A DNA stretch of 64,000 nucleotides, from assembly GCF_000372745.1 (NCBI RefSeq), contig NZ_KB889664.1, positions 319,665-383,664 on the forward strand, written 5' to 3'. Shown piece after piece: positions 1 to 64,000 of this stretch. This DNA comes from Embleya scabrispora DSM 41855 (lineage in GTDB: Bacteria; Actinomycetota; Actinomycetes; Streptomycetales; Streptomycetaceae). The notes below the pieces were generated by a model, which was not told where the DNA came from, did not search any database, and saw only the letters and a list, made by a program, of their open reading frames with translations. Within the stretch, counting starts at the first letter, position 1. Each line of letters begins with the position of its first letter. A program made the translations under genes and the position numbers.

Positions 1-1
1 C

Positions 2-322
2 AAGGAACTGACGTACCACCGGCAGTACGCAGCCGAGTGGACGGTGCGGCTCGGCGACGGCACCGAGGAATCACACCGCCGCATGCACGCCGCGCTCGCC
101 CGAGTCGTCCCCTGGCTGCCCGAGTTGTACGCGGCCCACGACGCCCGGGAGGAGGTCGGGACGGTCCTGGCACAGGTGCTCGACACCGCCGGACTGGCGC
201 CGCCCGCCGTCGTCCCACCCCTGCCCGGACACGGCAGGAACGGGGAGCACACCGAGCATCTGGCTCCGCTCCTGGCCGAGTTGCAGGGCGTGGCCCGCGC
301 ACACCCGGGGGCGACATGGTGA
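2..322 (+). CDS. paaC: 1,2-phenylacetyl-CoA epoxidase subunit PaaC, C-terminal part
   Basis: This is the 3' end of a gene that begins before the window; its frame is open from base 2. The visible residues (KELTYHRQYAAEWTVRLGDG) are the typical late segment of PaaC, the ferritin-like structural subunit that partners the catalytic PaaA in the epoxidase converting phenylacetyl-CoA to its ring epoxide. The stop at 320-322 overlaps the start of paaD at 316, and paaE follows, which fixes the assignment. An upstream methionine at 44 lies inside the conserved region, so it is not the start. Confidence 0.85.
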   Translation, partial: KELTYHRQYAAEWTVRLGDGTEESHRRMHAALARVVPWLPELYAAHDAREEVGTVLAQVLDTAGLAPPAVVPPLPGHGRNGEHTEHLAPLLAELQGVARAHPGATW

Positions 323-837
323 CGGCGGCCACCGCACCGGACGTCCGACGCGCCCGAGAGATCGCGGCACAGGTCCCCGACCCGGAACTGCCCGCGCTCA
401 CCCTGGCCGACCTCGGCGTGCTGCGCGATGTCGTCATCACCGCGGACGGAACCGTCGTCGCCGGCCTGACCCCCACCTACTCCGGCTGCCCGGCCATGGC
501 CGAGATGCGCGCCGAGGTCGCCGCACGCCTGCACGCGGCCGGATTCGCCCGCGTCGAGATCCGCACCGTCCTGGACCCGCCGTGGACCACCGACTGGATC
601 ACCCCCGCCGGGCGCCGCAAGCTCGCCCGCTACGGGATCGCCCCGCCGGGCACTGCCCCCCGCCCCACCACCGGCCCCACCCCACTGGACCTCCTGCCCA
701 CCCGCCGCCGCGTACCCTGCCCGCACTGCGGCTCGGCGGACACCGAGGAGACCTCCCGATTCGCCGCCACCTCCTGCCGGGCGCTGCGCCGTTGCCTGGC
801 GTGCCGCGAGCCGTTCGAGCACATGAAGGAGATCTGA
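316..837 (+). CDS. paaD: 1,2-phenylacetyl-CoA epoxidase subunit PaaD
   Basis: A protein of 173 residues. The N-terminal half is a MIP18/DUF59-type domain (VPDPELPALTLADLGVLRDV), as in Fe-S assembly factors. The C-terminal tail carries four cysteines in CPHCGS and CLAC, typical of actinobacterial PaaD. PaaD is needed for a working PaaABCE complex, probably in metal-centre assembly (family knowledge). The open frame extends upstream to 37, but the ATG at 316 overlaps the paaC stop by 7 bases and gives the normal family length, so I chose it. It is translationally coupled to paaC and paaE. Confidence 0.9.
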   Translation: MVTAATAPDVRRAREIAAQVPDPELPALTLADLGVLRDVVITADGTVVAGLTPTYSGCPAMAEMRAEVAARLHAAGFARVEIRTVLDPPWTTDWITPAGRRKLARYGIAPPGTAPRPTTGPTPLDLLPTRRRVPCPHCGSADTEETSRFAATSCRALRRCLACREPFEHMKEI

Positions 838-1949
838 TGCAGGACCCGACGGACACGATCTCCACCACCTCGCCGCCGCCCTCCCGCCACCGCCCGCGTT
901 TCCACCGACTGCGTGTCGCGGCGGTCGACCGCCTGTGCGAGGACGCCGCCGCGCTCGCGTTCGATGTGCCCGACGACCTGGCCGACACGTTCGCCTTCGT
1001 CCCCGGCCAGTCGCTCACCCTGCGCCGCGAGATCGACGGAACCGACGAACGCCGTTCCTACTCCATCTGCTCCGCGGCCGGCGCCCGGCCGCGGATCGGC
1101 GTGCGCGTCGTGCCCGGAGGACTCTTCTCCTCCTGGCTCGTCCACGACGTCCGGCCCGGCGACAGCGTCGAGGTGATGGCGCCGACGGGTAGCTTCACCG
1201 CCGATGTGTCCATGCCCGGACATCACGTACTGATCGCCGCGGGCTCCGGCATCACCCCGATGATGTCCATCGCCGAATCGGTGCTCGCCGCCCACGACCG
1301 CTCGCGCGCCACCCTCCTGTACGGCAACCGCCGTACGGACACGGTGATGTTCGCCGACGACCTGGCCGATCTCAAGGACCTGCACCCCGCGCGCTTCGAA
1401 CTCGCCCACGTGCTCTCCCGCGAACCGCGTGAGGTCGACCTGCTCTCGGGCCGCCTCGACCACGACCGCCTCCGCACCCTGATCGACGGCCTGGTCGTCG
1501 CCGAGCACGCCGACCACTGGTGGCTGTGCGGCCCGCACGGCATGATCCGCGACGCCCGGCGCGCCCTGGCCGCCCTCGGCGTGCCCGACGACCGCGTCCA
1601 CCAGGAACTGTTCTTCGCCGACGACACACCGCCGCCGGCGGTCCGGCGCGAGGACGCGAAGGCGCAGGGACCGGTCAGCCGGGTGACCGTCGTCCTGGAC
1701 GGCCGCTCCACCGTCGCCGACCTGCCGCGCGACGCCACCGTCCTGGACGCCGCCGCTCGCCTGCGCCCGGACGTGCCCTTCGCGTGCAAGGGCGGCGTGT
1801 GCGGCACCTGCCGCGCCCTCGTCCGCGACGGCGACGCCGACATGCGCCGCAACTATGCCCTGGACCCGGCGGAGACCGAGGCAGGCTACGTCCTGACCTG
1901 CCAGACGTACCCGGCCTCCGACACCCTGACCGTCGACTTCGACAGCTGA
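837..1949 (+). CDS. paaE: 1,2-phenylacetyl-CoA epoxidase reductase subunit PaaE
   Basis: A reductase of 370 residues that passes electrons from NADPH to the PaaA di-iron centre. Domains run in the usual order: a ferredoxin-reductase FAD domain with RSYSIC near residue 80, an NAD(P) domain with AAGSGITPMMS, then a C-terminal plant-type 2Fe-2S ferredoxin domain with CKGGVCGTC and a distal cysteine in LTCQ. The ATG at 837 overlaps the paaD stop (835-837) by one base. It is the last gene of the operon, because the next gene is convergent. Confidence 0.92.
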   Translation: MQDPTDTISTTSPPPSRHRPRFHRLRVAAVDRLCEDAAALAFDVPDDLADTFAFVPGQSLTLRREIDGTDERRSYSICSAAGARPRIGVRVVPGGLFSSWLVHDVRPGDSVEVMAPTGSFTADVSMPGHHVLIAAGSGITPMMSIAESVLAAHDRSRATLLYGNRRTDTVMFADDLADLKDLHPARFELAHVLSREPREVDLLSGRLDHDRLRTLIDGLVVAEHADHWWLCGPHGMIRDARRALAALGVPDDRVHQELFFADDTPPPAVRREDAKAQGPVSRVTVVLDGRSTVADLPRDATVLDAAARLRPDVPFACKGGVCGTCRALVRDGDADMRRNYALDPAETEAGYVLTCQTYPASDTLTVDFDS

Positions 1950-1960
1950 GGGACCCGTTG

Positions 1961-2941
<981 letters not shown>

Positions 2942-3046
2942 GGCGCGTGTGTTCTCCCTGTGTGTGCGGACCCCTCGGTATATGTACCGGGCCCGGCGCG
3001 CGAACTCATCGCCGGCCGCACGGCGTGACCGTACACCCCGCACGCA

Positions 3047-3089
3047 GGGGCCCCGGACTCCGCGGTTTGTCCGCGGAGTCCGAGGCCCC
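3047..3089. terminator. Strong factor-independent hairpin terminator
   Basis: Two 19-base arms (3047-3065 and 3071-3089) pair with a single mismatch around the loop TTTGT. It lies just downstream of the minus-strand secreted-protein gene ending at 3165 and upstream of the sigma factor gene, so it most likely ends the former. There is no T-tract, which is usual in Streptomyces. Confidence 0.75.
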
Positions 3090-3164
3090 TTGTCGCGCGC
3101 CCTCGTTGCGCCGCCGGCTAGCGGGTCACGGTGGCCCCGCCGTGCGCGGCGATCCGGCCCGTGG

Positions 3165-3608
3165 TCAGCAGGGGATCACGAGATCGAGGGTGACCGGCCT
3201 GGCCGGCCACTGGTACGACTCCACGCTGAAGCTGCCGTGCACGTTCGAACCGCACGCCACGGTGCCACCCACGCCGGAGACCTTGATCGTCGTGTAGTGG
3301 AAGATCGCGTCCTGGTTGACCGCACCGAGCGAGACGCCGGCCACGTTGCCGGACAGGCGCAGGTTCAGCGGCTGCGGCTGCTGCGGCGGACTGCCGGGGG
3401 AGGGGGGACCCGCCAGGCCGACCTGGCCGAAGAGTCGGACGTTGTCGCCGGTGACCTCCGCGCAGACCTTGGTCGAGAGACCGGACTGGAGTCCGGAGGG
3501 GCCGCACGTCACGGTGGTCGGGGCGGGGTCGGCGGTCGCGACCGGTGCGGTCGCGATGACGCTCAGGCCGGCTATGCCTATCGCTGCCGCGGTCGTCATG
3601 AACTTCAT
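3165..3608 (-). CDS. Small secreted protein of unknown function
   Basis: A protein of 147 residues with a clear Sec signal peptide: a hydrophobic stretch AAAIGIAGLSVIATAPVATA ending in the likely cleavage site ATA-DP. The mature part has four cysteines, suggesting two disulphides, and a short proline-rich segment (GPPSPGSPPQQPQP). The ATG at 3608 has GGAGG nine bases upstream. It resembles cysteine-containing exported proteins common in Streptomyces, but I do not recognise a family. It stands alone, with the hairpin at 3047-3089 downstream. Confidence 0.7.
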   Translation of the reverse strand: MKFMTTAAAIGIAGLSVIATAPVATADPAPTTVTCGPSGLQSGLSTKVCAEVTGDNVRLFGQVGLAGPPSPGSPPQQPQPLNLRLSGNVAGVSLGAVNQDAIFHYTTIKVSGVGGTVACGSNVHGSFSVESYQWPARPVTLDLVIPC

Positions 3609-3861
3609 GGAAGCCTCCGATGTCGTGGCACCCGGGGTCGGGTGGGACTGGTGAGGTGTGACATTTCACATCTCACATGGCACATCATTACATGACGATG
3701 GGTCGCTCTGCGACCTCGAAGGGTGAACGCGGACGTGATCTGCGTTACACGGAGTCCCGGAGGTATCACTTCCGGTAACAGATGGCGAATAGCGGCCGAA
3801 ATCGCCACGGGCGAGGCCGGGACGGAAACATCCCTGACACACCCCGTCAGGGATCGTCGGC

Positions 3862-4788
3862 ATGATCGTCCGCATGACCAACACATTGACGGGCAAGGTG
3901 GCACTGGTCGCGGGCGCGACGCGCGGCGCCGGGCGGGGAATCGCCACGCAGTTGGGCGCGGCGGGGGCCACCGTGTATGTGACCGGCCGCAGTACGCGGG
4001 CCGAGCGTTCCGAGATCGACCGGGACGAGACGATCGAAGAGACCGCCGAACGCGTCACCGCGGCGGGCGGACGCGGCATCGCCGTGCAGGTGGACCACTT
4101 GGATCCGCGGCAGGTCGCCGCCCTCATCGCGCGCATCGACCGTGACCACGGCCGCCTCGACGTGCTGGTGAACAACATCTGGGGCGGCGAACTGCTCTTC
4201 GGGTGGGACGAGAAACTGTGGGAGCACTCGCTCGACAAGGGCCTGCGCATCCTGCGCCTGGCGATCGACACCCACATCATCACCAGCCACCACGCGATCC
4301 CTGTGATGATCCGCGAACCGGGCGCCCTCGTCGTCGAGATCACCGACGGCACCGCGCAGTACAACGCCGAGAACTACCGCATCTCGCTCTTCTACGACCT
4401 CGCCAAGACCTCGGTGAACCGCCTCGCCTTCGCGCAGTCGAAGGAACTCGCCGAACACGGCGCAACCGCACTGTCGCTGACCCCGGGCTGGATGCGCTCG
4501 GAGATCATGCTCGACCTGTTCGGCGTCACCGAGGACACCTGGCGCGACGCACTCGGCAAGGAGCCACACTTCGCCATCTCGGAGAGCCCGGCCTACGTCG
4601 GACGAGCCGTCGCGGCCCTGGCCGCGGATCCCGAACGGGCCCGCTGGAACGGCCGGTCCCTCTCCAGCGGACGACTCGCGCACGAGTACGGCTTCACCGA
4701 CCTCGACGGCAGCCGCCCCGACGCATGGCGCTACATCGTCGAAGTCCAGGACGCCGGCAAGCCCGCCGACACCACCGGCTACCGCTGA
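3862..4788 (+). CDS. Short-chain dehydrogenase/reductase (DHRS1-like)
   Basis: An SDR of 308 residues. It shows the NAD(P)-binding motif AGATRGAGRGIA near the N-terminus, the NNIWGG variant of the NNAG motif, and a YDLAK active-site segment with Tyr and Lys in the usual spacing. NNIWGG and the long C-terminal part resemble the DHRS1-like branch. The substrate is unknown. The ATG at 3874 is a possible alternative start. Flanking genes are minus-strand, so it is probably monocistronic. Confidence 0.82.
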   Translation: MIVRMTNTLTGKVALVAGATRGAGRGIATQLGAAGATVYVTGRSTRAERSEIDRDETIEETAERVTAAGGRGIAVQVDHLDPRQVAALIARIDRDHGRLDVLVNNIWGGELLFGWDEKLWEHSLDKGLRILRLAIDTHIITSHHAIPVMIREPGALVVEITDGTAQYNAENYRISLFYDLAKTSVNRLAFAQSKELAEHGATALSLTPGWMRSEIMLDLFGVTEDTWRDALGKEPHFAISESPAYVGRAVAALAADPERARWNGRSLSSGRLAHEYGFTDLDGSRPDAWRYIVEVQDAGKPADTTGYR

Positions 4789-4869
4789 CCACGCCCCGCC
4801 GAGCCCGCCGCCGACGCCGACCGGCGGCGCCGGCTCGATGCCGCAGGCGGGTGACCGGATCGATCGCCG

Positions 4870-5403
4870 TCAGGCGCGGAGGGCGGAGTCGAGGTCGCGA
4901 ATGAACTCGCCCACGCGCCCGCCCCCGGAGGGCGCGGCGGGCAGCCGGGCGAGCACCGCGGTGACCGCTGCCGGTGCGTGGCACCGCGCCCAGTCCAGGG
5001 TTTCGGCGGCGGCCCGGCCGCCTTCCTCGGATGCCTGCTCCTGCGCCCTCGCCGCATGCGCCGCCGCACCGAGAATGTGCTTCACCTGATGAGCGCTCGC
5101 CTTGGGATGCAGGAACGCGGCGGCGGCCGCGTGGCTCGCCGCTCGCGCAGCGTCGACCGCTGCGGGTGCGGAGACTTCCTGTGCCGCCTTGTACGCGGCC
5201 CACGCGCTCTGCCGCAGAGCCCCCGTGCGCCGGCCGCCCGCGGCAAAGGCGTCCGCCGCGGCGATGGCGTCGCGTGGGCGCGCATCGACGGGAACGCTCT
5301 GTTCGAAGATCGCCAGCACCCTGCGCGCACAATCGGCGGCATAGCCCGCGATCCCACGAAGTTCGTCTTCGCTCAGTTCTATCGTCTCTGACTCGCTCGG
5401 CAC
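4870..5403 (-). CDS. Imm5-like putative immunity protein
   Basis: An all-helical, alanine-rich protein of 177 residues. It matches the Imm5-like group, often misnamed exonuclease SbcC: LSEDELRGIAGYAADCARRV, then DARPRDAIAAADAFAAGGRR, then a long alanine-rich helical region. Such proteins are predicted immunity proteins of polymorphic toxin systems. No toxin gene lies next to it, so it would be an orphan immunity gene here. The GTG at 5403 follows AGGATGGGG; a TTG at 5421 would add six residues. Confidence 0.6.
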   Translation of the reverse strand: MPSESETIELSEDELRGIAGYAADCARRVLAIFEQSVPVDARPRDAIAAADAFAAGGRRTGALRQSAWAAYKAAQEVSAPAAVDAARAASHAAAAAFLHPKASAHQVKHILGAAAHAARAQEQASEEGGRAAAETLDWARCHAPAAVTAVLARLPAAPSGGGRVGEFIRDLDSALRA

Positions 5404-5631
5404 GCCCCCATCCTGCCGCAACCCCCAAAAAGATCGAGCCGTATCCCACCCCCGCCGCGCCCAGGGCGTGTTCGCCCACGCGCGGATCCGACCCCCACGC
5501 CCCCCGCGCCGTGCCGGGGGGTGGGTTCATCCGATCAGGAAGCGCAGCCGCAGCTGGCGACGGCTCGGCCGGTGCCGCCGATGATGATCGGGATACCGGG
5601 TGTGCCGATTGTCCTCACGGACGGTCGCCGG

Positions 5632-6387
5632 TCACAGCGCGGGGCCGGGCGCCATGCCGAGGTTGGGGAGTTCGACGACGAGATCGCGCGCAGGCGCCTT
5701 GATGTCGACGGGGCGGTCGTACTCCGTCCAGGTCAACGTGATGGCTCCGTCGTCCGGCGCGGCATCGTTGGAGATCGCCCGGAAGGGCAACGCCGGGCCG
5801 TCGGCCGGGATATATATCCGCGCGGCATCGTCCGCTTCGCTCTCCGCGATCACCACCATGTGACGACCCTCGACAAAGGTGTCCGCACGCCGGTCGGCGT
5901 CCGCCAGTTCGTTCACGAACTTGCGGGGATTGACCGACCCGACCGTCTTCGCCATCTTCGAACGCACCGGGTCGTCGGCCGCCGCCCGCCCGTACTTGCC
6001 GTCCAACGCGGCCACGAGGTCGGCCCGGTCGGGCCCGAGGTGCCGCTGCCAATAGGCGCGCGAAGCCTTGACGTAGAGGTCCCCACCGACGCTGATCATC
6101 TCGATGGGATGGCCCGCCCCGTTCCCGCTGCTCGTGAAGTCGCCGGTCCGCATGTCCAGATGCACATCGACGCTTCCGTTCCTGGGGCCGCCCCGAACAT
6201 CGGAGACCCGGACGTAGCGAACACCGTCCACTGCCTTGGTCATCCGCTCGTGCAGCGCCTCGTCGCCCAGTCCCGACAGATTCGCGGAGGTCGCATCGGC
6301 CAGGTCCACGGCCGCCGAACACCCCGTCATCAGCGCCATTCCCGTCGCCGCCGCCGCCACCCGCACAGCCCGACCCACGCGTGCCAT
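5632..6387 (-). CDS. Putative lipoprotein
   Basis: A protein of 251 residues with a lipoprotein signal: RVGRA basic start, a short hydrophobic core and the lipobox LMTGC, so it is probably anchored on the outer face of the membrane. The rest is a beta-rich domain (SVDVHLDMRTGDFTSSGNG, then MISVGGDLYVKASRAYWQRH). This recalls the LppX/LprAFG fold of actinobacterial lipoproteins, but that match is weak. The ATG at 6387 was chosen over the upstream methionine at 6438 because it gives a normal signal peptide. It is divergent from the YihY gene. Confidence 0.65.
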   Translation of the reverse strand: MARVGRAVRVAAAATGMALMTGCSAAVDLADATSANLSGLGDEALHERMTKAVDGVRYVRVSDVRGGPRNGSVDVHLDMRTGDFTSSGNGAGHPIEMISVGGDLYVKASRAYWQRHLGPDRADLVAALDGKYGRAAADDPVRSKMAKTVGSVNPRKFVNELADADRRADTFVEGRHMVVIAESEADDAARIYIPADGPALPFRAISNDAAPDDGAITLTWTEYDRPVDIKAPARDLVVELPNLGMAPGPAL

Positions 6388-6601
6388 CGAAGCCCCGATC
6401 CATTCTGCCCCGACCCCACCGACCGTGACCACATACATGATCCAGGGGTGCCCTCGACGCGTGCGCGCGGGGCGGCCGCGGCACGACGTTCGCGATGCTC
6501 CTCATGCTGCTTCGCGGCCACCGTTGCGGCGCGTTGGACCCGGCGACCGAATCCCCTCCGCGTCGAGTGCTGCATTCGCGACCGTCGGGCAGAAGCCGTC
6601 C

Positions 6602-7222
6602 ATGGGCACAGCGATAAAGGTTCCGCAGACGCGGGACATGAGGGGCGAGGAACTGTCCGCGGACGAGGCGTGGGCGACGCTGCGCCGGTACGGCGGATGG
6701 AAGTTGGTCAGGAACGCGTTCGTCCGCTTTCGGTACGCGGACGGGTTCACCCATTCCCGCGCGCTCGCACTGCAGACGGTGCTGTCCGTGGTCCCGTTGG
6801 TGATCGCCGTCGTCGGACTCTCGCGGGTCCTGTACACCGACAAATTCGGCCGGTTCGTCTCCACCGCGCTCGGTCGGCTGTCCACGGGCCCGAGTTCGAC
6901 CGTGGTGCGGGAGACCCTGCGCGACGCGGGTGAGGGCAGCGCGGTCGCACTGACCCTGGGGCTGGTGTTCTCGCTGGTCAACGTCGCGACGGCGATGAGC
7001 CAGATCGAGCGGGGCGCGAACCGGATCTACGGCGTCGAGCGTGACCGTCCGTTCGTCCGCAAGTACGGCCGCGCCGCGGTGATGACCATGGTGGTGGGCG
7101 TCCCGATCGGCCTCGGCGTCGTGTTGACCGTGGCCGGCCGCGACATGGTCGGAGCCGCCGCCCAACTCGAGGCCGTCCGCGCCCACTTGACCGAACCGGT
7201 GCAACCGGATCCAGGTGCCTGA
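6602..7222 (+). CDS. YihY/BrkB-family membrane protein, C-terminally short
   Basis: A protein of 206 residues with the YihY/BrkB pattern: an N-terminal helix ADEAWATLRRYGGWKLVRNA, membrane segments near residues 60-80, 120-140 and 155-175, and GVERDRPFVRKYGRAAVM between them. Family members normally have about six transmembrane segments and 280-400 residues, so roughly the second half is missing and the protein ends in a non-conserved tail. It may be a remnant or a naturally short version. The ATG at 6638 is an alternative start. The reported virulence-factor link of this family is historical and says nothing about function here. Confidence 0.6.
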   Translation: MGTAIKVPQTRDMRGEELSADEAWATLRRYGGWKLVRNAFVRFRYADGFTHSRALALQTVLSVVPLVIAVVGLSRVLYTDKFGRFVSTALGRLSTGPSSTVVRETLRDAGEGSAVALTLGLVFSLVNVATAMSQIERGANRIYGVERDRPFVRKYGRAAVMTMVVGVPIGLGVVLTVAGRDMVGAAAQLEAVRAHLTEPVQPDPGA

Positions 7223-7340
7223 GGTCCCGGCACCCGAGGTCCCGGCGCACTGCCCCGCTCGCGTGCGCGGACCCTACCGGGCACACGCACCGAAGCGGGC
7301 CGGGGCGGGCCGGGCCGGCCCCGGCGACCTCGATGGACCT

Positions 7341-8903
7341 TCAACGGGCCGATGACGCCGACGCCGTGGCCCGCGCCACCGACTGGGGGAACGCGAACAC
7401 CCGGTCCGGGTCGTAGTGTCGCGACACCGCCTTCAGTCGTGACAGGTTCTCGCCGTAGTAGGCGGTACCCCAGTTCGGCAGGTTCGCGTCGATGTAATTG
7501 ACGTACGCGCCCGCCGCGCCGAGTTTTGCGAGCCCGTCCCGGACCGCGTCCACCGCGGCCGTGGCCGCCGCCTTCCCGGCGAGTGTGGTGCTCGCGTAGA
7601 TCTGCGCGGTGGCGAGCGCCGAGCGGTGTGGAAAGGCCGTCGCGTCGGGGGCGAGTCGCGAGACCGCGCCGCCCATCGAGTCCAGCAGCAGGTCCATCCC
7701 GGCGCGTCCGGCCATCAGCCGCACCACCCCCTGCGCGTCCAGTGGAGCGGTCAGCACCCGGGAGACGGCGACGAAGGCCGCTCGCGGCAGCCGCCCGCCC
7801 TCGAATGTCGGGTGGCACTGCGCGATGGTGTCGTTCGCACAGCCGGCCATGTACTTCATCGTGTCCAGATAGCTCTTGCCCAGCACGGTGCGCGCGGTCG
7901 GCTGCGTCGAGGCGGCGGCGATCAGCCGATCCAGAAGCGGATTCAGCCCGCCCGCGGCCCCGACGTAGCAGCCGCCCACCCGGCAGGTGGGCGGCGTGCC
8001 GCCGGAGACCACGCAGTTCGACCACAGCTCCGGCGGCGCGTCCGCGACCCACTCCTGCCAGGCCCCGACGACCGAGGCGGCCGAGCCGGCCGGGAAGCGC
8101 AGCGAGAAGACGGTGAGCGCGGGCGCGGGCTCGGTACGGAAGGTGAACCGGGTGACCACGCCGAAGTTGCCGCCGCCCCCGCCGCGGAGTGCCCAGTACA
8201 GATCCGGCTCGGAGTACTCGGAGGCGGTGAGCACCCGCGAGTCGGCGGTGACCACCTCGGCCGAGACCAGCCGATCGCAGGTCAGTCCGTACTTGCGGGT
8301 CAGCACCCCGATCCCGCCGCCCAGGGCCAGCCCGCTGACCCCCACCGTCGGGCAGGAGCCGGCCGGCATCAGTCGCCCGGCCTGTGCCAGCGCCGCGTAG
8401 ACCTCGATCAACCGGGCTCCCGCCCCGACGCGCACCGTCCCGTCGGACCGCACTTGGACCTGCGCCATCGGCCGCAGGTCCATCACCAGTCCGGCGTCGG
8501 GCACGCTGTAGCCGAGGTAGCTGTGCCCTCCGCTGCGCGCGGCGATCGGCACCCCGTGCCCACGCGCCGCGTCCAGGCAACTCTGTACATCCGCCGCGGA
8601 GGCACAGCGAGCCACCGCCGCCGGCAGTTGGTCGTCGTACAGCTCGTTGTATCCGAGCCGGGCCACGCCGTACCCCTGGTCCTCCGGCAACAGCAGCCGT
8701 CCCTCCAGCCGTGCCCTCAACGCCGACCAGTCCGGCGGCGCGGCCGGCGACCCGGGTACCCGCTGTCCGGCGATGCCTCGCGTCGGCCGCTTGTCGAACG
8801 CCGGCAGGATCGATGCCACGCCCCGGGCCAGCCCTCCTGCCGTCACCACCGTCGCGCCGCCGACGCCCAGCGCAGCCAGAAACCGCCGTCGATCGATCGT
8901 CAT
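7341..8903 (-). CDS. Tat-exported FAD-linked oxidase (berberine bridge enzyme type)
   Basis: A flavoprotein of 520 residues. A twin-arginine signal (DRRRFLAALGVGG) indicates export by the Tat system. The FAD domain contains ARSGGHSYLGYS, whose histidine normally binds FAD covalently, and GSCPTVGVSGLALGGGIG, whose cysteine occupies the place of the second covalent link, so bicovalent FAD is likely. The C-terminus has the BBE motif YVNYIDANLPNWGTAYYG. Members oxidise sugars, alkaloids or other alcohols; the substrate is unknown. The ATG at 8903 has GGAG 11 bases upstream, although the frame opens at 9080. It is divergent from the tartrate dehydrogenase operon. Confidence 0.88.
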   Translation of the reverse strand: MTIDRRRFLAALGVGGATVVTAGGLARGVASILPAFDKRPTRGIAGQRVPGSPAAPPDWSALRARLEGRLLLPEDQGYGVARLGYNELYDDQLPAAVARCASAADVQSCLDAARGHGVPIAARSGGHSYLGYSVPDAGLVMDLRPMAQVQVRSDGTVRVGAGARLIEVYAALAQAGRLMPAGSCPTVGVSGLALGGGIGVLTRKYGLTCDRLVSAEVVTADSRVLTASEYSEPDLYWALRGGGGGNFGVVTRFTFRTEPAPALTVFSLRFPAGSAASVVGAWQEWVADAPPELWSNCVVSGGTPPTCRVGGCYVGAAGGLNPLLDRLIAAASTQPTARTVLGKSYLDTMKYMAGCANDTIAQCHPTFEGGRLPRAAFVAVSRVLTAPLDAQGVVRLMAGRAGMDLLLDSMGGAVSRLAPDATAFPHRSALATAQIYASTTLAGKAAATAAVDAVRDGLAKLGAAGAYVNYIDANLPNWGTAYYGENLSRLKAVSRHYDPDRVFAFPQSVARATASASSAR

Positions 8904-9091
8904 GTGCTCACATCTCCTGGCGACCCATGCGCACCGCGTGCCGGCCACGCAGCCCTGCATCGGTGCCATCGTCACCCGGTGATCGCCCGACGGCGCGCTG
9001 GCTTGCGCCCATCGGTGGACGCGAACTCTCGCCCGCGCGGTCCACGCGAACGCCCCCGTCCTCGCCGACGCGAGCGACATCCGTCCGGCTA

Positions 9092-9134
9092 TAGCAATTC
9101 ATCGTGGCTATCTCATAGGCTAGGTGCGTTGCTA
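9092..9134 (+). promoter_or_regulatory. Predicted TetR operator and promoter box of the 9139-12250 operon
   Basis: The core at 9106-9120 is a near-palindrome, GGCTATCTCATAGGC, centred on CTC, followed by TAGGTGCGTTGCTA (9121-9134). Almost the same arrangement, with the same spacing, recurs at 13133-13161 in front of the peptide transporter operon, beside the TetR gene. An outer inverted repeat TAGCAA/TTGCTA (9092-9097, 9129-9134) is seen only here. Binding by the adjacent TetR protein is inference. Confidence 0.55.
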
Positions 9135-9138
9135 ACGG

Positions 9139-10221
9139 ATGACGGGAGCTCAGGTGCGCACGTATCGGATCGCGGCGATCCCCGGCGACGGCATCGGTCG
9201 GGAGACCGTGCCGGCCGCTCGGCGGGTCCTCGACGCACTGTCCGCGACACACGGATTCGAACTGCTGTGGACGGAACACCCCTGGGGGTGCGCGTTCCAC
9301 GCCGAGACCGGCGCGATGATGCCGGTCGACGGCATCGAACAGCTGCGCGGTGCCGACGCGATCCTGCTCGGCGCGGTCGGCACGCCGGAAGTACCCGACC
9401 ATGTGTCCCTGTGGGGGCTGCTGATCCCGATCAGGCGGGAGTTCGACCAGTTCGTCTCGCTGCGACCGGTGCGTTCGCTGCGCGGGGTCCGCGGGCCGTT
9501 GCGCGACGAGCGAGCGTTCGACCTGGTGGTGGTGCGGGAGAACACCGAGGGCGAGTACGGCGAGATCGGCGGCCGGCTCTACCGTGGCCGTCCCCACGAA
9601 CTCGCGGTGCAGGAGGCCGTCTTCACGCGACTGGGCGTCGAGCGGATCGCCCGCTACGCCTTCGGGCTGGCCCGCACCCGCTCGGGCCGGCTGGCCTCGG
9701 CCACCAAGTCGAACGGCATCGTGCACACCATGCCGTTCTGGGACGAGGTGGTGGCCGAGGTCGCCGCCGACTTCCCCGACGTCGAGTTGACGTCGTACCA
9801 CGTCGACGCCCTGGCCGCGCTGCTCGTCCTGGACCCCACGCGCTTCGACGTGATCGTGGCCTCCAACCTCTTCGGCGACATCCTCAGCGACCTGACCGCC
9901 GCTCTGGCCGGGAGCATCGGCGTCGCGCCGTGCGGCAACATCGACCCCACTCGGCGCGGGCCCTCGATGTTCGAGCCGATCCACGGCTCCGCGCCCGACA
10001 TCGTCGGCACCGGTACGGCCAACCCGATCGGCCAGATCTGGTCCTGCGCCCTGATGCTGGAGCATCTGGGCGAGGCGGCGGCGGCCGGGCGACTCGTCCA
10101 GGCGATGGACCGGGTGATCGCCGCCGGTTCGGTCACCCCGGACCTCGGCGGCACGCTGTCGACGGATCAGGTGTGCGACGCCTTCATCGAGGAGCTGCGC
10201 CGGCCCGGGACGATGGCGTGA
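9139..10221 (+). CDS. Tartrate dehydrogenase / D-malate dehydrogenase-type beta-decarboxylating dehydrogenase
   Basis: A protein of 360 residues in the isocitrate/isopropylmalate dehydrogenase superfamily. It shows AIPGDGIGRE at the N-terminus, VVRENTEGEYGEIGGR, the catalytic lysine region SATKSNGIVHTMPFWDEVV, and the metal/NAD region SNLFGDILSDL with FEPIHGSAPDI. WGLLIPIRREFDQFVSLRP is typical of the tartrate/D-malate branch rather than LeuB. Such enzymes oxidise tartrate and can release D-glycerate from meso-tartrate. Glycerate kinase at the end of the sister operon supports this route (inference). It is first in a three-gene overlapping operon. Confidence 0.85.
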   Translation: MTGAQVRTYRIAAIPGDGIGRETVPAARRVLDALSATHGFELLWTEHPWGCAFHAETGAMMPVDGIEQLRGADAILLGAVGTPEVPDHVSLWGLLIPIRREFDQFVSLRPVRSLRGVRGPLRDERAFDLVVVRENTEGEYGEIGGRLYRGRPHELAVQEAVFTRLGVERIARYAFGLARTRSGRLASATKSNGIVHTMPFWDEVVAEVAADFPDVELTSYHVDALAALLVLDPTRFDVIVASNLFGDILSDLTAALAGSIGVAPCGNIDPTRRGPSMFEPIHGSAPDIVGTGTANPIGQIWSCALMLEHLGEAAAAGRLVQAMDRVIAAGSVTPDLGGTLSTDQVCDAFIEELRRPGTMA

Positions 10222-11126
10222 ACCCGCTTCTGCCGGGCCTGCGGCGCGTGGAGTCGTCCCGCGACGGTGTCCGGATCAACGCACTCGTCGGGGGCGAGGG
10301 TCCTGCGATCCTGCTGCTCCACGGCTACCCGCAGACCTCGGCCATGTGGCACCGGGTCGCCCCCGAACTTGTCGCGGCGGGCCACACTGTCGTCCTGGCG
10401 GACCTGCGCGGCTACGGAGACAGCGACAAACCCGGCGACACCCCGTCCCACGACCCCTACAGCAAGCGGGTCATGGCGGCCGACCAGGTGTCGCTCATGG
10501 AGTCGCTGGGCTTCCCGCGCTTCGCGGTGGTCGGTCACGACCGGGGCGCGCGGGTGGCCCACCGGATGGCGCTGGACTCTCCCGAGCGAGTGCGGGCCGT
10601 GGCGGTCCTGGACGTCGTGCCGACGCTGCACATGTTCGAGAACGTGGACCGGGCGATGGCCTCCGACTACTTCCACTGGTTCTTCCTCTCGCTGGAGTCC
10701 GAGCTGCCCGAGCGGCTGATCCTGGCGGACACCGAGGCATGGCTGCGCAGCCGGTTCGCCGGTCGCCACGCCGGCGGACGGGCCCTCGACGAGGCGGCGA
10801 TGGCCGAGTACGCGCGCTGCTTCGACCCCGCCACGGTCCGCGCCTCGTGCGCCGATTACCGGGCCGCGGCCGGCATCGACCTGGTGCACGACCGGTGGGA
10901 CCGCGATCAGGGTCGCCGGGTCGAGGCGCCACTGCTCGCACTGTGGGGGACGCACAGCTACGTGGGGCGCAACTTCGACGTGCCGCGCGTCTGGACGTCC
11001 CATGCGAGCCACGTCGACGCGGCAGCGATCGCCGCCGACCACTACCTGTGCGAGGAGGCGCCCCACGAGGTGGCGCACGCCCTGGCCGCGTTCTGTAGGC
11101 ACACCGAATCGGGAGAGTCCCGTTGA
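10218..11126 (+). CDS. Alpha/beta hydrolase of the fluoroacetate (haloacetate) dehalogenase type
   Basis: A hydrolase of 302 residues that keeps the diagnostic residues of fluoroacetate dehalogenase: nucleophile Asp108 with Arg109 and Arg112 in GHDRGAR, acid Asp132 in VLDVVPT, the halide-binding pair His153-Trp154 in YFHWFFL, and catalytic His275 in DHYLCEEAP. The family hydrolyses C-F or C-Cl bonds of haloacetates, but many relatives act on other esters. The GTG start overlaps the previous stop (GTGA at 10218-10221), so translation is coupled. Its place in a tartrate/glycerate and peptide operon is unexpected. Confidence 0.8.
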   Translation: MNPLLPGLRRVESSRDGVRINALVGGEGPAILLLHGYPQTSAMWHRVAPELVAAGHTVVLADLRGYGDSDKPGDTPSHDPYSKRVMAADQVSLMESLGFPRFAVVGHDRGARVAHRMALDSPERVRAVAVLDVVPTLHMFENVDRAMASDYFHWFFLSLESELPERLILADTEAWLRSRFAGRHAGGRALDEAAMAEYARCFDPATVRASCADYRAAAGIDLVHDRWDRDQGRRVEAPLLALWGTHSYVGRNFDVPRVWTSHASHVDAAAIAADHYLCEEAPHEVAHALAAFCRHTESGESR

Positions 11127-12250
11127 ACACTTCCCGCGACGTCGACACCGCCCGCTCCCTGCGTCGGCTGCGGCAACTGGTCGAGTTGGAGACGCCGTCC
11201 GGCCACGTACCGGGGCTGGACGCGCTCTACGAGTTGCTGGCCTCGTGGTCGAACGGCCTGCTGGGCAGGGCCGAACGCGTGGTCAGGGACGGGGTGCCGC
11301 ACCTGTACGTGCACGAGCGGGTGAGCGACCCGGCCAGGGCTCCGGTGTTGCTGCTCGGCCATGCCGACACCGTCTGGCCGCTGGGCACACTGGCCGAGCG
11401 CCCGTTCACCGCGGTGGACGGCCGGGCGACCGGGCCGGGGGTGTTCGACATGAAGGCGGGCCTGGTGACGGCGCTGGACGCGCTGGAGTTGACCGGCGGC
11501 GCCGACGACGTGCGGATGCTGGTCACCGGCGACGAGGAGCGGGGCTCACCCACCTCGCGCGCGTTGGTCGAGGAGGCGGCGGCCGGCTGCCGCGCGGTGC
11601 TGGTGCTGGAGCCCGGTCTGGACGGGGCCCTCAAGACGGCTCGCAAGGGCGTGGCGCTGTATCGGCTGGGCGTGCGCGGACGCGCGGCCCACGCCGGGCT
11701 GGAGCCGGAGCTCGGGGTCAACGCCCTGGTGGAGTTGGCACACCAGGTGCTCGCGATCAGCGTGCTCGGCGATACCGGTCGGGGCACGACGGTGACGCCC
11801 ACCGTCGGCCGAGCCGGGACCACGACCAACACCGTGCCCGAGTCGGCGTGGGTCGAGGTCGACGTACGGGCCTGGGAGCGGCAGGAGTTGCAGCGGGTCG
11901 AGGAGGCCCTGAGCGTCCTGTGCGCTCGGCTGCCGGGGGCCGGAGTCGAACTGGCGGGGGGCATCAACCGGCCTCCGCTGGAACGCGGGATGTCGGTGCA
12001 ACTCCTGCTGGCCGCACAGCGGCTGGCCCGGGAGCAGGGGCTGGCCGCGATCGGGGAGGCCCGGGTCGGCGGCGGCTCCGACGGCAACTTCACCGCCGGG
12101 CTGGGCGTTCCCACTCTGGACGGACTCGGCCCGGCGGGTGCCGGCGCGCATGCCCGGCACGAGTGGGTGGACCTGGGCTCCCTTCCGGAGCGCGCGACGC
12201 TGGTGGCCGGGCTGATCCGGGCACCGGCCGTCACTCCGCCCGCCCGCTGA
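11123..12250 (+). CDS. M20-family metallopeptidase (carboxypeptidase G2-like)
   Basis: A peptidase of 375 residues. Di-zinc site residues are visible: His80 and Asp82 in LLGHADTVWPLG, bridging Asp109 in GVFDMKAG, catalytic Glu138 in GDEERGS, Glu163 in LVLEPG, and a C-terminal histidine in AGAHARHEWVD. The dimerisation domain with GRAAHAGLEPELGVNA sits in the middle. CPG2-like enzymes remove C-terminal acidic residues or cleave N-acyl amino acids in the cytoplasm. The TTG start overlaps the previous stop (TTGA) and follows GGGAGAG. It is the last gene of the first operon. Confidence 0.85.
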   Translation: MNTSRDVDTARSLRRLRQLVELETPSGHVPGLDALYELLASWSNGLLGRAERVVRDGVPHLYVHERVSDPARAPVLLLGHADTVWPLGTLAERPFTAVDGRATGPGVFDMKAGLVTALDALELTGGADDVRMLVTGDEERGSPTSRALVEEAAAGCRAVLVLEPGLDGALKTARKGVALYRLGVRGRAAHAGLEPELGVNALVELAHQVLAISVLGDTGRGTTVTPTVGRAGTTTNTVPESAWVEVDVRAWERQELQRVEEALSVLCARLPGAGVELAGGINRPPLERGMSVQLLLAAQRLAREQGLAAIGEARVGGGSDGNFTAGLGVPTLDGLGPAGAGAHARHEWVDLGSLPERATLVAGLIRAPAVTPPAR

Positions 12251-12286
12251 GCGCGGTCGTACCGACCGTGCGCCGACCGGTTCGGC

Positions 12287-13045
12287 TCACGTCCCCTTCG
12301 GCGCGGGCTTCGAACGCCGACCGGCCTGCTCGGCACGAGCCTCGATCGCGTCGAGGAGCAGGTCCACCGCCGTGTCGAAGACCTGCGGGTCGCCGATGTC
12401 CTTGAGCTGTCCGCTCATCGCGGCGATACGCGGGTACTGCTCGGCCGGCAGCCTGCGGTACTCCAACTGCCAGGCCAGGGTGTCGCCGTCGCGGGTCTCC
12501 GGGTCCAGGGCGGACATGCCCGCCTCCATGCTGGCGAGCGAGCGGACCACGTTGCCGAACACCCGCAGGTACATGGCCGCGTCCTCCTCGTCGAGGCCGG
12601 CGCGCAGCAGCGCGTCCAGGGCGAACTCGACGTTGGCGAACTCGGTGGGCCTGCGGGTGGTGCGCGCGGCCATCTGCACGGCGAACTGCGGGTAGCGCAG
12701 CAGGTGTTCGTGGACGTAGCGGGCCAACGTGCGCAGATCCTCGCGCCAGGAGTCGGTCGCCTCCAGCCGCCCGCCGTAGGAACGCGCCCGAAGGTCGTCG
12801 ATCAACTCCAGGACCAACTGGTCCTTGTCGCGGAAGTGCCGGTAGAGCGACGTCGGGTGGGCGTTCACCTCTTTCGCGAGGGACTGGAACGTGAAGGAGT
12901 CGAGCCCGTCCCGTGCGGCGACCCGCTCGGCGGCCTCCAGGATGACCTGCCGGCTCAGGGTGTCGCGGGGAAGCCGACGGCGCCCTGGGCCCGTGCTGGT
13001 CTTGCCTGGAGCACCGGACGTGTCCTCGGCCTTCGGGACGCTCAT
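12287..13045 (-). CDS. TetR-family transcriptional regulator
   Basis: A regulator of 252 residues. The helix-turn-helix lies near residues 30-75 (ILEAAERVAARDGLDSFTFQ, then LAKEVNAHPTSLYRHFRDKD), followed by a large TetR_C-type ligand domain. The ATG at 13045 has GGAAGGA upstream; the frame extends to 13120 without conserved residues. It sits between two operons whose promoters carry nearly identical palindromic boxes, one only about 90 bases from its own start. It is therefore the best candidate for their common repressor and probably for its own gene (inference). Confidence 0.85.
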   Translation of the reverse strand: MSVPKAEDTSGAPGKTSTGPGRRRLPRDTLSRQVILEAAERVAARDGLDSFTFQSLAKEVNAHPTSLYRHFRDKDQLVLELIDDLRARSYGGRLEATDSWREDLRTLARYVHEHLLRYPQFAVQMAARTTRRPTEFANVEFALDALLRAGLDEEDAAMYLRVFGNVVRSLASMEAGMSALDPETRDGDTLAWQLEYRRLPAEQYPRIAAMSGQLKDIGDPQVFDTAVDLLLDAIEARAEQAGRRSKPAPKGT

Positions 13046-13132
13046 GCGGATCCTTCCTGGGGAGTCGGCGCCGGTGGGCGCCGTGATACCGAGCCTGCCG
13101 GAGGCATGGCCACATTTCAAGTCAATCTCATT

Positions 13133-13161
13133 GGCTAACTCCTAGCCTAGGTGTATTGCTA
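13133..13161 (+). promoter_or_regulatory. Predicted TetR operator and promoter box of the 13232-22005 operon
   Basis: The palindrome GGCTAACTCCTAGCC (13133-13147, 5-base arms) is followed by TAGGTGTATTGCTA (13148-13161). It matches the box at 9106-9134 at 22 of 29 positions, with identical spacing. It lies between the divergent TetR gene and the peptide transporter genes, so one site could control both. The -10 and -35 hexamers cannot be assigned with confidence. Confidence 0.6.
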
Positions 13162-13231
13162 TGCCGTCCACGTCTCTTTACCCTTGATCATCGAGTCCCG
13201 GGGACATCCCGTACAGGGAAGGTCGAACACC

Positions 13232-14950
13232 ATGATTCATGAACGAAGCGACCGGATACCGTCCAGAGCCGGAAAGCTGCGCACCCCCGTCGGAAGTGCC
13301 CTGGCGGCACTCGCCGTTCTCGTGGCCACCGGATGCACGTCGGGCGCGCCGGCGCTGGCGCCGGGAACCGCCATTCGCGATGTCCCGGTCAAGCAGGGCG
13401 GGAGCCTGGTCATCGGCGCCGAGCAGGAGCCGGACTGCGCGGACTGGATCTCCAGCTGCGCCGGCTCCATCTGGGGCACCTACCTCATGCAGGCCCAGAC
13501 GATCCCGCAGGTCTTCACCGTCGCACCGCAGGGCAAGGACTGGGTCCCGGTCGCGTCCGACCTGATGGCCTCCACGCCCACCACCGCGATGGTGGACGGG
13601 CGGCAGACGATCACCTACCGACTCAACCCCGCCGCCGTCTGGTCCGACGGGCAACCGATCACCTCGGCCGACCTGAAGTACACCGCGCTGCAGATCCGCG
13701 ACGGCAAGGACATCTTCACCCAGACCGGCTACGACCTCATCGACTCGATCTCCACCCCGGACGCGCGGACCGCGGTCCTCACCCTCAAGTCCCCCTATGC
13801 CAACTGGCGGCAGCTGTTCGGTGCCGAGTACGGGGTACTGCCGGCGCACCTGCTGGAGGGCAAGGACCGCAACGCGCTGATGAAGAACGGCTACACGTTC
13901 AGTGGCGGTCCCTGGAGGATTGCCTCCTGGGTCAGGGGCACCTCCGTCACCCTGGTCCCCAACGAGCGCTACTGGGGCCGCAAACCCCACCTGGACAAGG
14001 TGACGTTCCAGTTCACCACCGACACCGCCGCCGAGTTCCAGGCGTTCGCCAGCGGCCAGCTCGACGCCCTGTATCCGACGCCGCAGCTCGACGTGCTCGC
14101 CCAGATCAACTCGCTCGGCGGCAGCGCCGACATGCAGGTGGAGACCCGAACCGGGAACCTGCAGGCGCTGTGGATGAACAACTCCGCGTTCCCGTTCGAC
14201 TCCGTTGCGGTCCGCCAGGCGCTCGCCCACTCGATCGACCGCGGCGCGATCGTGCGCAAGCTCTTCGGCTCGTTGGGCGTGACCGCGCCCGCGCAGAGTT
14301 TCCTGTCACCGTTGGTGTCCGCGTTCGCGGCCGAGGACTTCGCGGTCTACCAGCGCGACCTCGCCAAGGTCCAGCAGATCATGACCGCTGCCGGGTGGGC
14401 GAAGAACGGCGACGGGATCTGGTCCAAGGACGGCCGCGCCGCGCAGTTCACGATCGTCTCCCTCGCCGGCAACCAGAGCCGCGAACTCACCGAGCAGATC
14501 CTGCAGTCGCAACTGCGGCAGGCCGGTTTCAAGATGACGATCAAGAACACCAGCGCCGCGAACCTGTTCGGCAAGGTCGCCCCGGCCGGGGATTTCCAAC
14601 TGGGACTGTGGACGTTGACCGACACCTTCCCCGAACCCACCCTGGACGCCACCTTCGGCTCGACGGCGATCCCCAGCGATGCCAACGGCAATTCCGGCAT
14701 CAACTTCATCCGCGCGCAGGTGCCCGGCCTGGACTCGGTGCTCGGCCGGGTCGGCACCGAGGTCGACGAGACCTCTCGGCTGCAGGCCTCCCGCCAAGCC
14801 GAGAGGCTGATCGCCGACACCGTGCCGTCGCTGCCCCTGGGCGCGGTCCCCAACATCCTGCTGACCGGCAAGAAGGTCGGCGGCCCGATCGGCATCAATC
14901 CCGTCCAGGGCCCGTTCTGGAATCTCGCCGAATGGGGACTGGCGAAATGA
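13232..14950 (+). CDS. Peptide ABC transporter substrate-binding lipoprotein
   Basis: A family 5 solute-binding protein (DppA/OppA type) of 572 residues. The signal peptide ends in the lipobox LVATGC. The body has typical segments such as ITYRLNPAAVWSDGQPITSA, FTSGGPWRIASW-like FSGGPWRIASW and VRQALAHSIDRGAIV. It captures oligopeptides or other amide-type solutes outside the cell and delivers them to the permeases encoded next. The ATG at 13232 follows GGGAAGG; the frame opens earlier at 13151. It is the first gene of a seven-gene operon. Confidence 0.9.
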   Translation: MIHERSDRIPSRAGKLRTPVGSALAALAVLVATGCTSGAPALAPGTAIRDVPVKQGGSLVIGAEQEPDCADWISSCAGSIWGTYLMQAQTIPQVFTVAPQGKDWVPVASDLMASTPTTAMVDGRQTITYRLNPAAVWSDGQPITSADLKYTALQIRDGKDIFTQTGYDLIDSISTPDARTAVLTLKSPYANWRQLFGAEYGVLPAHLLEGKDRNALMKNGYTFSGGPWRIASWVRGTSVTLVPNERYWGRKPHLDKVTFQFTTDTAAEFQAFASGQLDALYPTPQLDVLAQINSLGGSADMQVETRTGNLQALWMNNSAFPFDSVAVRQALAHSIDRGAIVRKLFGSLGVTAPAQSFLSPLVSAFAAEDFAVYQRDLAKVQQIMTAAGWAKNGDGIWSKDGRAAQFTIVSLAGNQSRELTEQILQSQLRQAGFKMTIKNTSAANLFGKVAPAGDFQLGLWTLTDTFPEPTLDATFGSTAIPSDANGNSGINFIRAQVPGLDSVLGRVGTEVDETSRLQASRQAERLIADTVPSLPLGAVPNILLTGKKVGGPIGINPVQGPFWNLAEWGLAK

Positions 14951-14981
14951 CCGGCGCCCGATCCCTCGCCGAGGACACCTC

Positions 14982-15950
14982 ATGTTGAGATACACCGTGC
15001 GCCGTTTGGCCTACTCGCTGCCCGTGCTGGTGATCGCCTCCTTCATCCTGTTCTGGGCGGTCCGCGCCACCTTCGACCCGCTCGCCAAACTGCGCCAGTC
15101 CACCGACCCCGGCGCCGTGCGCCGGCAGACCGAGCTGCTCGGACTGGACCGCTCGGCGCCCGAGCAGTACCTGCTGTGGATGAAGGCATTCGTGACCGGG
15201 GACTGGGGCACCAGCACCAGGACCAGCGGGGCCGTGATGCCGATGATCGGTTCCGCGCTCGAAGTCACCCTGCAACTGATGTTCTGGGGAGTGCTGTTCG
15301 CCTCCGTGATCGCCCTGGGCATCGGCATCTACTCCGCGGCCCGCCAGTACTCGGCCGGGGACTACGTGCTCACCGGGCTCTCCTACGTGGGCATCGCGAT
15401 GCCCGCGTTCTGGCTCGGCCTGGTCCTGATCCAACTCCTGGCGGTGTGGCCCAGGCAGCAATTCGGCCTGAGCGAACCCCCGTTGTACTTCGTCGGACTG
15501 CACTCGGTGGGCGAGAGCGGGATCAACCTCGACTACTTCCGCCATCTGGCGCTTCCCGTCGTCACGCTGACCATCGGCCTGGTCGCCAGTTGGTCCCGGT
15601 TCACTCGGACCTCCATGCTCGAGGCCCTCGCCGGCGACTACGTACGCACCGCCCGGGCAAAGGGTGTCCCACGCCGCCGCATCCTGTTCCGGCACGCCCT
15701 GCGCAACGCGCTCGCCCCGTTCGTCACCGTCGTGGCCCTCGACTCCGCCGCCCTGGTCGGCGGGCTGGTCGTCACCGAACAGATCTACGCGATCCCCGGC
15801 ATGGGCCGGCTCTTCCTCAGCTCGATCCTGGCCGGCGACGTGTTCGTGCTGATCCCGTGGATGCTCGTGGTGGCCGTCGCCGTGATCGTCTTCAACCTAC
15901 TGGCGGACGTGGCCTACGCGCTCCTGGACCCGAGGGTGGCCCTGCGATGA
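14982..15950 (+). CDS. Peptide ABC transporter permease (DppB type)
   Basis: An inner-membrane permease of 322 residues starting with the classic MLRYTVRRLAYSLPVLVIAS. It has about six transmembrane segments and an EAA loop near the C-terminus (DYVRTARAKGVPRRRILFRH) that contacts the ATPases. The large periplasmic-side loop between the first two segments (DRSAPEQYLLWMKAFVTGDW) is normal for DppB. It forms the channel with the next gene product. The gap to the binding-protein gene is 31 bases. Confidence 0.92.
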   Translation: MLRYTVRRLAYSLPVLVIASFILFWAVRATFDPLAKLRQSTDPGAVRRQTELLGLDRSAPEQYLLWMKAFVTGDWGTSTRTSGAVMPMIGSALEVTLQLMFWGVLFASVIALGIGIYSAARQYSAGDYVLTGLSYVGIAMPAFWLGLVLIQLLAVWPRQQFGLSEPPLYFVGLHSVGESGINLDYFRHLALPVVTLTIGLVASWSRFTRTSMLEALAGDYVRTARAKGVPRRRILFRHALRNALAPFVTVVALDSAALVGGLVVTEQIYAIPGMGRLFLSSILAGDVFVLIPWMLVVAVAVIVFNLLADVAYALLDPRVALR

Positions 15951-16879
15951 ACGACTCCGCCGCACCTCGGATCGCCGCATCCACGACGTCGACCGTCCCG
16001 TCGCCCACACCGGCCAAGCCCGCACCAGCCAAGGACAAGCCCCGGCGCCGGATCGTGCTGGAGCGATTCCTGCGCCACCGCCTGGCCGTGGTGGGCCTGG
16101 TGATCCTGAGCGCGCTGGCGATCGCCTGCTTCGGCGCCCACTGGATCGCCCCGTACCCGCACAACCGACAGGACCTCCTGCTGGGTGCTCAACAGCCCTC
16201 CTCGGCCCACTGGTTGGGCACGGACGCGCTCGGCCGCGACTACCTCAGCGAGTTGCTGTTCGCCGGGCAGGTCTCACTGGCGGTCGGCATCTGCGTCGCC
16301 CTGTTGTCCACCGTCGTGGGCACGGCCGTCGGTGCGATCGCCGGATTCGCCGGCGGTTGGGCCGACGAAGTGATCATGCGGGTGACCGACCTGTTCCTGA
16401 TCGTGCCCGCCATCGCCGTCCTGGCCCTGGCCCTGCAGGCACTGGGCCCCTCACCGGTGACCATCGTGCTGGTCCTGTCCGCGCTGGGTTGGACCATGAT
16501 CGCCCGCGTCGTGCGCTCGCAGGTACTCACCCTGCGCAACAAGGAGTTCATCCAGGCGGCCCGGGTGATCGGCGCCTCGAACGCGCGGATCGTCGTGCGA
16601 CACCTGCTGCCCAACCTGACCGGTGTCATCGCCGTCAACGTGTCCCTGGCGGTCGCCTCCGCCATCATCCTCGAATCCACCACCAGCTTCCTCGGGTTCG
16701 GCATCCAGCCGCCCCAGTCGAGCTGGGGCAACATGCTCAGCCAGGCCGCCGGGCTGATCGGCACCTCGCAGGCATACCTGCTCTACGTACCGGGCCTGGC
16801 GATCCTGATCACCGTGCTCGCGGTGAACTTCGTCGGCGACGGCCTGCGCGACGCCTTCGACCCCCAAGGAAGGCAGTGA
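15947..16879 (+). CDS. Peptide ABC transporter permease (DppC type)
   Basis: A permease of 310 residues with an N-terminal cytoplasmic extension (proline- and lysine-rich, residues 1-40), then [20 protein letters not shown], the DppC signature [20 protein letters not shown] and the EAA loop [20 protein letters not shown]. It pairs with the DppB-type permease. The ATG at 15947 overlaps the previous stop (ATGA). The upstream extension of the frame to 15176 is a shadow of the preceding gene. Confidence 0.92.
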
Positions 16880-17877
16880 TGACCTCCGACACCACCCCCG
16901 TGCTGTCCGTGCGCGACCTCACCGTCACCTACCGGACCGACTCCGGTCCCGTGACCGCGGTCGAACGCCTGTCTTTCGACGTGGCCCCCGGCGAGACCCT
17001 GGGCATCGTCGGCGAGTCGGGCTCCGGCAAGAGCGCCGCCACCATGGCGATCATGGGCCTGCTCCCGCGCAACGCGACCGCCGAGGGATCGGTGCTCTTC
17101 CGCGGACGGGAACTGCTCGACCTCTCCGACCGGGAAATGCGGCCGATCCGCGGCAAACAACTCGCGGTGATCTTCCAGGACGCGCTCGCCGCGCTCAATC
17201 CGATGATGACCGTCGGGGCGCAGGTGGCCGAGGCTGTCAGCGTGCACGACGCGAGCCGGGGGAGCCAGGCCCTGCGGGAGCGCACCGTCGAACTCCTGGA
17301 CCTGGTGGGCATCGCCTCCCCGCGGGACCGCGTCGACCAGTACCCGCACGAACTCTCCGGCGGCATGCGCCAGCGCGTCATGATCGCGATGGGCATCGCC
17401 AACGACCCCGCCCTGCTGATCGCCGACGAACCGACCACCGCCCTGGACGTGACCGTGCAGGCGCAGGTCCTCGACGTGATCGAACGTGTCCAGGAGCGCA
17501 CCCACACCTCGGTCCTGCTGATCACCCACGACCTGGGCGTGGTCGCCGGCATCGCCGACCGCGTCATGGTCATGTACTGCGGACGCAAGCTCGAGGAAAG
17601 CCCGGTCGACTCGCTGTTCCACCATCCTGCCCACCCGTACACGACCGGCCTTTTGGGAGCACTGCCACGCATCGACCGGCGCGCCGAACGACTGGTGCAG
17701 ATTCCCGGTCAGCCCCCGCTGCCGAGCGAGCGTCCCACCGGATGCCCGTTCCAGCCCCGCTGCCCGCATGTGGTTCCGTCGGTTTGCGGCGACGTCGACG
17801 CACCTCCCCTGGCCATCGACGCCACCCACACGACGGCCTGCGTGCGGTTCCACGAGATCGAGAGCGTGAAGCGATGA
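16879..17877 (+). CDS. Peptide ABC transporter ATP-binding protein (DppD type)
   Basis: An ATPase of 332 residues. Walker A is GESGSGKSA, the signature is [12 protein letters not shown], and Walker B is [12 protein letters not shown]. The C-terminal oligopeptide/dipeptide extension includes the cysteine cluster CPFQPRCPH with further cysteines, as in DppD. It energises import together with the next ATPase. The ATG at 16879 shares one base with the preceding stop. Confidence 0.93.
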
Positions 17878-18884
17878 CCACGACCGCAGTGGATGTCACC
17901 GGGCTGGTGGCGGAGTACCGGACCGGGCGCGGCCGCAACGCCGCCGTCGTGCAGGCCGTCTCGGGCGTGGACTTCGCCATCGCCCGCGGCCGCACGCTGG
18001 GCCTGGTCGGTGAGACCGGCTGCGGCAAGAGCACCCTCGGCCGCTGCCTGGTCCGCCTGGTCACCCCGGCCGGCGGCCGGGTCCTGCTCGACGGAACCGA
18101 CATCACCACCGCGAACCGACGCGCCCTGTCCGGCATCCGACGACGGGTCCAACTCGTCTTCCAGGACCCCTACTCCTCCCTCAACCCGCAGATGAGCGTG
18201 CAGGCCATCCTCACCGAGCCGCTGCGCATCCACGGCCTGCACCCGGGGCACGAACGCGAGCGGGTACACGAACTGCTGGGCCTGGTCGGCCTCGATCCGG
18301 CACACGCCCACCGTTTCCCGCACCAGTTCTCCGGCGGGCAGCGCCAGCGCATCGGCATCGCCCGGGCGCTGGCCGTGGAACCCGACGTACTCGTCCTGGA
18401 CGAACCGGTGAGCGCACTGGACGTCAGCGTCCAGGCCGGGGTGGTCAACCTGCTGGAGGACCTCCAGGAGCAGCTCGGGCTGACCTACCTGTTCATCGCC
18501 CACGACCTGTCCGTGGTTCGGCAGATCAGCGACGAGGTCGCGGTGATGTACCTCGGCCGGATCGTCGAACACGCCCCGGTGGACTCGCTGTTCGAGTCGG
18601 CACGGCACCCCTACACCCAGGCGCTGTTGTCGGCCGTGCCGATTCCCGACCCGCGCATCCAGCGCACCCGCAGGCGGATCGTGCTGGAGGGTGACATACC
18701 CGGTCCGCTGGACCCGCCTTCGGGCTGCCGCTTTCGCACCCGCTGCTGGAAGGCGCAGAACGTGTGCGCGGAAGTGACCCCGCCGCTCACCGAGACGGGC
18801 GCAGGACATCTGACGGCCTGTCACTTCGCCGAAGTCCTCCCGCAACCGGACGCCGACACCACCCCCGAGAGGATCGCTCCATGA
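17874..18884 (+). CDS. Peptide ABC transporter ATP-binding protein (DppF type)
   Basis: An ATPase of 336 residues. Walker A is GETGCGKST, the Q-loop region is [14 protein letters not shown], the signature is [12 protein letters not shown], and Walker B is [12 protein letters not shown]. The C-terminal extension carries [14 protein letters not shown]. With the DppD-type subunit it forms the heterodimeric motor of the importer. The ATG at 17874 overlaps the previous stop (ATGA). Confidence 0.93.
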
Positions 18885-20758
18885 CCGTGTCCTGGCACCG
18901 CTTCTTCACCACCGACCGGATCCTGTCCATGCGACGCGGGCGAGGCGAGCGCGATCTCTGCCTGGTGGTCGAGGACACCGAGCAGGGCCCGACCCTCGCC
19001 CGCTGGGACGCGAAGCGAGGGAGCGGCCTGCCGCTTTCGGGCGACTTCGGCGACCCGGGCGAGGCGGTGCTCAGCGCGGACGGCGAGTGGGTGTTGAGCC
19101 TGCACGACGACAACGGCTCGGAAGTCGGACACGTGTGGGCGACCTCCGTGGACGGGGCCGACCGCCGCGACCTGACCCCCGCGCTCGCGCCCTACACGCT
19201 TCGGGGCATCGACACCGCCCGGCACGGCGATGGCGCCGTGATCACCGTCGCCGCCCCCGACGGCTTCAGCCTCTGGCACGTCCACAGTTCCGGGACGCCG
19301 GCGCCCAGTCGGCTGTTCACCTCGCCCCACGAGGCGTGGAACGGGCTGATCTCCGCCGACGGGCGGATCGCCAGTGTCGACACCACCGACCACAACCCCG
19401 GAGTGCGCCGCTTCGCCGTGACCGTGGTGACGACCGGCACGGGGGAGGTCCTGGGCTGCCTCACCGACGGGCCGAAGGCACCCGTGCGGGCGGTGCGGTT
19501 CTCCCCGGTGGACGGTGACGGTCGCCTGCTCGTGTCGACCGAGCGCACCGGCTTCGCCCGCCCCTGCGTCTGGGACCCCGCCGACGGCAGCCGGATCGAC
19601 GTGGACGCCCCGCATCTGCACGGCGACCTGGTCGCCCTCGACTGGTCCGACGACGCTTCCCGGATCCTGCTGGTCCACGTCGACGACGGCCTGCACCACG
19701 TGATGGAGTTCGACCTGCGCAGCCGGGCGCTGACGGCGGTCCCCCATCCGGCCGGGGCGTACTTCGAGCCCGACGTGGCCGCGGCCCACCTGAACCAGTG
19801 GGCCTCGCACTACGCCGCCGACGGACGCATCCGCCTGCTCCACCAGCGCTTCGACCAGCCCCTGACGATCCTTCACGTCGACTGCTCGACGGGTGGGATC
19901 CCGACGGCCGATTTGCCGACTCCCGTACCGTCGGGCGTCCGCGCCACCTCGCTCACCGTGCACTCCACCGACGGCACCCCCTTGCAGTTGTGGGTGTGTC
20001 GACCTCCGCACGCCGAAGGGCCGCTTCCGCTGGTGCTGAACCTGCACGGTGGCCCGAACCTGGTCTCCGTCGACTCCTACAATCCGCAGGCACAGGCATG
20101 GGTCGCCTCGGGGGTGGCGTACGCGTCGCTGAACTACCGAGGCTCGGTCACCTTCGGCCGCCGGTTCCGTGAAGGGTTTCTCGGCTCCATCGGCGACCGG
20201 GAGCTGGAGGACATCGAGTCGGCGGTCCGGCGACTGACGGCCGACGGTGTCGCCGACGCCGGGCGAATCTTCATCACCGGTGCCTCCTACGGCGGCTTCC
20301 TGTCCCTGCTGTCCGTGGGTCGGCTGCCCCACCTGTTCGCGGGGGCGATGGCCTTCGTTCCGATGGCCGACTGGGTGACCGCCTATGACGACATGAACCC
20401 GGCCCTGCGCGCGGCCTGGAAGGCGTTCTTCGGAGCCGCCCCCGACCTCGACCCGGACCGCTACCGGCGCGCCTCGCCGATCACGTACGTGGGATCGGTG
20501 CGCGCCCCCGTATGGATCATGCAGGCCACCCACGACACCCGTACTCCGCCCAAGCAGGCGTACGCCTACGCGCAGGCCCTGCAACGCGCGGGCGGGGACG
20601 TCCGGATCGACTGGTTCAGTGGCGGTCACGAGACGAGCAGCCGCCGGCAGGAGATCGACGACCAGCAGCGGATGACGGACCTGGTGCAGGCCGCCCTGCG
20701 CGGTGAATCCTGGTCCCGGGGACCCGTCGAACCGCCGTCCGGACAAGGCCCGGCATGA
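18881..20758 (+). CDS. S9-family (prolyl oligopeptidase-type) serine peptidase
   Basis: A protein of 625 residues with no signal peptide, so probably cytoplasmic. The first ~380 residues form a beta-propeller-like domain. The C-terminal alpha/beta hydrolase domain has [20 protein letters not shown], the nucleophile motif GASYGGFLS, the acid in [12 protein letters not shown] and the histidine in SGGHETSSR. These enzymes cleave short oligopeptides, which fits processing of whatever the importer brings in. The ATG at 18881 overlaps the ATPase stop (ATGA). Confidence 0.88.
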
Positions 20759-22005
20759 CCAAGGCTCGTCCCCTCCCGCAACCACGCGATCCCGTCCGCG
20801 GCGCCGCCGCCGAACCGGGCACTCGGTGGCAAGGCACACCCCTGCCGCATGTCCTGCTCGCCCCGGACAAGTTCAAGGGCTCGCTCGGCGCCGCGGAGGT
20901 GGCCCGCCATCTCGCCGCCGGACTGCGCCGCGCCCGCCCCGGTCTGTCGGTGACCGGTCTGCCCGTCGCCGACGGCGGCGAGGGCACCGTGGACGCCTTG
21001 GTCCACTCGGGCGGTTTCCGACGCCGCGTCGTCACCGTCGGTGGGCCCACCGGCCGGGCCGTCCGCGCCTCCTTTGCCCAACGTGGCACTACGGCCGTGG
21101 TGGAACTCGCCCAGAGTTCGGGACTGGGCCGGCTGCCCGACGGCATCCCGGCGCCGCTCACCGCGAGCAGCAGGGGCGCCGGCGAGGTCGTGCGCAAGGC
21201 GCTGGACACCGGTGCGCGCACCATCGTGCTGGGTCTGGGCGGCAGTGCCTGTACCGACGGGGGAGTGGGACTGCTCGGCGCGCTGGGAGCTCGGTTCACC
21301 GACGCCGGCGGGCGCGTGATACCCGACGGTGGCGCGGCCCTGCGCGGCCTCGCCGACGCCGACCTGTCCGGCCTCGACGCACGGCTGGCGGGCACCGAGT
21401 TCCTGCTCGCCACCGACGTCGACGCACCCTTGCTGGGACCCGGCGGGGCCGCGGCCGCGTACGGGCCGCAGAAGGGCGCCGGGCCGGAGGATGTCGCCGT
21501 ACTGGAGGCCGGGCTCAGCCGATTGGTCGAGATCCTGGTGCCGGCCGTGGGCCCGGATGCCGCGCGCGTCGCGTCGCTGCCGGGCGCGGGGGCCGCCGGT
21601 GGCAGCGGCTTCGGCGCCCTGGCCTGCCTGGGCGCGCGCCGCCGGCTCGGCGTCGACGTCGTCCTCGACGCGGTGGGAATCGAACAGGAGCTGCGCGCGG
21701 CCACCCTGGTCGTCACCGGCGAGGGCTCCCTGGACCTGCAGACCCTCCAGGGCAAGGCCCCGCTGGGCGTTGCCCGCCGCGCCCGCCTCCACGGTGTTCC
21801 CGTCATCGCCGTGTGCGGACGCCTGACCCTGACCCGCGAGCAGGTCGCCGCAGCCGGTTTCCGAGCCGCCTACACCCTGGGCAGCCTCGAACCCGACCGG
21901 GAGCGCTCCATCGCCGCAGCAGCGCCGCTGCTGCGAACCATGGGGCGGCTGATCGCCCGCGAGCACCTGCCCGACCTCACCTCGCCCCCGGCAGGCGCGA
22001 GGTAG
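20755..22005 (+). CDS. Glycerate kinase
   Basis: A kinase of 416 residues of the GarK/GlxK family, which phosphorylates D-glycerate to 2-phosphoglycerate (GarK-type). It shows LLAPDKFKGSLGAAEVARHL, GLPVADGGEGTVDAL, IVLGLGGSACTDGGVGLLGA and a VVTGEGSLDLQTLQGKAPLG segment. The N-terminal ~30 residues are an extra extension before the conserved part. It is the last gene of the peptide transporter operon, with an ATGA overlap, and has a strong hairpin behind it. Together with the tartrate dehydrogenase gene of the sister operon it suggests a tartrate-to-glycerolytic route. Confidence 0.9.
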   Translation: MTKARPLPQPRDPVRGAAAEPGTRWQGTPLPHVLLAPDKFKGSLGAAEVARHLAAGLRRARPGLSVTGLPVADGGEGTVDALVHSGGFRRRVVTVGGPTGRAVRASFAQRGTTAVVELAQSSGLGRLPDGIPAPLTASSRGAGEVVRKALDTGARTIVLGLGGSACTDGGVGLLGALGARFTDAGGRVIPDGGAALRGLADADLSGLDARLAGTEFLLATDVDAPLLGPGGAAAAYGPQKGAGPEDVAVLEAGLSRLVEILVPAVGPDAARVASLPGAGAAGGSGFGALACLGARRRLGVDVVLDAVGIEQELRAATLVVTGEGSLDLQTLQGKAPLGVARRARLHGVPVIAVCGRLTLTREQVAAAGFRAAYTLGSLEPDRERSIAAAAPLLRTMGRLIAREHLPDLTSPPAGAR

Positions 22006-22030
22006 CGGGGTTCGCAAGGCCGGCACCACC

Positions 22031-22065
22031 GGCGTCCCGGGCCCGGCCACCGGGCCCGGGACGCC
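22031..22065 (+). terminator. Hairpin terminator after glycerate kinase
   Basis: A perfect 16-base stem (22031-22046 with 22050-22065) with a CCA loop lies 25 bases after the glycerate kinase stop. It should end the 13232-22005 transcript. Confidence 0.75.
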
Positions 22066-22155
22066 GCACGCGGTGCCGACGACGGGCGGCCCGGTGCCGA
22101 TGCTCACCGCCGGCCTCCCGGTCGAACTCCTCGTCCCGTTCGGCCACCGGAGGAA

Positions 22156-22175
22156 CGAGCCCACCCCCGGGCTCG
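22156..22175 (-). terminator. Short hairpin downstream of the flavoprotein gene
   Basis: Arms CGAGCCC (22156-22162) and GGGCTCG (22169-22175) flank a C-rich loop, about 50 bases beyond the minus-strand stop at 22228. The stem is short, so this call is tentative. Confidence 0.35.
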
Positions 22176-22227
22176 CGGCACGCGAACCGTGGAGGACCCA
22201 CCGAACCCATGGCAACTGCCGCCCGGG

Positions 22228-23292
22228 TCAAACACCCTGGCGACGCGGGATCTCCAGACCATGGCGGCGCTCGCCCAGCGTCCGCCGGGACACCTCCGCC
22301 TCCATCGCCGCGCCGAAGACGCCGCCGGCGCGGGCGGTGACCGCAGCCTTCGTGTCGGCGCCGATCAGGTCCATGTTGATCGCCGCCGCGACCTGCACAC
22401 CCGACGCCGCAGCGACCGGGACGCCGGCCGCCAGGTCCGTGACGTTGCCCGCCGCCCACACTCCCTCGACGCCGGTGAACCCGCCCGGTTCGCAGACCAG
22501 TTGCACGCCCACCCCCATCGCATGTTCGGTGACCGCGAGGCCCAGCTCGGTGAGGAACCCGGCGCGCGCCACGAGCCGCGGCGCCACCACCAGGGCCTCC
22601 ACCGGGACCGACCGGCCCGATGCCAGGCGCACGCCCGACAGCCGGTCCCGGTCGTCGACCTCCAGACCGCTGACCTCACCGTCGACCACATGGACGCCGA
22701 GTGCGGCCAGTTGCTCCCACTGCTCCTCGGTCGGATCGCCGCCGGTGTGCGCGAAAAGCGTCACGTCCGACGTCAACTGCCGGAACAGCAGCGCCTGATG
22801 GACCGCCATCGGACCGGTGGCCAGCACGCCCACGGCCGCATCGCGCACCTCCCAGCCGTGGCAGTACGGGCAGTGCAACACGTCGCGCCCCCACCGCTCC
22901 GCGAGCCCGGCGACATCGGGCAGCTCGTCCATCAGCCCCGTGGTCACCAGAACGCGCCGCGCCACCGCACGGCCGCCGTCCTCGGTCGTCACCACCAGAC
23001 GCGCGCCCTCGCGACGCACCCCCGAGACCCGGCCGGACTCGACGCGCCCGCCGTAGGAGGCGACTTCCTCCCGCCCCAGCCGCAGCAGTTCCAAGGGCGC
23101 GGTCCCGTCCCGCGACAGGAGACCGTGCGCCGCTGCCGCCGGAGCGTTGCGCGGCTCACCCGCGTCGATCACCAGCACCGACCGGCGCACCCGCGCCAGG
23201 GTCAGCGCGGCCGACAGCCCCGCGACACCGCCCCCGACCACCACGACGTCCCACGCCCGACCATTCGCCTGCACCAACGTGTTCTCGCTCAT
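22228..23292 (-). CDS. Thioredoxin reductase-like NAD(P)/FAD-dependent oxidoreductase
   Basis: A flavoprotein of 354 residues. The FAD motif VVVGGGVAGLSAALTLARVR is at the N-terminus, a central NAD(P) domain contains the redox-type motif HCPYCHGWEV, and the end has VWAAGNVTDLAAGVPVAAAS. It resembles thioredoxin reductase but CPYC replaces the usual CAxC, a variant common in actinobacterial relatives whose partner is unknown. The ATG at 23292 was chosen because the upstream part of the frame is not conserved. An AraC regulator gene lies upstream on the same strand. Confidence 0.85.
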   Translation of the reverse strand: MSENTLVQANGRAWDVVVVGGGVAGLSAALTLARVRRSVLVIDAGEPRNAPAAAAHGLLSRDGTAPLELLRLGREEVASYGGRVESGRVSGVRREGARLVVTTEDGGRAVARRVLVTTGLMDELPDVAGLAERWGRDVLHCPYCHGWEVRDAAVGVLATGPMAVHQALLFRQLTSDVTLFAHTGGDPTEEQWEQLAALGVHVVDGEVSGLEVDDRDRLSGVRLASGRSVPVEALVVAPRLVARAGFLTELGLAVTEHAMGVGVQLVCEPGGFTGVEGVWAAGNVTDLAAGVPVAAASGVQVAAAINMDLIGADTKAAVTARAGGVFGAAMEAEVSRRTLGERRHGLEIPRRQGV

Positions 23293-23388
23293 GTCGTCCA
23301 GCCTGCGATCACGCCCGGCCGGACGGCAAACATTCATGCTGTTTCGGCAAAACATTCGTCGCCATCGACGGGTGATCGTCCGATGGGG

Positions 23389-24225
23389 TCAAGGCCGCGC
23401 GGCTCGTGGTCCGGGGGAGTCGGGGTCGGATGGGCCGGAGGCCGGCTCCTCGGTGGATGCGCCGGTCGTGGCGGTCCGGTGCGCCGCGCTTCGGTAGGCG
23501 CCGGGCGTGTGGCCCATGGTCTGGGCGAACGTGTCGATGAACGCGCTGGTCGTGGCCCAGCCGCAGCGGCGTGCCGTCCCGGTGACGGTGGCCCCCTCGG
23601 CCAGTTGGATCATGGCGTGGAAGACCCGCGTATTGGTTCGCCACCGGGGATAGGTCGTGCCGAACTCCGTGCGGAAGAGCCGGGTGAGGGTTCGCTCGCC
23701 GACGCCGACGTGACGGGCCAGCCAAGCCATGGTTCGAGGACGGCTCAGGTCCTCCTCGACCACCCGGCAGGCGTGGGCCAGTCGTGCGTCCCGCGCCGTC
23801 GGCAGGGTCAGAGGCCGGACGTGGGCTCGGCGCAGCCGATCGTTCAACACCGCCCGGAGTCGCCGCGACTCGGCTGCCGGCAGGTCCGGTTCGGTACAGG
23901 CGATGAAAAGTTCTCGAAGCAGAACGTCGACGGCCACAACCGTCGGCGCGTCGACGGGCAGGGGAGTGTCGTCCGACGCGAAGCCGAGGGTGTGCACGGA
24001 GCTGTGTCCGTAGACCCGGTGCTCGTGCCACATCCTCGCCGGGATCCAGACGGCACGGTCCGGGCAGGCCACCCAGGCTCCCCACTCGGTCCGGATGGCG
24101 AGAACTCCGGCGCTGACGTAGATGAGCTGGTGGTAGTCGTGCCGGTGGCGGTCGATCACCTCGCCGGCGGCGTGGGCATGGGCCGTCGAGGGCGTGACCG
24201 ACGGCTGATGGCTGTTCTGCGACAC
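23389..24225 (-). CDS. AraC-family transcriptional regulator with cupin domain
   Basis: A regulator of 278 residues. The N-terminal cupin-like sensor has HRHDYHQLIYVSAGVLAIRT and AVWIPARMWHEHRVYG. The C-terminal pair of helix-turn-helix motifs runs through MAWLARHVGVGERTLTRLFR and GWATTSAFIDTFAQTMGHTP. The GTG at 24225 (SQNSHQP) is preferred; an ATG at 24264 would add 13 residues without conservation. It is divergent from an MFS exporter gene and may regulate it, the usual arrangement for this class (inference). Confidence 0.85.
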   Translation of the reverse strand: MSQNSHQPSVTPSTAHAHAAGEVIDRHRHDYHQLIYVSAGVLAIRTEWGAWVACPDRAVWIPARMWHEHRVYGHSSVHTLGFASDDTPLPVDAPTVVAVDVLLRELFIACTEPDLPAAESRRLRAVLNDRLRRAHVRPLTLPTARDARLAHACRVVEEDLSRPRTMAWLARHVGVGERTLTRLFRTEFGTTYPRWRTNTRVFHAMIQLAEGATVTGTARRCGWATTSAFIDTFAQTMGHTPGAYRSAAHRTATTGASTEEPASGPSDPDSPGPRAARP

Positions 24226-24379
24226 AAGTAGGCAGATTAATGGAAGAAAGCCATCGGGTCTCATGGCAACGTAGCGTCATGAGCACAACACCGGGAGTTT
24301 CGCGTCGACGACGGCATCGGCCCTGCCCGTGGCCCGGGTCACCCGCCCACCACGGGACCGAGTCGGGGACGGCCGCCCG

Positions 24380-25735
24380 ATGACAGCGACGAACGAGCCG
24401 AAGACCGCCAACGGCGTGGTCGCCCGCATGCGTCGCGCAGCCGTGGACACGCGTCCGCTCGCCGTTCCGGCCTATCGGCGCGTTCTGATCGGCCAGGGCG
24501 CCTCGTTGGTGGGAACGATGGTCACCGAGGTCACCGTCCCGGTCCAGATCTACTCCATGGCGCACTCGTCGTTGTACGTGGGCCTGGCCGGGCTCGCCGG
24601 ATTCGTGCCCATCCTGGTATTCGGCCTGTACGGCGGCGCCATCGCCGATGTGGTCGATCGCCGCCTTCTGTGCCTGTGGTCCTCGCTCGTGACCTGGTCG
24701 GTGACGCTCGCCCTGCTGGCCCAGACGCTGTTGAACGCTCGATCGGAGGTACTCCTGCTCGTCCTGGTCGCCGTCCAGGGAGCCGGCTTCGCCACGGCCT
24801 CGTCGGCGCGCGGCGCCATCATCCCGCGCATCGTGCCGCACGAGATGATCCCCGCCGCCAACACGCTGAGCTTCACGGTGAGCAACATCGGACAGATCCT
24901 GGGGCCGCTCGTCGCGGGCGTTCTCCTCGCGTTCCCCCACGGGTTCGCCTACGCCTACGGCGCCGACGCGCTCCTGTTCACCGTGTCCCTCTATTCGACA
25001 CTGCGACTGCCTCCCATCAAACCGGCGGGAGTCGCGGCCGGGACGGGGATGCTCGCCGTACTGGAGGGCCTGCGCTTCATCGGCGGCAGTCCGGTGCTTT
25101 TGATGTCGTTCGCCGTGGACATCGCCGCCATGGTGCTGGCCATGCCGAACGCCCTGTTCCCCGAGGCCGCCGCCACTCGCTTCCACGGGGGAATCGGGTT
25201 GCTCTACTCGGCGGTCGCCGTCGGATCCCTGCTGGCCGGTCTGTGCAGCGGGTGGATCGCGGGGGTGCGCCGTCAGGGAGTCGCGCTCATCCTCGCGGTG
25301 GTCGGCTGGGCAACCGCCATCATGCTGGCCGGCTTCACGCGCACACTCTGGCTGGCCGTCGTCTTCCTCATGCTCGCCGGTGCCGCCGATCTGGTGAGTG
25401 CCGTCTACCGCCAGACGATCCTGCAGACCCGGGCCCCGGACGAGATGCAAGGACGCATCCAGGGTGTCTTCACCGTCGTCGTCGCCGGCGGCCCCCGGCT
25501 CGGCGATCTTCGCGCGGGAGCCATGGCGACGGCCACGACCCTGGGCATCGCCTGGTCGGGCAGCGCCATGCTCTGCATCGTCCTGGTGATCGTCGGCGGT
25601 CTGGCCGTGCGCCCGTTCCGGTGCTACGAGGCACACACGATGAACGATCCGGCGGCGCGACGCCCCGAGAGCGCTCCGGCGACTCCCGGCCCGCCGGTCA
25701 CCGCGGACGAGTCGCCCGCCGAACCCGCCCGGTAG
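24380..25735 (+). CDS. MFS transporter (EntS-like exporter)
   Basis: A membrane protein of 451 residues with about 12 hydrophobic segments. It starts with YRRVLIGQGASLVGTMVTEV, typical of the MFS_3 group that includes the enterobactin exporter EntS. The loop motif GGAIADVVDRRLLCLWSS and the late segment GRIQGVFTVVVAGGPRLGDL are also characteristic. The substrate is unknown. The ATG at 24380 precedes the conserved start; the frame opens at 24329. It is divergent from the AraC regulator. Confidence 0.85.
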   Translation: MTATNEPKTANGVVARMRRAAVDTRPLAVPAYRRVLIGQGASLVGTMVTEVTVPVQIYSMAHSSLYVGLAGLAGFVPILVFGLYGGAIADVVDRRLLCLWSSLVTWSVTLALLAQTLLNARSEVLLLVLVAVQGAGFATASSARGAIIPRIVPHEMIPAANTLSFTVSNIGQILGPLVAGVLLAFPHGFAYAYGADALLFTVSLYSTLRLPPIKPAGVAAGTGMLAVLEGLRFIGGSPVLLMSFAVDIAAMVLAMPNALFPEAAATRFHGGIGLLYSAVAVGSLLAGLCSGWIAGVRRQGVALILAVVGWATAIMLAGFTRTLWLAVVFLMLAGAADLVSAVYRQTILQTRAPDEMQGRIQGVFTVVVAGGPRLGDLRAGAMATATTLGIAWSGSAMLCIVLVIVGGLAVRPFRCYEAHTMNDPAARRPESAPATPGPPVTADESPAEPAR

Positions 25736-25852
25736 TCCTCGTCGCGCGACGAGCCGCCAGGGCGTGTCACGCCGCGATCATGCTCGGTCCATCCGGCCTC
25801 CGGCAGGGTGCCGGCCGGGCCGAGGGCGGCCCCCGAGAGCCCCGGATCGACG

Positions 25853-26251
25853 TCAGCGGGCGAACTTCGCGATGGCGGCCGGGGTGACGGGGGTGAAGAA
25901 GTTGACGAGGTTGCCGTCCGGGTCGCGGAACAGGAGCGCGCGGTTGCCCCAGGGCATCGTGGTGGGCTCGGTGACGAAGTCCTCCACGAAGCCGGTCAGG
26001 TTTCGGTACACGCCGTCCACGTCGTCGACGAGAAACTCGATGATGACGCTGTGGTTGTCGGCCGGGCGGGCGGAGCCGGGCGCGAACAGGGGGACGGTAC
26101 GGGTGCCGGCGATCGCGAGTGTCGCCGAATCGGTCCTGACCTCGGCGAAGTCCTCGGTTGCCCAGTTCGCCCGTACGCCGGTGGCGCGCTCGTAGAAGTC
26201 GACGAGGCGGGCCACATCGCCGGTGATGATGCGAATCGAGACGAAGTTCAT
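25853..26251 (-). CDS. VOC-family (glyoxalase/bleomycin-resistance fold) protein
   Basis: A protein of 132 residues with the paired beta-alpha-beta-beta-beta modules of the vicinal oxygen chelate fold: FVSIRIITGDVARLVDFYER at the start and NRALLFRDPDGNLVNFFTPV at the end. The substrate cannot be inferred. The ATG at 26251 has CAGGAGA 11 bases upstream. It is divergent from a WYL regulator that may control it. Confidence 0.82.
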   Translation of the reverse strand: MNFVSIRIITGDVARLVDFYERATGVRANWATEDFAEVRTDSATLAIAGTRTVPLFAPGSARPADNHSVIIEFLVDDVDGVYRNLTGFVEDFVTEPTTMPWGNRALLFRDPDGNLVNFFTPVTPAAIAKFAR

Positions 26252-26340
26252 GGTTTTCTCCTGATCGGTCGGTGCTCGGATCACACGCTACGATCGATAC
26301 CGGACAGAATCCGCCCGGTATTCGCAGGAGACTTTCCGCC

Positions 26341-27342
26341 ATGTCCCGACCCATCGCGCGCGTGCTCACCCTGCTGGAGCTCCTGCAGGCGGGAGGCATC
26401 CGGACCGTGGCCGAACTCGCCGACCGGCTCGACGTCGACGAGCGCACGGTGCGCCGGTACGTCGACCACCTGATCGACCTCGACGTACCCGTCGAGTCCG
26501 TGCGCGGTCGTTACGGCGGATACCGGCTGGCTTCCGGCTACCGCATGCCACCGCTCATGCTGAGCGACGACGAAGCGCTCGCCGTGCTGCTCGGCCTGGT
26601 CGCGGGTCGGCGCGCCGGTCTGATGACGGCCACCGGTACGGCGAGCGAGACGGCGGCGGCCAAGATCCGGCGCGTCCTGCCCGAGCGGCTCGGCCGCAGG
26701 CTCGACGCCGTGCTCGGCTCGGTGGCCTTCACCGCGCCGCCCGGCGAGCCGACCGCCCCGGAGAGCGCGGTCCTGCTCGCGATCGCGGACGCGGTGCGCC
26801 ATCACCGGCCGATCTGGATCCGCTACACCGCCGCCGACGGCCGGCGCAGCGAACGCACGCTGCACCCGTATGGGCTCGTCGCCCACTCGGGCAGGTGGTA
26901 CGTGACGGGCGCGGACCCCGCGGTGGGCGAGGAGCGGACGTTGCGGCTGGATCGCATCGCCGACGCCAGGGCCCTGCCCGGCGCGTTCGAGCCCCCCGCC
27001 GGGTTCGACCCGGCGGAGCGCGTCCTGACCGGGCTCGCCACCGTTCCGTACCGGCACGAGGTGACCGTGCTCGTGCGGGGGACGGCCGCGGAGATCCGCT
27101 CCCGGCTTCCCGCCGGCATCGCCATCGTGGCCGAGTCGCCGTCGGCGAGCGACCGGAAGGGGGATACGACGCCCTGGTGCCGGGTCGAGCTGCGGGTGGA
27201 ACGACTCGACTGGCTGCCCGCCGTACTCGCGTCGCTGGACCGGCCGTTCGTCATCGAGCGGCCGGACGAACTCCGCGACCTGGTCGTGGAACTCGCCGAC
27301 CGGCTCCGCCGATCGGCCCGGGAAAGCCCGCATCGCGCATGA
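26341..27342 (+). CDS. YafY-type HTH/WYL transcriptional regulator
   Basis: A regulator of 333 residues. The N-terminal HTH_11 domain (VLTLLELLQAGGIRTVAELA, DERTVRRYVDHLI) is followed by GRYGGYRLASGYRMPPLMLS, the usual linker to the WYL domain. The WYL region has IRYTAADGRRSERTLHPYGL and GRWYVTGAD. WYL domains sense ligands such as nucleic acids or metabolites. The ATG at 26341 follows GGAGACTTTCC. Its stop overlaps the start of the next frame (ATGA at 27339). Confidence 0.88.
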   Translation: MSRPIARVLTLLELLQAGGIRTVAELADRLDVDERTVRRYVDHLIDLDVPVESVRGRYGGYRLASGYRMPPLMLSDDEALAVLLGLVAGRRAGLMTATGTASETAAAKIRRVLPERLGRRLDAVLGSVAFTAPPGEPTAPESAVLLAIADAVRHHRPIWIRYTAADGRRSERTLHPYGLVAHSGRWYVTGADPAVGEERTLRLDRIADARALPGAFEPPAGFDPAERVLTGLATVPYRHEVTVLVRGTAAEIRSRLPAGIAIVAESPSASDRKGDTTPWCRVELRVERLDWLPAVLASLDRPFVIERPDELRDLVVELADRLRRSARESPHRA

Positions 27343-27776
27343 CACGGCGCACGTTCTCCGTGGTGCCGCCGCGGGAACTGATGGAGCCGATGAAGAGCCC
27401 GCGCGACGGGAGCGGCGGCGGCAGTCCGGCGCGCGAGGTCGGCGGCGCCACTGTCGATGGCGAGCAACTCGCCCGCACGGGGGCCGAGTTCACCGCGCGG
27501 TCGGAGCACGATGCGAGCGGCTTCGGCGGCGGCTGCCAGGCGGCCGTGGACCCGGCCCAGGCACGCTGCGCCGACGACGCCGACGCGGCGAAACCGGGGA
27601 CCCGGGAGGCGTGGGTCACCGCGATGCGGGTCGGCTCCGCGCTGTTCGCCACCCTCCTCGCCGGTGAGGGGACCGTGTGCCGCCGGGTCGGCGGTTTCCG
27701 GCCGGCCCTCGACAACATGGAAGGACGACATTCGCCGCACCGGGCAACTTCCTTGCGTGGTAAACGATTTCGCTGA
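27339..27776 (+). pseudogene. Probable truncated Imm49-family immunity protein
   Basis: An open frame of 145 residues with strong third-position GC up to about 27715, overlapping the WYL gene by ATGA. The segment AWVTAMRVGSALFATLLAGE followed by GTVCRRVGG resembles Imm49 immunity proteins of Streptomyces, which normally have 250-300 residues. The last ~20 residues lose the codon bias, as expected where a deletion has joined foreign sequence. I therefore read it as a 3'-truncated remnant. Without a search, an unrelated small protein remains possible. Confidence 0.4.
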
Positions 27777-27783
27777 AAGTTAA

Positions 27784-27840
27784 TGGTCTAGTCCACTTTG
27801 GTCCAGACCATTGACTTCTGTGTGTGCCGGGCTGTCTCAT
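27784..27840 (+). promoter_or_regulatory. Paired DasR-type (dre) sites and promoter of the chitinase gene
   Basis: Two 12-base elements, TGGTCTAGTCCA (27784-27795) and TGGTCCAGACCA (27799-27810), closely match the dre half-palindrome bound by the N-acetylglucosamine regulator DasR and the direct repeats known from Streptomyces chitinase promoters. TTGACT at 27811-27816 fits a -35 box; TCTCAT (27835-27840) is a possible -10. Repression by DasR, relieved by GlcN-6-P, is expected from family knowledge. Confidence 0.75.
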
Positions 27841-27902
27841 ACCCCATGCCGCCGTGCGACGCGAATCGGCGGTACGTCCCCACGTATACAGACTGGACGC
27901 AC

Positions 27903-29426
27903 ATGCGACTCATGCGCACATTCCGCGCGGCCGTGGCCGCGACCGTCACCACCGCAGCGGCGGTGAGCCTGACCATGATGGGTGGCGGGCCGGCCCAGGC
28001 CGCAACTCCGCTCCCGAGCCACGTCTTCGCCCCCTACTTCGAGGCGTGGACCGGTGACAGCCCCGCCGCGCTGGCCGCCCAATCCGGTGCCAAGCACCTG
28101 ACCATGGCGTTCCTCCAGACCGCGACCAAGGGATCCTGCACGCCGTACTGGAACGGCGACACCGGCATGCCGATCGCCTCCTCGACGTTCGGTGCCGACA
28201 TCAAGACCATTCAGGCCAGCGGCGGGGACGTCATCCCCTCGTTCGGCGGCTACACGGCCGACACCACCGGCACCGAGATCGCCGACAGTTGTACCGACGT
28301 CAACCAGATCGCCGCCGCCTACCAGAAGGTGATCACGACCTACGACGTCACGCGGCTGGACATGGACATCGAGATCGACGCGCTCGACAACACCGCGGGC
28401 ATCGACCGGCGGAACAAGGCCATCAAGCAGGTCCAGGACTGGGCCGCGGCCAACGGGCGCAAGATCGAGATCTCCTACACGCTGCCCACCACGACCAGCG
28501 GCCTGGCGGCCAACGGCGTGGCCCTGCTCAGGAACGCGGTCGCCAACGGCACCAAGGTCGACGTCGTCAACATCATGACGTTCGACTACTACGACAACGC
28601 CACGCACAACATGGCCAACGACACCGAGACCGCGGCGCAGGGCCTGTACAACACGCTCGCGCAGCTCTACCCGAGCAAGACCCCCGCGCAGTTGTGGGGC
28701 ATGGTCGGCGTCACCGAGATGATCGGCGTCGACGACTTCGGGCCGGCCGAGACGTTCAGCCTCGCCAACGCCCGCCAGGTCTACAACTGGGCCGTCGCCA
28801 AGGGCATCAACACCCTCTCGTTCTGGGCCCTCCAGCGCGACAACGGCAACTGCCCGAACCAGCCGGCCGCGGACAACTGCTCCGGCATCGCCCAGAACAC
28901 CTGGGACTTCAGCCACATCTTCGCGCCCTTCACCGGCGGCACCACGAACCCGACCAACGACTTCTCGGTCAAGGCGACCCCCGCCTCCGGGGCCGTCGGC
29001 GCGGGCTCCTCGACCACTTCCACGATCTCGACCGCGGTGACGGCCGGTGCCGCGCAGACGGTGAACCTGACCGTCAGCGGTGCCCCGGCGGGCGTCACCG
29101 CCTCGCTCAGTCCCACCTCGGTGACGGCGGGCGGATCTTCGACACTCACCGTCGCCACCACGGCGGCGGCCGTCTCGGGCACGTACAACATCACCGTGAC
29201 CGGGACCGCCGCCTCCGGCAGCCACATCGCGACCTACGCCTTGACCGTCACCGGCGGGAACGGTCACCAGTGCACGGCACCCCCGTGGGCGTCGGGCACG
29301 GTCTACACCGGCGGACAGCAGGTCTCGCACCAGGGTCACACCTGGAAGGCCAAGTGGTGGACGCTCGGCGAGACGCCGGGCACCACCGGCCAGTGGGGCG
29401 TCTGGCAGGACCTCGGCGCCTGCTGA
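27903..29426 (+). CDS. Secreted family 18 chitinase with C-terminal chitin-binding domain
   Basis: A chitinase of 507 residues. A signal peptide ends near AQA-AT (residue 33). The GH18 catalytic domain spans about 38-355, with the DxDxE motif as Asp153, Asp155 and Glu157 in RLDMDIEID, where Glu157 is the acid. It is followed by an Ig-like linker domain (about 358-455, DFSVKATPASGAVGAGSSTT onward) and a CBM5/12-type module at the end (WASGTVYTGGQQVSHQGHTW). It hydrolyses chitin outside the cell. The upstream DasR-type sites fit this role. The ATG at 27903 gives the best signal peptide, though its ribosome binding site is weak. Confidence 0.92.
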   Translation: MRLMRTFRAAVAATVTTAAAVSLTMMGGGPAQAATPLPSHVFAPYFEAWTGDSPAALAAQSGAKHLTMAFLQTATKGSCTPYWNGDTGMPIASSTFGADIKTIQASGGDVIPSFGGYTADTTGTEIADSCTDVNQIAAAYQKVITTYDVTRLDMDIEIDALDNTAGIDRRNKAIKQVQDWAAANGRKIEISYTLPTTTSGLAANGVALLRNAVANGTKVDVVNIMTFDYYDNATHNMANDTETAAQGLYNTLAQLYPSKTPAQLWGMVGVTEMIGVDDFGPAETFSLANARQVYNWAVAKGINTLSFWALQRDNGNCPNQPAADNCSGIAQNTWDFSHIFAPFTGGTTNPTNDFSVKATPASGAVGAGSSTTSTISTAVTAGAAQTVNLTVSGAPAGVTASLSPTSVTAGGSSTLTVATTAAAVSGTYNITVTGTAASGSHIATYALTVTGGNGHQCTAPPWASGTVYTGGQQVSHQGHTWKAKWWTLGETPGTTGQWGVWQDLGAC

Positions 29427-29431
29427 TGCCG

Positions 29432-29476
29432 GGGGTGCGACCGGCCCGGCCGTTCGGGCCCGGCCGGTCGCACCCC
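29432..29476. terminator. Bidirectional hairpin terminator between chitinase and htpG
   Basis: Arms of 14 bases (29432-29445 and 29463-29476) pair perfectly, and a GC-rich inner stem closes on TTCG. It lies between two convergent genes only 55 bases apart, so it should serve both. Confidence 0.75.
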
Positions 29477-29481
29477 ACCGG

Positions 29482-31410
29482 TTACAGACCGCGAGCCAGG
29501 TGGTCGGTGAGCAGCCGGGTGAAGCGGGCCGGGTCGGGCAGGTCGCCGCCTTCGGCGAGCAGCGCGCCGCCGTAGACCAACTCGACGATCTCGGCCAGCG
29601 CGGGGGCGTCGGCATTCGCCTCGTGCGCCGAACGCAGCGCGGTGATCAGCGGGTGCGTCGGGTTGAGCTCCAGGATCCGCTTGACCGAGGGCATCTCCTG
29701 CCCCATCGCCCGGTACATCTTCTCCAGCGTCGGGGTCATGTCGTGCGCGTCGCCCACGATGCACGCCGCCGACGTGGTCAGCCGCGACGACAGCCGAACC
29801 TGCTTCACCTGCTCGGACAGGGTCGTCGTCAACCACGGCAGCAGGGCGGCGAAGTCCTGCTCACGCTTGGCCTTCTCCGCTCCGGCCTCCTCGTCGCCGT
29901 CGTCGGTCGGCTCGTCCAGGTCGACCTGGCCCTTGGCGATCGACTGCAGACGGTGGCCGTCGAAGGCCGGGACCTGGTCGACCCAGACCTCGTCGACCGG
30001 GTCGGTCAGGATCAAAACCTCGTATCCCTTGGCGGTGAAGGCCTCCATGTGCGGCGAGTTCTCCACCATCGCGCGGGTCTCGCCGGTCAGGTAGTAGATC
30101 GCGTCCTGGCCGTCCTTCATGCGCTCGACGTACTCGCGCAGGGTGGTGGGCTTTTCCGGGTCGTGCGTGGAGGCGGCCGACACCAGCTCCAGCAGGGCCT
30201 CGATGTTGTCGGTGTCCTCGAGCAGGCCCTCCTTCAACGCTCGACCGAACTGGGCCCACAACCTCGCGTAGCGCTCGCCGTCCTTGGCCTGCATGTCCTT
30301 GATCGCGCCGAGGACCTTCTTGACCAAGCGCCGGCGTACGCCGCGGATCTGGCGATCCTGCTGCAGGATCTCGCGGGAGATGTTCAGCGACAGGTCGTGG
30401 GCATCCACGACACCCTTGACGAAGCGCAGGTAGTTCGGCATCAGCGCTTCGCAGTCGTCCATGATGAACACGCGCTTGACGTACAGCTGCACGCCGCTCT
30501 TGGACTCGCGGGAGAACAGGTCGAACGGTGCCTGCGACGGAATGAACAGCAGCGCCTCGTACTCGAAGTTACCCTCGGCGCGCATGTGGATCGTTTCGGC
30601 CGGGTCGAGCCCGTCGTGGCTGATCTGCTTGTAGAACTCGCTGTACTCGGCCTCGGTCACCTCACTGCGCGGCCGGGCCCACAACGCCTTCATCGAGTTG
30701 AGCGTGTCGACCCCGTGCGTGGTGACGCCGTCCGCGTCGGTGCGCACCGTGGCCATCCGGATCGGCCAGCGGATGAAGTCCGAGTACTGCTTCACGATCT
30801 GGCGGATCTTCCACTCGGCCAGATAGTCGGCCAGCCCGTCCTCGCTGTCGGCGGCCTTGAGGTGCAGGGTGACCGAGGTGCCGACGGGCAGACCGTCGAC
30901 GGCCTGGATGTCGTAGGTTCCCTCGCCGTCGGACTCCCACAGGGTGCCGGAGTCGGTGCCCGCCCGCCGGGTGCGCAGGGTGACCTTGTCGGCGACCATG
31001 AACGCGGAGTAGAAGCCGACGCCGAACTGCCCGATCAGGTTCTGCGCCGCGGCGGTGTCCTTGGCTTCCTTGGCTTCCTTGATCTTCTCCAGCAGACCGG
31101 CGGTGCCGGACTTGGCGATGGTGCCGATCAGCTCCACGAGGTCGTCCCGGCTCATGCCGATACCCGTGTCGCGGACGGTCAGCGTGCGGGCGTCCTTGTC
31201 GATGTCCAAGGCGATGTGCAGGTCGGAGGTGTCGACCTCGAGGTCGGAGTCGATCAGGGACTCCAGCCGCAGCTTGTCCAGTGCGTCGGAGGCGTTGGAG
31301 ATCAGCTCGCGCAGGAAGATGTCCTTGTTCGAGTAGATCGAGTGGATCACCAACTGGAGCAACTGACGGGTCTCGGCCTGGAATTCCAGCGTTTCGACGC
31401 TGCTACCCAC
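29482..31410 (-). CDS. htpG: Molecular chaperone HtpG (Hsp90)
   Basis: A full-length bacterial Hsp90 of 642 residues. The N-terminal GHKL ATPase domain has RELISNASDALDKLR (N box), VRDTGIGMSRDDLVE (G1 box) and GQFGVGFYSAFMVAD (G2 box). The middle domain includes RVFIMDDCEALMPNYLRFVK, with the catalytic-loop segment NISREILQQDRQIRGVRRR. The GTG at 31410 follows AGGGG and begins the conserved N-terminal part. It stands alone between a terminator and a long spacer. Confidence 0.95.
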   Translation of the reverse strand: MGSSVETLEFQAETRQLLQLVIHSIYSNKDIFLRELISNASDALDKLRLESLIDSDLEVDTSDLHIALDIDKDARTLTVRDTGIGMSRDDLVELIGTIAKSGTAGLLEKIKEAKEAKDTAAAQNLIGQFGVGFYSAFMVADKVTLRTRRAGTDSGTLWESDGEGTYDIQAVDGLPVGTSVTLHLKAADSEDGLADYLAEWKIRQIVKQYSDFIRWPIRMATVRTDADGVTTHGVDTLNSMKALWARPRSEVTEAEYSEFYKQISHDGLDPAETIHMRAEGNFEYEALLFIPSQAPFDLFSRESKSGVQLYVKRVFIMDDCEALMPNYLRFVKGVVDAHDLSLNISREILQQDRQIRGVRRRLVKKVLGAIKDMQAKDGERYARLWAQFGRALKEGLLEDTDNIEALLELVSAASTHDPEKPTTLREYVERMKDGQDAIYYLTGETRAMVENSPHMEAFTAKGYEVLILTDPVDEVWVDQVPAFDGHRLQSIAKGQVDLDEPTDDGDEEAGAEKAKREQDFAALLPWLTTTLSEQVKQVRLSSRLTTSAACIVGDAHDMTPTLEKMYRAMGQEMPSVKRILELNPTHPLITALRSAHEANADAPALAEIVELVYGGALLAEGGDLPDPARFTRLLTDHLARGL

Positions 31411-31713
31411 CCTGGGGTCCCCTTTCGGAAAGAAACATGATGGAACGGATCGGGCCCGGGCGGCTCACCCCGGCACCGGCGTCTTCGCGGCGATCGGGCA
31501 ACCGCGCCGTGAACGTCTCCCGCCGGACGACCATCGCATCCGCACGGCTCACGCGGTGGTGCCCGCACGGTCTGCGGCGTCGTCCCGGCCCAGGGCCAGG
31601 CACGGCGCGGCCGGGTCCGGCTCGGCGTCGGCGGGCAGGTCGGTCACCGCGCCGGGCAACGGCCTCGGACCGCGCTCCCTGTGCCCCACTGGAAGTCATC
31701 CTCTCGGCGACGC

Positions 31714-31746
31714 CATATCGTGTCGTCGTAACGACGACACAATATG
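31714..31746. promoter_or_regulatory. 33-base near-perfect palindrome in the htpG upstream spacer
   Basis: Two 16-base arms (31714-31729 and 31731-31746) surround one central base, with a single mismatch. The inner half reads GTGTCGTCGT-A-ACGACGACAC and the outer ends are AT-rich (CATAT/ATATG). It lies in the 31411-31895 spacer, about 300 bases from the htpG start, with no gene or T-tract beside it. It looks like an operator, though a terminator-like role cannot be excluded. It is not CIRCE, HAIR or a LexA box. I see nothing else in this 485-base spacer. Confidence 0.5.
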
Positions 31747-31895
31747 TCGGAGCGCTCAAGCCCGTCCAGGCGCCCCCGCAGCACCCGCCGGCACAGCGTC
31801 CGAAGGCGCGGGCCGCGAGATGTCGATCGCGCCGGACCGCCCGCACCGGGCCCGGTTTCGCCGATGAGCCCCAGGCCGCAGGGGAGTTCGCCGAT

Positions 31896-32204
31896 TCAGC
31901 GCCGGATGTGGGCGCGGCCCTGCTTGCCCGTGCCGTGTCGTTCGACGGTCCAGCCTGTGGTGAGCATGTCGAGCAGAAGCAATCCGTAGCCGCCGTCCGC
32001 GTTCGCGGGACGTTGGAGAACCAGGAGATCGCGGGCGTGGTCACCCACCCCGATCTCGACTCCGTCGGGGGAGGGGGCCAGGGTCAACTCGGCCTCGCCG
32101 CACGTATGTCGAAGAACGTTGCCCACCAGTTCCGAGACGACCTGGACGTCGTCGTCCGCGCGGTCCCGGGGCCGGCCCCGGGTGTCGAGCGTGTCGCGAA
32201 CCAC
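31896..32204 (-). CDS. ATP-binding protein of the anti-sigma (HATPase_c_2) type, N-terminally short
   Basis: The 102 residues from the GTG at 32204 contain the N box VVSELVGNVLRH and the later GYGLLLLDMLTTGW motif of small Streptomyces serine-kinase-like anti-sigma regulators. Homology appears to continue upstream in frame (WTLSNAPGIPGRVRAVVRDT, to about 32250), and the frame stays open to 32378, but it has no ATG, GTG or TTG there. Either the protein starts at 32204 and lacks its first strand, or the 5' end has been lost or rearranged. Confidence 0.5.
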   Translation of the reverse strand: MVRDTLDTRGRPRDRADDDVQVVSELVGNVLRHTCGEAELTLAPSPDGVEIGVGDHARDLLVLQRPANADGGYGLLLLDMLTTGWTVERHGTGKQGRAHIRR

Positions 32205-32391
32205 GGCGCGGACCCGGCCCGGGATGCCGGGGGCATTGGACAGGGTCCAGTGCCCGTTGACCGGATTCGACCGAGTGTGCTCCGCCGTGATGCGGCGTGC
32301 ATCGGATGGCCCAGCCGAGCCCGGCGATCCGTTTGAGGGGATGTTCGACGGACCACTGTCCCCGATATCCAGTCGGCTTCAAGGGGATGTC

Positions 32392-33036
32392 GTGTCGCGT
32401 GGGAATATGTCCGTCAAAATTGTGGTCGCCGCCTTGCTCGCCGTGACCGGTTGCGGAGACGACGGGAAGAGTTCTTCGCCCACCGCCTCGGCCTCGCCCT
32501 CGGTGGGCTGTGATCCGCCCGCTCTGGCGCAGGACGAATGGCTGCGTTCCTGCGGGCCCGGATCCGGTCGCGACACCGGGCCGGCGAACACTGCTCCCGT
32601 CGGGGGATGGGTGGCGTTGCCCAATGGAATCGTCGTGTCGGTGGCACGCGTCGAACCCGCTCCGGTTGTGGAGAGTGCCGGGCCGGGTTCCTTTCCCGCT
32701 CTCGTCACGCTCACCGTGACCAACCGCTCGCAGACCCCCTACGACGTGTCCGGTGTGCGGATCAGCGAAATGGGCCGTGTGGGTGGGCCCAGCGCCGAGC
32801 GCATCACCCACGGCAGCCTCCCGCAGCAGGACTTCACCGGCACCGTGGCACCGGGGCGGACCGTCGTCGCCCAACAACTCTTCGACGTCCCCGACGCGCT
32901 GCGTCCGGGTTTCCGCGTCATCGTCGCCATGACCCCGATTCCCTCGGCCCTGCCGGACGCCACGTTCACCGGAAGGCTGCCGCAGGGCACCGGCAGCGCT
33001 CCCGCGTCCCCGCCGTCGTCCGGGGCGACCCCGTGA
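32392..33036 (+). CDS. Putative lipoprotein with DUF4352-like domain
   Basis: A protein of 214 residues. A short signal peptide ends in the lipobox LAVTGC, then a serine-rich linker and an Ig-like domain (PALVTLTVTNRSQTPYDVSG, TVAPGRTVVAQQLFDVP) resembling DUF4352. It is probably displayed on the outside of the membrane. The GTG at 32392 has AAGGGG seven bases upstream; ATG at 32407 is the alternative. It is divergent from the short ATP-binding gene. Confidence 0.7.
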   Translation: MSRGNMSVKIVVAALLAVTGCGDDGKSSSPTASASPSVGCDPPALAQDEWLRSCGPGSGRDTGPANTAPVGGWVALPNGIVVSVARVEPAPVVESAGPGSFPALVTLTVTNRSQTPYDVSGVRISEMGRVGGPSAERITHGSLPQQDFTGTVAPGRTVVAQQLFDVPDALRPGFRVIVAMTPIPSALPDATFTGRLPQGTGSAPASPPSSGATP

Positions 33037-33219
33037 CGTACGGCGTCGGCAGTGACCGGACGGCGAACACCGCCGGCGTTCCGCCCGCCACGAGCGTCGA
33101 GTCCACGGTGCCGGCCCGCACTGAACCCGTCGCCCACTGAGGCAGGGCCCCGCAGGACGCGGCCCCCGCGACGAGGTGCGATCCACGCACCAGGTGTGAC
33201 CTCCGGAACGAGCCGCGAC

Positions 33220-33256
33220 TCGGCACGGCTTGAGGGAGACCCTGAAGCCGTGCCGA
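33220..33256. terminator. Hairpin terminator between convergent genes
   Basis: Arms TCGGCACGGCTT (33220-33231) and AAGCCGTGCCGA (33245-33256) pair perfectly, and the loop contains a further AGGG/CCCT pairing. It sits in the 334-base spacer between the lipoprotein gene and the convergent HAD gene. I see no gene in the rest of that spacer. Confidence 0.7.
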
Positions 33257-33370
33257 CCGCCCGGTGAACTCCGTTGCCCCGAACGGAGCTTCGCCACGGC
33301 GTTCGAAAGTGCTCCGTGCCGCCGCGCCCGACGGCACCATCGGGCGCGTCCGACAGCTACCGCCGCGCGG

Positions 33371-34117
33371 TCACCGCGCCACAGCGGCTGCCGTTGCCCG
33401 GATCGCCCCGCCGGCCGCCGGTACGTACGACTCCGGCAGGCTCTCGCGGGTCATGGCCCAGTGGAGGAGGTCGGCGTCGGCCAGCGTGGGCACCCACATG
33501 TCGACGAGCGCCAGTTCCTCGTCGCGGGGGTTGGGACCCACACCCAGGACGCGCAGGCCCGCGCGCGTCGCGGAGAGAATGCCGCAGTACGAGTCCTCCA
33601 CCGCCAGGGTCACGGCGGGAGTGGCGCCGCAGGCTCGGGTGGCCGCGAGGTAGAGGTCCGGGTCGGGCTTGGGGCGAAGGTCCGCGTCCGGGACCACGAT
33701 GTCGACGAAGCGGGGGAGCAGTCCGGCGTGTGACAGTCCCGACTCCACCACGTCACGGGGACAGTTGCTCGCCACGGCAAGGGGTGCGAAGTGCGAGACC
33801 AGGCTCACGAATTCGGTCGCTCCGGGAATAGTCACGGGATCTGCCGCGACCAATTTTCGGAAGTGGTCGAGGAGTTGGCCCGTCACCTGGTCGGCACGGT
33901 CGGCCGACAGGCCCGCCACTTCGGACATGACCCGTCCGCATTCGGTGAAATGCAAACCTTTGGTGCGTTCGCCGAAGTCGCTCGGAGTCGTGACGCCGTA
34001 CCCGCGAAGGACGAGTTCACGCGCCTCCTCCCAGTGGCATTCGCTGTCCATCAAGGTTCCGTCGCAGTCGAAGACGATGGCCGCCGGAGTCCAGGAGAGA
34101 AGGGAGTTGCCTGTCAT
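33371..34117 (-). CDS. HAD-IA family hydrolase (beta-phosphoglucomutase-like)
   Basis: A protein of 248 residues with the four HAD motifs: nucleophile aspartates in FDCDGTLMDSE, motif II near VASNCPRDVVE, lysine in LRPKPDPDLYL, and acidic motif VEDSYCGILSA. A helical cap domain (residues ~25-95) is typical of subclass IA. It is probably a sugar-phosphate phosphatase or mutase, substrate unknown. A good promoter lies about 130 bases upstream at 34245-34273. Confidence 0.85.
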   Translation of the reverse strand: MTGNSLLSWTPAAIVFDCDGTLMDSECHWEEARELVLRGYGVTTPSDFGERTKGLHFTECGRVMSEVAGLSADRADQVTGQLLDHFRKLVAADPVTIPGATEFVSLVSHFAPLAVASNCPRDVVESGLSHAGLLPRFVDIVVPDADLRPKPDPDLYLAATRACGATPAVTLAVEDSYCGILSATRAGLRVLGVGPNPRDEELALVDMWVPTLADADLLHWAMTRESLPESYVPAAGGAIRATAAAVAR

Positions 34118-34244
34118 CGATAAGCCGTCCGATCGAGAGGAGCGGGCCCGAAGGCGCCCGCGCGAAGTCTCGAGGCGGCGGTGCGGGCACGTCCCTCAGA
34201 AGGGGCTTCCGCGTACGGCGCCGGCCCGAAACATAACGATCATT

Positions 34245-34273
34245 ACGCTAAGTTGATAACGCATTGTATTCAA
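34245..34273 (-). promoter_or_regulatory. Probable housekeeping promoter for the HAD gene in an AT-rich island
   Basis: Read on the minus strand, TTGAAT (34268-34273) and TAGCGT (34245-34250) are separated by 17 bases, a good fit to the vegetative TTGAC-N17-TAGNNT pattern. The segment 34229-34290 is conspicuously AT-rich for this genome and is bounded by an inverted repeat ACATAACG (34231-34238) and CGTTATGT (34281-34288). I see no gene in the 34118-34445 spacer. Confidence 0.5.
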
Positions 34274-34445
34274 ATAACCACGTTATGTCAGCGTGTCGCG
34301 CGCCGGTGTGGGCCCGGAGTCGGCCTATCGCGACCGGCGCGCGTCGTCGAGCATGCGCAACACCGCAGGTGGCCGGGTCGCCGAATGCCGGGCCGTCGCC
34401 GAGTCGGGAAGTCACGCTGCGACGGTGACGCCGCGTTCGTGCGGC

Positions 34446-35552
34446 TCACCGCGGCGGATATCCGCCCGCGCCCCGATCCATTCCGGCCCGCGTCCGCCAA
34501 GAGCGGTCGTGTCTTCCGGGGTGAGCTCGGGTCGAGGTCGTGTCGAGCGCAACGCGCATGGCGCTGCGTCCAGCGCGCCACGCGGTCAGGAGGTGGTCGC
34601 CGAGGCGGCCCTCCAGGAACACGGTGGCGGCGATGCCGAAGACGACGTCGGCTTCCAGGTTCGGTTCGTCGGCGAGCAGGCCGGCGACCACTTCGCGGCG
34701 CACGACCTGCTCGTGGACGGCGTCGGCCTCCACGTGCTCGTCGTAGAAGCGCTCGGCGGCGGGTCCGGCGCCGGTCCGGCGTATCGCCTGGGCCAGTCGG
34801 CGTGAACCGGGGGAGGAGGTCACCTCCACACAGGCGAAGTGGCCCACCAGCGCGCCGCGCAGCCCGCGGTGCAACCCGAGCAGGGACATCAGGTTCACGG
34901 TCGGCAGCACCGTGGCGGGCGCCGCGTCCAGGTAATGGCCGTACGACGGGTCCACATCGAGGTCGACCATGAGGTCCGCGAACAGTCGGGCGTGGATGTC
35001 CTCGGCGCGGCCGGCACCGAATTCGTCGAACTCGACGGCCACCATCGCCGCTTTCGCCCGACCGCGCAGGCGGGGGATGACCCAGGCGTGCGGATCGGCC
35101 TCCTTGAGGTGATACAGCGAGCGCATCGCGGCGTATTCGCGCAACTGCCACAGCTCTCCCCGGGTCCGGAGGAAGTGGCTGACGCTGTTGCCGTCGTCCC
35201 CGGTCGGCTCGACCAAGAGCGCGGCCAGCGCGTCGTCCACGCTCCGGCCGTCGTGGGCGTGCGCACGCAGGGCGGTGAGGAAGCGTTCCTCGAGGGCGGC
35301 GCGCAGGCCCAGGAGGTTCGGGTCCCACTCGCGGTCGTCGGCCACCCGGGCGAAGCCCCGGTAGTGCAACTCGTACAGCGTGTACAGGGCCAGATGCAGA
35401 TCCTCGCCGAAGGGATCGGCCCGGGCGACCCGGTGGGCCCCCGGGAGTTCGCCTCCGCCGGTCCGCAACGCCGTGATCACGCCCGCGGAGAGTTCGCCGC
35501 GCGGTCGCGGCAAGGCCGGGGCGGCCTGGGAGGCGTGTGTCGACACGGTCAC
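34446..35552 (-). CDS. Iron-containing redox enzyme family protein (heme-oxygenase-like diiron fold)
   Basis: A protein of 368 residues, long for the family. Metal-binding candidates follow the heme-oxygenase-like diiron pattern: Glu139 in LREYAAMRSLYH, Glu174/Glu177 and His187 in EFDEFGAGRAEDIHARLF, and Glu272, His273, Asp277 and His280 in FYDEHVEADAVHE. Known relatives (SznF, UndA, BesC) oxidise amines or fatty acids with O2. The GTG at 35552 overlaps the CDGSH gene stop by four bases, and GGAAG lies upstream. It is the last gene of a three-gene overlapping operon; its substrate is unknown. Confidence 0.75.
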   Translation of the reverse strand: MTVSTHASQAAPALPRPRGELSAGVITALRTGGGELPGAHRVARADPFGEDLHLALYTLYELHYRGFARVADDREWDPNLLGLRAALEERFLTALRAHAHDGRSVDDALAALLVEPTGDDGNSVSHFLRTRGELWQLREYAAMRSLYHLKEADPHAWVIPRLRGRAKAAMVAVEFDEFGAGRAEDIHARLFADLMVDLDVDPSYGHYLDAAPATVLPTVNLMSLLGLHRGLRGALVGHFACVEVTSSPGSRRLAQAIRRTGAGPAAERFYDEHVEADAVHEQVVRREVVAGLLADEPNLEADVVFGIAATVFLEGRLGDHLLTAWRAGRSAMRVALDTTSTRAHPGRHDRSWRTRAGMDRGAGGYPPR

Positions 35553-35812
35553 GGGTGGCTTCCTTCGTCGGTCGTCGCCGCCTCCGGCTCGCCCGGTGAC
35601 GGTTCGGCGCCCGCCGATGCGGTGCGCGCGCGGTGGCTGGTGTCGCACCACGGGTAGGTGCGGCTGCGCCGACATGTGCAGACGGCGACGACGAAGCGTT
35701 TCGATATGACGACCTCGCCGTTCGGCAGGGCCACCTCCACGGGGCCTTCGATCAGGAGGGGGCCGTCGCGCTCGGCGGTGATCCGGCGGGGACGATCAGC
35801 GTTTCTCGGCAC
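35549..35812 (-). CDS. CDGSH iron-sulphur domain protein
   Basis: A protein of 87 residues. The 2Fe-2S motif is CTCRRSRTYPWCDTSH, that is, three cysteines and one histidine, with Thr in place of Gly in CDGSH. The part before it (DGPLLIEGPVEVALPNGEVV) is usual in bacterial one-domain CDGSH proteins. These act in electron or cluster transfer. The GTG at 35812 overlaps the methyltransferase end by 17 bases and its stop overlaps the diiron enzyme start by four, so all three are translationally coupled. It could donate electrons to the diiron enzyme (inference). Confidence 0.85.
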   Translation of the reverse strand: MPRNADRPRRITAERDGPLLIEGPVEVALPNGEVVISKRFVVAVCTCRRSRTYPWCDTSHRARTASAGAEPSPGEPEAATTDEGSHP

Positions 35813-36479
35813 GGACGACCACCAATTCCTCGCGATTGTCGTGGGTGCCCACCAGGCCGGCGCGGCGCAGCCAGTCCAGCCGCTCGCGCAGGACCGGACC
35901 GAACGGAATGGTCGTGCGATCGGCGATCGTGGCGCGCATGCCGGATCGCTCCAGCGCGCCAAGGGTGGCCTCGGCGTCGCACAGTCCGGAGTGCACCATC
36001 AGCAGGACGCCGTCGGGCCGCAGCACGTCGGGGACCGCCGCGCAGATCCGGTCCACCACCGCCCGGCCGCCGAGTCCGGCGTCCCACGCGCGGGCGGCGC
36101 CGAAATGCGGGACCCCGGGCCGGGGCGCGGGCACGTACGGCGGATTGCACACGACGAGGTCGAAGGAGTGACCGGTCACGGCCGACAGCAGGTCGCCGCG
36201 ACGCACGGTGATCCACCGGCGGGCGAGCAGTGCGTTCGCGCGGGTGGTCAGCACGGCGCGTCTGGTGCTGTCGACGGCGGTCACTCGTGCTCCGAGTCGA
36301 GCCGCGTACACGGCCAGGGCTCCACTGCCGGTGCACATGTCCAGGACCCGGGTGCCTTCGCGGATGCCCTCCCGGCGTATCGCCTCGGCCAGCAGAAAAC
36401 TGTCGGACTGGGGGACGTACACGCCCGGGGCGGTGAGTATCCGGCCCAGGGGGGAAACCGTGACACCGATTGCTGACAT
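35796..36479 (-). CDS. Class I methyltransferase of the HemK2/MTQ2 type
   Basis: An SAM-dependent methyltransferase of 227 residues. Motif I is VLDMCTGSGALAVYAARLGA and the catalytic motif is NPPYVP, shared with N5-glutamine and related amide methyltransferases. The N-terminus GVYVPQSDSFLLAEAIRREG is typical of the HemK2 group. Its target may be a protein or a small molecule. The ATG at 36479 has GGAGG nine bases upstream. It is the first gene of the operon with the CDGSH and diiron proteins. Confidence 0.85.
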   Translation of the reverse strand: MSAIGVTVSPLGRILTAPGVYVPQSDSFLLAEAIRREGIREGTRVLDMCTGSGALAVYAARLGARVTAVDSTRRAVLTTRANALLARRWITVRRGDLLSAVTGHSFDLVVCNPPYVPAPRPGVPHFGAARAWDAGLGGRAVVDRICAAVPDVLRPDGVLLMVHSGLCDAEATLGALERSGMRATIADRTTIPFGPVLRERLDWLRRAGLVGTHDNREELVVVRAEKR

Positions 36480-36954
36480 GGGGACCTCCGGCAATGCGAT
36501 GGCACGGTGGATCACCGAATCCATCAGAGCGAGCGTTGGTTGCGGCGCCGTGACACCGGGCTTGCCGCCACGTGCGGGCCAACCCGGCGGGGAGGGTCGG
36601 GCACGATCGTCGATTGCCGTGCACATCGACGTGCGGACACCGGGGTTTCGGCGTTGGGCGTTCGGCGCGCGCAAAGATCGCTTGCCCGGCTCCGTCGGGT
36701 TCATGCGCACCGCGTGGGCGGATGTGGCCCCAGGAGCGTGCGTACGCGGCTGTGACGCGGGCGGCGTCGTGGGTTTCGCACGTGGACGGATGGGGGTGTG
36801 CGGGGCGGGGCGGGGCAGGGCACGGGTCGGACGGCGGCGCGTCACGGTGGGGTCGCGATCGAGGCGCCCGGACGGCCCTCACCGCCCGTACCGAGCGCGC
36901 GGGCGGTGGGGCCGTTCGTCGATGGCCGGGCGGGGCGGTGGCGGTCGTGCTGCC
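36480..36954. other. 475-base spacer without a recognisable gene
   Basis: Open frames on both strands lack family features, ribosome binding sites and consistent codon bias. It must hold the promoter of the methyltransferase operon and perhaps the terminator of hsp20, but I see no clear hexamers or hairpin. Confidence 0.5.
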
Positions 36955-37386
36955 TCAGGCGGTGATCACCTTGCGGTCGGACCTGGTGCCGATGGAGATC
37001 TTGCGGGGCTTGGCCCGCTCCGCGATCGGGATCCGCAGCGTCAGCACACCGGCTTCGTAGGCGGCGTCGATGCGCTCGGTGTCGAGGGTGTCGGCCAGCA
37101 CGATCTGGCGGGAGAAGACGCCCACGGGACGCTCGGACAGCTCCATCTGAACCTCGTCCGCCTTGGCCGCGGGCTCGCGCCGGGCCTTGACGGTGAGCAT
37201 GTTGCGCTCGACATCGATGTCGATCGCCTCGGGGGTCACACCCGGCAGGTCGAATGCGACCACGTACACCTCGCCATCGCGGTAGGCGTCCATCGGCATC
37301 GCCGTCGGCCGCGAGGCGGTGCCGGGAGCGAGGAGCTGCTGCGCGAGCCGGTCGAGCTCGCGGAAGGGGTCGGTACGCATCAACAT
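36955..37386 (-). CDS. Hsp20/alpha-crystallin small heat-shock protein (HSP18 type)
   Basis: A protein of 143 residues with an alpha-crystallin domain: [29 protein letters not shown], and the end motif [19 protein letters not shown]. It is an ATP-independent holdase for unfolding proteins. The ATG at 37386 has GGAGG nine bases upstream. Two RheA-type operators and a divergent HSP18 regulator gene lie just upstream, the arrangement known for Streptomyces hsp18. Confidence 0.92.
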
Positions 37387-37452
37387 CGCGAAAACACCTC
37401 CGAAAGATTCAATCGGTAGCGCCCGGTCGGGCTGCCTGGAACTGTTGTAGCA

Positions 37453-37498
37453 TGTCATCGGAAGGATGACAAATTCTGGTGTCATCCACACGATGACG
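37453..37498. promoter_or_regulatory. Two RheA-type heat-shock operators
   Basis: Site 1 (37453-37471) is TGTCATC-N5-GATGACA, exactly the inverted repeat reported for RheA control of hsp18 in Streptomyces albus. Site 2 (37480-37498) is the same with one change in the last base (GATGACG). They start 27 bases apart between the divergent hsp20 and regulator genes, so both promoters are probably repressed together until heat shock. Confidence 0.85.
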
Positions 37499-37515
37499 AG
37501 TCGAGAGGAGATCCG

Positions 37516-38163
37516 ATGACCGCGAACGATCGACCGGCCGCCCGCCCGCTGGGGCCCGCCTCCTTCCTCGCCGCGGCAGCAGCCCTGGAAGCCATCGACC
37601 GGGCCGTCCGCACGGCACAAGACGGCGATGTCGAGCCCGCGAGAGCGAGCGAGGGCCCCGAGCAGGCATTGGCCTCGCTGCTGCTGCTGCGCGAGATCCG
37701 CGAGCGCCTCGCCGGATGGGAGAGCGGGCTGATCGAGACCGCTCGCGACGCGGGAGCCAGTTGGGCGGACCTGGCCCAACCCCTGGGCGTGGCCAGCCGC
37801 CAGGCCGCCGAGCGCCGTTACCTCCGGTCGCGTCCGGGTCCGGCCGGTTCCACCGGCGAAGAACGCGTCACCGCCACGCGCGAACGCCGTGCCGCCGACC
37901 GCGCGGCCGGCGTCCGAGCCCGCGACAATGCCGCCGACCTGCGCCGCCTCGCGAGCCAGATCACCGCGCTCACCGACCTGCCGGCCGGCTCCCGTGCGCC
38001 CCTCGGCCGACTGGACCGGGCACTGGGCGACGACGACCCCGCCGCCCTGATCGCCCCCCTCGCCGCGACCCGCTCCCACCTGAGCGCCGACCACCCGGAC
38101 CTGGTCGCCCGTATCGACGCGCTGGTGGACCCGCTCGGGCCCGGCCCCGCCGGCACGCCGTGA
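37516..38163 (+). CDS. HSP18 transcriptional regulator-type protein
   Basis: A protein of 215 residues of the kind annotated in Streptomyces as HSP18 transcriptional regulator. The middle has a helix-turn-helix ([20 protein letters not shown]), flanked by an N-terminal helical segment with [11 protein letters not shown]-like spacing and a C-terminal region rich in Arg and Ala. The ATG at 37516 follows GAGAGGAGA. Its divergent position over two RheA-type operators suggests it controls hsp20 and itself, although it does not look like classical RheA in length. Confidence 0.75.
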
Positions 38164-38298
38164 CGGGTCGCCGGCAGCGCCCACCCGTCACCGGGCGCCG
38201 AACCGGGCCGGACGCCGCCGACGGGCCGGTGCGCGCGGCCCGCGACGGACGCTGCCCGGCTGAACGAGGCACCGGCCCCCGGGGCCCGTGATTCCGGG

Positions 38299-38976
38299 CT
38301 ATTCGGCGTCCACGCGAACCCTCGGTACGGCTTCGCCGTCGATGTCGCCCGTCGCACCGGCCGCGGCCCGGGCCAGGGTGTCCTCGGTGAGCTCCGGGTC
38401 GGCGAGCAGGGCGGGCAGGAGCAGGTGCCACAGATCGGTCAGGTCGTCCTCGATGTCGGCGCGTCCGGAGAGCGCGTCGGAGACGGTGTGCATGCCGAAG
38501 AAGGCGTGGATGATCGAGCGTGCGGCCGCCGCCGGATCGACGCGCTTCGCCAACTCGCCCTTCTCCCGCGCCCGATCCAACAGCGCGCGGGCGGTGGCGA
38601 TCCAGCCCACGAAGGGAGTCGGCAGTATCGCGTCGATGGCATAGCGCTCGCCCCACAGCCGCGCTCCGCCACGAACCACCGGATCGTCGCGATAGGCCCG
38701 GGCCACCGCGAAGCTCAACCGCACCAGGCCCTCCAACGCGGGTGCGTCCGCCGGGCTTTGCCGTTCGATCAGCTCCGGCCAGGTGGCGAAGTGCGCCTCG
38801 ACGACCGCACGGGCCAGGGCATCCTTGTTGGAGAAGTGGAAATAGATGGCACCGCTGGTGAGTCCCGACGCGTTGCCGATGTCACTGATGCTCGTCCCGG
38901 CGAAGCCCCGCTCGTGGAACAGGCGTGCCGCCGTCTCCAGAAGGGATTGGCGAGTCGTTCCTGCCCGTGCCTGCAC
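38299..38976 (-). CDS. Gamma-butyrolactone receptor-type TetR regulator (ScbR/ArpA family)
   Basis: A regulator of 225 residues. The N-terminus TRQSLLETAARLFHERGFAG and SGAIYFHFSNKDALARAVVE is typical of butyrolactone receptors, and the core continues VVRGGARLWGERYAIDA, then ARALLDRAREKGEL, as in ScbR. These proteins repress antibiotic and signalling genes until they bind the lactone. The GTG at 38976 has GGAGG eight bases upstream. It is divergent from an AfsA/ScbA-type synthase gene, the classic quorum-sensing pairing. Confidence 0.82.
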   Translation of the reverse strand: MQARAGTTRQSLLETAARLFHERGFAGTSISDIGNASGLTSGAIYFHFSNKDALARAVVEAHFATWPELIERQSPADAPALEGLVRLSFAVARAYRDDPVVRGGARLWGERYAIDAILPTPFVGWIATARALLDRAREKGELAKRVDPAAAARSIIHAFFGMHTVSDALSGRADIEDDLTDLWHLLLPALLADPELTEDTLARAAAGATGDIDGEAVPRVRVDAE

Positions 38977-39006
38977 GTGCCACCTCCAGCTCGGATGTCT
39001 GCGTGG

Positions 39007-39015
39007 AAACTGGTT
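39007..39015. promoter_or_regulatory. Weak candidate core of an autoregulatory (ARE-like) element
   Basis: AAACTGGTT lies 31 bases before the receptor start, in the receptor/synthase intergenic region. Receptor binding sites of this family often contain such AAAC/GTTT cores, but the surrounding 26-base element is not convincing. It is recorded only as a place to look. Confidence 0.2.
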
Positions 39016-39158
39016 GCTGTCGCGGCTCGTGTCCGCGGGTGCCCGACGCCACGCGACAGCACGTCGATCGCCGGCTTTTCCAGGCGCGTTCGGTGCCGCG
39101 CGACGCACGGCGAGAAGACGACGTGCACCTTCCCGACCTCTGGGTTCTGCTTGTGTTC

Positions 39159-40082
39159 ATGACTACCTTTGGCGGCGGCGCGGCGTTCTCGGGTCTCTCG
39201 GTGAGACCGCTGAGCTGGTCGCGCACCGTGGCACGAGAGTCGGTACACCGGACCTCGGTGGCCGAGGTGTTGCTGACCGATGTGGTGCGCCTCGCGGAGG
39301 CGTCCTTTTTGACGGCGGCCCAATGGCCTCGCTCGCATCCCACGTTCCCGCCGGCCGGTGACGGCGGACACAGTCGGCTGATGATCGTGGAAACCCTTCG
39401 CCAACTGGGGATCTTCATCCCGTCGCAGTTCTTCTCGGTGCCCCTGGAAGCGCACTTTCTGATCAAGGACCTTTTCTACGGTGTCGACATCGCCATGGAG
39501 CCGCGTTTGCAGAGCGGCGCCACCGATATCACCTGTTTGGCGGAAGTCGACGACCTGCGCCCCACGCACGACGGCCACGGGCTGAGGGGATTGCGACTGC
39601 GCATTCGCCTCTCGGCCGGCGTCACGACCTTCGCCCGCGCGGGAGGCAACGCGCGATTCCTGGACGCGCGCACGTACGCGGCTCTGCGCGGCGCGCCACT
39701 GGGGCCGCAAGCGCCTCGACCGCGCCGCAGACCGACGCCGGAGGCGGTGGACGCGGTCCTGCCCCGCGACGTGCTGCTCGCGCACAGCGACAGCGGGACC
39801 CTGGAACTGGATCCGGCCGATCACCTGCATCCGTTCTTCTTCGACCACACCGGCGACCACGTGCCCGGAATGGTGCTCGTCGAGGCCGCCCGGCAGGCGA
39901 TCGCGGTCTTGAGCGACGGCGAGTTGTTGCGGCCGACCGCGTTTCGACTGCGCACCCCGCACTTCACCGAGTTCGATCCGCCGGCACGAGTCGAGTGCTT
40001 CCTGCACAGCGGCCGGCAGGCATCGTTTCGTTTCCGGCAGGGAGCGAGCCACACGGCGGCGGGGGCACTGCGCTACCGCTGA
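39159..40082 (+). CDS. ScbA/AfsA-family gamma-butyrolactone biosynthesis protein
   Basis: A protein of 307 residues with the two AfsA repeats. The first runs around RESVHRTSVAEVLLTDVVRL and AQWPRSHPTF; the second around PRDVLLAHSDSGTLELDPAD and HPFFFDHTGDHVPGMVLVEA. AfsA proteins condense a beta-ketoacyl chain with dihydroxyacetone phosphate in signal synthesis. The ATG at 39159 lacks a clear ribosome binding site; GTG codons at 39096 or 39132 could be the true start. It is divergent from the receptor gene. Confidence 0.85.
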   Translation: MTTFGGGAAFSGLSVRPLSWSRTVARESVHRTSVAEVLLTDVVRLAEASFLTAAQWPRSHPTFPPAGDGGHSRLMIVETLRQLGIFIPSQFFSVPLEAHFLIKDLFYGVDIAMEPRLQSGATDITCLAEVDDLRPTHDGHGLRGLRLRIRLSAGVTTFARAGGNARFLDARTYAALRGAPLGPQAPRPRRRPTPEAVDAVLPRDVLLAHSDSGTLELDPADHLHPFFFDHTGDHVPGMVLVEAARQAIAVLSDGELLRPTAFRLRTPHFTEFDPPARVECFLHSGRQASFRFRQGASHTAAGALRYR

Positions 40083-40199
40083 GACGCTGCCCGACACCGG
40101 GTGGACGCCGCGCCGCACGGAGCGGGCGCGGGGGCACGCCTTCCGTGGCTTCGCGACGGGTGTGCGGCCGCCGGCGTCACGGAACCGGGCTCTTGAATC

Positions 40200-41126
40200 A
40201 TGTTCATCTACGCCCTGGTGCTGACCCCACCGGTGGAGTGGCTCGTCCCCGAGTTCCCGCTGCGGCAGCGCCACCGCCTGGACGTGCTCGGCGTGCTGTT
40301 GCTCGGCGGCGGCGCCGGACTGGTCCTGCCGGGGCTCAGCCAGGGCCGGGACTGGGGCTGGTGGACTCCGGGCACGGTGGCCTCGTTCGGTGGCGGCGTG
40401 CTGCTGCTGGGGGCGTTCGCCGGATGGGAGTCGCGCGTGTCGCACCCCGACATCGACGTACGCCTGATCGTGCGCCCGGCGATGCGCATGACGCTGCTCG
40501 CGTCACTGTCGGTCGGATTCCTGATCGGTGGCTACGGCCTGCTGATGCCGCAGTTGCTCCAGACCCCGGACCTGCCCGGTATCGGCTACGGAGCCGGCCT
40601 CACCGCGACCGGCGTGGCGCTGTGGACGTTCCCGCAGGGACTTCTCACCATGGCCTGTGGTTCGCTGGGCGGCGTCGCGGACCGGGCACGCGGAGCCCGC
40701 CCGGTCCTGATCGCCGCCGGTTGCCTGCTCGTCGCGGCGCTGACGGCCGCCGCGTGGCTGCCCGGTCAACGCGGGCAAGTCCTGCTGATCGCCGGGGTGT
40801 TCGGCGCCGGCATGGGCCCGTACCACGCGGCCGGCCCCAACCTGGTCGTCGACGCCGTACCGCTGCGCCAGAGCGCCGTCGGCACGAGCATGCTGCCGGT
40901 CGCCAACCAGCTCGGAGCGGCCGCGGCGGCGACCATTCTCGGCGCCGTGATGGCGCGCGACATCGCCCACTCCGACGCGCGCACCGGCCGGATCGTCTAC
41001 GCGGACGCCGCCTTCGAGCACGCCTTCGCGATCTCGGCGGTCGTCGGCCTCGCAGGCGTCCTGGTGGCCGTGCTCATGCGCCACGGACGCGCCCCCGCCG
41101 GCGGAGGCGCCGCGTCCGCCACATGA
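40200..41126 (+). pseudogene. N-terminally truncated DHA2-type MFS exporter
   Basis: The 308 residues carry about eight membrane segments and align with the second part of 14-segment drug exporters (RLDVLGVLLLGGGAGLVLPG, then VGTSMLPVANQLGAAAAATI). The first ~180 residues, with the early segments and the motif GxLaDrxGrkxxl, are missing, and I find no trace of them in the 117 bases upstream. It is therefore probably non-functional. It sits between the signalling pair and a frameshifted dioxygenase, in a region that looks decayed. Confidence 0.6.
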
Positions 41127-41183
41127 GCGCGCGACCGCTTCCCGGCACTCCCTGTTTCCCGCTCACCCCTGGAGGTTTCCACC

Positions 41184-42106
41184 GTGACCGCTACTCCCGA
41201 CACCACCGAGCCGGTGTTCGACAACGGCCTGTCCGCCGTGCCGGTGCGCGAACTCCGCCCCACCGGCGACTACCGGCACACCGCGCCGTACGAACTGTTC
41301 GAACCGGCGCCGTGCAGCCCGACGATCGGCGCGGAGATCACCGGTGTCGACCTGGCCCGGCCGCTCGACCCGAAGCTGCACGCCGAGATGCACCGGGCCC
41401 TGCTCGAATGCAAGGTCCTGTTCTTCCGCGACCAGGACCTCACCGCACCCCGCCACCGCGACCTCGCGCGGCTGTGGGGCACCCCGGAGGTCCATCCCTT
41501 CCTTCCCGAGGCGGACGACGTCGCCGAGGTCGTCCGCCTGTCCCGAGGCGCCGACTCGCCCGCGGTCGAGAACGTGTGGCACTCGGACGCGTCGTTCGAG
41601 ACCACGCCACCGATGGGCACGATCCTGCGCGCCGTGCACGTCCCCGCGGTCGGCGGGGACACGCTGTGGTCGGACATGGCAGCCGCCTCGACGGCTTGCC
41701 GGAGGCGACGAGGACGCGGCTCGACGGGCTGATGGCCGTCCACGATTTCACCCAGACGTTCGGCAACGCCCTCGAACCCGAGGAACCGGCCCGGCAGCAG
41801 GCCGAATACCCGGCCGTCTCGCACCCCGTCGTCCGCACCCACCCGGAGACCGGCCGCCGGCTCATCTCGTCAACCGCATCTTCACCCACCACATCGAGGG
41901 CCTGCCGGACGACGAGAGCCGCGAACTGCCGGCGTTCCGGTACGATCCAGGCCCGACACCCGGAGTATCAGTGCCGGCTGCGCCGGCGCCCCGGCACGGT
42001 CGCGTTCTGGGACAACCGCGCCACGCAGCACTACGCGAGCGCGGACTACTACCCGCACAAGCGGATCATGGAACGGGTGACCATCCTCGGCGACCGACCG
42101 TTCTGA
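41184..42106 (+). pseudogene. Frameshifted TauD/TfdA-family Fe(II)/2-oxoglutarate dioxygenase
   Basis: Homology runs the length of the gene but in three frames. Frame one covers 41184-41687 (SPTIGAEITGVDLARPLDPK, metal motif VWHSDASF). A one-base loss near 41686 moves it to DGLPEATRTRLDGLMAVHDF. A second shift near 41870 gives VNRIFTHHIEGLPDDESREL. A third near 41950 restores HPEYQCRLR and the end motif AFWDNRATQHYASADYYPH, with the distal histidine and arginine. The full protein would be about 305 residues. At least three indels argue for decay, though sequencing error is possible. Confidence 0.75.
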
Positions 42107-42186
42107 GCCCGTTCGAGTGATCGGCCGGGGCCGGCCCTCTCGAAGACCGGGTGTCGCGGTCGGGCCGCTCCCGCCGCTGCGGACGC

Positions 42187-42228
42187 GGCGTCGCCCGACC
42201 CGGACTTCGGGCCGGGACGGGCGACGCC
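42187..42228. terminator. Hairpin terminator between convergent genes
   Basis: Arms GGCGTCGCCCG (42187-42197) and CGGGCGACGCC (42218-42228) pair perfectly around a GC-rich loop that can itself fold. It lies between the dioxygenase pseudogene and the convergent ATP-grasp gene. Confidence 0.65.
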
Positions 42229-42255
42229 ACGCCGACGACACGCGCACCGTCCGGG

Positions 42256-43524
42256 TCAGGCGTCGTCGTGCCCGAAGGCGGCCGCGAGCCGCGTCTCCAG
42301 TTCGATGAGACCGGTGCGACCGGCCGCCATGGCCGCGTACCGCCAACCGGCGCCGTCGACCGGGCGGTCCGTGTAGAGGATCACGCCTTCGCCGGCCTCG
42401 GGCCGAAAGTCCAATCCCGCCTCGATCAGGTGCTCCACCATCGTGTCGAAGGGACGCGGCGGATCGACCCGGATGATGCCGGTGGACCAGGCGGGAGCGG
42501 CATCGCCGGTGAGGCGGGCGACCAGGGCGTGCGGGGTGGTGGTCGCGGTGCGCCGCACGTTGCACTCCAGGGCGTGCAGCGTTCCGTCCCGGGTGCAGAC
42601 CGCGTCCAGACTGAACGGACCGCGGTATCCCTCGGCCACCAGATGTCGGCCCAACGCGAGGGTCCACTCGGTCAATTCGGCGCGGGCGAGGTCCGGGACG
42701 TCGTACAGCGGAGACCGGTATCCGGCGAACGAGCCGCCGGTCATCCGCATCTCCCCGTCGAACGGCACCGATACCCGCTCCGGTGCGCAGTTTCCTTGCG
42801 CGCTGACCGCGTGGGTGTGTTCCACGTATCGCTCGACGACCCAGTGGCCGCCCGCGGGTCGGGGTGTCTCGTCGGGTGGATCGTCTCGGGTGACGAAGTG
42901 CAGACCGTGCCCGCCTGCGGAGCGGTCGGGTTTGACGACCACCCGCTCCCACACGGCGAGGAGTTCGTCGATCACGTGGGGGAGGTTCGCGCCCGTGCAC
43001 ACGGCCCCGTCGGGCAGGCGCATGCCGAGCCCGGGAGCCACCGCACGGAAGCCGGATTTCGTGTTCAGGTCCGCCACGGTGCGCACGGTCCGCGGCGAGG
43101 GGGCGCCCGCCTCATAGGGTTCGATCCCGATGCCGAGGTCGGCGGCGAGCGCGACGCAGGCTTCGTCCAGGGCGGTCGGGAGCAGACGGGCCCGCGGGCG
43201 TTCGCGCAGGAGTGCGCGCAGTGGCTCCAGCAGGCCGTGTGCGGAGACGGCGTCCGCCGTCGGCACGTGGGGGATGTCCGGCACGGTGACGACGGTGACG
43301 CGGTCCCGGGGCATCCCGAGTCGGGTGAAGGCGTAGCGGCAAAAGGACTCGGACGGCGGAACCGGGACCAAGAGGACGTCACCGGGGCGGGTGAGCCAGA
43401 TCGTGCGAGGGGCCTGTTCCGACCACCGGCGCGGAACCGACGCCGCACGAAGGTCGACCGTCAGCGGCGACACGAAGTTGGCGAGGACGACGAGCGGGTG
43501 ACCGTCCTCGCGTGAGGCGACCAT
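42256..43524 (-). CDS. ATP-grasp ligase related to peptide ligase PGM1
   Basis: A protein of 422 residues. The N-terminal ~150 residues form a pre-ATP-grasp domain (VVLANFVSPLTVDLR, PRTIWLTRPGDVLLVPVPPS). The rest is an ATP-grasp core with ERVVVKPDRSAGGHGLHFVT (ATP-binding lysine and glycine loop), VVERYVEH, and the metal-binding end ALECNVRRTATTTPHALVAR. PGM1 joins a non-standard amino acid to a peptide in pheganomycin synthesis, so an amide ligase in a small-molecule pathway is likely. The ATG at 43524 follows AGGAAG. It is next to the decayed dioxygenase and near the signalling genes. Confidence 0.75.
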   Translation of the reverse strand: MVASREDGHPLVVLANFVSPLTVDLRAASVPRRWSEQAPRTIWLTRPGDVLLVPVPPSESFCRYAFTRLGMPRDRVTVVTVPDIPHVPTADAVSAHGLLEPLRALLRERPRARLLPTALDEACVALAADLGIGIEPYEAGAPSPRTVRTVADLNTKSGFRAVAPGLGMRLPDGAVCTGANLPHVIDELLAVWERVVVKPDRSAGGHGLHFVTRDDPPDETPRPAGGHWVVERYVEHTHAVSAQGNCAPERVSVPFDGEMRMTGGSFAGYRSPLYDVPDLARAELTEWTLALGRHLVAEGYRGPFSLDAVCTRDGTLHALECNVRRTATTTPHALVARLTGDAAPAWSTGIIRVDPPRPFDTMVEHLIEAGLDFRPEAGEGVILYTDRPVDGAGWRYAAMAAGRTGLIELETRLAAAFGHDDA

Positions 43525-43578
43525 GGGGTACCGCTTCCTCTCGCGTTCCGCGTGTGCCCCCGGCGGCGGGGGTGTCGC

Positions 43579-44142
43579 TCAGGCCGAGGCCAGGGTGATG
43601 TCGATCCGACCGAGGAAGTCCTTCAGGTCGTCCGGGGTGCGCGAGGTGATCATCACCCAGGTGCCGGTGTCGTCCTGGACCACCGGTTCGTCCAGCCAAT
43701 GGCCGCCGGCGTTGCGGATGTCCGTCTCCAGGGAGGCGTAGGAGGTCAGGGTTCGGCCCCGGACCACGTCGGCCTCGACCAGGGCCCACGGGCCGTGGCA
43801 GATCGCGGCGACGGGCCGTCCCGAGGAGGTGAACGAGTGGACGATGCCGATCGCGGTGTCGTTCAGGCGCAGCGAGTCGGCGTTGAGCGTGCCGCCCGGT
43901 ACCAGCAGGAGGTCGTAGCGGTCCGGATCGGCCTCGGCCAGTGTGAGGGTGGGCTGCACGCTCTCGCCCGGGTCCTTGTCGCCGACGAGTGTTCCGATCG
44001 GATCCGAGGACACCGCCGCGATGTCCACCTCGGCGCCGCGATCACGCAAGTGGCGAGCCGGGACGATCAGTTCGTCCTGCTCCACGCCGTAATTGGTGAC
44101 GATCGCCAGGATGCGGCGCCCGGTCAGGTCGGTGTCGGACAT
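43579..44142 (-). CDS. DJ-1/PfpI-family protein
   Basis: A protein of 187 residues. The nucleophile elbow is AAICHGPWAL with the conserved cysteine. An earlier acidic residue sits in YGVEQDELIVPARHLRDRGA, and PDRYDLLLVPGGTLNADSLR is typical of general stress protein 18-like members. These act as deglycase, protease-like or chaperone proteins under stress. The ATG at 44142 has AAGGA ten bases upstream. It is divergent from the large catalase gene. Confidence 0.88.
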   Translation of the reverse strand: MSDTDLTGRRILAIVTNYGVEQDELIVPARHLRDRGAEVDIAAVSSDPIGTLVGDKDPGESVQPTLTLAEADPDRYDLLLVPGGTLNADSLRLNDTAIGIVHSFTSSGRPVAAICHGPWALVEADVVRGRTLTSYASLETDIRNAGGHWLDEPVVQDDTGTWVMITSRTPDDLKDFLGRIDITLASA

Positions 44143-44374
44143 GGTGACGGGTCCTTGTCTGTGGCGCTCGGCGATGTCTCCGACTGATCCATGCCCCTCG
44201 ATTGCCCGCATCCCGGATGCTGACACCCGGCGCGTGCGCCTGCGCGCCTTCGGGCCGGCGCGGGACGGTTGGGAGAGCCGGGTCGGCCGGCGCGGCGCGG
44301 ATCGACCGTGCGATCGGTCGGGCATCGAACCGGCCGGGGTCGCCGGCTCGCCCCTGCGGCCACCGGGCATTTCG

Positions 44375-44398
44375 GTTTGATCCGGTCGGTACGGGTAG
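44375..44398 (+). promoter_or_regulatory. Sigma-B-like promoter upstream of the catalase gene
   Basis: GTTT (44375-44378), 14 bases, then GGGTAG (44393-44398) matches the Streptomyces sigma-B consensus GNNT-N14-16-GGGTAY except for the last base. It lies 114 bases before the catalase start, within the 369-base spacer between divergent genes. Large catalases of this type (CatB) are sigma-B controlled in S. coelicolor. Confidence 0.45.
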
Positions 44399-44511
44399 CC
44401 GTGACTGTCGCGACCCGTTCGGACCCACCCGAGTCGATGCCACCCGGCCGCGAGAGCTGCCACCGGTCCGAGCTCGTTCACCGCCCGAGACTCCTGGTAC
44501 ACGGAGGAAGC

Positions 44512-46764
44512 ATGGCCAAGCCCGAGCCCGCGAGCCGCAAGCCCGACCCCGCGGGTGTGATCCCCGGTCGCCCCGGCAGCGAGCAGGTCCCACTGGACGA
44601 GCCGACGCAACCACGCGAGCCGCTGCCGCCGAAGCCGGACCAGAGTGGTCCCGATGCGGTGAGCCCCACCGGGCAGCCCACCGGGACCGACCAGGCCGCC
44701 GTGGCGCAGGGCGGCGCGTACCTGACCACGGCCCAGGGACTGCGCCTGCCGGACACCGATCACTCGCTCAAGGCCGGACCGCGCGGGCCGGTTCTGCTGC
44801 AGGACCACCATCTGCGCGAGAAGATCACTCATTTCGACCACGAGCGCATCCCCGAGCGCGTCGTGCACGCGCGCGGCGCGGCGGCGCACGGCGTCTTCGT
44901 CGGATACGGCAGCGCGGGCAGCGTGAGCAAGGCGGCGTTCCTCGGCAAGGACGTCGAGACGCCGGTGTTCGTGCGCTTCTCGACGGTGCTGGGTTCGCGG
45001 GGCTCGGCCGACACGGTGCGGGACACCCGCGGGTTCGCCACCAAGTTCTACACCACCGAAGGCGTCTTCGACCTGGTCGGCAACAACATCCCGGTGTTCT
45101 TCATCCAGGACGCGATCAAGTTCCCGGACGTCATCCACGCCGGCAAGCCGCATCCCGACCGCGAGATCCCGCAGGCGCAGAGCGCGCACGACACCTTCTG
45201 GGACTTCGTCTCGCTGCACACCGAAGCCACCCACCACACCATCTGGAACATGTCGGACCGCGCCATCCCGCGCTCGTTCCGCACGATGGAGGGCTTCGGG
45301 GTCCACACCTTCCGTCTCGTGGCCGCCGACGGCGGCACCACGCTGGTGAAGTTCCATTGGAAGCCGAAGGCGGGCGTGCACTCCCTGGTGTGGGAGGAAG
45401 CGCAGATCATCAGCGGCATGGATCCCGACTTCCACCGTCGCGACCTCGCCGACGCGATCGAGGCCGGCACGTTCCCGCAGTGGGAGCTGGGCATTCAGAC
45501 CTTCCCGGACACCGCCGATCAGACGTTCCAGGGCATCGACCTCCTCGACCCCACCAAGATCGTCCCCGAGGAGCTCGCGCCGGTCCAGCCGATCGGCCTG
45601 CTCACGCTCAACGCCAATCCCGGCAACTTCTTCGCCGAGACCGAACAGGTGGCCTTCCACCCCGGCCATCTGGTTCCCGGCATCGACGTCACCGACGACC
45701 CGCTGCTGGCCGGCCGGCTGTTCTCCTACCTCGACACGCAGATCAGCCGACTGGGCGGGCCCAACTTCGCCCAGATTCCGATCAACCGCCCGCACGCCCC
45801 GATCAACGACATGCTCCGGGACGGCCTGCACCAGGACGCCGTGCACCGCGGGGTGGCGCCGTATCGGCCGAACTCGCTCGACGGCGGCTGCCCGTTCACC
45901 GCCGGAGCCGACCTCGGCGGGTACGTCGAGGTGCCGGTCCCGCCGGCGCCCGCAACCAAGGTCCGCGAGGCCCCGGCATCCTTCGCCGACCACACGAGCC
46001 AGCCTCGACTGTTCTGGCTCAGCCTGACCCCGGTCGAGCGCGAACACGTGATCGCCGCCTACAGCTTCGAGCTCGGCAAGTGCCGCGAGCCGGCGATCAG
46101 GGAACGCAACCTGCGGGTCCTGGCCGACATCGACCCGCTACTGTGCGCCCGCGTCGCGGAGGGCCTGGGGCTGCCGGCTCCCTCGCCCTCGGGGCCGTTG
46201 CCCTCGGTGGAACCGAGTCCCGCGCTGTCGCAGATCGGCGGGACGTGGCCGATCACCGGCCGCGTGATCGGCATCGTCGCCGACCCGGCCGCCGACCTGG
46301 ACGGCGTTCGTGAGGTGCGGCGGGCGGTGTTCGACGCGGGCATGGTGCCGCTGGTCATCGCACCCACCGGCGGCCCACTCGGAGGCGACGGCGCGTCCAT
46401 CGCCGTACAGCGCACCTTCGCCACGGCCCGTTCGATCGAGTTCGACGCGATCCTGCTCGCCGGTTCACCGGCGCCGGGCAAGGACGCGTACGGCGCGCGG
46501 GACGCCAAGGCGGGCAACGCCACCACCGTGTCCACCACCGACCCGCGGATCGTGCTCATGCTCGCGGAGGCGTACCGCCATGCCAAGGCGATCGGCGGCT
46601 GGGCGAACAGCGCGGAAAGCCTGGTGGCGGCAGGCATCCCGACCGACGCGCCGGGAGTGGTCGTCGCCCGGGACGCGTCCGCCGTACTGGCCCGAATCAT
46701 CGAACTCCTCGGCACACATCGGGTCTGGGAGCGCTTCCCCACGGCGGAGAGCGACGCCATCTGA
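44512..46764 (+). CDS. katE: Large-subunit catalase (HPII/KatE, CatB type)
   Basis: A monofunctional haem catalase of 750 residues. An N-terminal extension (about 75 residues, proline-rich) precedes the core. Catalytic His is in [13 protein letters not shown], Asn in [16 protein letters not shown], and the haem-ligand Tyr in [14 protein letters not shown]. The C-terminal ~150 residues form the flavodoxin-like domain of clade 2 enzymes ([31 protein letters not shown]). The ATG at 44512 follows GGAGGAAGC. It protects against H2O2 in stress or development; a sigma-B-like promoter lies upstream. Confidence 0.95.
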
Positions 46765-46915
46765 CCTCTCGGCACCGTCGTCCGCGTGGTCCCGGGCGCA
46801 CCGAGACGAGGACGTGCCCGAGCCGGTCGCGCATCCCCGCCCTTCCCGAGCCGTGACGCCACGGTTGAGGGAGGGCGGCGGAGCGACCGGGCGGTTCAAG
46901 CGCCCGGCGCGGGCG

Positions 46916-46939
46916 GCATGTGCCCTGCCCTTCGGGTAC
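46916..46939 (+). promoter_or_regulatory. Sigma-B-like promoter upstream of the small hydrophobic protein
   Basis: GCAT (46916-46919), 14 bases, then GGGTAC (46934-46939) fits GNNT-N14-GGGTAY exactly. It lies 145 bases before the start at 47084. I see no other feature in the 319-base spacer 46765-47083. Confidence 0.55.
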
Positions 46940-47083
46940 GCGCCCGGCGGGAACGCCGTGCCGCCGGGCGCCGGCGGGCGAATGCGATGCCGGGCGGGAT
47001 GGGCGACAAATCGGCAGGAAAAGGCACTCGGCCGTGGCGTGCGGACCCAAGGACGGGGCACAAGGTCGGCGGAGGTGAAAACG

Positions 47084-47254
47084 ATGATTCCCCTGCTTCT
47101 CGTCCTGCTCCTCGCACTGGTCCTGTTCGGCCTCGGGTTCGCGGTCAAAATCCTGTGGTGGGTGGCAGTCGTGGTTCTGGTGCTCTGGATCCTCGGCTTC
47201 TTCTTCCGGTCGGCAGGCGCCGGCGGAGGCCGCGGCCGCTGGTACCGCTGGTAG
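47084..47254 (+). CDS. Small hydrophobic stress-associated protein
   Basis: A protein of 56 residues with two hydrophobic segments (LLLVLLLALVLFGLGFAVKI and WWVAVVVLVLWILGFFF) and a glycine/arginine tail ending RGRWYRW. It belongs to a conserved group of actinobacterial membrane proteins annotated simply as hydrophobic protein. The ATG at 47084 has a perfect GGAGG nine bases upstream. Its function is unknown; the upstream sigma-B-like promoter suggests osmotic or oxidative stress induction. Confidence 0.8.
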   Translation: MIPLLLVLLLALVLFGLGFAVKILWWVAVVVLVLWILGFFFRSAGAGGGRGRWYRW

Positions 47255-47333
47255 CGCCACCCGGCCCCCGCCGCGAGCAGCCCTGACCCGCCGGGTGCCA
47301 GGCAGGCGGGTCACGCGCGTGGCAGCGGACGGT

Positions 47334-47900
47334 TCAGTGTCCGCCGCGGCCGGAGAGCAGGTCGCGGGCCCGGTCGACCAGTCCGGCGCCCGGGGCGAGG
47401 ATCCTGTTGGCGGGTGGCGTGTCGGGTGCGGAGGGGTGCGGGCGGGTCGGCGCCGTCTCCTTCGCGGCGCGGACCTTGTCGCCCAACGCGTTCAGCTCTT
47501 CGGTCGTGCAGGCGGCGGCCAGGAGGGGGAACATGCGGCCCTCCTCGTCACGGACGTGTTCGCCCACGGCGAGCCGAAGGCGCGCGACCAGGTCGTCGAA
47601 GCGCGGATCGTCCGCGTCGCGGCCTTCGAGGTCCTTGAGGAGTTCCTCCACTGCGGCGTGATCGGCGATCTCCTTGTCGGCGATCGTGTCGCCGTCCTCG
47701 ATGTGCTCGCGCACCGCCGGGTACAGGTGCATCTCCTCCGCGACGGAGTGACGGACCAACTCCATGGTCAACTCGTCGGCCGCGACGCGCCGCCGCGCGT
47801 CTCCGACCGGCAGGATTTCGATCCGCGCGAACAGCGCGTCGACCTCGCGATGGTCGACGGTGAGTTCCTCGATGACGTTGCCGCCGTGTCCCAGTCCCAT
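47334..47900 (-). CDS. Hemerythrin HHE-domain protein
   Basis: A protein of 188 residues. The HHE residues for a non-haem diiron site occur in IEELTVDHREVDALF, VRHSVAEEMHLYPAV, IADHAAVEELLKDL and LRLAVGEHVRDEEGRMFPLL. The C-terminal ~50 residues are a proline-rich tail. Bacterial hemerythrins bind O2 or act in oxidative and nitrosative stress. The ATG at 47900 is preferred over the frame opening at 47975. Confidence 0.88.
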   Translation of the reverse strand: MGLGHGGNVIEELTVDHREVDALFARIEILPVGDARRRVAADELTMELVRHSVAEEMHLYPAVREHIEDGDTIADKEIADHAAVEELLKDLEGRDADDPRFDDLVARLRLAVGEHVRDEEGRMFPLLAAACTTEELNALGDKVRAAKETAPTRPHPSAPDTPPANRILAPGAGLVDRARDLLSGRGGH

Positions 47901-47952
47901 GTAACCCGCCTCTTCTCGGTACGGCGAGCACCTGGACCCGCGCCCATCTCCG

Positions 47953-47977
47953 CTACCCGGCGAATCGGGCCGCACAC
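47953..47977 (-). promoter_or_regulatory. Sigma-B-like promoter upstream of hemerythrin
   Basis: On the minus strand GTGT (47974-47977), 15 bases, then GGGTAG (47953-47958) resembles GNNT-N14-16-GGGTAY, with G in the last position. It lies 53 bases before the hemerythrin start. It is the third such element within 4 kb. Confidence 0.4.
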
Positions 47978-48039
47978 ATGATCACTCCGAGCGCGGGGAC
48001 ATGGCGACAGCGTCCGCGACCGGGGCGCGGGCCGGCGGG

Positions 48040-49221
48040 TCACGGGCGCAGCAGGACCTTGACGGTGCCGTCCTGCTTCTTCTGGAACCGTTCGTACGCC
48101 TGCGGCGCCTCGGCGAGCGGGATGCGATGGGTGGCGAAGTCCTCGGTGCCCAGCGGGTCGTCGTCCTCCAGGAGCGGCAGGATGTCGTCCACCCACCGAT
48201 GTACGTTCGCCTGACCCATGCGCAGTTGGATCTGCTTGTCGAACATGGTCAACATCGGGAGCGGGTCGGCCATCCCGCCGTACACCCCGGAGAGTGAGAC
48301 GGTGCCGCCGCGGCGGACCAGGTCGATCGCGGTGTACAGGGCACTGAGTCGATCGACGCCGGCCTTGCGCATCATCTTCTCGGCGACCACGTCGGGCAGC
48401 AGGCTCGCGATCTGCTGGGCCAGTTTGCCCACCGGCGCGCCGTGCGCCTCCATGCCGACCGCGTCGATCACCGCGTCCGGCCCGCGGCCGTCGGTGAGCG
48501 CGCGGATCGTGTCGGCGATGTCGTGATGAGCGGTGAGGTCGAACACCTCGACACCGCGCTGCCGAGCCCGGGCGAGCCGCTCGGGCACCAGGTCGACGCC
48601 GAACACGCGCTCGGCACCCCGGTGCAGCGCGATGCGACACGCCATGTCGCCGATGGGGCCCAGCCCGAGCACGGCGACGGTGCCGCCGGGCGGGACGGCG
48701 GCGTACTCGACCGCCTGCCATGCGGTCGGCAGCACGTCCGAGAGGTAGACGTAGCGATCGTCCGGGGGCCCCTCGGCCACCTTGATCGGGAGCTTGTTGC
48801 CGAACGGCACCCGCAGGTATTCGGCCTGTCCGCCCGGGACCTGACCGTAGAGCTTGGTGTAACCGAAGAGCGCGCCGCCCATGCCCTGTTCGCGCACCCG
48901 GGAGGTCTCGCACTGCGAGTGCAGTCCCCGCGTACAGGTGTGACACACCCCGCACGAGACGTTGAACGGGATCACCACGCGATCACCCGGCCGTACGTGG
49001 GTGACCTCGGCGCCGACCTCCTCGACGATGCCCATCGGCTCGTGACCCAGGATGTCGCCCTCGCTCAGGAACGGGCCGAGGACCTCGTACAGGTGCAGAT
49101 CCGAGCCGCAGATCCCGGACGAGGTGACCTTGATGATCACATCGTCCGGGTCCTTCAGCGCCGGGTCCGGCACGTTGTCCACGCGTACGTCGCGCCTGCC
49201 GTGCCAGGTGAGTGCCTTCAT
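48040..49221 (-). CDS. Zinc-dependent alcohol dehydrogenase (FdhA-like)
   Basis: An enzyme of 393 residues in the medium-chain dehydrogenase family. Catalytic zinc ligands are in ICGSDLHLYEV (Cys) and ILGHEPMGIVEEVG (His, Glu), and the structural-zinc cysteines in CGVCHTCTRGLHSQC. The NAD motif is VAVLGLGPIGDMACRIALHR. The long insert and overall length resemble glutathione-independent formaldehyde dehydrogenase-like enzymes. The substrate is uncertain. The ATG at 49221 has GAGGAG upstream. It is within the stress island. Confidence 0.88.
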   Translation of the reverse strand: MKALTWHGRRDVRVDNVPDPALKDPDDVIIKVTSSGICGSDLHLYEVLGPFLSEGDILGHEPMGIVEEVGAEVTHVRPGDRVVIPFNVSCGVCHTCTRGLHSQCETSRVREQGMGGALFGYTKLYGQVPGGQAEYLRVPFGNKLPIKVAEGPPDDRYVYLSDVLPTAWQAVEYAAVPPGGTVAVLGLGPIGDMACRIALHRGAERVFGVDLVPERLARARQRGVEVFDLTAHHDIADTIRALTDGRGPDAVIDAVGMEAHGAPVGKLAQQIASLLPDVVAEKMMRKAGVDRLSALYTAIDLVRRGGTVSLSGVYGGMADPLPMLTMFDKQIQLRMGQANVHRWVDDILPLLEDDDPLGTEDFATHRIPLAEAPQAYERFQKKQDGTVKVLLRP

Positions 49222-49395
49222 CACGATCATCTCCTCGGACGGGTGTTCGGTGGGTCGGCGACCCTCGGGGGATCCGCCGTACACGGGAGGCGGCGACCGG
49301 CGGCCGGGAACATCCCGTACCGAACCGGCTGACCGGTCGGCGCCCGATCAAACACCGGGGCGAGGGGCGCACTGGGCCGAGTGGGGGATCGGCCC

Positions 49396-50422
49396 TCACG
49401 CCGTGAGCAGTCGCACGGCCGTGTGGTTCCACGTATGCGGCAGGGGCCGGCTCGGATCCGGGAGCACGGGGTCGGCGAGGTCGAGGTCCGTCGTTCGGCG
49501 CAGCACGGTGTCCAGCAGCGCGGTCACCGTGAACAACACCAGGTTGCGTCCCGGGCAGGCGGCCGGTCCGGCGCTGAAGGGCACGATGCCTCGGGCCGGT
49601 TCCGCGCGCCCGTCGGGCCACGCGTCCGGGGTGGAGCGATCGGCGAAGTCCAGCGTCTGGGCGTCGCGGTGGAAGAAGGAGCTGATCACGGCCACGGCGG
49701 CGCCCTCGGGAGCCAGTGGGTCGTCGCGCGTGCTGTCGCGCAGGATCGCCGGTGCGGTCGGCCACAGGCGCAGGGACTCCTGGACGCAGGCGCGCAGGTG
49801 GTCCGCCTCGGCGATCCCGCGCGGGTCTTCGGCGTCCCGGTAGACCTGTTCGTCGCGGGCCCGGTCGGCGAGTCCGGGGTGCGCGGCGAGCAGGGTCAGC
49901 GTGTTGAACGCGGCGATCGCCGCCGCGTCGAACGCGGCCGCCTGACGGTAGGCGAGGTGCCCGCCGAGCAGCCCGCCCGCCCCGACTGCCGCAAGCCCGG
50001 CCGGCGCCGACATCCGACCGCGCAGCGGCCGGTTGCCGAGCCGGGCCGTCAAGGAGGCCGAGTACAGGCCGACCGCCACCGTGTTGCACGCGGCATGCAC
50101 GAGTCCCACCCGCTGCTGTTGCTCGTGCGTCCGGGACCCATCCACCAGCCCCGCGGCCGCGGCGGCGCCGATGCCCACCGCGATCAACACCGTGGACGCG
50201 GGCCCGGTACGCGGTACGCGGTACGAGGTCGAGCATCGAGGCGGAGAACCGGGCGCCGATGGGCACCTGCACCAGCATCGGGTGCACCGCGTGTCCCAAG
50301 GGCACGCCGTGCAACGTGTCCCGGACCTTTCCTTGCGGCAGCCGACCCACCAGCGCTCGCTCCAGGCGGCTACCGTAGTCGTGATCCTCAGGGGACCCAC
50401 TTCCCGACAACCGCCTCGACAT
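49396..50422 (-). pseudogene. Chimeric pseudogene: DUF2231 membrane domain fused to a C-terminal cytochrome P450 fragment, frameshifted
   Basis: The 5' part encodes a DUF2231 domain (LPQGKVRDTLHGVPLGHAVH, then VGLVHAACNTVAVGLYSASL, LGGHLAYRQ). Directly after HLAYRQ the frame continues into a P450 from its I-helix region (FDAAAIAAFNTLTLLAAHPG), with the ExxR motif ESLRLWP and haem loop PFSAGPAACPGRN. The first ~200 P450 residues and the DUF2231 C-terminus are absent, so a deletion seems to have joined two genes. The DUF2231 part is also split by a frameshift at the triple CGGTACG repeat (50205-50225); removing one 7-base unit restores DLVPRTGPASTVLIAVG. Confidence 0.7.
50205..50225. repeat. 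Three tandem copies of CGGTACG
   Basis: Three perfect 7-base units lie head to tail inside the DUF2231 coding region. Three units disrupt the reading frame, and two would keep it. This is a typical slipped-strand expansion. Confidence 0.9.
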
Positions 50423-50706
50423 GCCCGGCCGGGCCGGGGACTCACCGGAGGGCGACGGGCCCGCGACCCGGGTCGGCTGGACCGTCCGCGACGCCCGCCT
50501 GAGCCGGCACGCGGGTGGAGGCCGCCGCGGATCGCATCGACGACGTCCTGGGCCCGATCGACGTCCGGGTCCGAGCGGCGGCAGGCGGCAGAAGAGCCGC
50601 TGTGATTTGCCCCGCGCCTGCGGGGGCATGCGCTTCCGCAGTGGTCTCGGGGACGAAACCGTACGAAGCCCGCATGCCGCGGTTGCCGCCGGAGAAGGGA
50701 AACGCC

Positions 50707-51711
50707 GTGACCGACACCACGCATGCCGGTACCCGAGGACGCCTTCGGTCGCGTTCGAGGGCGGACGTGAAAGGTCGGGTCGCACTCGTCACGGGCGGCT
50801 CGCGCGGTCTGGGTCTGCTGATCGCACGAGAGCTGGCCGGGTTGGGGGCACGCGTGACGATCTGCGCCCGGGACGAGGAGGAACTTGCCCGCGCCGCGGC
50901 GCTCATCCGCCGCGACACCGGCCGCCCGGTGTCCTGGGAGCAGTGCGATCTGGGCGACGCGCAAGCCATCGACGCGCTGGTCGCGGAGGTGACGAAGCGG
51001 CACGGGCCGGTGGAGATTCTGGTCAACAATGCCGGGATCATCACGGTGGGCCCCGTCGAATCGCTGGACGTCGACGCGTTCCGCCGGGCGATCGAGACCA
51101 TGTTCATGGCGCCGATGCGCCTGACCCTCGGGGTGCTGCCGGGCATGCGCGAACTCGGTGACGGCAGGGTGATCAACGTGACCTCGATCGGCGGCCGGAT
51201 CCCCGCACCGCACCTGCTGCCCTACGACTGCGCGAAGTTCGCCGCGACCGGATTCTCCGAGGGACTGCGGGCCGAACTCGCCGGTTCGGGCGTGAGCGTG
51301 ACCACGGCCGTGCCCGGGCTCATGCGCACCGGCTCGCACCGGGCCGCGCGCTTCACCGGGCGGCGTTCGCGCGAGTACGCCTGGTTCGCGGCCGCCGCGT
51401 CGCTGCCCCTGGTGTCCATGGACGCCGAGCGAGCAGCCCGCCTGATCGTGCGTGCCGGGATCCGGCGCAGGCCGGAACTCGTGCTGACGGCGGTGGCCAA
51501 GGTGGCCGTCCGGGCCCACGGACTGGCCCCGGCGACCACCACCCGGGCACTCTCCCTCGCCGCCCGGTTGTTGCCCTCGGCCGGTTCCCCGGCGAAATCC
51601 GGAGAAGCGTCGGGTGCGAGCGAGCACGCGAAGGGCACCCCCTGGACGGACCGCGTCGCGGTTCCGGGTGAACGCGCGGCTCGCCGCTGGAACGAACCCG
51701 GTGCTTCCTGA
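50707..51711 (+). CDS. Short-chain dehydrogenase/reductase with C-terminal extension
   Basis: An SDR of 334 residues. It has TGGSRGLGLLIA, ILVNNAGIITVG, and the Ser-Tyr-Lys triad in VINVTSIGGR and YDCAKFAA. After the ~250-residue core a C-terminal extension of ~60 residues (RALSLAARLLPSAG onward) is poorly conserved. Relatives with similar extensions are common in actinobacterial stress loci. The substrate is unknown. The GTG at 50707 follows GAGAAGGG. Neighbours on both sides are decayed genes. Confidence 0.85.
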   Translation: MTDTTHAGTRGRLRSRSRADVKGRVALVTGGSRGLGLLIARELAGLGARVTICARDEEELARAAALIRRDTGRPVSWEQCDLGDAQAIDALVAEVTKRHGPVEILVNNAGIITVGPVESLDVDAFRRAIETMFMAPMRLTLGVLPGMRELGDGRVINVTSIGGRIPAPHLLPYDCAKFAATGFSEGLRAELAGSGVSVTTAVPGLMRTGSHRAARFTGRRSREYAWFAAAASLPLVSMDAERAARLIVRAGIRRRPELVLTAVAKVAVRAHGLAPATTTRALSLAARLLPSAGSPAKSGEASGASEHAKGTPWTDRVAVPGERAARRWNEPGAS

Positions 51712-51886
51712 ACGCACTCCGCAACGTCGGCGTGGCGAACCGTCCCCGCCGTATTGCCGTCCCCGGCTCCGCCGACCGGATGCGTTCCTCGGACGGTTCG
51801 CCAACTCCCGTGCTTGAGAAGGCATATCGCGGGCAGCGGGCACAACGACCGCCTCCGAGAGCCGCGTTGCGGCCGGAAAGGAAGTC

Positions 51887-52122
51887 ATGGACCGGCGCTG
51901 TTCAGCCGCATGTGGGAGCGAGGACCCGGATCTGTTCTTCCCGGTGGGTGCCTCCGGCCCGTCGATCCCTCGGATAGAACGAGCGAAGACCGTCTGCCGA
52001 CGCTGTCCGGTCAAGAGGGAATGCCTCGATTGGGCGATGGAGACCGGACAGGACGGTGTCTGGGAGGCATGAGCGAACACGAACGTCGCGTGCGCAGGCC
52101 CCGCCACGCCGCCCGTCGGTGA
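51887..52122 (+). pseudogene. WhiB-family Fe-S regulator with a frameshift in the GVWGG turn
   Basis: The start encodes a WhiB-like domain with the four cluster cysteines Cys9, Cys37, Cys40 and Cys46 (SEDPDLFFPVGASG, VCRRCPVKREC). After DGVW the frame stops at 52072 as EA-stop. One added G in TGGGAGGC (52061-52068) would restore the invariant turn GVWGGMSEHERR and run on to a stop at 52122. So the DNA-binding tail is lost by a single-base deletion in a G run, or the base is a sequencing error. The ATG has AAGGA upstream. Confidence 0.75.
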
Positions 52123-52209
52123 CGGGCCTCGGCGCGCCACGGCCCTTTGTCGGACCTTCCGCTCCACGGCGGATCGGGCCGGCTGTTCGTCGAGCCCGGA
52201 GGGCGCGCT

Positions 52210-52467
52210 CTACTCGTGGGCGCACAGTCGGATCATTCGTCCGTTGTTCGACACGACCACGCACGTATGTCCCAGAGCGGTGTTCTCGTCGCGGACGAAC
52301 AGGGTGATCTCCTCGCCCACGTCCAGGCTCAGGGCCTGGGGGATCACCGCGTTCCAGGTGTGCGGGAACGCATCACCGTCCACCGGCCAGTCGTGGACGT
52401 CCACTGTCACCTCGACCTCGTCGTGGTCCGGCATGACCACGGTGGCCCTCGCGCCGATGATGTCCAT
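52210..52467 (-). CDS. Hypothetical protein
   Basis: A short protein of 85 residues with no recognised family. It appears beta-rich (ATVVMPDHDEVEVTVDVHDW, GEEITLFVRDENTALGHTCV) and has one conserved-looking acidic stretch. The ATG at 52467 begins the ordered part; the open frame reaches 52686 through a low-complexity Thr/Pro-rich region that could be coding but lacks support. No neighbour points to a role. Confidence 0.45.
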   Translation of the reverse strand: MDIIGARATVVMPDHDEVEVTVDVHDWPVDGDAFPHTWNAVIPQALSLDVGEEITLFVRDENTALGHTCVVVSNNGRMIRLCAHE

Positions 52468-52928
52468 GGGTCCAGTGTGTGCCGGGCCCTTTCCGGTGGC
52501 GAGCGGAGCGATCCGTGCCGTGCCGGGCCGAGGGGCCACCCGCGTGTCGATCGGCGCCGCTCCGGCGAGAGTCGATCCCGTCGGCGGGAATGTCGGGACG
52601 GTGATGCCCGTTGTGAAGGTCGTCGGTGAGGGTGTGCCCCCGGGCCCAACCATTGCCTCCGTGGAATACCGCTCGGCTGGAGCCACGGTGTGCCTTCCGC
52701 CGTGAGGCGGCCACCCTCGCCGGCCTTCGACGGCGCCGATCCCGACCGGGGCGGCGCCGTCCCCGTCTCTTGGCGGGCAGTGGCTAGGGCGGGGCGTCGG
52801 GGATCTCGTCGACCGGGGGAGGCGCGCCGGCGGGACTCTGCGACGCGCTGCGTCTGCGTTTCCAAGCCATTCAAACCCCGATCACCGGCCGGCGGCCGGG
52901 GCGGCGTGTCCGGACTCCACGGCCACAG
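52468..52928. other. 461-base spacer without a convincing gene
   Basis: The first part could extend the hypothetical protein upstream to 52686. The remainder has only short shadow frames on both strands, with no hairpin, repeat or promoter I can support. Confidence 0.4.
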
Positions 52929-53477
52929 TCAGAGTTCGGTGGTCCAGACCCCAACGGGATGATCATCCGGCGGCAGCCACAGTCGAGGCTGCGACTCTTG
53001 ATGCCTCTGCTCGACCTGTTCTTCCCAGTGGAAGCGGCCTCCCGCATCCGGCCACGCAACTTGCAGAACGGTGAAGGGAGGCCGCCGGTAGAAGCCGATG
53101 GCTCGCCCGAAGAAGGTGCGGTACCAACGCGGGTCGACGTCCCTGAGTACAACGTCGTAGCCGTCGACCACGCCTTGATGCTCCCGGCCGTCATCCAGGA
53201 CGGCACCCGAACAGGCCCTGGCACCCAGGGTGTTGAGCATCGTGTGCATGTCGTGGACATCGAGCCCGAACATGGTGAGTTCAGGGACACCGTGGCTGTG
53301 GGACAGGCCGATCGTGTACGAGAACCCCGGGCCGATCTCGTCCTCGGGAACCATCACGACGTGCCAGCCGTGCTGCCGCACATTCTCGATGATCGTCAGG
53401 TCGACCCGGTCTGCCCGGTCTCGGTCACCGTAGTCGTGGCAGAGGACGCAGCGGCACCGGAACGGATCATCAGTCAT
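52929..53477 (-). CDS. DUF4262-domain protein
   Basis: A protein of 182 residues. The DUF4262 pattern is clear: IIENVRQHGWHVVMVPEDEI, PGFSYTIGLSHSHGVPELTM, then FGLDVHDMHTMLNTLGA. An N-terminal cysteine pair occurs in CRCVLCHDYGD, possibly metal-binding. Function of the family is unknown. The ATG at 53477 starts the conserved region. It lies alone between spacers. Confidence 0.82.
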   Translation of the reverse strand: MTDDPFRCRCVLCHDYGDRDRADRVDLTIIENVRQHGWHVVMVPEDEIGPGFSYTIGLSHSHGVPELTMFGLDVHDMHTMLNTLGARACSGAVLDDGREHQGVVDGYDVVLRDVDPRWYRTFFGRAIGFYRRPPFTVLQVAWPDAGGRFHWEEQVEQRHQESQPRLWLPPDDHPVGVWTTEL

Positions 53478-53803
53478 GAGCGGAGGCTACGAGCGGAGTG
53501 TTCGAATCAAGCAGCCGGGGCTCGTGACCGCCCTTGCCGTCGAACGGCATCGTAACGCTCCGCGACGACTCCGGTAGGCCGCCTCATGGTGGGCCGGGCA
53601 GCAGTACCGGGCACGCGACCGCGTCGGCGGCCCGGCGCACCAATCGCACGCGGCGACGTCCATGCCTCACACCTCCCAACATTCCACCGACTACGCGTGA
53701 CGGGACACCACCGGTCGCGCGACTGGCGGCGGTTCCGCTCACGTGCGGGCTGGGGCGGGAGGGGGCAGCCTGTGTGGGCCGAGGCCGCCCCCTCGTTGCG
53801 CTG
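53478..53803. other. 326-base spacer
   Basis: It separates two minus-strand genes. I see no coding frame with family features, and no clear promoter or terminator. Confidence 0.4.
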
Positions 53804-54919
53804 TCAGTGCAGGCCGCTGTAGGCGGCCATCACGATCTCCATGCCGCGGTTGTCCTCCTGCCGGTCCCGGTCGATCATCTGGTTCATGACGTAGGCCACC
53901 GTCATGCGTGAACCGGGATCGCTCACGACCAGCGAGCCGCCCCAGCCGCCCCAGCCGAAGGTGTTGCCGAACTTACCGAAGCCCACCGTCCAGGACATCG
54001 GCGTCCCCAGAACACGGTCGTTGCCGCGGAACACTTCCTGCCACGCGGGCTCGCAACCCTGGGGGGACAGCAGTCGCATGCCGCCGACCGAACCCTGGTT
54101 CGCCAGTACCGACTGCACAAGGGCGACAGAGCGAGCGTTGCCGAAACCGTTCACCGCAGGGATCTGCGCACGGCGCCAGGCCGTGGAGTTGGTGTCCTTG
54201 ACCCGGATCGCGGCACCGGTGTTCTCCCGGCGTGTGCCATCCGGTCCCGGCGGTGCGCCGGCGGCGTACTCGTCGGTCAGTGACGGCGGCGGGATGAGCG
54301 GTGCGACGCGGTGGTCATGCTCGGTGGCGAGCCCGATGTGGAAGTCCGCGCCCAGCGGTCCGGCCACCTCTTCGGCGAAGAACTCACCAAGACTGCGGCC
54401 GGTGACGCGGCGGACGATCTCACCCACGAGGAAGCCGAAGGTGAGCGCGTGGTAGCCGGCGGCCGTTCCCGGCTCCCATTCGGGCGCCTGCGCGGTCAGC
54501 CCTGCCGTCACGCTCTCCCAGTCGTACAGCTCCTCGACCACCGTCAGCCCGGACAGGTCCGGCAGCCCCGCGGTGTGCGACAGCACGTGCCGCACCAGGA
54601 CGTTCTCCTTACCGGCCGCGGCGAACTCGGGCCAGTAGGCGGCGACCGGCGCAGACAGGTCGAGTTCGCCTCGGTCGGCCAGAATCAGCGCGCACAGGGC
54701 GGTCATGTTCTTGGTCGTCGAGTTCACGCCGGTGAGGGTGTCGCGCTCCCAGCCGACGGAGCGGTCCGCATCGGCGTACCCGCCCCAGATATCGACCACC
54801 TGCTCGCCGCCGATGTAGACGGCCGCCGATGCACCCACGTCGTCATTGCCGAGCAAAGCTGCAAGGGCCGCACGGACTGCGTCGAACCCCGGCCGGCAAA
54901 ATCCTTTGACATCCGTCAT
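53804..54919 (-). CDS. Serine hydrolase of the beta-lactamase/EstB family
   Basis: A protein of 371 residues. The nucleophile motif SxxK is STTK in TGVNSTTKNMTALCALIL, a Tyr motif follows in AAGYHALTFGFLVGEIVRRV, and the third motif region is WGGWGGSLVVSDPGSRMTVA. This is the class C-like family of esterases and peptidases (EstB, LACTB). No signal peptide is seen, so it is probably cytoplasmic. Substrate unknown. The ATG at 54919 begins the conserved part; the frame opens at 54997. Confidence 0.85.
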   Translation of the reverse strand: MTDVKGFCRPGFDAVRAALAALLGNDDVGASAAVYIGGEQVVDIWGGYADADRSVGWERDTLTGVNSTTKNMTALCALILADRGELDLSAPVAAYWPEFAAAGKENVLVRHVLSHTAGLPDLSGLTVVEELYDWESVTAGLTAQAPEWEPGTAAGYHALTFGFLVGEIVRRVTGRSLGEFFAEEVAGPLGADFHIGLATEHDHRVAPLIPPPSLTDEYAAGAPPGPDGTRRENTGAAIRVKDTNSTAWRRAQIPAVNGFGNARSVALVQSVLANQGSVGGMRLLSPQGCEPAWQEVFRGNDRVLGTPMSWTVGFGKFGNTFGWGGWGGSLVVSDPGSRMTVAYVMNQMIDRDRQEDNRGMEIVMAAYSGLH

Positions 54920-55234
54920 GGGCGTAAGTCTCAGGTGACGCCAGGGCTTCCTGCCCAACAATTCCCGCACTGGTTTTGTCGGGCGGGGCGCGATCAAATC
55001 TTTTCTACTCGGGCAAGGCGGCCCGACGGCCCCATCAGACCGCTCCTGTCTCCCCTGCGGTCGGCCGATGGCCCGGCGGCGCCCGAGACCGCAGCGCCGA
55101 TGACCGCCAGGGCACCGCGCGTGGCGAGCGACTCCGACTCCGACTCCGACTCGGGCGCGGGTGTCGGCGGCTGCGGCTGGTTGGCAGGGTGGGCGTTCCT
55201 ACGGTGGAGACCCGCGAAGGAAGGACGGATACGC
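54920..55234. other. 315-base divergent spacer with short tandem repeat
   Basis: It lies between the divergent serine hydrolase and AraC/GyrI genes and should hold both promoters. Three ACTCCG units and a variant (55131-55154) encode a Ser-Asp run if read in frame with the regulator. I see no other signal. Confidence 0.4.
55131..55154. repeat. Tandem ACTCCG hexamer repeat
   Basis: Three perfect ACTCCG units followed by ACTCGG. It lies upstream of the chosen GTG start of the AraC/GyrI gene. Confidence 0.7.
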
Positions 55235-56116
55235 GTGCTGGAGCGGCTGAATCAGGCGCTGGACCACTTGGAGGCGCGTCTCGATCGGGAGGTCGACATG
55301 GCCGAGGTAGCCCGGATCGCCGCGGTGTCGGAGTACCACCTCCGGCGGCTGTTCTCCGCGCTCGCCGGGGTGCCGCTCCCGGTCTACGTGCGGCGCCGGC
55401 GGATGACACTTGCCGGGGCCGAGGTGCTGGCCGGGGAGCTGACGCTGCTCGATGTGGCGGTGCGATACGGGTACGGCTCGGGCGAGGCGTTCGCCCGGGC
55501 ATTCCGGTCGGTGCACGGCATCGGGCCGGGCGAGGCCCGGCGTACGGGTGCGGTGCTCACGGCACAGCCGCGCATGTCCTTCCGTCTCGTCGTCGAAGGG
55601 AGTGCGGCCATGCGGTATCGGATCGTGGAGAAGGAGTCGTTTCGGGTCGTCGGCAGGAGGGCCCGGGTCCCGCTCGTGCGCGAGGGGGTCAACGCGTCCG
55701 CCGCGGCACACCTGGAAAGCCTGGACGAGCAGGCGATCGTACGGATGAAAGAGTCTGCCGGCCAGGAGCCGGCGGGGATCCTGTCGGCGGTGGTGTACCT
55801 GACCGACAGCCGGGAAGATGGCGCCGAGGCGGACTACTGGATCGGCGTGGTGACCGGTCCGGAGGCGGCCGCGGAGGAGTTCGACGTCCTCGACGTGCCG
55901 GCCGGGACCTGGGCGGTCTTCGACAACCACGGGCCCTATCCGAGCGCCCTCCAGCAGCTGTGGCGAGACGTGTTCACGCAGTGGTTCCCCTCGAACCCGT
56001 ACACGAGCCGGACAGGTCCGGAGCTCCTGCGGACGCAGCCGGTGGAGATCGGCGCGGTGACCGACTCTCAGCTGTGGATTCCGGTCGAGCGGGGCAGCAG
56101 GGGCGCGGGGGCGTGA
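55235..56116 (+). CDS. AraC-family regulator with GyrI-like effector domain
   Basis: A protein of 293 residues. Two helix-turn-helix motifs lie in the first ~110 residues (VDMAEVARIAAVSEYHLRRL, TLLDVAVRYGYGSGEAFARA). A C-terminal GyrI-like/AraC_E_bind domain follows (MRYRIVEKESFRVVGRRARV, DVPAGTWAVFDNHGPYPSAL), which binds small, often drug-like molecules, as in SbmC and Rob. The GTG at 55235 has GGAAGGA upstream and leads straight into the conserved LERLNQALDHLEARL; the frame is open much further upstream. Confidence 0.85.
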   Translation: MLERLNQALDHLEARLDREVDMAEVARIAAVSEYHLRRLFSALAGVPLPVYVRRRRMTLAGAEVLAGELTLLDVAVRYGYGSGEAFARAFRSVHGIGPGEARRTGAVLTAQPRMSFRLVVEGSAAMRYRIVEKESFRVVGRRARVPLVREGVNASAAAHLESLDEQAIVRMKESAGQEPAGILSAVVYLTDSREDGAEADYWIGVVTGPEAAAEEFDVLDVPAGTWAVFDNHGPYPSALQQLWRDVFTQWFPSNPYTSRTGPELLRTQPVEIGAVTDSQLWIPVERGSRGAGA

Positions 56117-56136
56117 ACACCGGTACCTGTCCCCGG

Positions 56137-56173
56137 CCCCGGCCCCTCCGCCATCGGCGCGAAGGGGCCGGGG
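56137..56173 (+). terminator. Hairpin terminator after the AraC/GyrI gene
   Basis: Arms CCCCGGCCCCT (56137-56147) and AGGGGCCGGGG (56163-56173) pair perfectly with a 15-base loop, starting 21 bases after the stop. Confidence 0.65.
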
Positions 56174-56179
56174 CGCCGC

Positions 56180-56460
56180 GGTCCATTCGCCCGGTTCGCG
56201 CTTCCAGCGGTCGGTGAGGTTTCCGATGCCCCGGATGAAGTCCGGGTCGGGCATGCGGATGGCGAATGGGCTGGGCCAGTACCCTTCGAGCTGGACCTGG
56301 CCGTTGCTCTGGTCGGCGACCGCCTTGATCGCGTTCGACTCGGCGTCGAAAAGGCCTCCAGCGGGATCAGGATCGGCTCGAGATCCTCGAAGATCTCCGT
56401 GGCCATTTCCAGCACGTTGTTGAACTCGTCAGGCGCGCTGATTCCCCCATTTGAGCGCAA
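56180..56460 (-). pseudogene. Frameshifted remnant of a small unrecognised protein
   Basis: The minus strand reads APDEFNNVLEMATEIFEDLE, then PILIPLEAF, and, after a shift at a T-run near 56350, DAESNAIKAVADQSNGQVQL and EGYWPSPFAIRMPDPDFIRG, ending near NLTDRWKR. Codon bias is good in each part. Two extra bases in TTTTC would explain the shift. I do not recognise the family, and no credible stop follows before the terminator region, so it looks like a fragment. Confidence 0.4.
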
Positions 56461-56563
56461 GACCCCGGGGAATCCCCATCCTGGAATCGGCCAACTTCCC
56501 TCGATCGTCGGCGGCAGCGGACCGGCTTGAATGGCTCGCGCCTCGATTCTCCGCCGCGCGCTG

Positions 56564-57823
56564 CTATCTCCCGGGCGCTGCGGCCGCTCCTTGGGCCCAC
56601 TGCGACCGCAGCGTGGCCAGGGCGCGGTGGAAGCCGGGGAAGGTCTTGCGTACGCACTCCGGGTTGTCCAACTTCAGCCCCGGGGTCAGCAGTCCGGTGA
56701 TGCTGAAGCTCATGGCGATGCGGTGGTCGTCGCGGCAGTCGATGACCACCGGGCGCGGTGGCGCGGGCGAGACCTCGATCCAGTCCCGGCCTTCGGTGAC
56801 CGGGACGCCAAGCCTGCGCAGGTTCTCGGCGCAGGCGTCCAGTCGGTCCGATTCCTTGACCCGGGTGTTGTACACGTCGGTGATGCGTACCGGCCCCTCG
56901 GCGAACGGCGCGATGGCGGCCAGCGTGGGCATGGTGTCGGAGATGTCGCGCATGTTCACCTCGATCCCGCGCAGTCGGCCGGTGCCGGCCACGGTGATCG
57001 AGTCCTCGCCGATCTCCGCGTGGGCGCCCATCAGGCCGAGCACGCGCACGAAGTCGGTGTCGCCTTGCCGCGATCCGGCCCCCAGTCCGGGGACGGTGAC
57101 CCGGTTGCCGGTCAGCGCCGCCGCGGCGAAGAAGTAGCTGCTGGTGGAGGCGTCGGGCTCGATGGTGTGGGTGCGTGCCGTGTAGCCGGTGGGGGCGATG
57201 TCGAAGTGGGCGCCCTCGCGGTGGACGGTGGCGCCGAACTCCCGCATGAGCGCGATCGTCATGTCCACGTACGGCTCGGACACCAGGTCGGTGACGGTCA
57301 CGCGCAGTCCATCGCGCGTCAGCGGCCCGACCATCAGGACCGCGGTCAGGAACTGGGACGAGAGCCCCGCGTCCATGGTGATGCCGCCGCCCTCGATGCC
57401 GTCCGACGTGACGGCGATGGGCAGGTGGCCGTCCGCCCCGAGATGGCGGACACGGGCGCCCAGTGCGCGCAGCGCCGTCACGAGCGGGGCGACCGGGCGG
57501 CGGCGCATCTGCTCGGACGCGTCGAAGTGGCAGGTCCCGTGTCCGGTGGCGGCCAATGCCGGGAGGAAGCGGGCGGCGGTGCCCGCGTCGCGGCAGAAGA
57601 CCCGGGCCTCGCGGGCGGAAGGCCCGGACACTCGCCCGAGGACGGACCATTCCTCCGCGGACCGGTGCACCGGGTAACCCAGCGCGCCCAGTCCTTCGGC
57701 GAATGCTTCCGTGTCGTCGGAGACCAGCGGGTGTCGGAGCGTGGACAAGCCGTCCGCGCAGGCACTGAGAAACAGCGCGCGGGCAGTGGTGGACTTCGAC
57801 CCGGGAACGCGGACTGTGGCCAC
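56564..57823 (-). CDS. aroA: 3-phosphoshikimate 1-carboxyvinyltransferase (EPSP synthase)
   Basis: An enzyme of 419 residues that joins shikimate 3-phosphate and phosphoenolpyruvate. It starts with the substrate-binding VRVPGSKSTTARALFLSACA, and has RDAGTAARFLPALAATGHGT, GLSSQFLTAVLMVGPLTRDG and the end motif CRDDHRIAMSFSITG. The GTG at 57823 has GGAGA upstream. No other aromatic pathway genes are adjacent, so this may be an accessory copy besides the housekeeping aroA (inference). Confidence 0.9.
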   Translation of the reverse strand: MATVRVPGSKSTTARALFLSACADGLSTLRHPLVSDDTEAFAEGLGALGYPVHRSAEEWSVLGRVSGPSAREARVFCRDAGTAARFLPALAATGHGTCHFDASEQMRRRPVAPLVTALRALGARVRHLGADGHLPIAVTSDGIEGGGITMDAGLSSQFLTAVLMVGPLTRDGLRVTVTDLVSEPYVDMTIALMREFGATVHREGAHFDIAPTGYTARTHTIEPDASTSSYFFAAAALTGNRVTVPGLGAGSRQGDTDFVRVLGLMGAHAEIGEDSITVAGTGRLRGIEVNMRDISDTMPTLAAIAPFAEGPVRITDVYNTRVKESDRLDACAENLRRLGVPVTEGRDWIEVSPAPPRPVVIDCRDDHRIAMSFSITGLLTPGLKLDNPECVRKTFPGFHRALATLRSQWAQGAAAAPGR

Positions 57824-58167
57824 AGATCTCCATCACGGTAAACGGCGCAGCGGCGGGAGCACGGACGGCAGCGCACCTGAGCCGCTCCGCACCAACCGAT
57901 CCTGCCAGGGCCACAGATCCCCGAACAACGGGTTTTGCCCGGCGGGAGGCAGGCGTGAATGGGCCGGAGTGCGGGCGTCCTTCACGATGGGCGCGCATCG
58001 GGGAGGGGCGCGAGACAGCGGAGCAGAGAGGTATTGGGGATGCCGGTCTTGGTGGTGATCTCGCCGTAGCCGGCGCCTTGTTCCTTGAGAAGCCGGGTGT
58101 ACTCGACAGGCGACCCCGCAGCCGCGGGCCTCGTTGTCGGCGCTGGCGGCGCGGGCGGACGGGGGTG
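57824..58167. other. 344-base spacer holding a small gene remnant
   Basis: Most of this spacer shows nothing. The segment 58030-58113 keeps a helix-turn-helix-like peptide on the minus strand and is listed separately. Confidence 0.4.
58030..58113 (-). pseudogene. Remnant of a recombinase- or regulator-type helix-turn-helix protein
   Basis: The minus strand reads VEYTRLLKEQGAGYGEITTK followed by TGIPNTSL, similar to the C-terminal HTH of DNA invertases and related Streptomyces proteins (AxYxEIAxxTGIPKTSLHRYL). No upstream catalytic domain or start is visible, so only about 28 residues survive. It may mark an old mobile-element insertion. Confidence 0.3.
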
Positions 58168-58713
58168 TCAGTCGTTGTGTTTCAGGGACCGCCTGAGCAG
58201 AAGCGGCAGTACCAGCCAGCAGCCGACGAATCCGACCAGGACGACCGCGGCCCACAGCCACGCGTATCCCGATCCGAGCGCGACCCGCAGCAGGAGCAGC
58301 ACGGCGCAGATGACGGCTGCCGCCAACAGGGACATCCCGATGGCGATCAGCCGAGCCGTCGCGCGGACGAGTTGGGGTTTGCGCCGCAGGCCGGCGAGAG
58401 AGCGATGGATGGACACGGGGGCGATCAGGGCCGCGGTTGCCAGTGCCCCGAGAATCACCGTCACCACATACAGATCGCGGTCGAACGCGGACAGTTGCCC
58501 GAAGCGCGGAGCGAAGGCGACGGAGAACAGGAAGCCGAAGAGGATCTGCGCCCCGGTCTGGGTGACCCGCACCTCTTGGAGCATCTCGCCCCATTGGCGG
58601 TCGGCTCGCTCCCCGGGGCTTTCCCGACGGTCGAAACCGTGTTCCCGGTCCGCCTCGACTGGAGCGTCGCCGCGCTCGGATTCGCCGCGGTCCTTTCGGT
58701 CGTGGTCTCCCAT
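58168..58713 (-). CDS. DUF6328-family membrane protein
   Basis: A protein of 181 residues. A charged N-terminal region (to ~60) precedes EMLQEVRVTQTGAQILFGFL, the family signature, and four membrane segments (FSVAFAPRF region, LYVVTVILGALATAALIAPV, IAIGMSLLAAAVICAVLLLL, WLWAAVVLVGFVGCWLVLPL). Function is unknown; members are often found near stress genes. The ATG at 58713 follows GGGG; the frame opens at 58887. Confidence 0.8.
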   Translation of the reverse strand: MGDHDRKDRGESERGDAPVEADREHGFDRRESPGERADRQWGEMLQEVRVTQTGAQILFGFLFSVAFAPRFGQLSAFDRDLYVVTVILGALATAALIAPVSIHRSLAGLRRKPQLVRATARLIAIGMSLLAAAVICAVLLLLRVALGSGYAWLWAAVVLVGFVGCWLVLPLLLRRSLKHND

Positions 58714-59013
58714 GGTCACCCCTGTCGTCGGCTCGTCCGCGCTCGTCGCCCGCCGGATCCGGAACGTGCGCGCCAAGGCGCTGCCCCGCGCGTGGCCCGC
58801 GGCGCGGTGCAGGGGCACCGTCGAGCGGGCCGACGCGGCGTCGGAGAGTGGCGAGGGCCGGCGCCGGGTGGGGTCCGAGCTGCCCACGTGACTCGTTTGC
58901 CCCGTCCGGACGCGGATAGCCCTGAAGGCCCAGCGGGCGCTCCCCGTCCCGAGACGTACCCGTGCGCCGAGCCGTCGATCGAGCAGACCGGGCGAGCGGG
59001 TCGAACGGGCGGG

Positions 59014-59625
59014 TCAATCGAGTCCGTACAGCTCCAAGGTCTGGTCGAGCGCCTGTTTGATCCCGGAGATGGTCAGTCCTCGGTCGGTGCGCAGATGGTG
59101 CAGCAGGCTCGGGGCGAGTGGGGAGAGGACGAAGTCCGCGACGGTCGCGGCGTCGGCGTCCGGTCGCAGTTGGGCGATCAGCATCGCCGTGTGGATCCGC
59201 AGCGCGCGGTGGGGTGGGCTGGTGTAACGCGCGCACGGGTCGGCGATCTCCGCCGCGAGCAGCATCGCGTGCTGCTCCGCGACCCGGTCGACGAGCGCGT
59301 GCAGGAACGCGCGCAGGCGCTCGGCGGCGGGCGCGCCCGGCCCCAGCGGAGGCGGGCCGGTGAGGAAGGCCGCCTGGAAGGTCTGTTCGCGCTCGTCGAG
59401 CAGGGCGAACAGCAGGCTCGCGACGTCGCCGAAGCGGCGATAGACCGTGCCGACGCCGATGCCGGTGGCATGCGCGACCGCGTTCATGGTGAGTGCTTCG
59501 GGGCCCTGCTCGGCGACGATCCTGCCTGCGGCATCGAGGATCCGGCGACGGTTGCGGGCCGCGTCGGCCCGTTCCGGCGGGGGTCCTTCGGCCATCGGCA
59601 GATCGATACGGGGCGGGGGGTTCAT
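59014..59625 (-). CDS. TetR-family transcriptional regulator
   Basis: A regulator of 203 residues. The N-terminal helix-turn-helix runs RRRILDAAGRIVAEQGPEAL, VAHATGIGVGTVYRRFGD. The C-terminal helical domain is typical of the family. It is divergent from wrbA, and three copies of an inverted-repeat operator fill the intergenic region, one starting 13 bases before its own start codon. It most likely represses wrbA and itself and responds to a quinone or electrophile (inference). Confidence 0.88.
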   Translation of the reverse strand: MNPPPRIDLPMAEGPPPERADAARNRRRILDAAGRIVAEQGPEALTMNAVAHATGIGVGTVYRRFGDVASLLFALLDEREQTFQAAFLTGPPPLGPGAPAAERLRAFLHALVDRVAEQHAMLLAAEIADPCARYTSPPHRALRIHTAMLIAQLRPDADAATVADFVLSPLAPSLLHHLRTDRGLTISGIKQALDQTLELYGLD

Positions 59626-59637
59626 GATCGCAGCTTA

Positions 59638-59715
59638 GCGGATAGCCATCCGCTTTCGGCTTGCCAAACGGATGGCTATCCGCTTGACTCTCGAGCGAAG
59701 CGGATAGCAATCCGA
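59638..59715. promoter_or_regulatory. Three TetR operators and the wrbA promoter
   Basis: Operators: GCGGATAGCCATCCGC (59638-59653), ACGGATGGCTATCCGC (59668-59683) and GCGGATAGCAATCCGA (59700-59715), all 16-base near-palindromes with starts about 30 bases apart. TTGACT (59684-59689) is a good -35 for wrbA and sits between sites two and three; the -10 would fall within site three. This layout implies strong, possibly cooperative repression of both genes. Confidence 0.8.
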
Positions 59716-59739
59716 TTAGTCGCTGCCGGAGGTTCCGTC

Positions 59740-60348
59740 ATGACCGCCAAGATCGCCGTCATCTACTACTCGTCCACGGGCAACGTGCACCAACTCGCCC
59801 GCGCCGTCGCGGAAGGCGCCGAGAAGGCCGGGGCCGAGGTGCGCCTGCGCCGGGTGCCCGAGCTCGCGCCCGACGAGGTCGTCGACTCGGTACCGGCCTG
59901 GCGGGCGCATCTCGATGCCACTCGGGACATGGCGGTCGCAACGCTGGACGACCTGGTGTGGGCCGACGCCTACGCGTTCGGCTCGCCGACGCGGTTCGGC
60001 AACATCTCGTCGCAGCTCAAGCAGTTCATCGACACGACCAGCGGGCTGTGGCAGCAGGGCGTGTTCGTCGACAAGCCGGCGACCGGTTTCGTCAGCGCCG
60101 CGAATCTGCACGGCGGCAACGAGTCCACGCTGTTGGCGCTGTACAACACGCTGCATCACTGGGGTTCGCTGATCGTCTCGCCGGGCTACACCGACCCGGT
60201 CGTCTACGGCGCCAACGGCAACCCGTACGGCACCGCGCACGCGTCCGGCGGTGGCGAGCCCGGCGACAACATCCTGGAGGCCGCCCGCTACCAGGGCGCA
60301 CGCCTGGCGACGGTGACCCGCAGGCTCCTGGCCGGCGGGGCCTCGTAG
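59740..60348 (+). CDS. wrbA: NAD(P)H:quinone oxidoreductase, type IV (WrbA)
   Basis: A flavodoxin-like protein of 202 residues. The FMN phosphate loop is YYSSTGNVHQLARAV, and later motifs are AFGSPTRFGNISSQLKQFID and PATGFVSAANLHGGNESTLL, both typical of WrbA. It reduces quinones by two electrons and so avoids semiquinone formation. The ATG at 59740 has GGAGG ten bases upstream. It is controlled from the triple operator region shared with the divergent TetR gene. Confidence 0.93.
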   Translation: MTAKIAVIYYSSTGNVHQLARAVAEGAEKAGAEVRLRRVPELAPDEVVDSVPAWRAHLDATRDMAVATLDDLVWADAYAFGSPTRFGNISSQLKQFIDTTSGLWQQGVFVDKPATGFVSAANLHGGNESTLLALYNTLHHWGSLIVSPGYTDPVVYGANGNPYGTAHASGGGEPGDNILEAARYQGARLATVTRRLLAGGAS

Positions 60349-60527
60349 CCGCCGGGAGGTGGGCCGGTGCGTACGTTCGCCCGCCGGCGTCCCGGGTGAA
60401 GCCGCCCCCCGTCGAGCGGGTTCGGTGGGGCCCCGAATTCGGGCGGTTCGCCGTGCATGTCCGCGGCCGATGTGGACAGCCTTGGTGGAGGCGTCCGGAT
60501 GGGCGGCCACGGGAGGGAGTGTGGGCA

Positions 60528-60707
60528 ATGGGGATGAACAGGGTCACATCGGATCGTTTGGCGGAGCGCGGGGTGGCGGACTCGGAAGGTGAGGCGATGG
60601 CCCGGGCCCTGCTGTGGTTGTCGGACGCGTATCGGCGTTCCGCGCCCGCCGACGGCGATCGCCGGATGCCCTCCGGCGCGGACGGGCCGGACCCTTCGCG
60701 ACGGTGA
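60528..60707 (+). CDS. Small hypothetical protein
   Basis: A frame of 59 residues with high third-position GC, mostly alpha-helical and charged (SEGEAMARALLWLSDAYRRS). GGGAGGGAG lies upstream of the ATG at 60528, and a perfect hairpin follows the stop. I do not recognise it. The combination of ribosome site, codon bias and terminator supports a real gene. Confidence 0.45.
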   Translation: MGMNRVTSDRLAERGVADSEGEAMARALLWLSDAYRRSAPADGDRRMPSGADGPDPSRR

Positions 60708-60722
60708 CGATCACGGAAGCGC

Positions 60723-60750
60723 GAAGGCGCCGCCTCCGGGCGGCGCCTTC
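60723..60750. terminator. Perfect hairpin terminator
   Basis: Arms GAAGGCGCCGCC (60723-60734) and GGCGGCGCCTTC (60739-60750) flank a TCCG tetraloop, 16 bases after the small gene stop. Confidence 0.75.
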
Positions 60751-60915
60751 GACCACGCTCAAGCCCGCGCGAACCACACGTTGACACCATCGGCGCCCCG
60801 CTGCCGGGATCGCCCTGCGGCTCGATCCGTGGATCCCCGGCCGGGGCCCGACGCAGTTTGCGGCGTGCCCGTTCGGGTAGCCCTCGCCGACATGGCGCCG
60901 GAGGAAGGGCCGCAC

Positions 60916-61781
60916 GTGAGACGCAAGGACCGTATCGCCGAGCCGTGGGGGACACGCACGCCGTACGGACCCGGACAGCCGTGGCCGGTCAGGGTGGACA
61001 CCCACCTGGCGCAGGGCGTCACTCCGGGGGACGTGGACCGCTGGGTGCCGACCGCGTCGATCCTGCACTCCAGTGGTGACGGGATGGACATCGCCGTCAA
61101 GGACGGCCGCATGGTGGGGGTGCGCGGGCGGGCCGACGACCGGGTCAACCACGGTCGGCTGGGGCCCAAGGACCTCTTCGGCCGGCAGGCCAACGGCTCG
61201 GCCGACCGGCTGACCCGCCCGTTGGTACGTGAGGGCGGCCGGTTGGTGGAGACCGACTGGGACACCGCGATGGACCGGATCGTACGGCGAACCCGCGAAC
61301 TCCTGGACGAACAGGGCCCCAGCGCGCTGGGCTTCTACACCACCGGCCAACTCTTCGCCGAGGAGTACTACACGCTGAGCGTGATCGCCCACGCCGGCCT
61401 GGGCACCAATCACCTGGACGGCAACACCCGGCTGTGCACGGCCACGGCCGCCACCGCGCTCAAGGAATCCTTCGGCTGCGACGGCCAGCCGGGCTCCCCT
61501 TCCACTACGGCTACTGGGACACCGAAACCGGATCGGAGCCGGGCTTCGACGGCGGCCGGGCGGCCAACGAACTGACGCTGACCGACTGGGACCCCGCCTC
61601 CAAACAGCCGATCTTCAAGACCGCCGCCGCCGCGCTGCACCGGATCGGCCCCGGGCCCGCCCCCGCGCCCACGATCGGCGCCAGTGCCCCGGTCGCCCCG
61701 GACATCGACGGCACCCGGGGCGGACGCGAGGCCGAAGCCGACGAGGATCTCGGGCCGGCGTGCGAAGGGAAGCTCCCGTGA
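60916..61781 (+). pseudogene. Internally deleted molybdopterin oxidoreductase
   Basis: The first ~190 residues match the N-terminus of a large molybdopterin oxidoreductase (VDTHLAQGVTPGDVDRWVPT, ADRLTRPLVREGGRLVETDW, NHLDGNTRLCTATAATALKE). At about 61495, after CDGQPGS, sequence jumps in another frame to the extreme C-terminus of the same family (PFHYGYWDTETG, RAANELTLTDWDPASKQPIF). Some 500 residues with most cofactor-binding parts are missing. The GTG at 60916 has GGAGGAAGG upstream. The stop of the second frame overlaps the next gene (GTGA at 61778). Confidence 0.75.
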
Positions 61782-62260
61782 AGATCGCCCTCGCCCTCCA
61801 CGAACTGCATCACGACGAGCTGGACCTGGCCCGCGAACTGCTGCGGGTGGCCGAACGCCACCGGGTCGACCACGAGATCCACCACCTCGGCGGCGACCTG
61901 GCTCGCTGGTCACAACGTCACGCACGCGACATCGCGGACCTCGGCAAGCGTTTCGACCTCCACCTCGACGCCGAGCCGGTCGAGGAGACGGGCGTCGCAC
62001 ATCGCCTGCGCGAGAAGGCGGGCGAGCTGATCGGCCGCCGTCCCGACGCGAGCCTGCTGATGCTGCGCGACCTGCGCGAGGTCTACGTCAAGGCATCCGG
62101 GGTCTCGGTCGACTGGGTGATGATCGCCCAGGCCGCCCAGGGACTCAAGGACGCCGAACTGCCGGCCCTCGCCCGACGCTGCCACCCCGACACCCTGCGG
62201 CAGGTCCGCTGGGCCAACGCGAAACTCAAGGAATCCTGCACTCAGATCCTGGTCACCTGA
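61778..62260 (+). CDS. Helical companion protein of the molybdopterin oxidoreductase
   Basis: A helical protein of 160 residues (VKIALALHELHHDELDLARE, then EIHHLGGDLARWSQRHARDI), with a conserved-looking C-terminus (AQAAQGLKDAELPALARRCH, TLRQVRWANAKLKESCTQIL). Histidines and glutamates recall a ferritin-like bundle, but the metal site is not proven. I recall similar proteins beside this oxidoreductase type in actinobacteria. The GTG start overlaps the pseudogene stop, so it was translationally coupled to a gene that is now broken. Confidence 0.65.
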   Translation: MKIALALHELHHDELDLARELLRVAERHRVDHEIHHLGGDLARWSQRHARDIADLGKRFDLHLDAEPVEETGVAHRLREKAGELIGRRPDASLLMLRDLREVYVKASGVSVDWVMIAQAAQGLKDAELPALARRCHPDTLRQVRWANAKLKESCTQILVT

Positions 62261-62285
62261 TCCTCTCCGGCCCGACACGAATGGG

Positions 62286-62597
62286 GTGCGCACCGTGACC
62301 ACCAACGAGAACGAAAACGGGACCGAGGACCTCGTCGAACGCGCCTCGAGCGTGGGCGGAACACCACCCGGAATGAGCGCGAGCGACGTGCGGACCCGGA
62401 GCGAACTGGCCCGGCATCTGGGGCGCGACGTCTATCCGGCCGATCGTGAGGCACTCTTGGCGCGGTTGCGCGAGGAGGCGGCGCCCGACCACCTGGTGGA
62501 CCTCGTCGCCGGGCTGCCGACGGACGGCTTCGACTACGAGAGCGTGCAGCAACTCGCCAGGGCCTTGGGGCTGGGCACCGAGGACCATCGCACCTGA
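62286..62597 (+). CDS. DUF2795-domain protein
   Basis: A protein of 103 residues. After a low-complexity start, DVRTRSELARHLGRDVYPAD and LVDLVAGLPTDGFDYESVQQ fit the DUF2795 pattern of small actinobacterial proteins with a YPA/LP..Y motif. Function unknown. GTG at 62286 or 62295 could be the start. It lies 25 bases behind the helical companion gene, probably in the same transcript. Confidence 0.7.
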   Translation: MRTVTTNENENGTEDLVERASSVGGTPPGMSASDVRTRSELARHLGRDVYPADREALLARLREEAAPDHLVDLVAGLPTDGFDYESVQQLARALGLGTEDHRT

Positions 62598-62814
62598 GTG
62601 CCGGCGGGGTACGGCAGGGCACACCGACGAAGTGCGCGACCGCTCGTTGAGCGCAGGTCGCCGGTGCGCCTTTCACGAAACGGCGGAATCCGTCGTCCGT
62701 GGGTGGGTGGGCCTGTCAACGCCGTTCGGCTCACCCAAGATCACCTCTACCGCAGTGTCCGGACCGCTCAAACCCGTGTTCGAGCCGATCCGTGTGACGA
62801 CTTCCGGCGGGTGC

Positions 62815-62994
62815 TCACGGGCGGCCGCCGATGTCGAAGCCGGCCCGGGCCGGGGCGACGGCGGTGGCCCGTCCGATGCCCGATTCGGAACCGGTCACGA
62901 TCGCGACGCGAGGATGCTCGGCGCGGTCGGTCGGCTGCCCGGCGCCGATGGTCTCGGCACTTGCGAGGACTTGGGCGCCTTCGGTGTTCTCGAC
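62815..62994 (-). pseudogene. N-terminal stump of a short-chain dehydrogenase
   Basis: The minus strand reads AEHPRVAIVTGSESGIGRAT followed by AVAPARAGFDIG and then a stop (62815-62817). This is the first strand and glycine motif of an SDR only. Nothing downstream continues the fold and no start codon with ribosome site is clear, so it is a remnant. Confidence 0.55.
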
Positions 62995-63159
62995 GTTCCT
63001 GCAATCCCTTCGTGACCGTCGCGGGCCGACCCGGCGAATCGTCCTACCCGCTCGCGTTCACACTCCGCCGCGCCAGGCGCCGCTGTCGTGAACGGTCGGT
63101 CGACAGGACGAGAAACCGCTGCCCGCATTCGCCGTACCGACATATCGCGCGCGGGACCG

Positions 63160-63185
63160 GCCCGCCGGGTCGCGACCCGGCGGGC
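63160..63185 (-). terminator. Palindromic hairpin downstream of the STAS gene
   Basis: A perfect 26-base palindrome (13-base arms, no spacer) begins about 70 bases beyond the minus-strand STAS stop at 63256. It can fold into a GC-rich hairpin. Confidence 0.55.
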
Positions 63186-63255
63186 GCGTGACCCGGTGCC
63201 GCGCGTGCGCCCGGACGAGCGCGAGTTCTGCTCGGGCTCGTCGGCAGGTCCGGTG

Positions 63256-63597
63256 TCAACGGGTGGCCATGGTCCGGTCGAAACGGCTCGGCTCAGGAGT
63301 CGGCGTCAGTCCCGCACCGGTCGCGATTCGTCGGGTGTCGGGGTCCGATGTCCGGTAGAGCACCTGCAGGTGCAGGAGTTCCGCGCCGCGCCGCACGGCG
63401 GCCAGAACCGATGGACCGCTCTCGTCCGTGAACGTGGTGTCCCTCAGGTCCAACACCACTTCGGAACAACCCTCGCCGAGCGGGACGTTGAGGATCCGCA
63501 TCAGGCCGTTCAGGACGGCGGACGCGTTGTGGCGATCCACGCGCGCCGGCAACTCGACCACGAGTCGATCGGCGCTGTGATGGATGGTGAGTCCCAT
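63256..63597 (-). CDS. STAS-domain anti-sigma factor antagonist
   Basis: A protein of 113 residues with a STAS fold: LTIHHSADRLVVELPARVDR at the start, then EVVLDLRDTTFTDESGPSVL. The serine in TDESG occupies the usual phosphorylation position of SpoIIAA-like antagonists, which release sigma factors by binding the anti-sigma kinase. No kinase gene is adjacent; the short ATP-binding protein at 31896 is the only such gene in the window, and a link is speculative. Confidence 0.82.
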   Translation of the reverse strand: MGLTIHHSADRLVVELPARVDRHNASAVLNGLMRILNVPLGEGCSEVVLDLRDTTFTDESGPSVLAAVRRGAELLHLQVLYRTSDPDTRRIATGAGLTPTPEPSRFDRTMATR

Positions 63598-64000
63598 GAA
63601 CTGATTCCTGACGTCGAGCCATCGCTTTTTTCGTTACCGACTCGGCCGGTTCGACGGCTTGCGCATCGTGCGACGCGGCCCGCCCTTCGATAACCGGAAT
63701 CGGCTACCCCGCAATCGCGGTCCGCATGCGCGACCGGAACGGGTGCGTAGCGGCGCCGGCGACCCGAACGCGCGCCGGGCGGGTGCGGCCGGCCGACGTA
63801 CGTGTCCACCACGACGATCGGGCCCGCGTCCGGCAGGTCCCGCGGGATTGCCTGCGTGCGCAATACCTCCGTGATCGCGACCCGTGATTCCACCCTCCCG
63901 TCATCCGCCCCCGACGGGGCCGCGGCCGCGTTTCGCTACCCCGGCAAGTTTCGCTACCCCCGGACGAACAACGTCGGGGTGAGTCCGGCCGCGATCTGAA
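63598..64000. other. 403-base end of the window without a recognisable gene
   Basis: Frames on both strands are short and without family features. A direct repeat TTTCGCTACCCC occurs at 63931-63942 and 63949-63960. The spacer should contain the promoter of the STAS gene, but I cannot place it. Confidence 0.4.

Follow-up and report, generated by a model that had tools for sequence, protein, structure and literature searches.

A predicted RheA operator upstream of htpG in Embleya scabrispora

A 33-base palindrome upstream of the Hsp90 gene htpG, at positions 31714–31746 of the window (the whole stretch of 64,000 nucleotides that was analysed), most likely represents an operator for RheA as predicted from the sequence, with the likely rheA gene lying 5.8 kb away beside hsp18. 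RheA is a temperature-sensing repressor of soil bacteria and belongs to the actinomycete heat-shock response. Its operator rheO, which lies between hsp18 and rheA in Streptomyces albus / S. albidoflavus, has the form TGTCATC-N5-GATGACA, and the core of the palindrome (31721–31739) resembles that operator. What the sequences show directly is that the core matches this box, that such matches are rare, that the box consistently precedes rheA, and that rheA and htpG are linked in some relatives. The type of operator is known, and htpG is most likely a further predicted target beyond hsp18. In the account given in the main text of PMC11754652, rheA is divergent from hsp18 with the operator in the intergenic region, and RheA represses hsp18, negatively autoregulates and is released by heat; the regulon described so far in that text consists of hsp18 and rheA.

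The palindrome reads CATATCGTGTCGTCGT-A-ACGACGACACAATATG, and inspection of 31714–31746 bore out its earlier description as 33 bases in which 16-base arms, differing at one position, surround a single central base. The arms reach 19 bases (31711–31749) if two mismatches are allowed. The claim that the structure exceeds chance also held, since inverted repeats as good as this one (16-base arms, at most one mismatch, loop of 0–9 bases) occur at seven places in the window compared with none in 20 dinucleotide shuffles, each of which retained no less than 98% of the window length. With seven comparable repeats, the palindromic shape is thus not unique in the window; on reading, the other six are G+C-rich hairpins, whereas 31714–31746 has A+T-rich ends. 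The element consists of a RheA-box core flanked by outer arms, CATATCG and CAATATG, and it lies 303 bases from the GTG start codon of htpG (31410, minus strand). The htpG gene itself occupies 29482–31410 on the minus strand and matches the Hsp90 models NF003555 (770 bits) and PF00183 (441 bits).

The core, TGTCGTC-GTAAC-GACGACA, located 310 bases from the start codon, shows no mismatch to the pattern TGTCRTC-N5-GAYGACA at any of the 14 specified positions, and we propose that it serves htpG as a RheA operator box. The pattern is matched exactly at only two places in the 11.39-Mb genome, 31721–31739 and 37453–37471, which are 5.7 kb apart in the same window. The genome-wide search for similar sites that the earlier note had called for thus leads to a single other exact site, in the hsp18/rheA intergenic region. 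The pattern read backwards served as a control and gave no exact match in this genome and matches in 2 of 150 family genomes, compared with 78 of 150 for the true pattern; a chance match of the core to the RheA box was rejected on these counts. With one mismatch there are six places in the genome, one of them being the second hsp18/rheA box, and allowing up to two mismatches raises the number to 90, compared with 29 for the backward control. The earlier note had seen no match to any heat-shock box. This no longer stands, as the core fits the RheA box that precedes rheA at every one of the 80 named loci (the best 80 of 280).

A scoring matrix was built from the 59 distinct exact boxes of these 80 named loci (best 80 of 280). 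The htpG box scores 26.4 (training range 24.6–34.8, median 30.5), in a matrix that leans to TGTCRTC-N5-GAYGACA because it was trained on exact matches to that pattern. The two boxes between hsp18 and rheA score 29.8 (37453–37471) and 21.9 (37480–37498), and, apart from the RheA boxes, no position in the window scores above 4.0. A tentative, weak second box (31694–31712) lies 27 bp away on the htpG side; it has three mismatches and a score of 2.8, the sixth best in the window, and when aligned with six rheA upstream regions it falls in register with their second box.

The second exact site in the window has the layout expected of a RheA operator. An hsp18-type small heat-shock protein gene of the HSP20 family (36955–37386, minus strand; PF00011, 73 bits) and a gene for a rheA-like repressor of 215 residues (37516–38163, plus strand) diverge across the exact box at 37453–37471 and a second box at 37480–37498, which has one mismatch and is 27 bp from the first. 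The protein shares 64–76% identity with its relatives in named genomes, and the divergent arrangement with hsp18 is common to 79 of 80 named loci (best 80 of 280 in both comparisons). It is likely that this gene encodes RheA, a name that follows from the layout, the boxes and the relatives. Pfam and NCBIfam models gave no match to the protein. Its predicted structure is all-helical and of low confidence (pLDDT 71, pTM 0.43); a fold search with this low-confidence model returned nothing at E ≤0.001, and the nearest sequence of solved structure, at E 0.44, is not significant. The earlier statement that no regulator gene adjoins the palindrome is literally correct within the window, but a rheA-like gene next to hsp18 is only 5.8 kb distant, and 10 family genomes have a same-strand rheA upstream of htpG. 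Adjoining the hsp18/rheA locus is a gamma-butyrolactone signalling pair, composed of an ScbR-family regulator gene (38299–39108, minus strand; NF041196) and a divergent AfsA-domain gene (about 39162–40082, plus strand; PF03756).

Among named genomes, 280 rheA relatives were recovered and the best 80 analysed, so this set leans to close relatives. Within it, an exact box is located within 300 bases upstream of rheA at all 80 loci, a divergent hsp18 within 300 bases at 79 (the exception being L151), and two boxes, each with at most one mismatch, at 68, spaced by 26 bp (64 loci) or 27 bp (4 loci). No htpG was found in these 80 loci (best 80 of 280), with flanks of up to 6 kb. In the family, 78 of 150 genomes contain an exact box and 94 of 150 a rheA relative at E 1e-6; both occur in 75, the box only in three (G062, G077 and G138), rheA only in 19 and neither in 53. 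The Fisher P value for this co-occurrence is 1.6e-20 with kinship ignored, a figure not to be taken literally because the genomes are related. Four family genomes, G079, G094, G104 and G127, carry 5, 3, 3 and 3 exact boxes, respectively, which suggests further copies or RheA targets.

Linkage between rheA and htpG is seen in the family. At E 1e-100, htpG is present in 73 of 150 genomes as 74 genes (two in G041), and the region upstream of every one of them was searched for the box, with 666 to 2500 bases per stretch. A box with at most one mismatch was found in 11 of the 74. The remaining 63 stretches lack a box at this threshold, which counts against control of htpG by RheA. In nine of the 11 box-bearing stretches, rheA lies between the box and htpG on the same strand; the other two, from the window and from the same-genus genome G003, have a box that faces htpG without rheA. 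When the box is disregarded, rheA is found upstream of htpG on the same strand at 11 loci in 10 of 150 family genomes, at distances of 97 to 1422 bases, and nine of these 11 loci carry a box that deviates at no more than one position. An operon of rheA and htpG is likely at these loci. A small same-strand frame resembling MTPADLQQLLIER recurs in five of the eight rheA–htpG gaps of at least 500 bases (L116, L117, L118, L122 and L125). At the other end of htpG, a strong G+C-rich hairpin (29434–29474) separates the gene from a convergent GH18-type gene (27798–29426; PF00704) and is probably a terminator shared by the two.

Aligning seven htpG upstream regions gave no useful information, and a focused alignment of the four same-genus regions (the window genome, G001, G002 and G003) was used instead. 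In all four genomes, the sequence surrounding the box can be aligned as a block. The gene upstream of the block is ATPase-like in the window (PF13581, just below the cut-off), and the gene beside it is a short-chain dehydrogenase in G003, an alpha/beta hydrolase in G001 and an Orn/Lys/Arg decarboxylase in G002. Since the block is conserved while the neighbouring gene varies, the element goes with htpG. The window carries the htpG box in exact form and G003 carries it with one mismatch, while in G001 and G002 it has decayed. Both hsp18 and rheA are present in the window genome and in G002, and neither is present in G001; in G003, an assembly of 1650 contigs, hsp18 was not found and rheA was found only as a fragment at a contig end. 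One-mismatch RheA boxes number four in G001 and five in G003, so that the G003 htpG box is notable for its place and not for its rarity. G001 fits control by RheA, while G002, with rheA and a decayed box, and G003 do not help that reading.

The outer arms (31714–31720 and 31740–31746) lie outside the RheA box and, in the form CATAT(C/T)G and CGATATG, are conserved in G001 and G002 despite the decayed core. Outer-arm conservation with a decayed RheA core was seen at L106 and L108. These arms may be a separate element of the htpG promoter. By reading only, a possible htpG promoter, TTGTGT (31742–31737)-17-GATATG (31719–31714), spans 31714–31742 on the minus strand and encloses the box. These hexamers are weak and may mark an overlap of operator and promoter; a promoter scan of 31300–32300 found no consensus promoter.

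These arms bear on whether the palindrome could be the operator of another dimeric repressor, or a conserved htpG promoter element, that resembles the RheA box by chance. Their retention around a decayed core in G001 and G002, the former without rheA, would agree with this, as would the one-mismatch box of G003, where a complete rheA was not found. Against it, all 14 specified positions of the RheA box match, the only other exact place in the genome is the hsp18/rheA region, and rheA is linked to htpG in 10 family genomes; we regard this explanation as unlikely. Two operators of other heat-shock repressors were sought, CIRCE of HrcA (TTAGCACTC-N9-GAGTGCTAA) and HAIR of HspR (CTTGAGT-N7-ACTCAAG). 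Both resemble the htpG element in being inverted-repeat operators of heat-shock repressors, in the case of HAIR in Streptomyces, but neither sequence occurs in the window with up to three mismatches. Another candidate is a terminator or RNA hairpin that either closes the upstream ATPase-like gene at its 3′ end or belongs to the htpG leader. The minus-strand RNA does fold well (−21.9 kcal/mol, z −5.3, equalled by none of 200 shuffles), but it lacks a T-run, and a scan of 31300–32300 for terminator-like sites, in which a T-run follows a G+C-rich stem, found none. No Rfam element matches the palindrome up to E 1, pairing is broken in G001 and G002 with the left arm kept, and the upstream gene differs across the four same-genus genomes. 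A transcript-end role, which the earlier note had named as the alternative to its protein-binding site, is therefore very improbable; the absence of a T-run site, together with a block that stays with htpG while the neighbouring gene varies, favours the binding site.

It is scarcely credible that the palindrome is the decaying relic of a former RheA operator from which control of htpG has been lost. Decay of the box in G001 and G002, its one mismatch in G003 and the weak second box are compatible with such a history, but the window core is intact at 14 of 14 positions and the htpG leader does not look like the remains of a rheA gene. The best local match of the leader to rheA scores 44, a value reached in 108 of 300 shuffles and in 109 of 295 segments of the window, and a leftover gene was therefore rejected.

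The predicted RheA operator of htpG has the half-sites and 5-bp spacing of the boxes that precede rheA at all 80 named loci (best 80 of 280) and, like rheO, neighbours a chaperone gene. Unlike rheO, it has no adjoining rheA, it combines a single strong box with a weak second one, and its palindrome is longer through the outer arms. Among the matches listed in searches of the open literature, no title or abstract opening describes htpG as a RheA target, and the matches listed for the printed operator together with RheA were unrelated. Neither PMC11754652 nor PMC2687793 mentions htpG in its main text.

From these results we infer that RheA binds at htpG, that the box lies at the promoter and that htpG is induced by heat. 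RheA bound to the 19-bp core would block the htpG promoter at normal temperature and so hold htpG expression low; it may also make a weaker contact 27 bp closer to htpG. Upon heat shock, RheA would reversibly lose DNA binding, and htpG would therefore be released together with hsp18 and rheA. We lean towards the view that RheA acts as a thermostat for Hsp90 as well and is not private to hsp18, that in part of this family, probably Streptomycetaceae, htpG is tied to it either by lying behind rheA on the same strand or by an operator of its own, and that the outer arms make up another element of the htpG promoter, conserved separately from the core. If true, this would extend the RheA regulon beyond hsp18 and rheA and would supply a natural promoter for the RheA heat switches that, according to the main text of PMC11754652, are being built for Streptomyces. 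It would also link the Hsp90 chaperone with a repressor that is its own temperature sensor.

Follow-up and report, generated by a model that had tools for sequence, protein, structure and literature searches.

Three overlapping genes on the minus strand of the window (the whole stretch of 64,000 nucleotides from Embleya scabrispora that was analyzed) make up a real, conserved, and apparently undescribed three-gene unit around a diiron protein of the SznF type. The first gene (35796..36479; ATG at 36479, stop at 35796) encodes a HemK2/MTQ2-like SAM methyltransferase of 227 aa (MT), and a GGAGG ribosome-binding site lies directly 5′ of its start. The second (35549..35812; GTG at 35812, stop at 35549) encodes a CDGSH [2Fe-2S] protein of 87 aa, and the third (34446..35552; GTG at 35552, stop at 34446) encodes a heme-oxygenase-like diiron protein of 368 aa (HDO; an iron-containing redox enzyme), with GAAGGAAG 5′ of its start codon. 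HDO is single-copy in the 11.4 Mb host genome. A sequence-only reading of this DNA had reported that MT and CDGSH overlap by 17 bases and CDGSH and HDO by 4 bases, and both overlaps were confirmed at these minus-strand positions. It had also put the trio forward as a candidate for an undescribed pathway. When the literature was searched by family names, no paper describing the MT/CDGSH/HDO trio was found, which bears out the proposal in part, but the setting is not that of a classical biosynthetic gene cluster.

Conservation and Gene Order

HDO was found with strong scores in 45 of 61 genomes of Streptomycetaceae and in 50 of 296 genomes of the phylum Actinomycetota, and about three quarters of the sampled Streptomycetaceae genomes carry the trio. 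A comparison of 80 named Streptomycetaceae loci, nearly all from Streptomyces, found CDGSH and MT each within 3 kb of HDO in 76, and the two together in 73. The conservation of the trio and the fact that its members mostly co-occur support the earlier suggestion of a joint task. Two gene orders predominate, namely MT-CDGSH-HDO (order I, that of the window; 34 loci) and HDO-MT-CDGSH (order II; 40 loci). The 17-base MT/CDGSH overlap is possible in 28 of the 34 order I loci and the 4-base CDGSH/HDO overlap in 26 of them, the window included in both counts. These junctions support a translationally coupled operon, as expected from the earlier claim that the three proteins are made together. Hardly two order I loci have a neighboring gene in common, yet the trio is intact, which suggests that it moves or persists as a unit.

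In the wider phylum, CDGSH was found near HDO in 22 of 40 loci and MT in 9 of 40, in convergent, divergent, or reversed orders. HDO accompanied by CDGSH and lacking MT is common outside Streptomyces, and at some HDO loci both partners are missing from the vicinity. Since MT is absent near HDO in many of the non-Streptomyces loci, it is not essential to HDO. Within the family, an MT homologue was detected in 43 of 45 HDO-positive genomes as opposed to 1 of 16 HDO-negative genomes (Fisher 3e-11, uncorrected for ancestry and thus indicative only). The exception to this co-occurrence (genome G048) holds a degenerate copy whose MT is truncated, and MT is also truncated in a decayed copy in genome G007. 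At one further site (contig G289:C33, loci L125 and L174), two divergent HDO genes lie about 1.1 kb apart, with no CDGSH or MT nearby.

The Diiron Protein

In the Pfam/NCBIfam search, HDO matched PF14518 (Haem_oxygenas_2) with E = 2e-55, and this was the sole domain found. Because the C-terminal cupin domain of SznF is absent, HDO was not filed as an SznF orthologue. The ligands of SznF, which we take to be E189, E215, H225, E281, H311, D315, and H318, agree with the alignment, in which all seven pair one to one with residues of HDO. Specifically, E151 in core helix 1 (codon 35100..35102, minus strand, as for all ligands) equals SznF E189, E177 (35022..35024) equals E215, H187 (34992..34994) equals H225, and the H273-x3-D277-x2-H280 ligands of core helix 3 (34713..34736) equal H311, D315, and H318. 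These six residues make up the 3-His/3-carboxylate set that HDO superfamily members carry on three core helices. The extra carboxylate of the 3H/4C set is E243 (34824..34826), which the profile alignment places at the position of SznF E281, a Glu on an auxiliary helix. Ligand conservation was followed in an alignment of 39 sequences and then in one of 121, and each of the seven residues is invariant in the latter (121/121). The sequence-only reading had pointed to ligands near 139, 174-187, and 272-280. Residues 177, 187, 273, 277, and 280 stand, but the reading overlooked E243 and gave residue 139 in place of E151. E139 was ruled out as a ligand, being conserved in 117 of the 121 sequences, and SznF E189 aligns with the invariant E151.

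An AlphaFold2 model of HDO (pLDDT 89) was closest in fold to HrmI (Z 31.7 over 302 residues, 2.5 Å), followed by SznF (Z 26.0) and RohS (Z 25.5), in each case over nearly the whole chain. Lesser matches were obtained to FlcD (Z 23.5, whole length), CADD (Z 21.4 over 208 residues), BesC (Z 17.8), and UndA (Z 17.8). In the profile search, RohS (9.5e-16), HrmI (1.2e-15), and SznF (4e-15) were followed by BesC (0.0055) and FlcD (0.012), and UndA was not listed. From the SznF alignment and the HrmI fold match, we infer that the HDO ligands cluster spatially. The predicted fold, the full ligand set, and the nearest relatives support the original assignment of HDO to the heme-oxygenase-like diiron enzymes of the SznF kind, and the protein is very probably a diiron O2-activating enzyme. 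The likeness to UndA, BesC, and SznF drawn in the same reading holds for SznF, which is near, but HDO is far less closely related to BesC and UndA than to the N-oxygenases.

The three nearest relatives differ from HDO in several respects. SznF, the streptozotocin N-oxygenase (6VZY, 6M9R), shares the PF14518-type fold, but it is only about 17–18% identical and is encoded in a dedicated biosynthetic cluster, which the trio is not. RohS, the azomycin N-oxygenase (9PFX, 9PFW), is the top profile match and has a Z of about 25, but its identity to HDO is about 17% and its gene context is different. HrmI, the L-lysine N-oxygenase of hormaomycin (9N1X, 9NH9), has the same N-terminal region as HDO but is about 21% identical, and it is a lysine-specific pathway enzyme with a 3H/3C ligand set (PMC13108848).

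Because RohS, HrmI, and SznF are all N-oxygenases, N-oxygenation is proposed for HDO, and it is somewhat more likely than not that the enzyme oxygenates nitrogen. The 3H/4C set has been described for SznF, but it occurs in about 25% of HDOs and is therefore not exclusive to N-oxygenases; moreover, the chemistry of the superfamily is not fixed by the primary ligands (PMC13108848), so N-oxygenation by HDO is put forward here by analogy. This latitude would also allow HDO to cleave C-C bonds, desaturate, or rearrange its substrate in a small tailoring pathway, as enzymes of the BesC, UndA, or FlcD type do. These belong to the same superfamily, and FlcD matches HDO over its whole length; nevertheless, the HDO profile favors the N-oxygenases over BesC and FlcD by about 12 orders of magnitude and the ligand set is that of SznF, and such a chemistry is considered improbable.

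The CDGSH Protein

The product of the second gene matched PF09360 (zf-CDGSH; E = 1e-15 in the Pfam/NCBIfam search). Its cluster motif is C-T-C-x8-C-D-T-S-H, in which Thr replaces the Gly of the classical motif. CDTSH is the form found in Streptomycetaceae, as opposed to CDGSH or CDGTH in most others, and the C, C, C, and H ligands are kept in at least 95% of both groups (99 sequences). The C-x-C-x8-C-x3-H cluster motif is common to this protein and mitoNEET/CISD, from which it differs in the CDTSH of Streptomycetaceae and in that a membrane anchor is not expected. MitoNEET, a member of the CDGSH family, undergoes FMNH2-dependent redox cycling, with FMNH2 provided by a flavin reductase, and CDGSH proteins are able to pass electrons to O2 (PMC9490426). 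An FMN reductase gene lies 34–104 bases from HDO in several loci and is divergent in several of order II. By analogy with this cycling, and given the strict gene linkage, the CDGSH protein is a plausible, if tentative, candidate for the electron donor to HDO.

Most characterized HDOs originate from rare natural-product clusters. The HDO described here never departs from the complete set of diiron ligands, and in Streptomyces its gene is nearly always linked to that of a small redox protein. The words reductant and ferredoxin are absent from a 2026 review of HDOs (PMC13108848), which fits with their electron donors being unsettled. If the proposed role is true, the CDGSH protein would be the physiological electron donor that has long been missing for an HDO. 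The trio is widespread and genetically accessible, and it would offer a system for finding both an HDO electron donor and a stress-related N-oxygenated product.

The Methyltransferase

MT scored 99.1 bits against TIGR00537 (HemK2/MTQ2), for which the cut-off is 87. It carries the invariant NPPY motif and a HemK2-like AWxxGxxGR motif and lacks the N-terminal domain of PrmC, all as in HemK2/MTQ2 (N6AMT1). Its best solved relative is N6AMT1/HemK2 (E = 3.5e-15), and it resembles protein methyltransferases such as HemK2 more than small-molecule ones. MT differs from HemK2/MTQ2 in being a bacterial, operon-bound paralogue in a host with its own PrmC. HemK2/MTQ2 enzymes methylate the GGQ glutamine of a release factor and have Trm112 as their partner. 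This separate PrmC, distinct from MT, is encoded elsewhere in the host genome, which also encodes Trm112-like proteins, and for these reasons a role for MT as a release-factor (GGQ glutamine) methylase is unlikely.

The same relationships raise the alternative that the trio modifies proteins. The HemK2-like MT would then methylate protein Gln or Lys under stress, HDO would oxidize a side chain of that protein or another one, or itself, the latter as in CADD, and the CDGSH protein would serve as a redox or repair partner. The best solved relatives of MT, with which it shares both motifs, are indeed protein Gln/Lys methyltransferases, Trm112-like proteins are present in the genome, and no recurrent small-molecule synthase was found near the trio in the neighborhoods surveyed. 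However, the genome already has PrmC, the closest sequence relatives of HDO use free amino acids or 2-aminoimidazole as substrates, and the fold of CADD matches less closely and over a shorter stretch, and protein modification is therefore thought unlikely.

The host genome also contains another HemK2-like MT copy (L168 3214-3851, contig G000:C58), which is split over two frames and has no accompanying HDO; it is probably a decayed second trio. In Streptomyces coffeae (L047 9081-9962), MT and CDGSH are in one open frame, which is due either to a genuine gene fusion or to a frameshift introduced by sequencing. PADLOC returned methyltransferase-domain matches to MT alone and none to HDO or CDGSH, and an anti-phage role of the trio has no support from its models.

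Promoters and Stress Setting

A GGGTAY box is found shortly 5′ of HDO in 37 order II operons. The longer pattern GNNT-N14-16-GGGTAY precedes HDO in 21 of 44 order II operons against a background of 1% in pieces drawn at random from those loci, and a SigF-like pattern (GTTT-N14-17-GGGWA) lies 5′ of HDO in several Mycobacteriales and other actinobacterial loci. Order I operons, the window included, have no clear sigma-B-type promoter, and a shared promoter motif was sought 5′ of them and none was found. On the Streptomyces plasmid NZ_CP071045, sigma-B-type sigma genes are located on both sides of the trio, and in NZ_CP108290 genes for CsbD, SpoIIE/STAS, and universal-stress proteins are near it.

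Published expression data are available for what are probably orthologues of the trio, MSMEG_1771-1773 and SCO0759-0761, which were mapped by gene order and synteny. MSMEG_1771 (a methylase), 1772, and 1773 are SigF-dependent and lowered in a sigF mutant (PMC4694148). SCO0759/0760 are lowered in a bldA mutant, and the protease inhibitor gene SCO0762 is adjacent (PMC2000904). An inhibitor-like neighbor, identified by eye, lies beside 22 of 39 order II operons, which makes it probable that the SCO and MSMEG genes are orthologues. The published MSMEG_1771 promoter had no match in the Mycobacterium genomes searched. We infer that the setting of the trio in several lineages is general stress or development, with its regulation partly shown, and the trio may explain what several "hypothetical" genes under stress or developmental control do.

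Hemerythrin, CsbD, and sigma-B-type genes mark a general-stress setting that would also suit an NAD(P)H-driven scavenger likened to rubrerythrin or hemerythrin systems, in which HDO and the CDGSH protein would reduce O2 or H2O2 in stress and MT would be separate. The electron transfer to O2 reported for CDGSH proteins (PMC9490426) and the frequency of HDO and CDGSH without MT outside Streptomyces are consistent with this scheme. It is nonetheless judged quite unlikely, as HDO is similar over its full length, N-terminal region included, to substrate-oxygenating HDOs, and MT is strictly linked in Streptomycetaceae.

A Proposed N-Oxygenation/N-Methylation Module

The reading preferred here, which is held with less than firm confidence, is that the trio may be an N-oxygenation/N-methylation module that has its own [2Fe-2S] electron carrier and serves in stationary phase or under stress. 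HDO, with two irons held by its 3-His/4-carboxylate set, would turn O2 into a peroxo-diferric species and then oxygenate a substrate nitrogen (amine, guanidine, or amide). As the dedicated carrier, the CDGSH [2Fe-2S] protein would re-reduce the diferric site to diferrous, and the FMN reductase encoded alongside would possibly feed it in some lineages. The NPPY methyltransferase would methylate the same molecule at a planar nitrogen, either before or after oxygenation, a step that is proposed by likeness to streptozotocin biosynthesis. In that pathway, methylation precedes N-oxygenation and the substrate of SznF is N-methylarginine, an N-methylated amino acid, which is counted as a point of likeness. 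In several lineages, sigma-B/F-type factors would direct expression of the module when cells enter stationary phase, develop, or face general stress. A bolder version, in which the CDGSH protein is the physiological HDO donor and the product an N-oxygenated, N-methylated general-stress metabolite across Actinomycetota rather than a classical antibiotic, is doubtful when taken as a whole.

Neighboring Genes

Recurrent neighbors within 5 kb were counted at 125 loci. A zinc alcohol dehydrogenase was found in 14 loci, an FMN reductase in 12, a GT2-like protein in 11 (outside Streptomyces), and a YbdK carboxylate-amine ligase in 9; these neighbors are recurrent but lineage-specific. Outside Streptomyces, the GT2-like gene overlaps or directly adjoins HDO at L120, L122, L126, L127, L129, L130, L132, L134, L135, and L148, often with CDGSH and without MT. 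The GT2-like glycosyltransferase beside HDO is possibly a replacement tailoring enzyme. On a Kitasatospora plasmid (NZ_CP108290.1; L162 5887-9945), genes for a YbdK carboxylate-amine ligase and a dimethylargininase are lined up with the trio. As dimethylargininase adjoins HDO in only this 1 of 125 loci, it was not counted as pathway evidence, and an arginine/methylarginine pathway was discounted.

In the window, the next gene upstream of the trio encodes Hsp20 (36955-37400; Pfam). At 38299-40082, two genes away from it, the gene for a ScbR-family autoregulator receptor (NF041196, 209.6 bits) is divergent to an AfsA-type-like butyrolactone synthase gene (identified by eye), the two forming a putative signaling pair. 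Besides Hsp20, other stress-type genes surround the trio. Identified by eye were an htpG-like gene 3 kb downstream of the trio (29482-31410), an RsbW-like ATPase (31896-32204), and a hemerythrin-like protein (47334-47975). A zinc dehydrogenase (48040-49284) is homologous to the one recurring beside the trio in other genomes.
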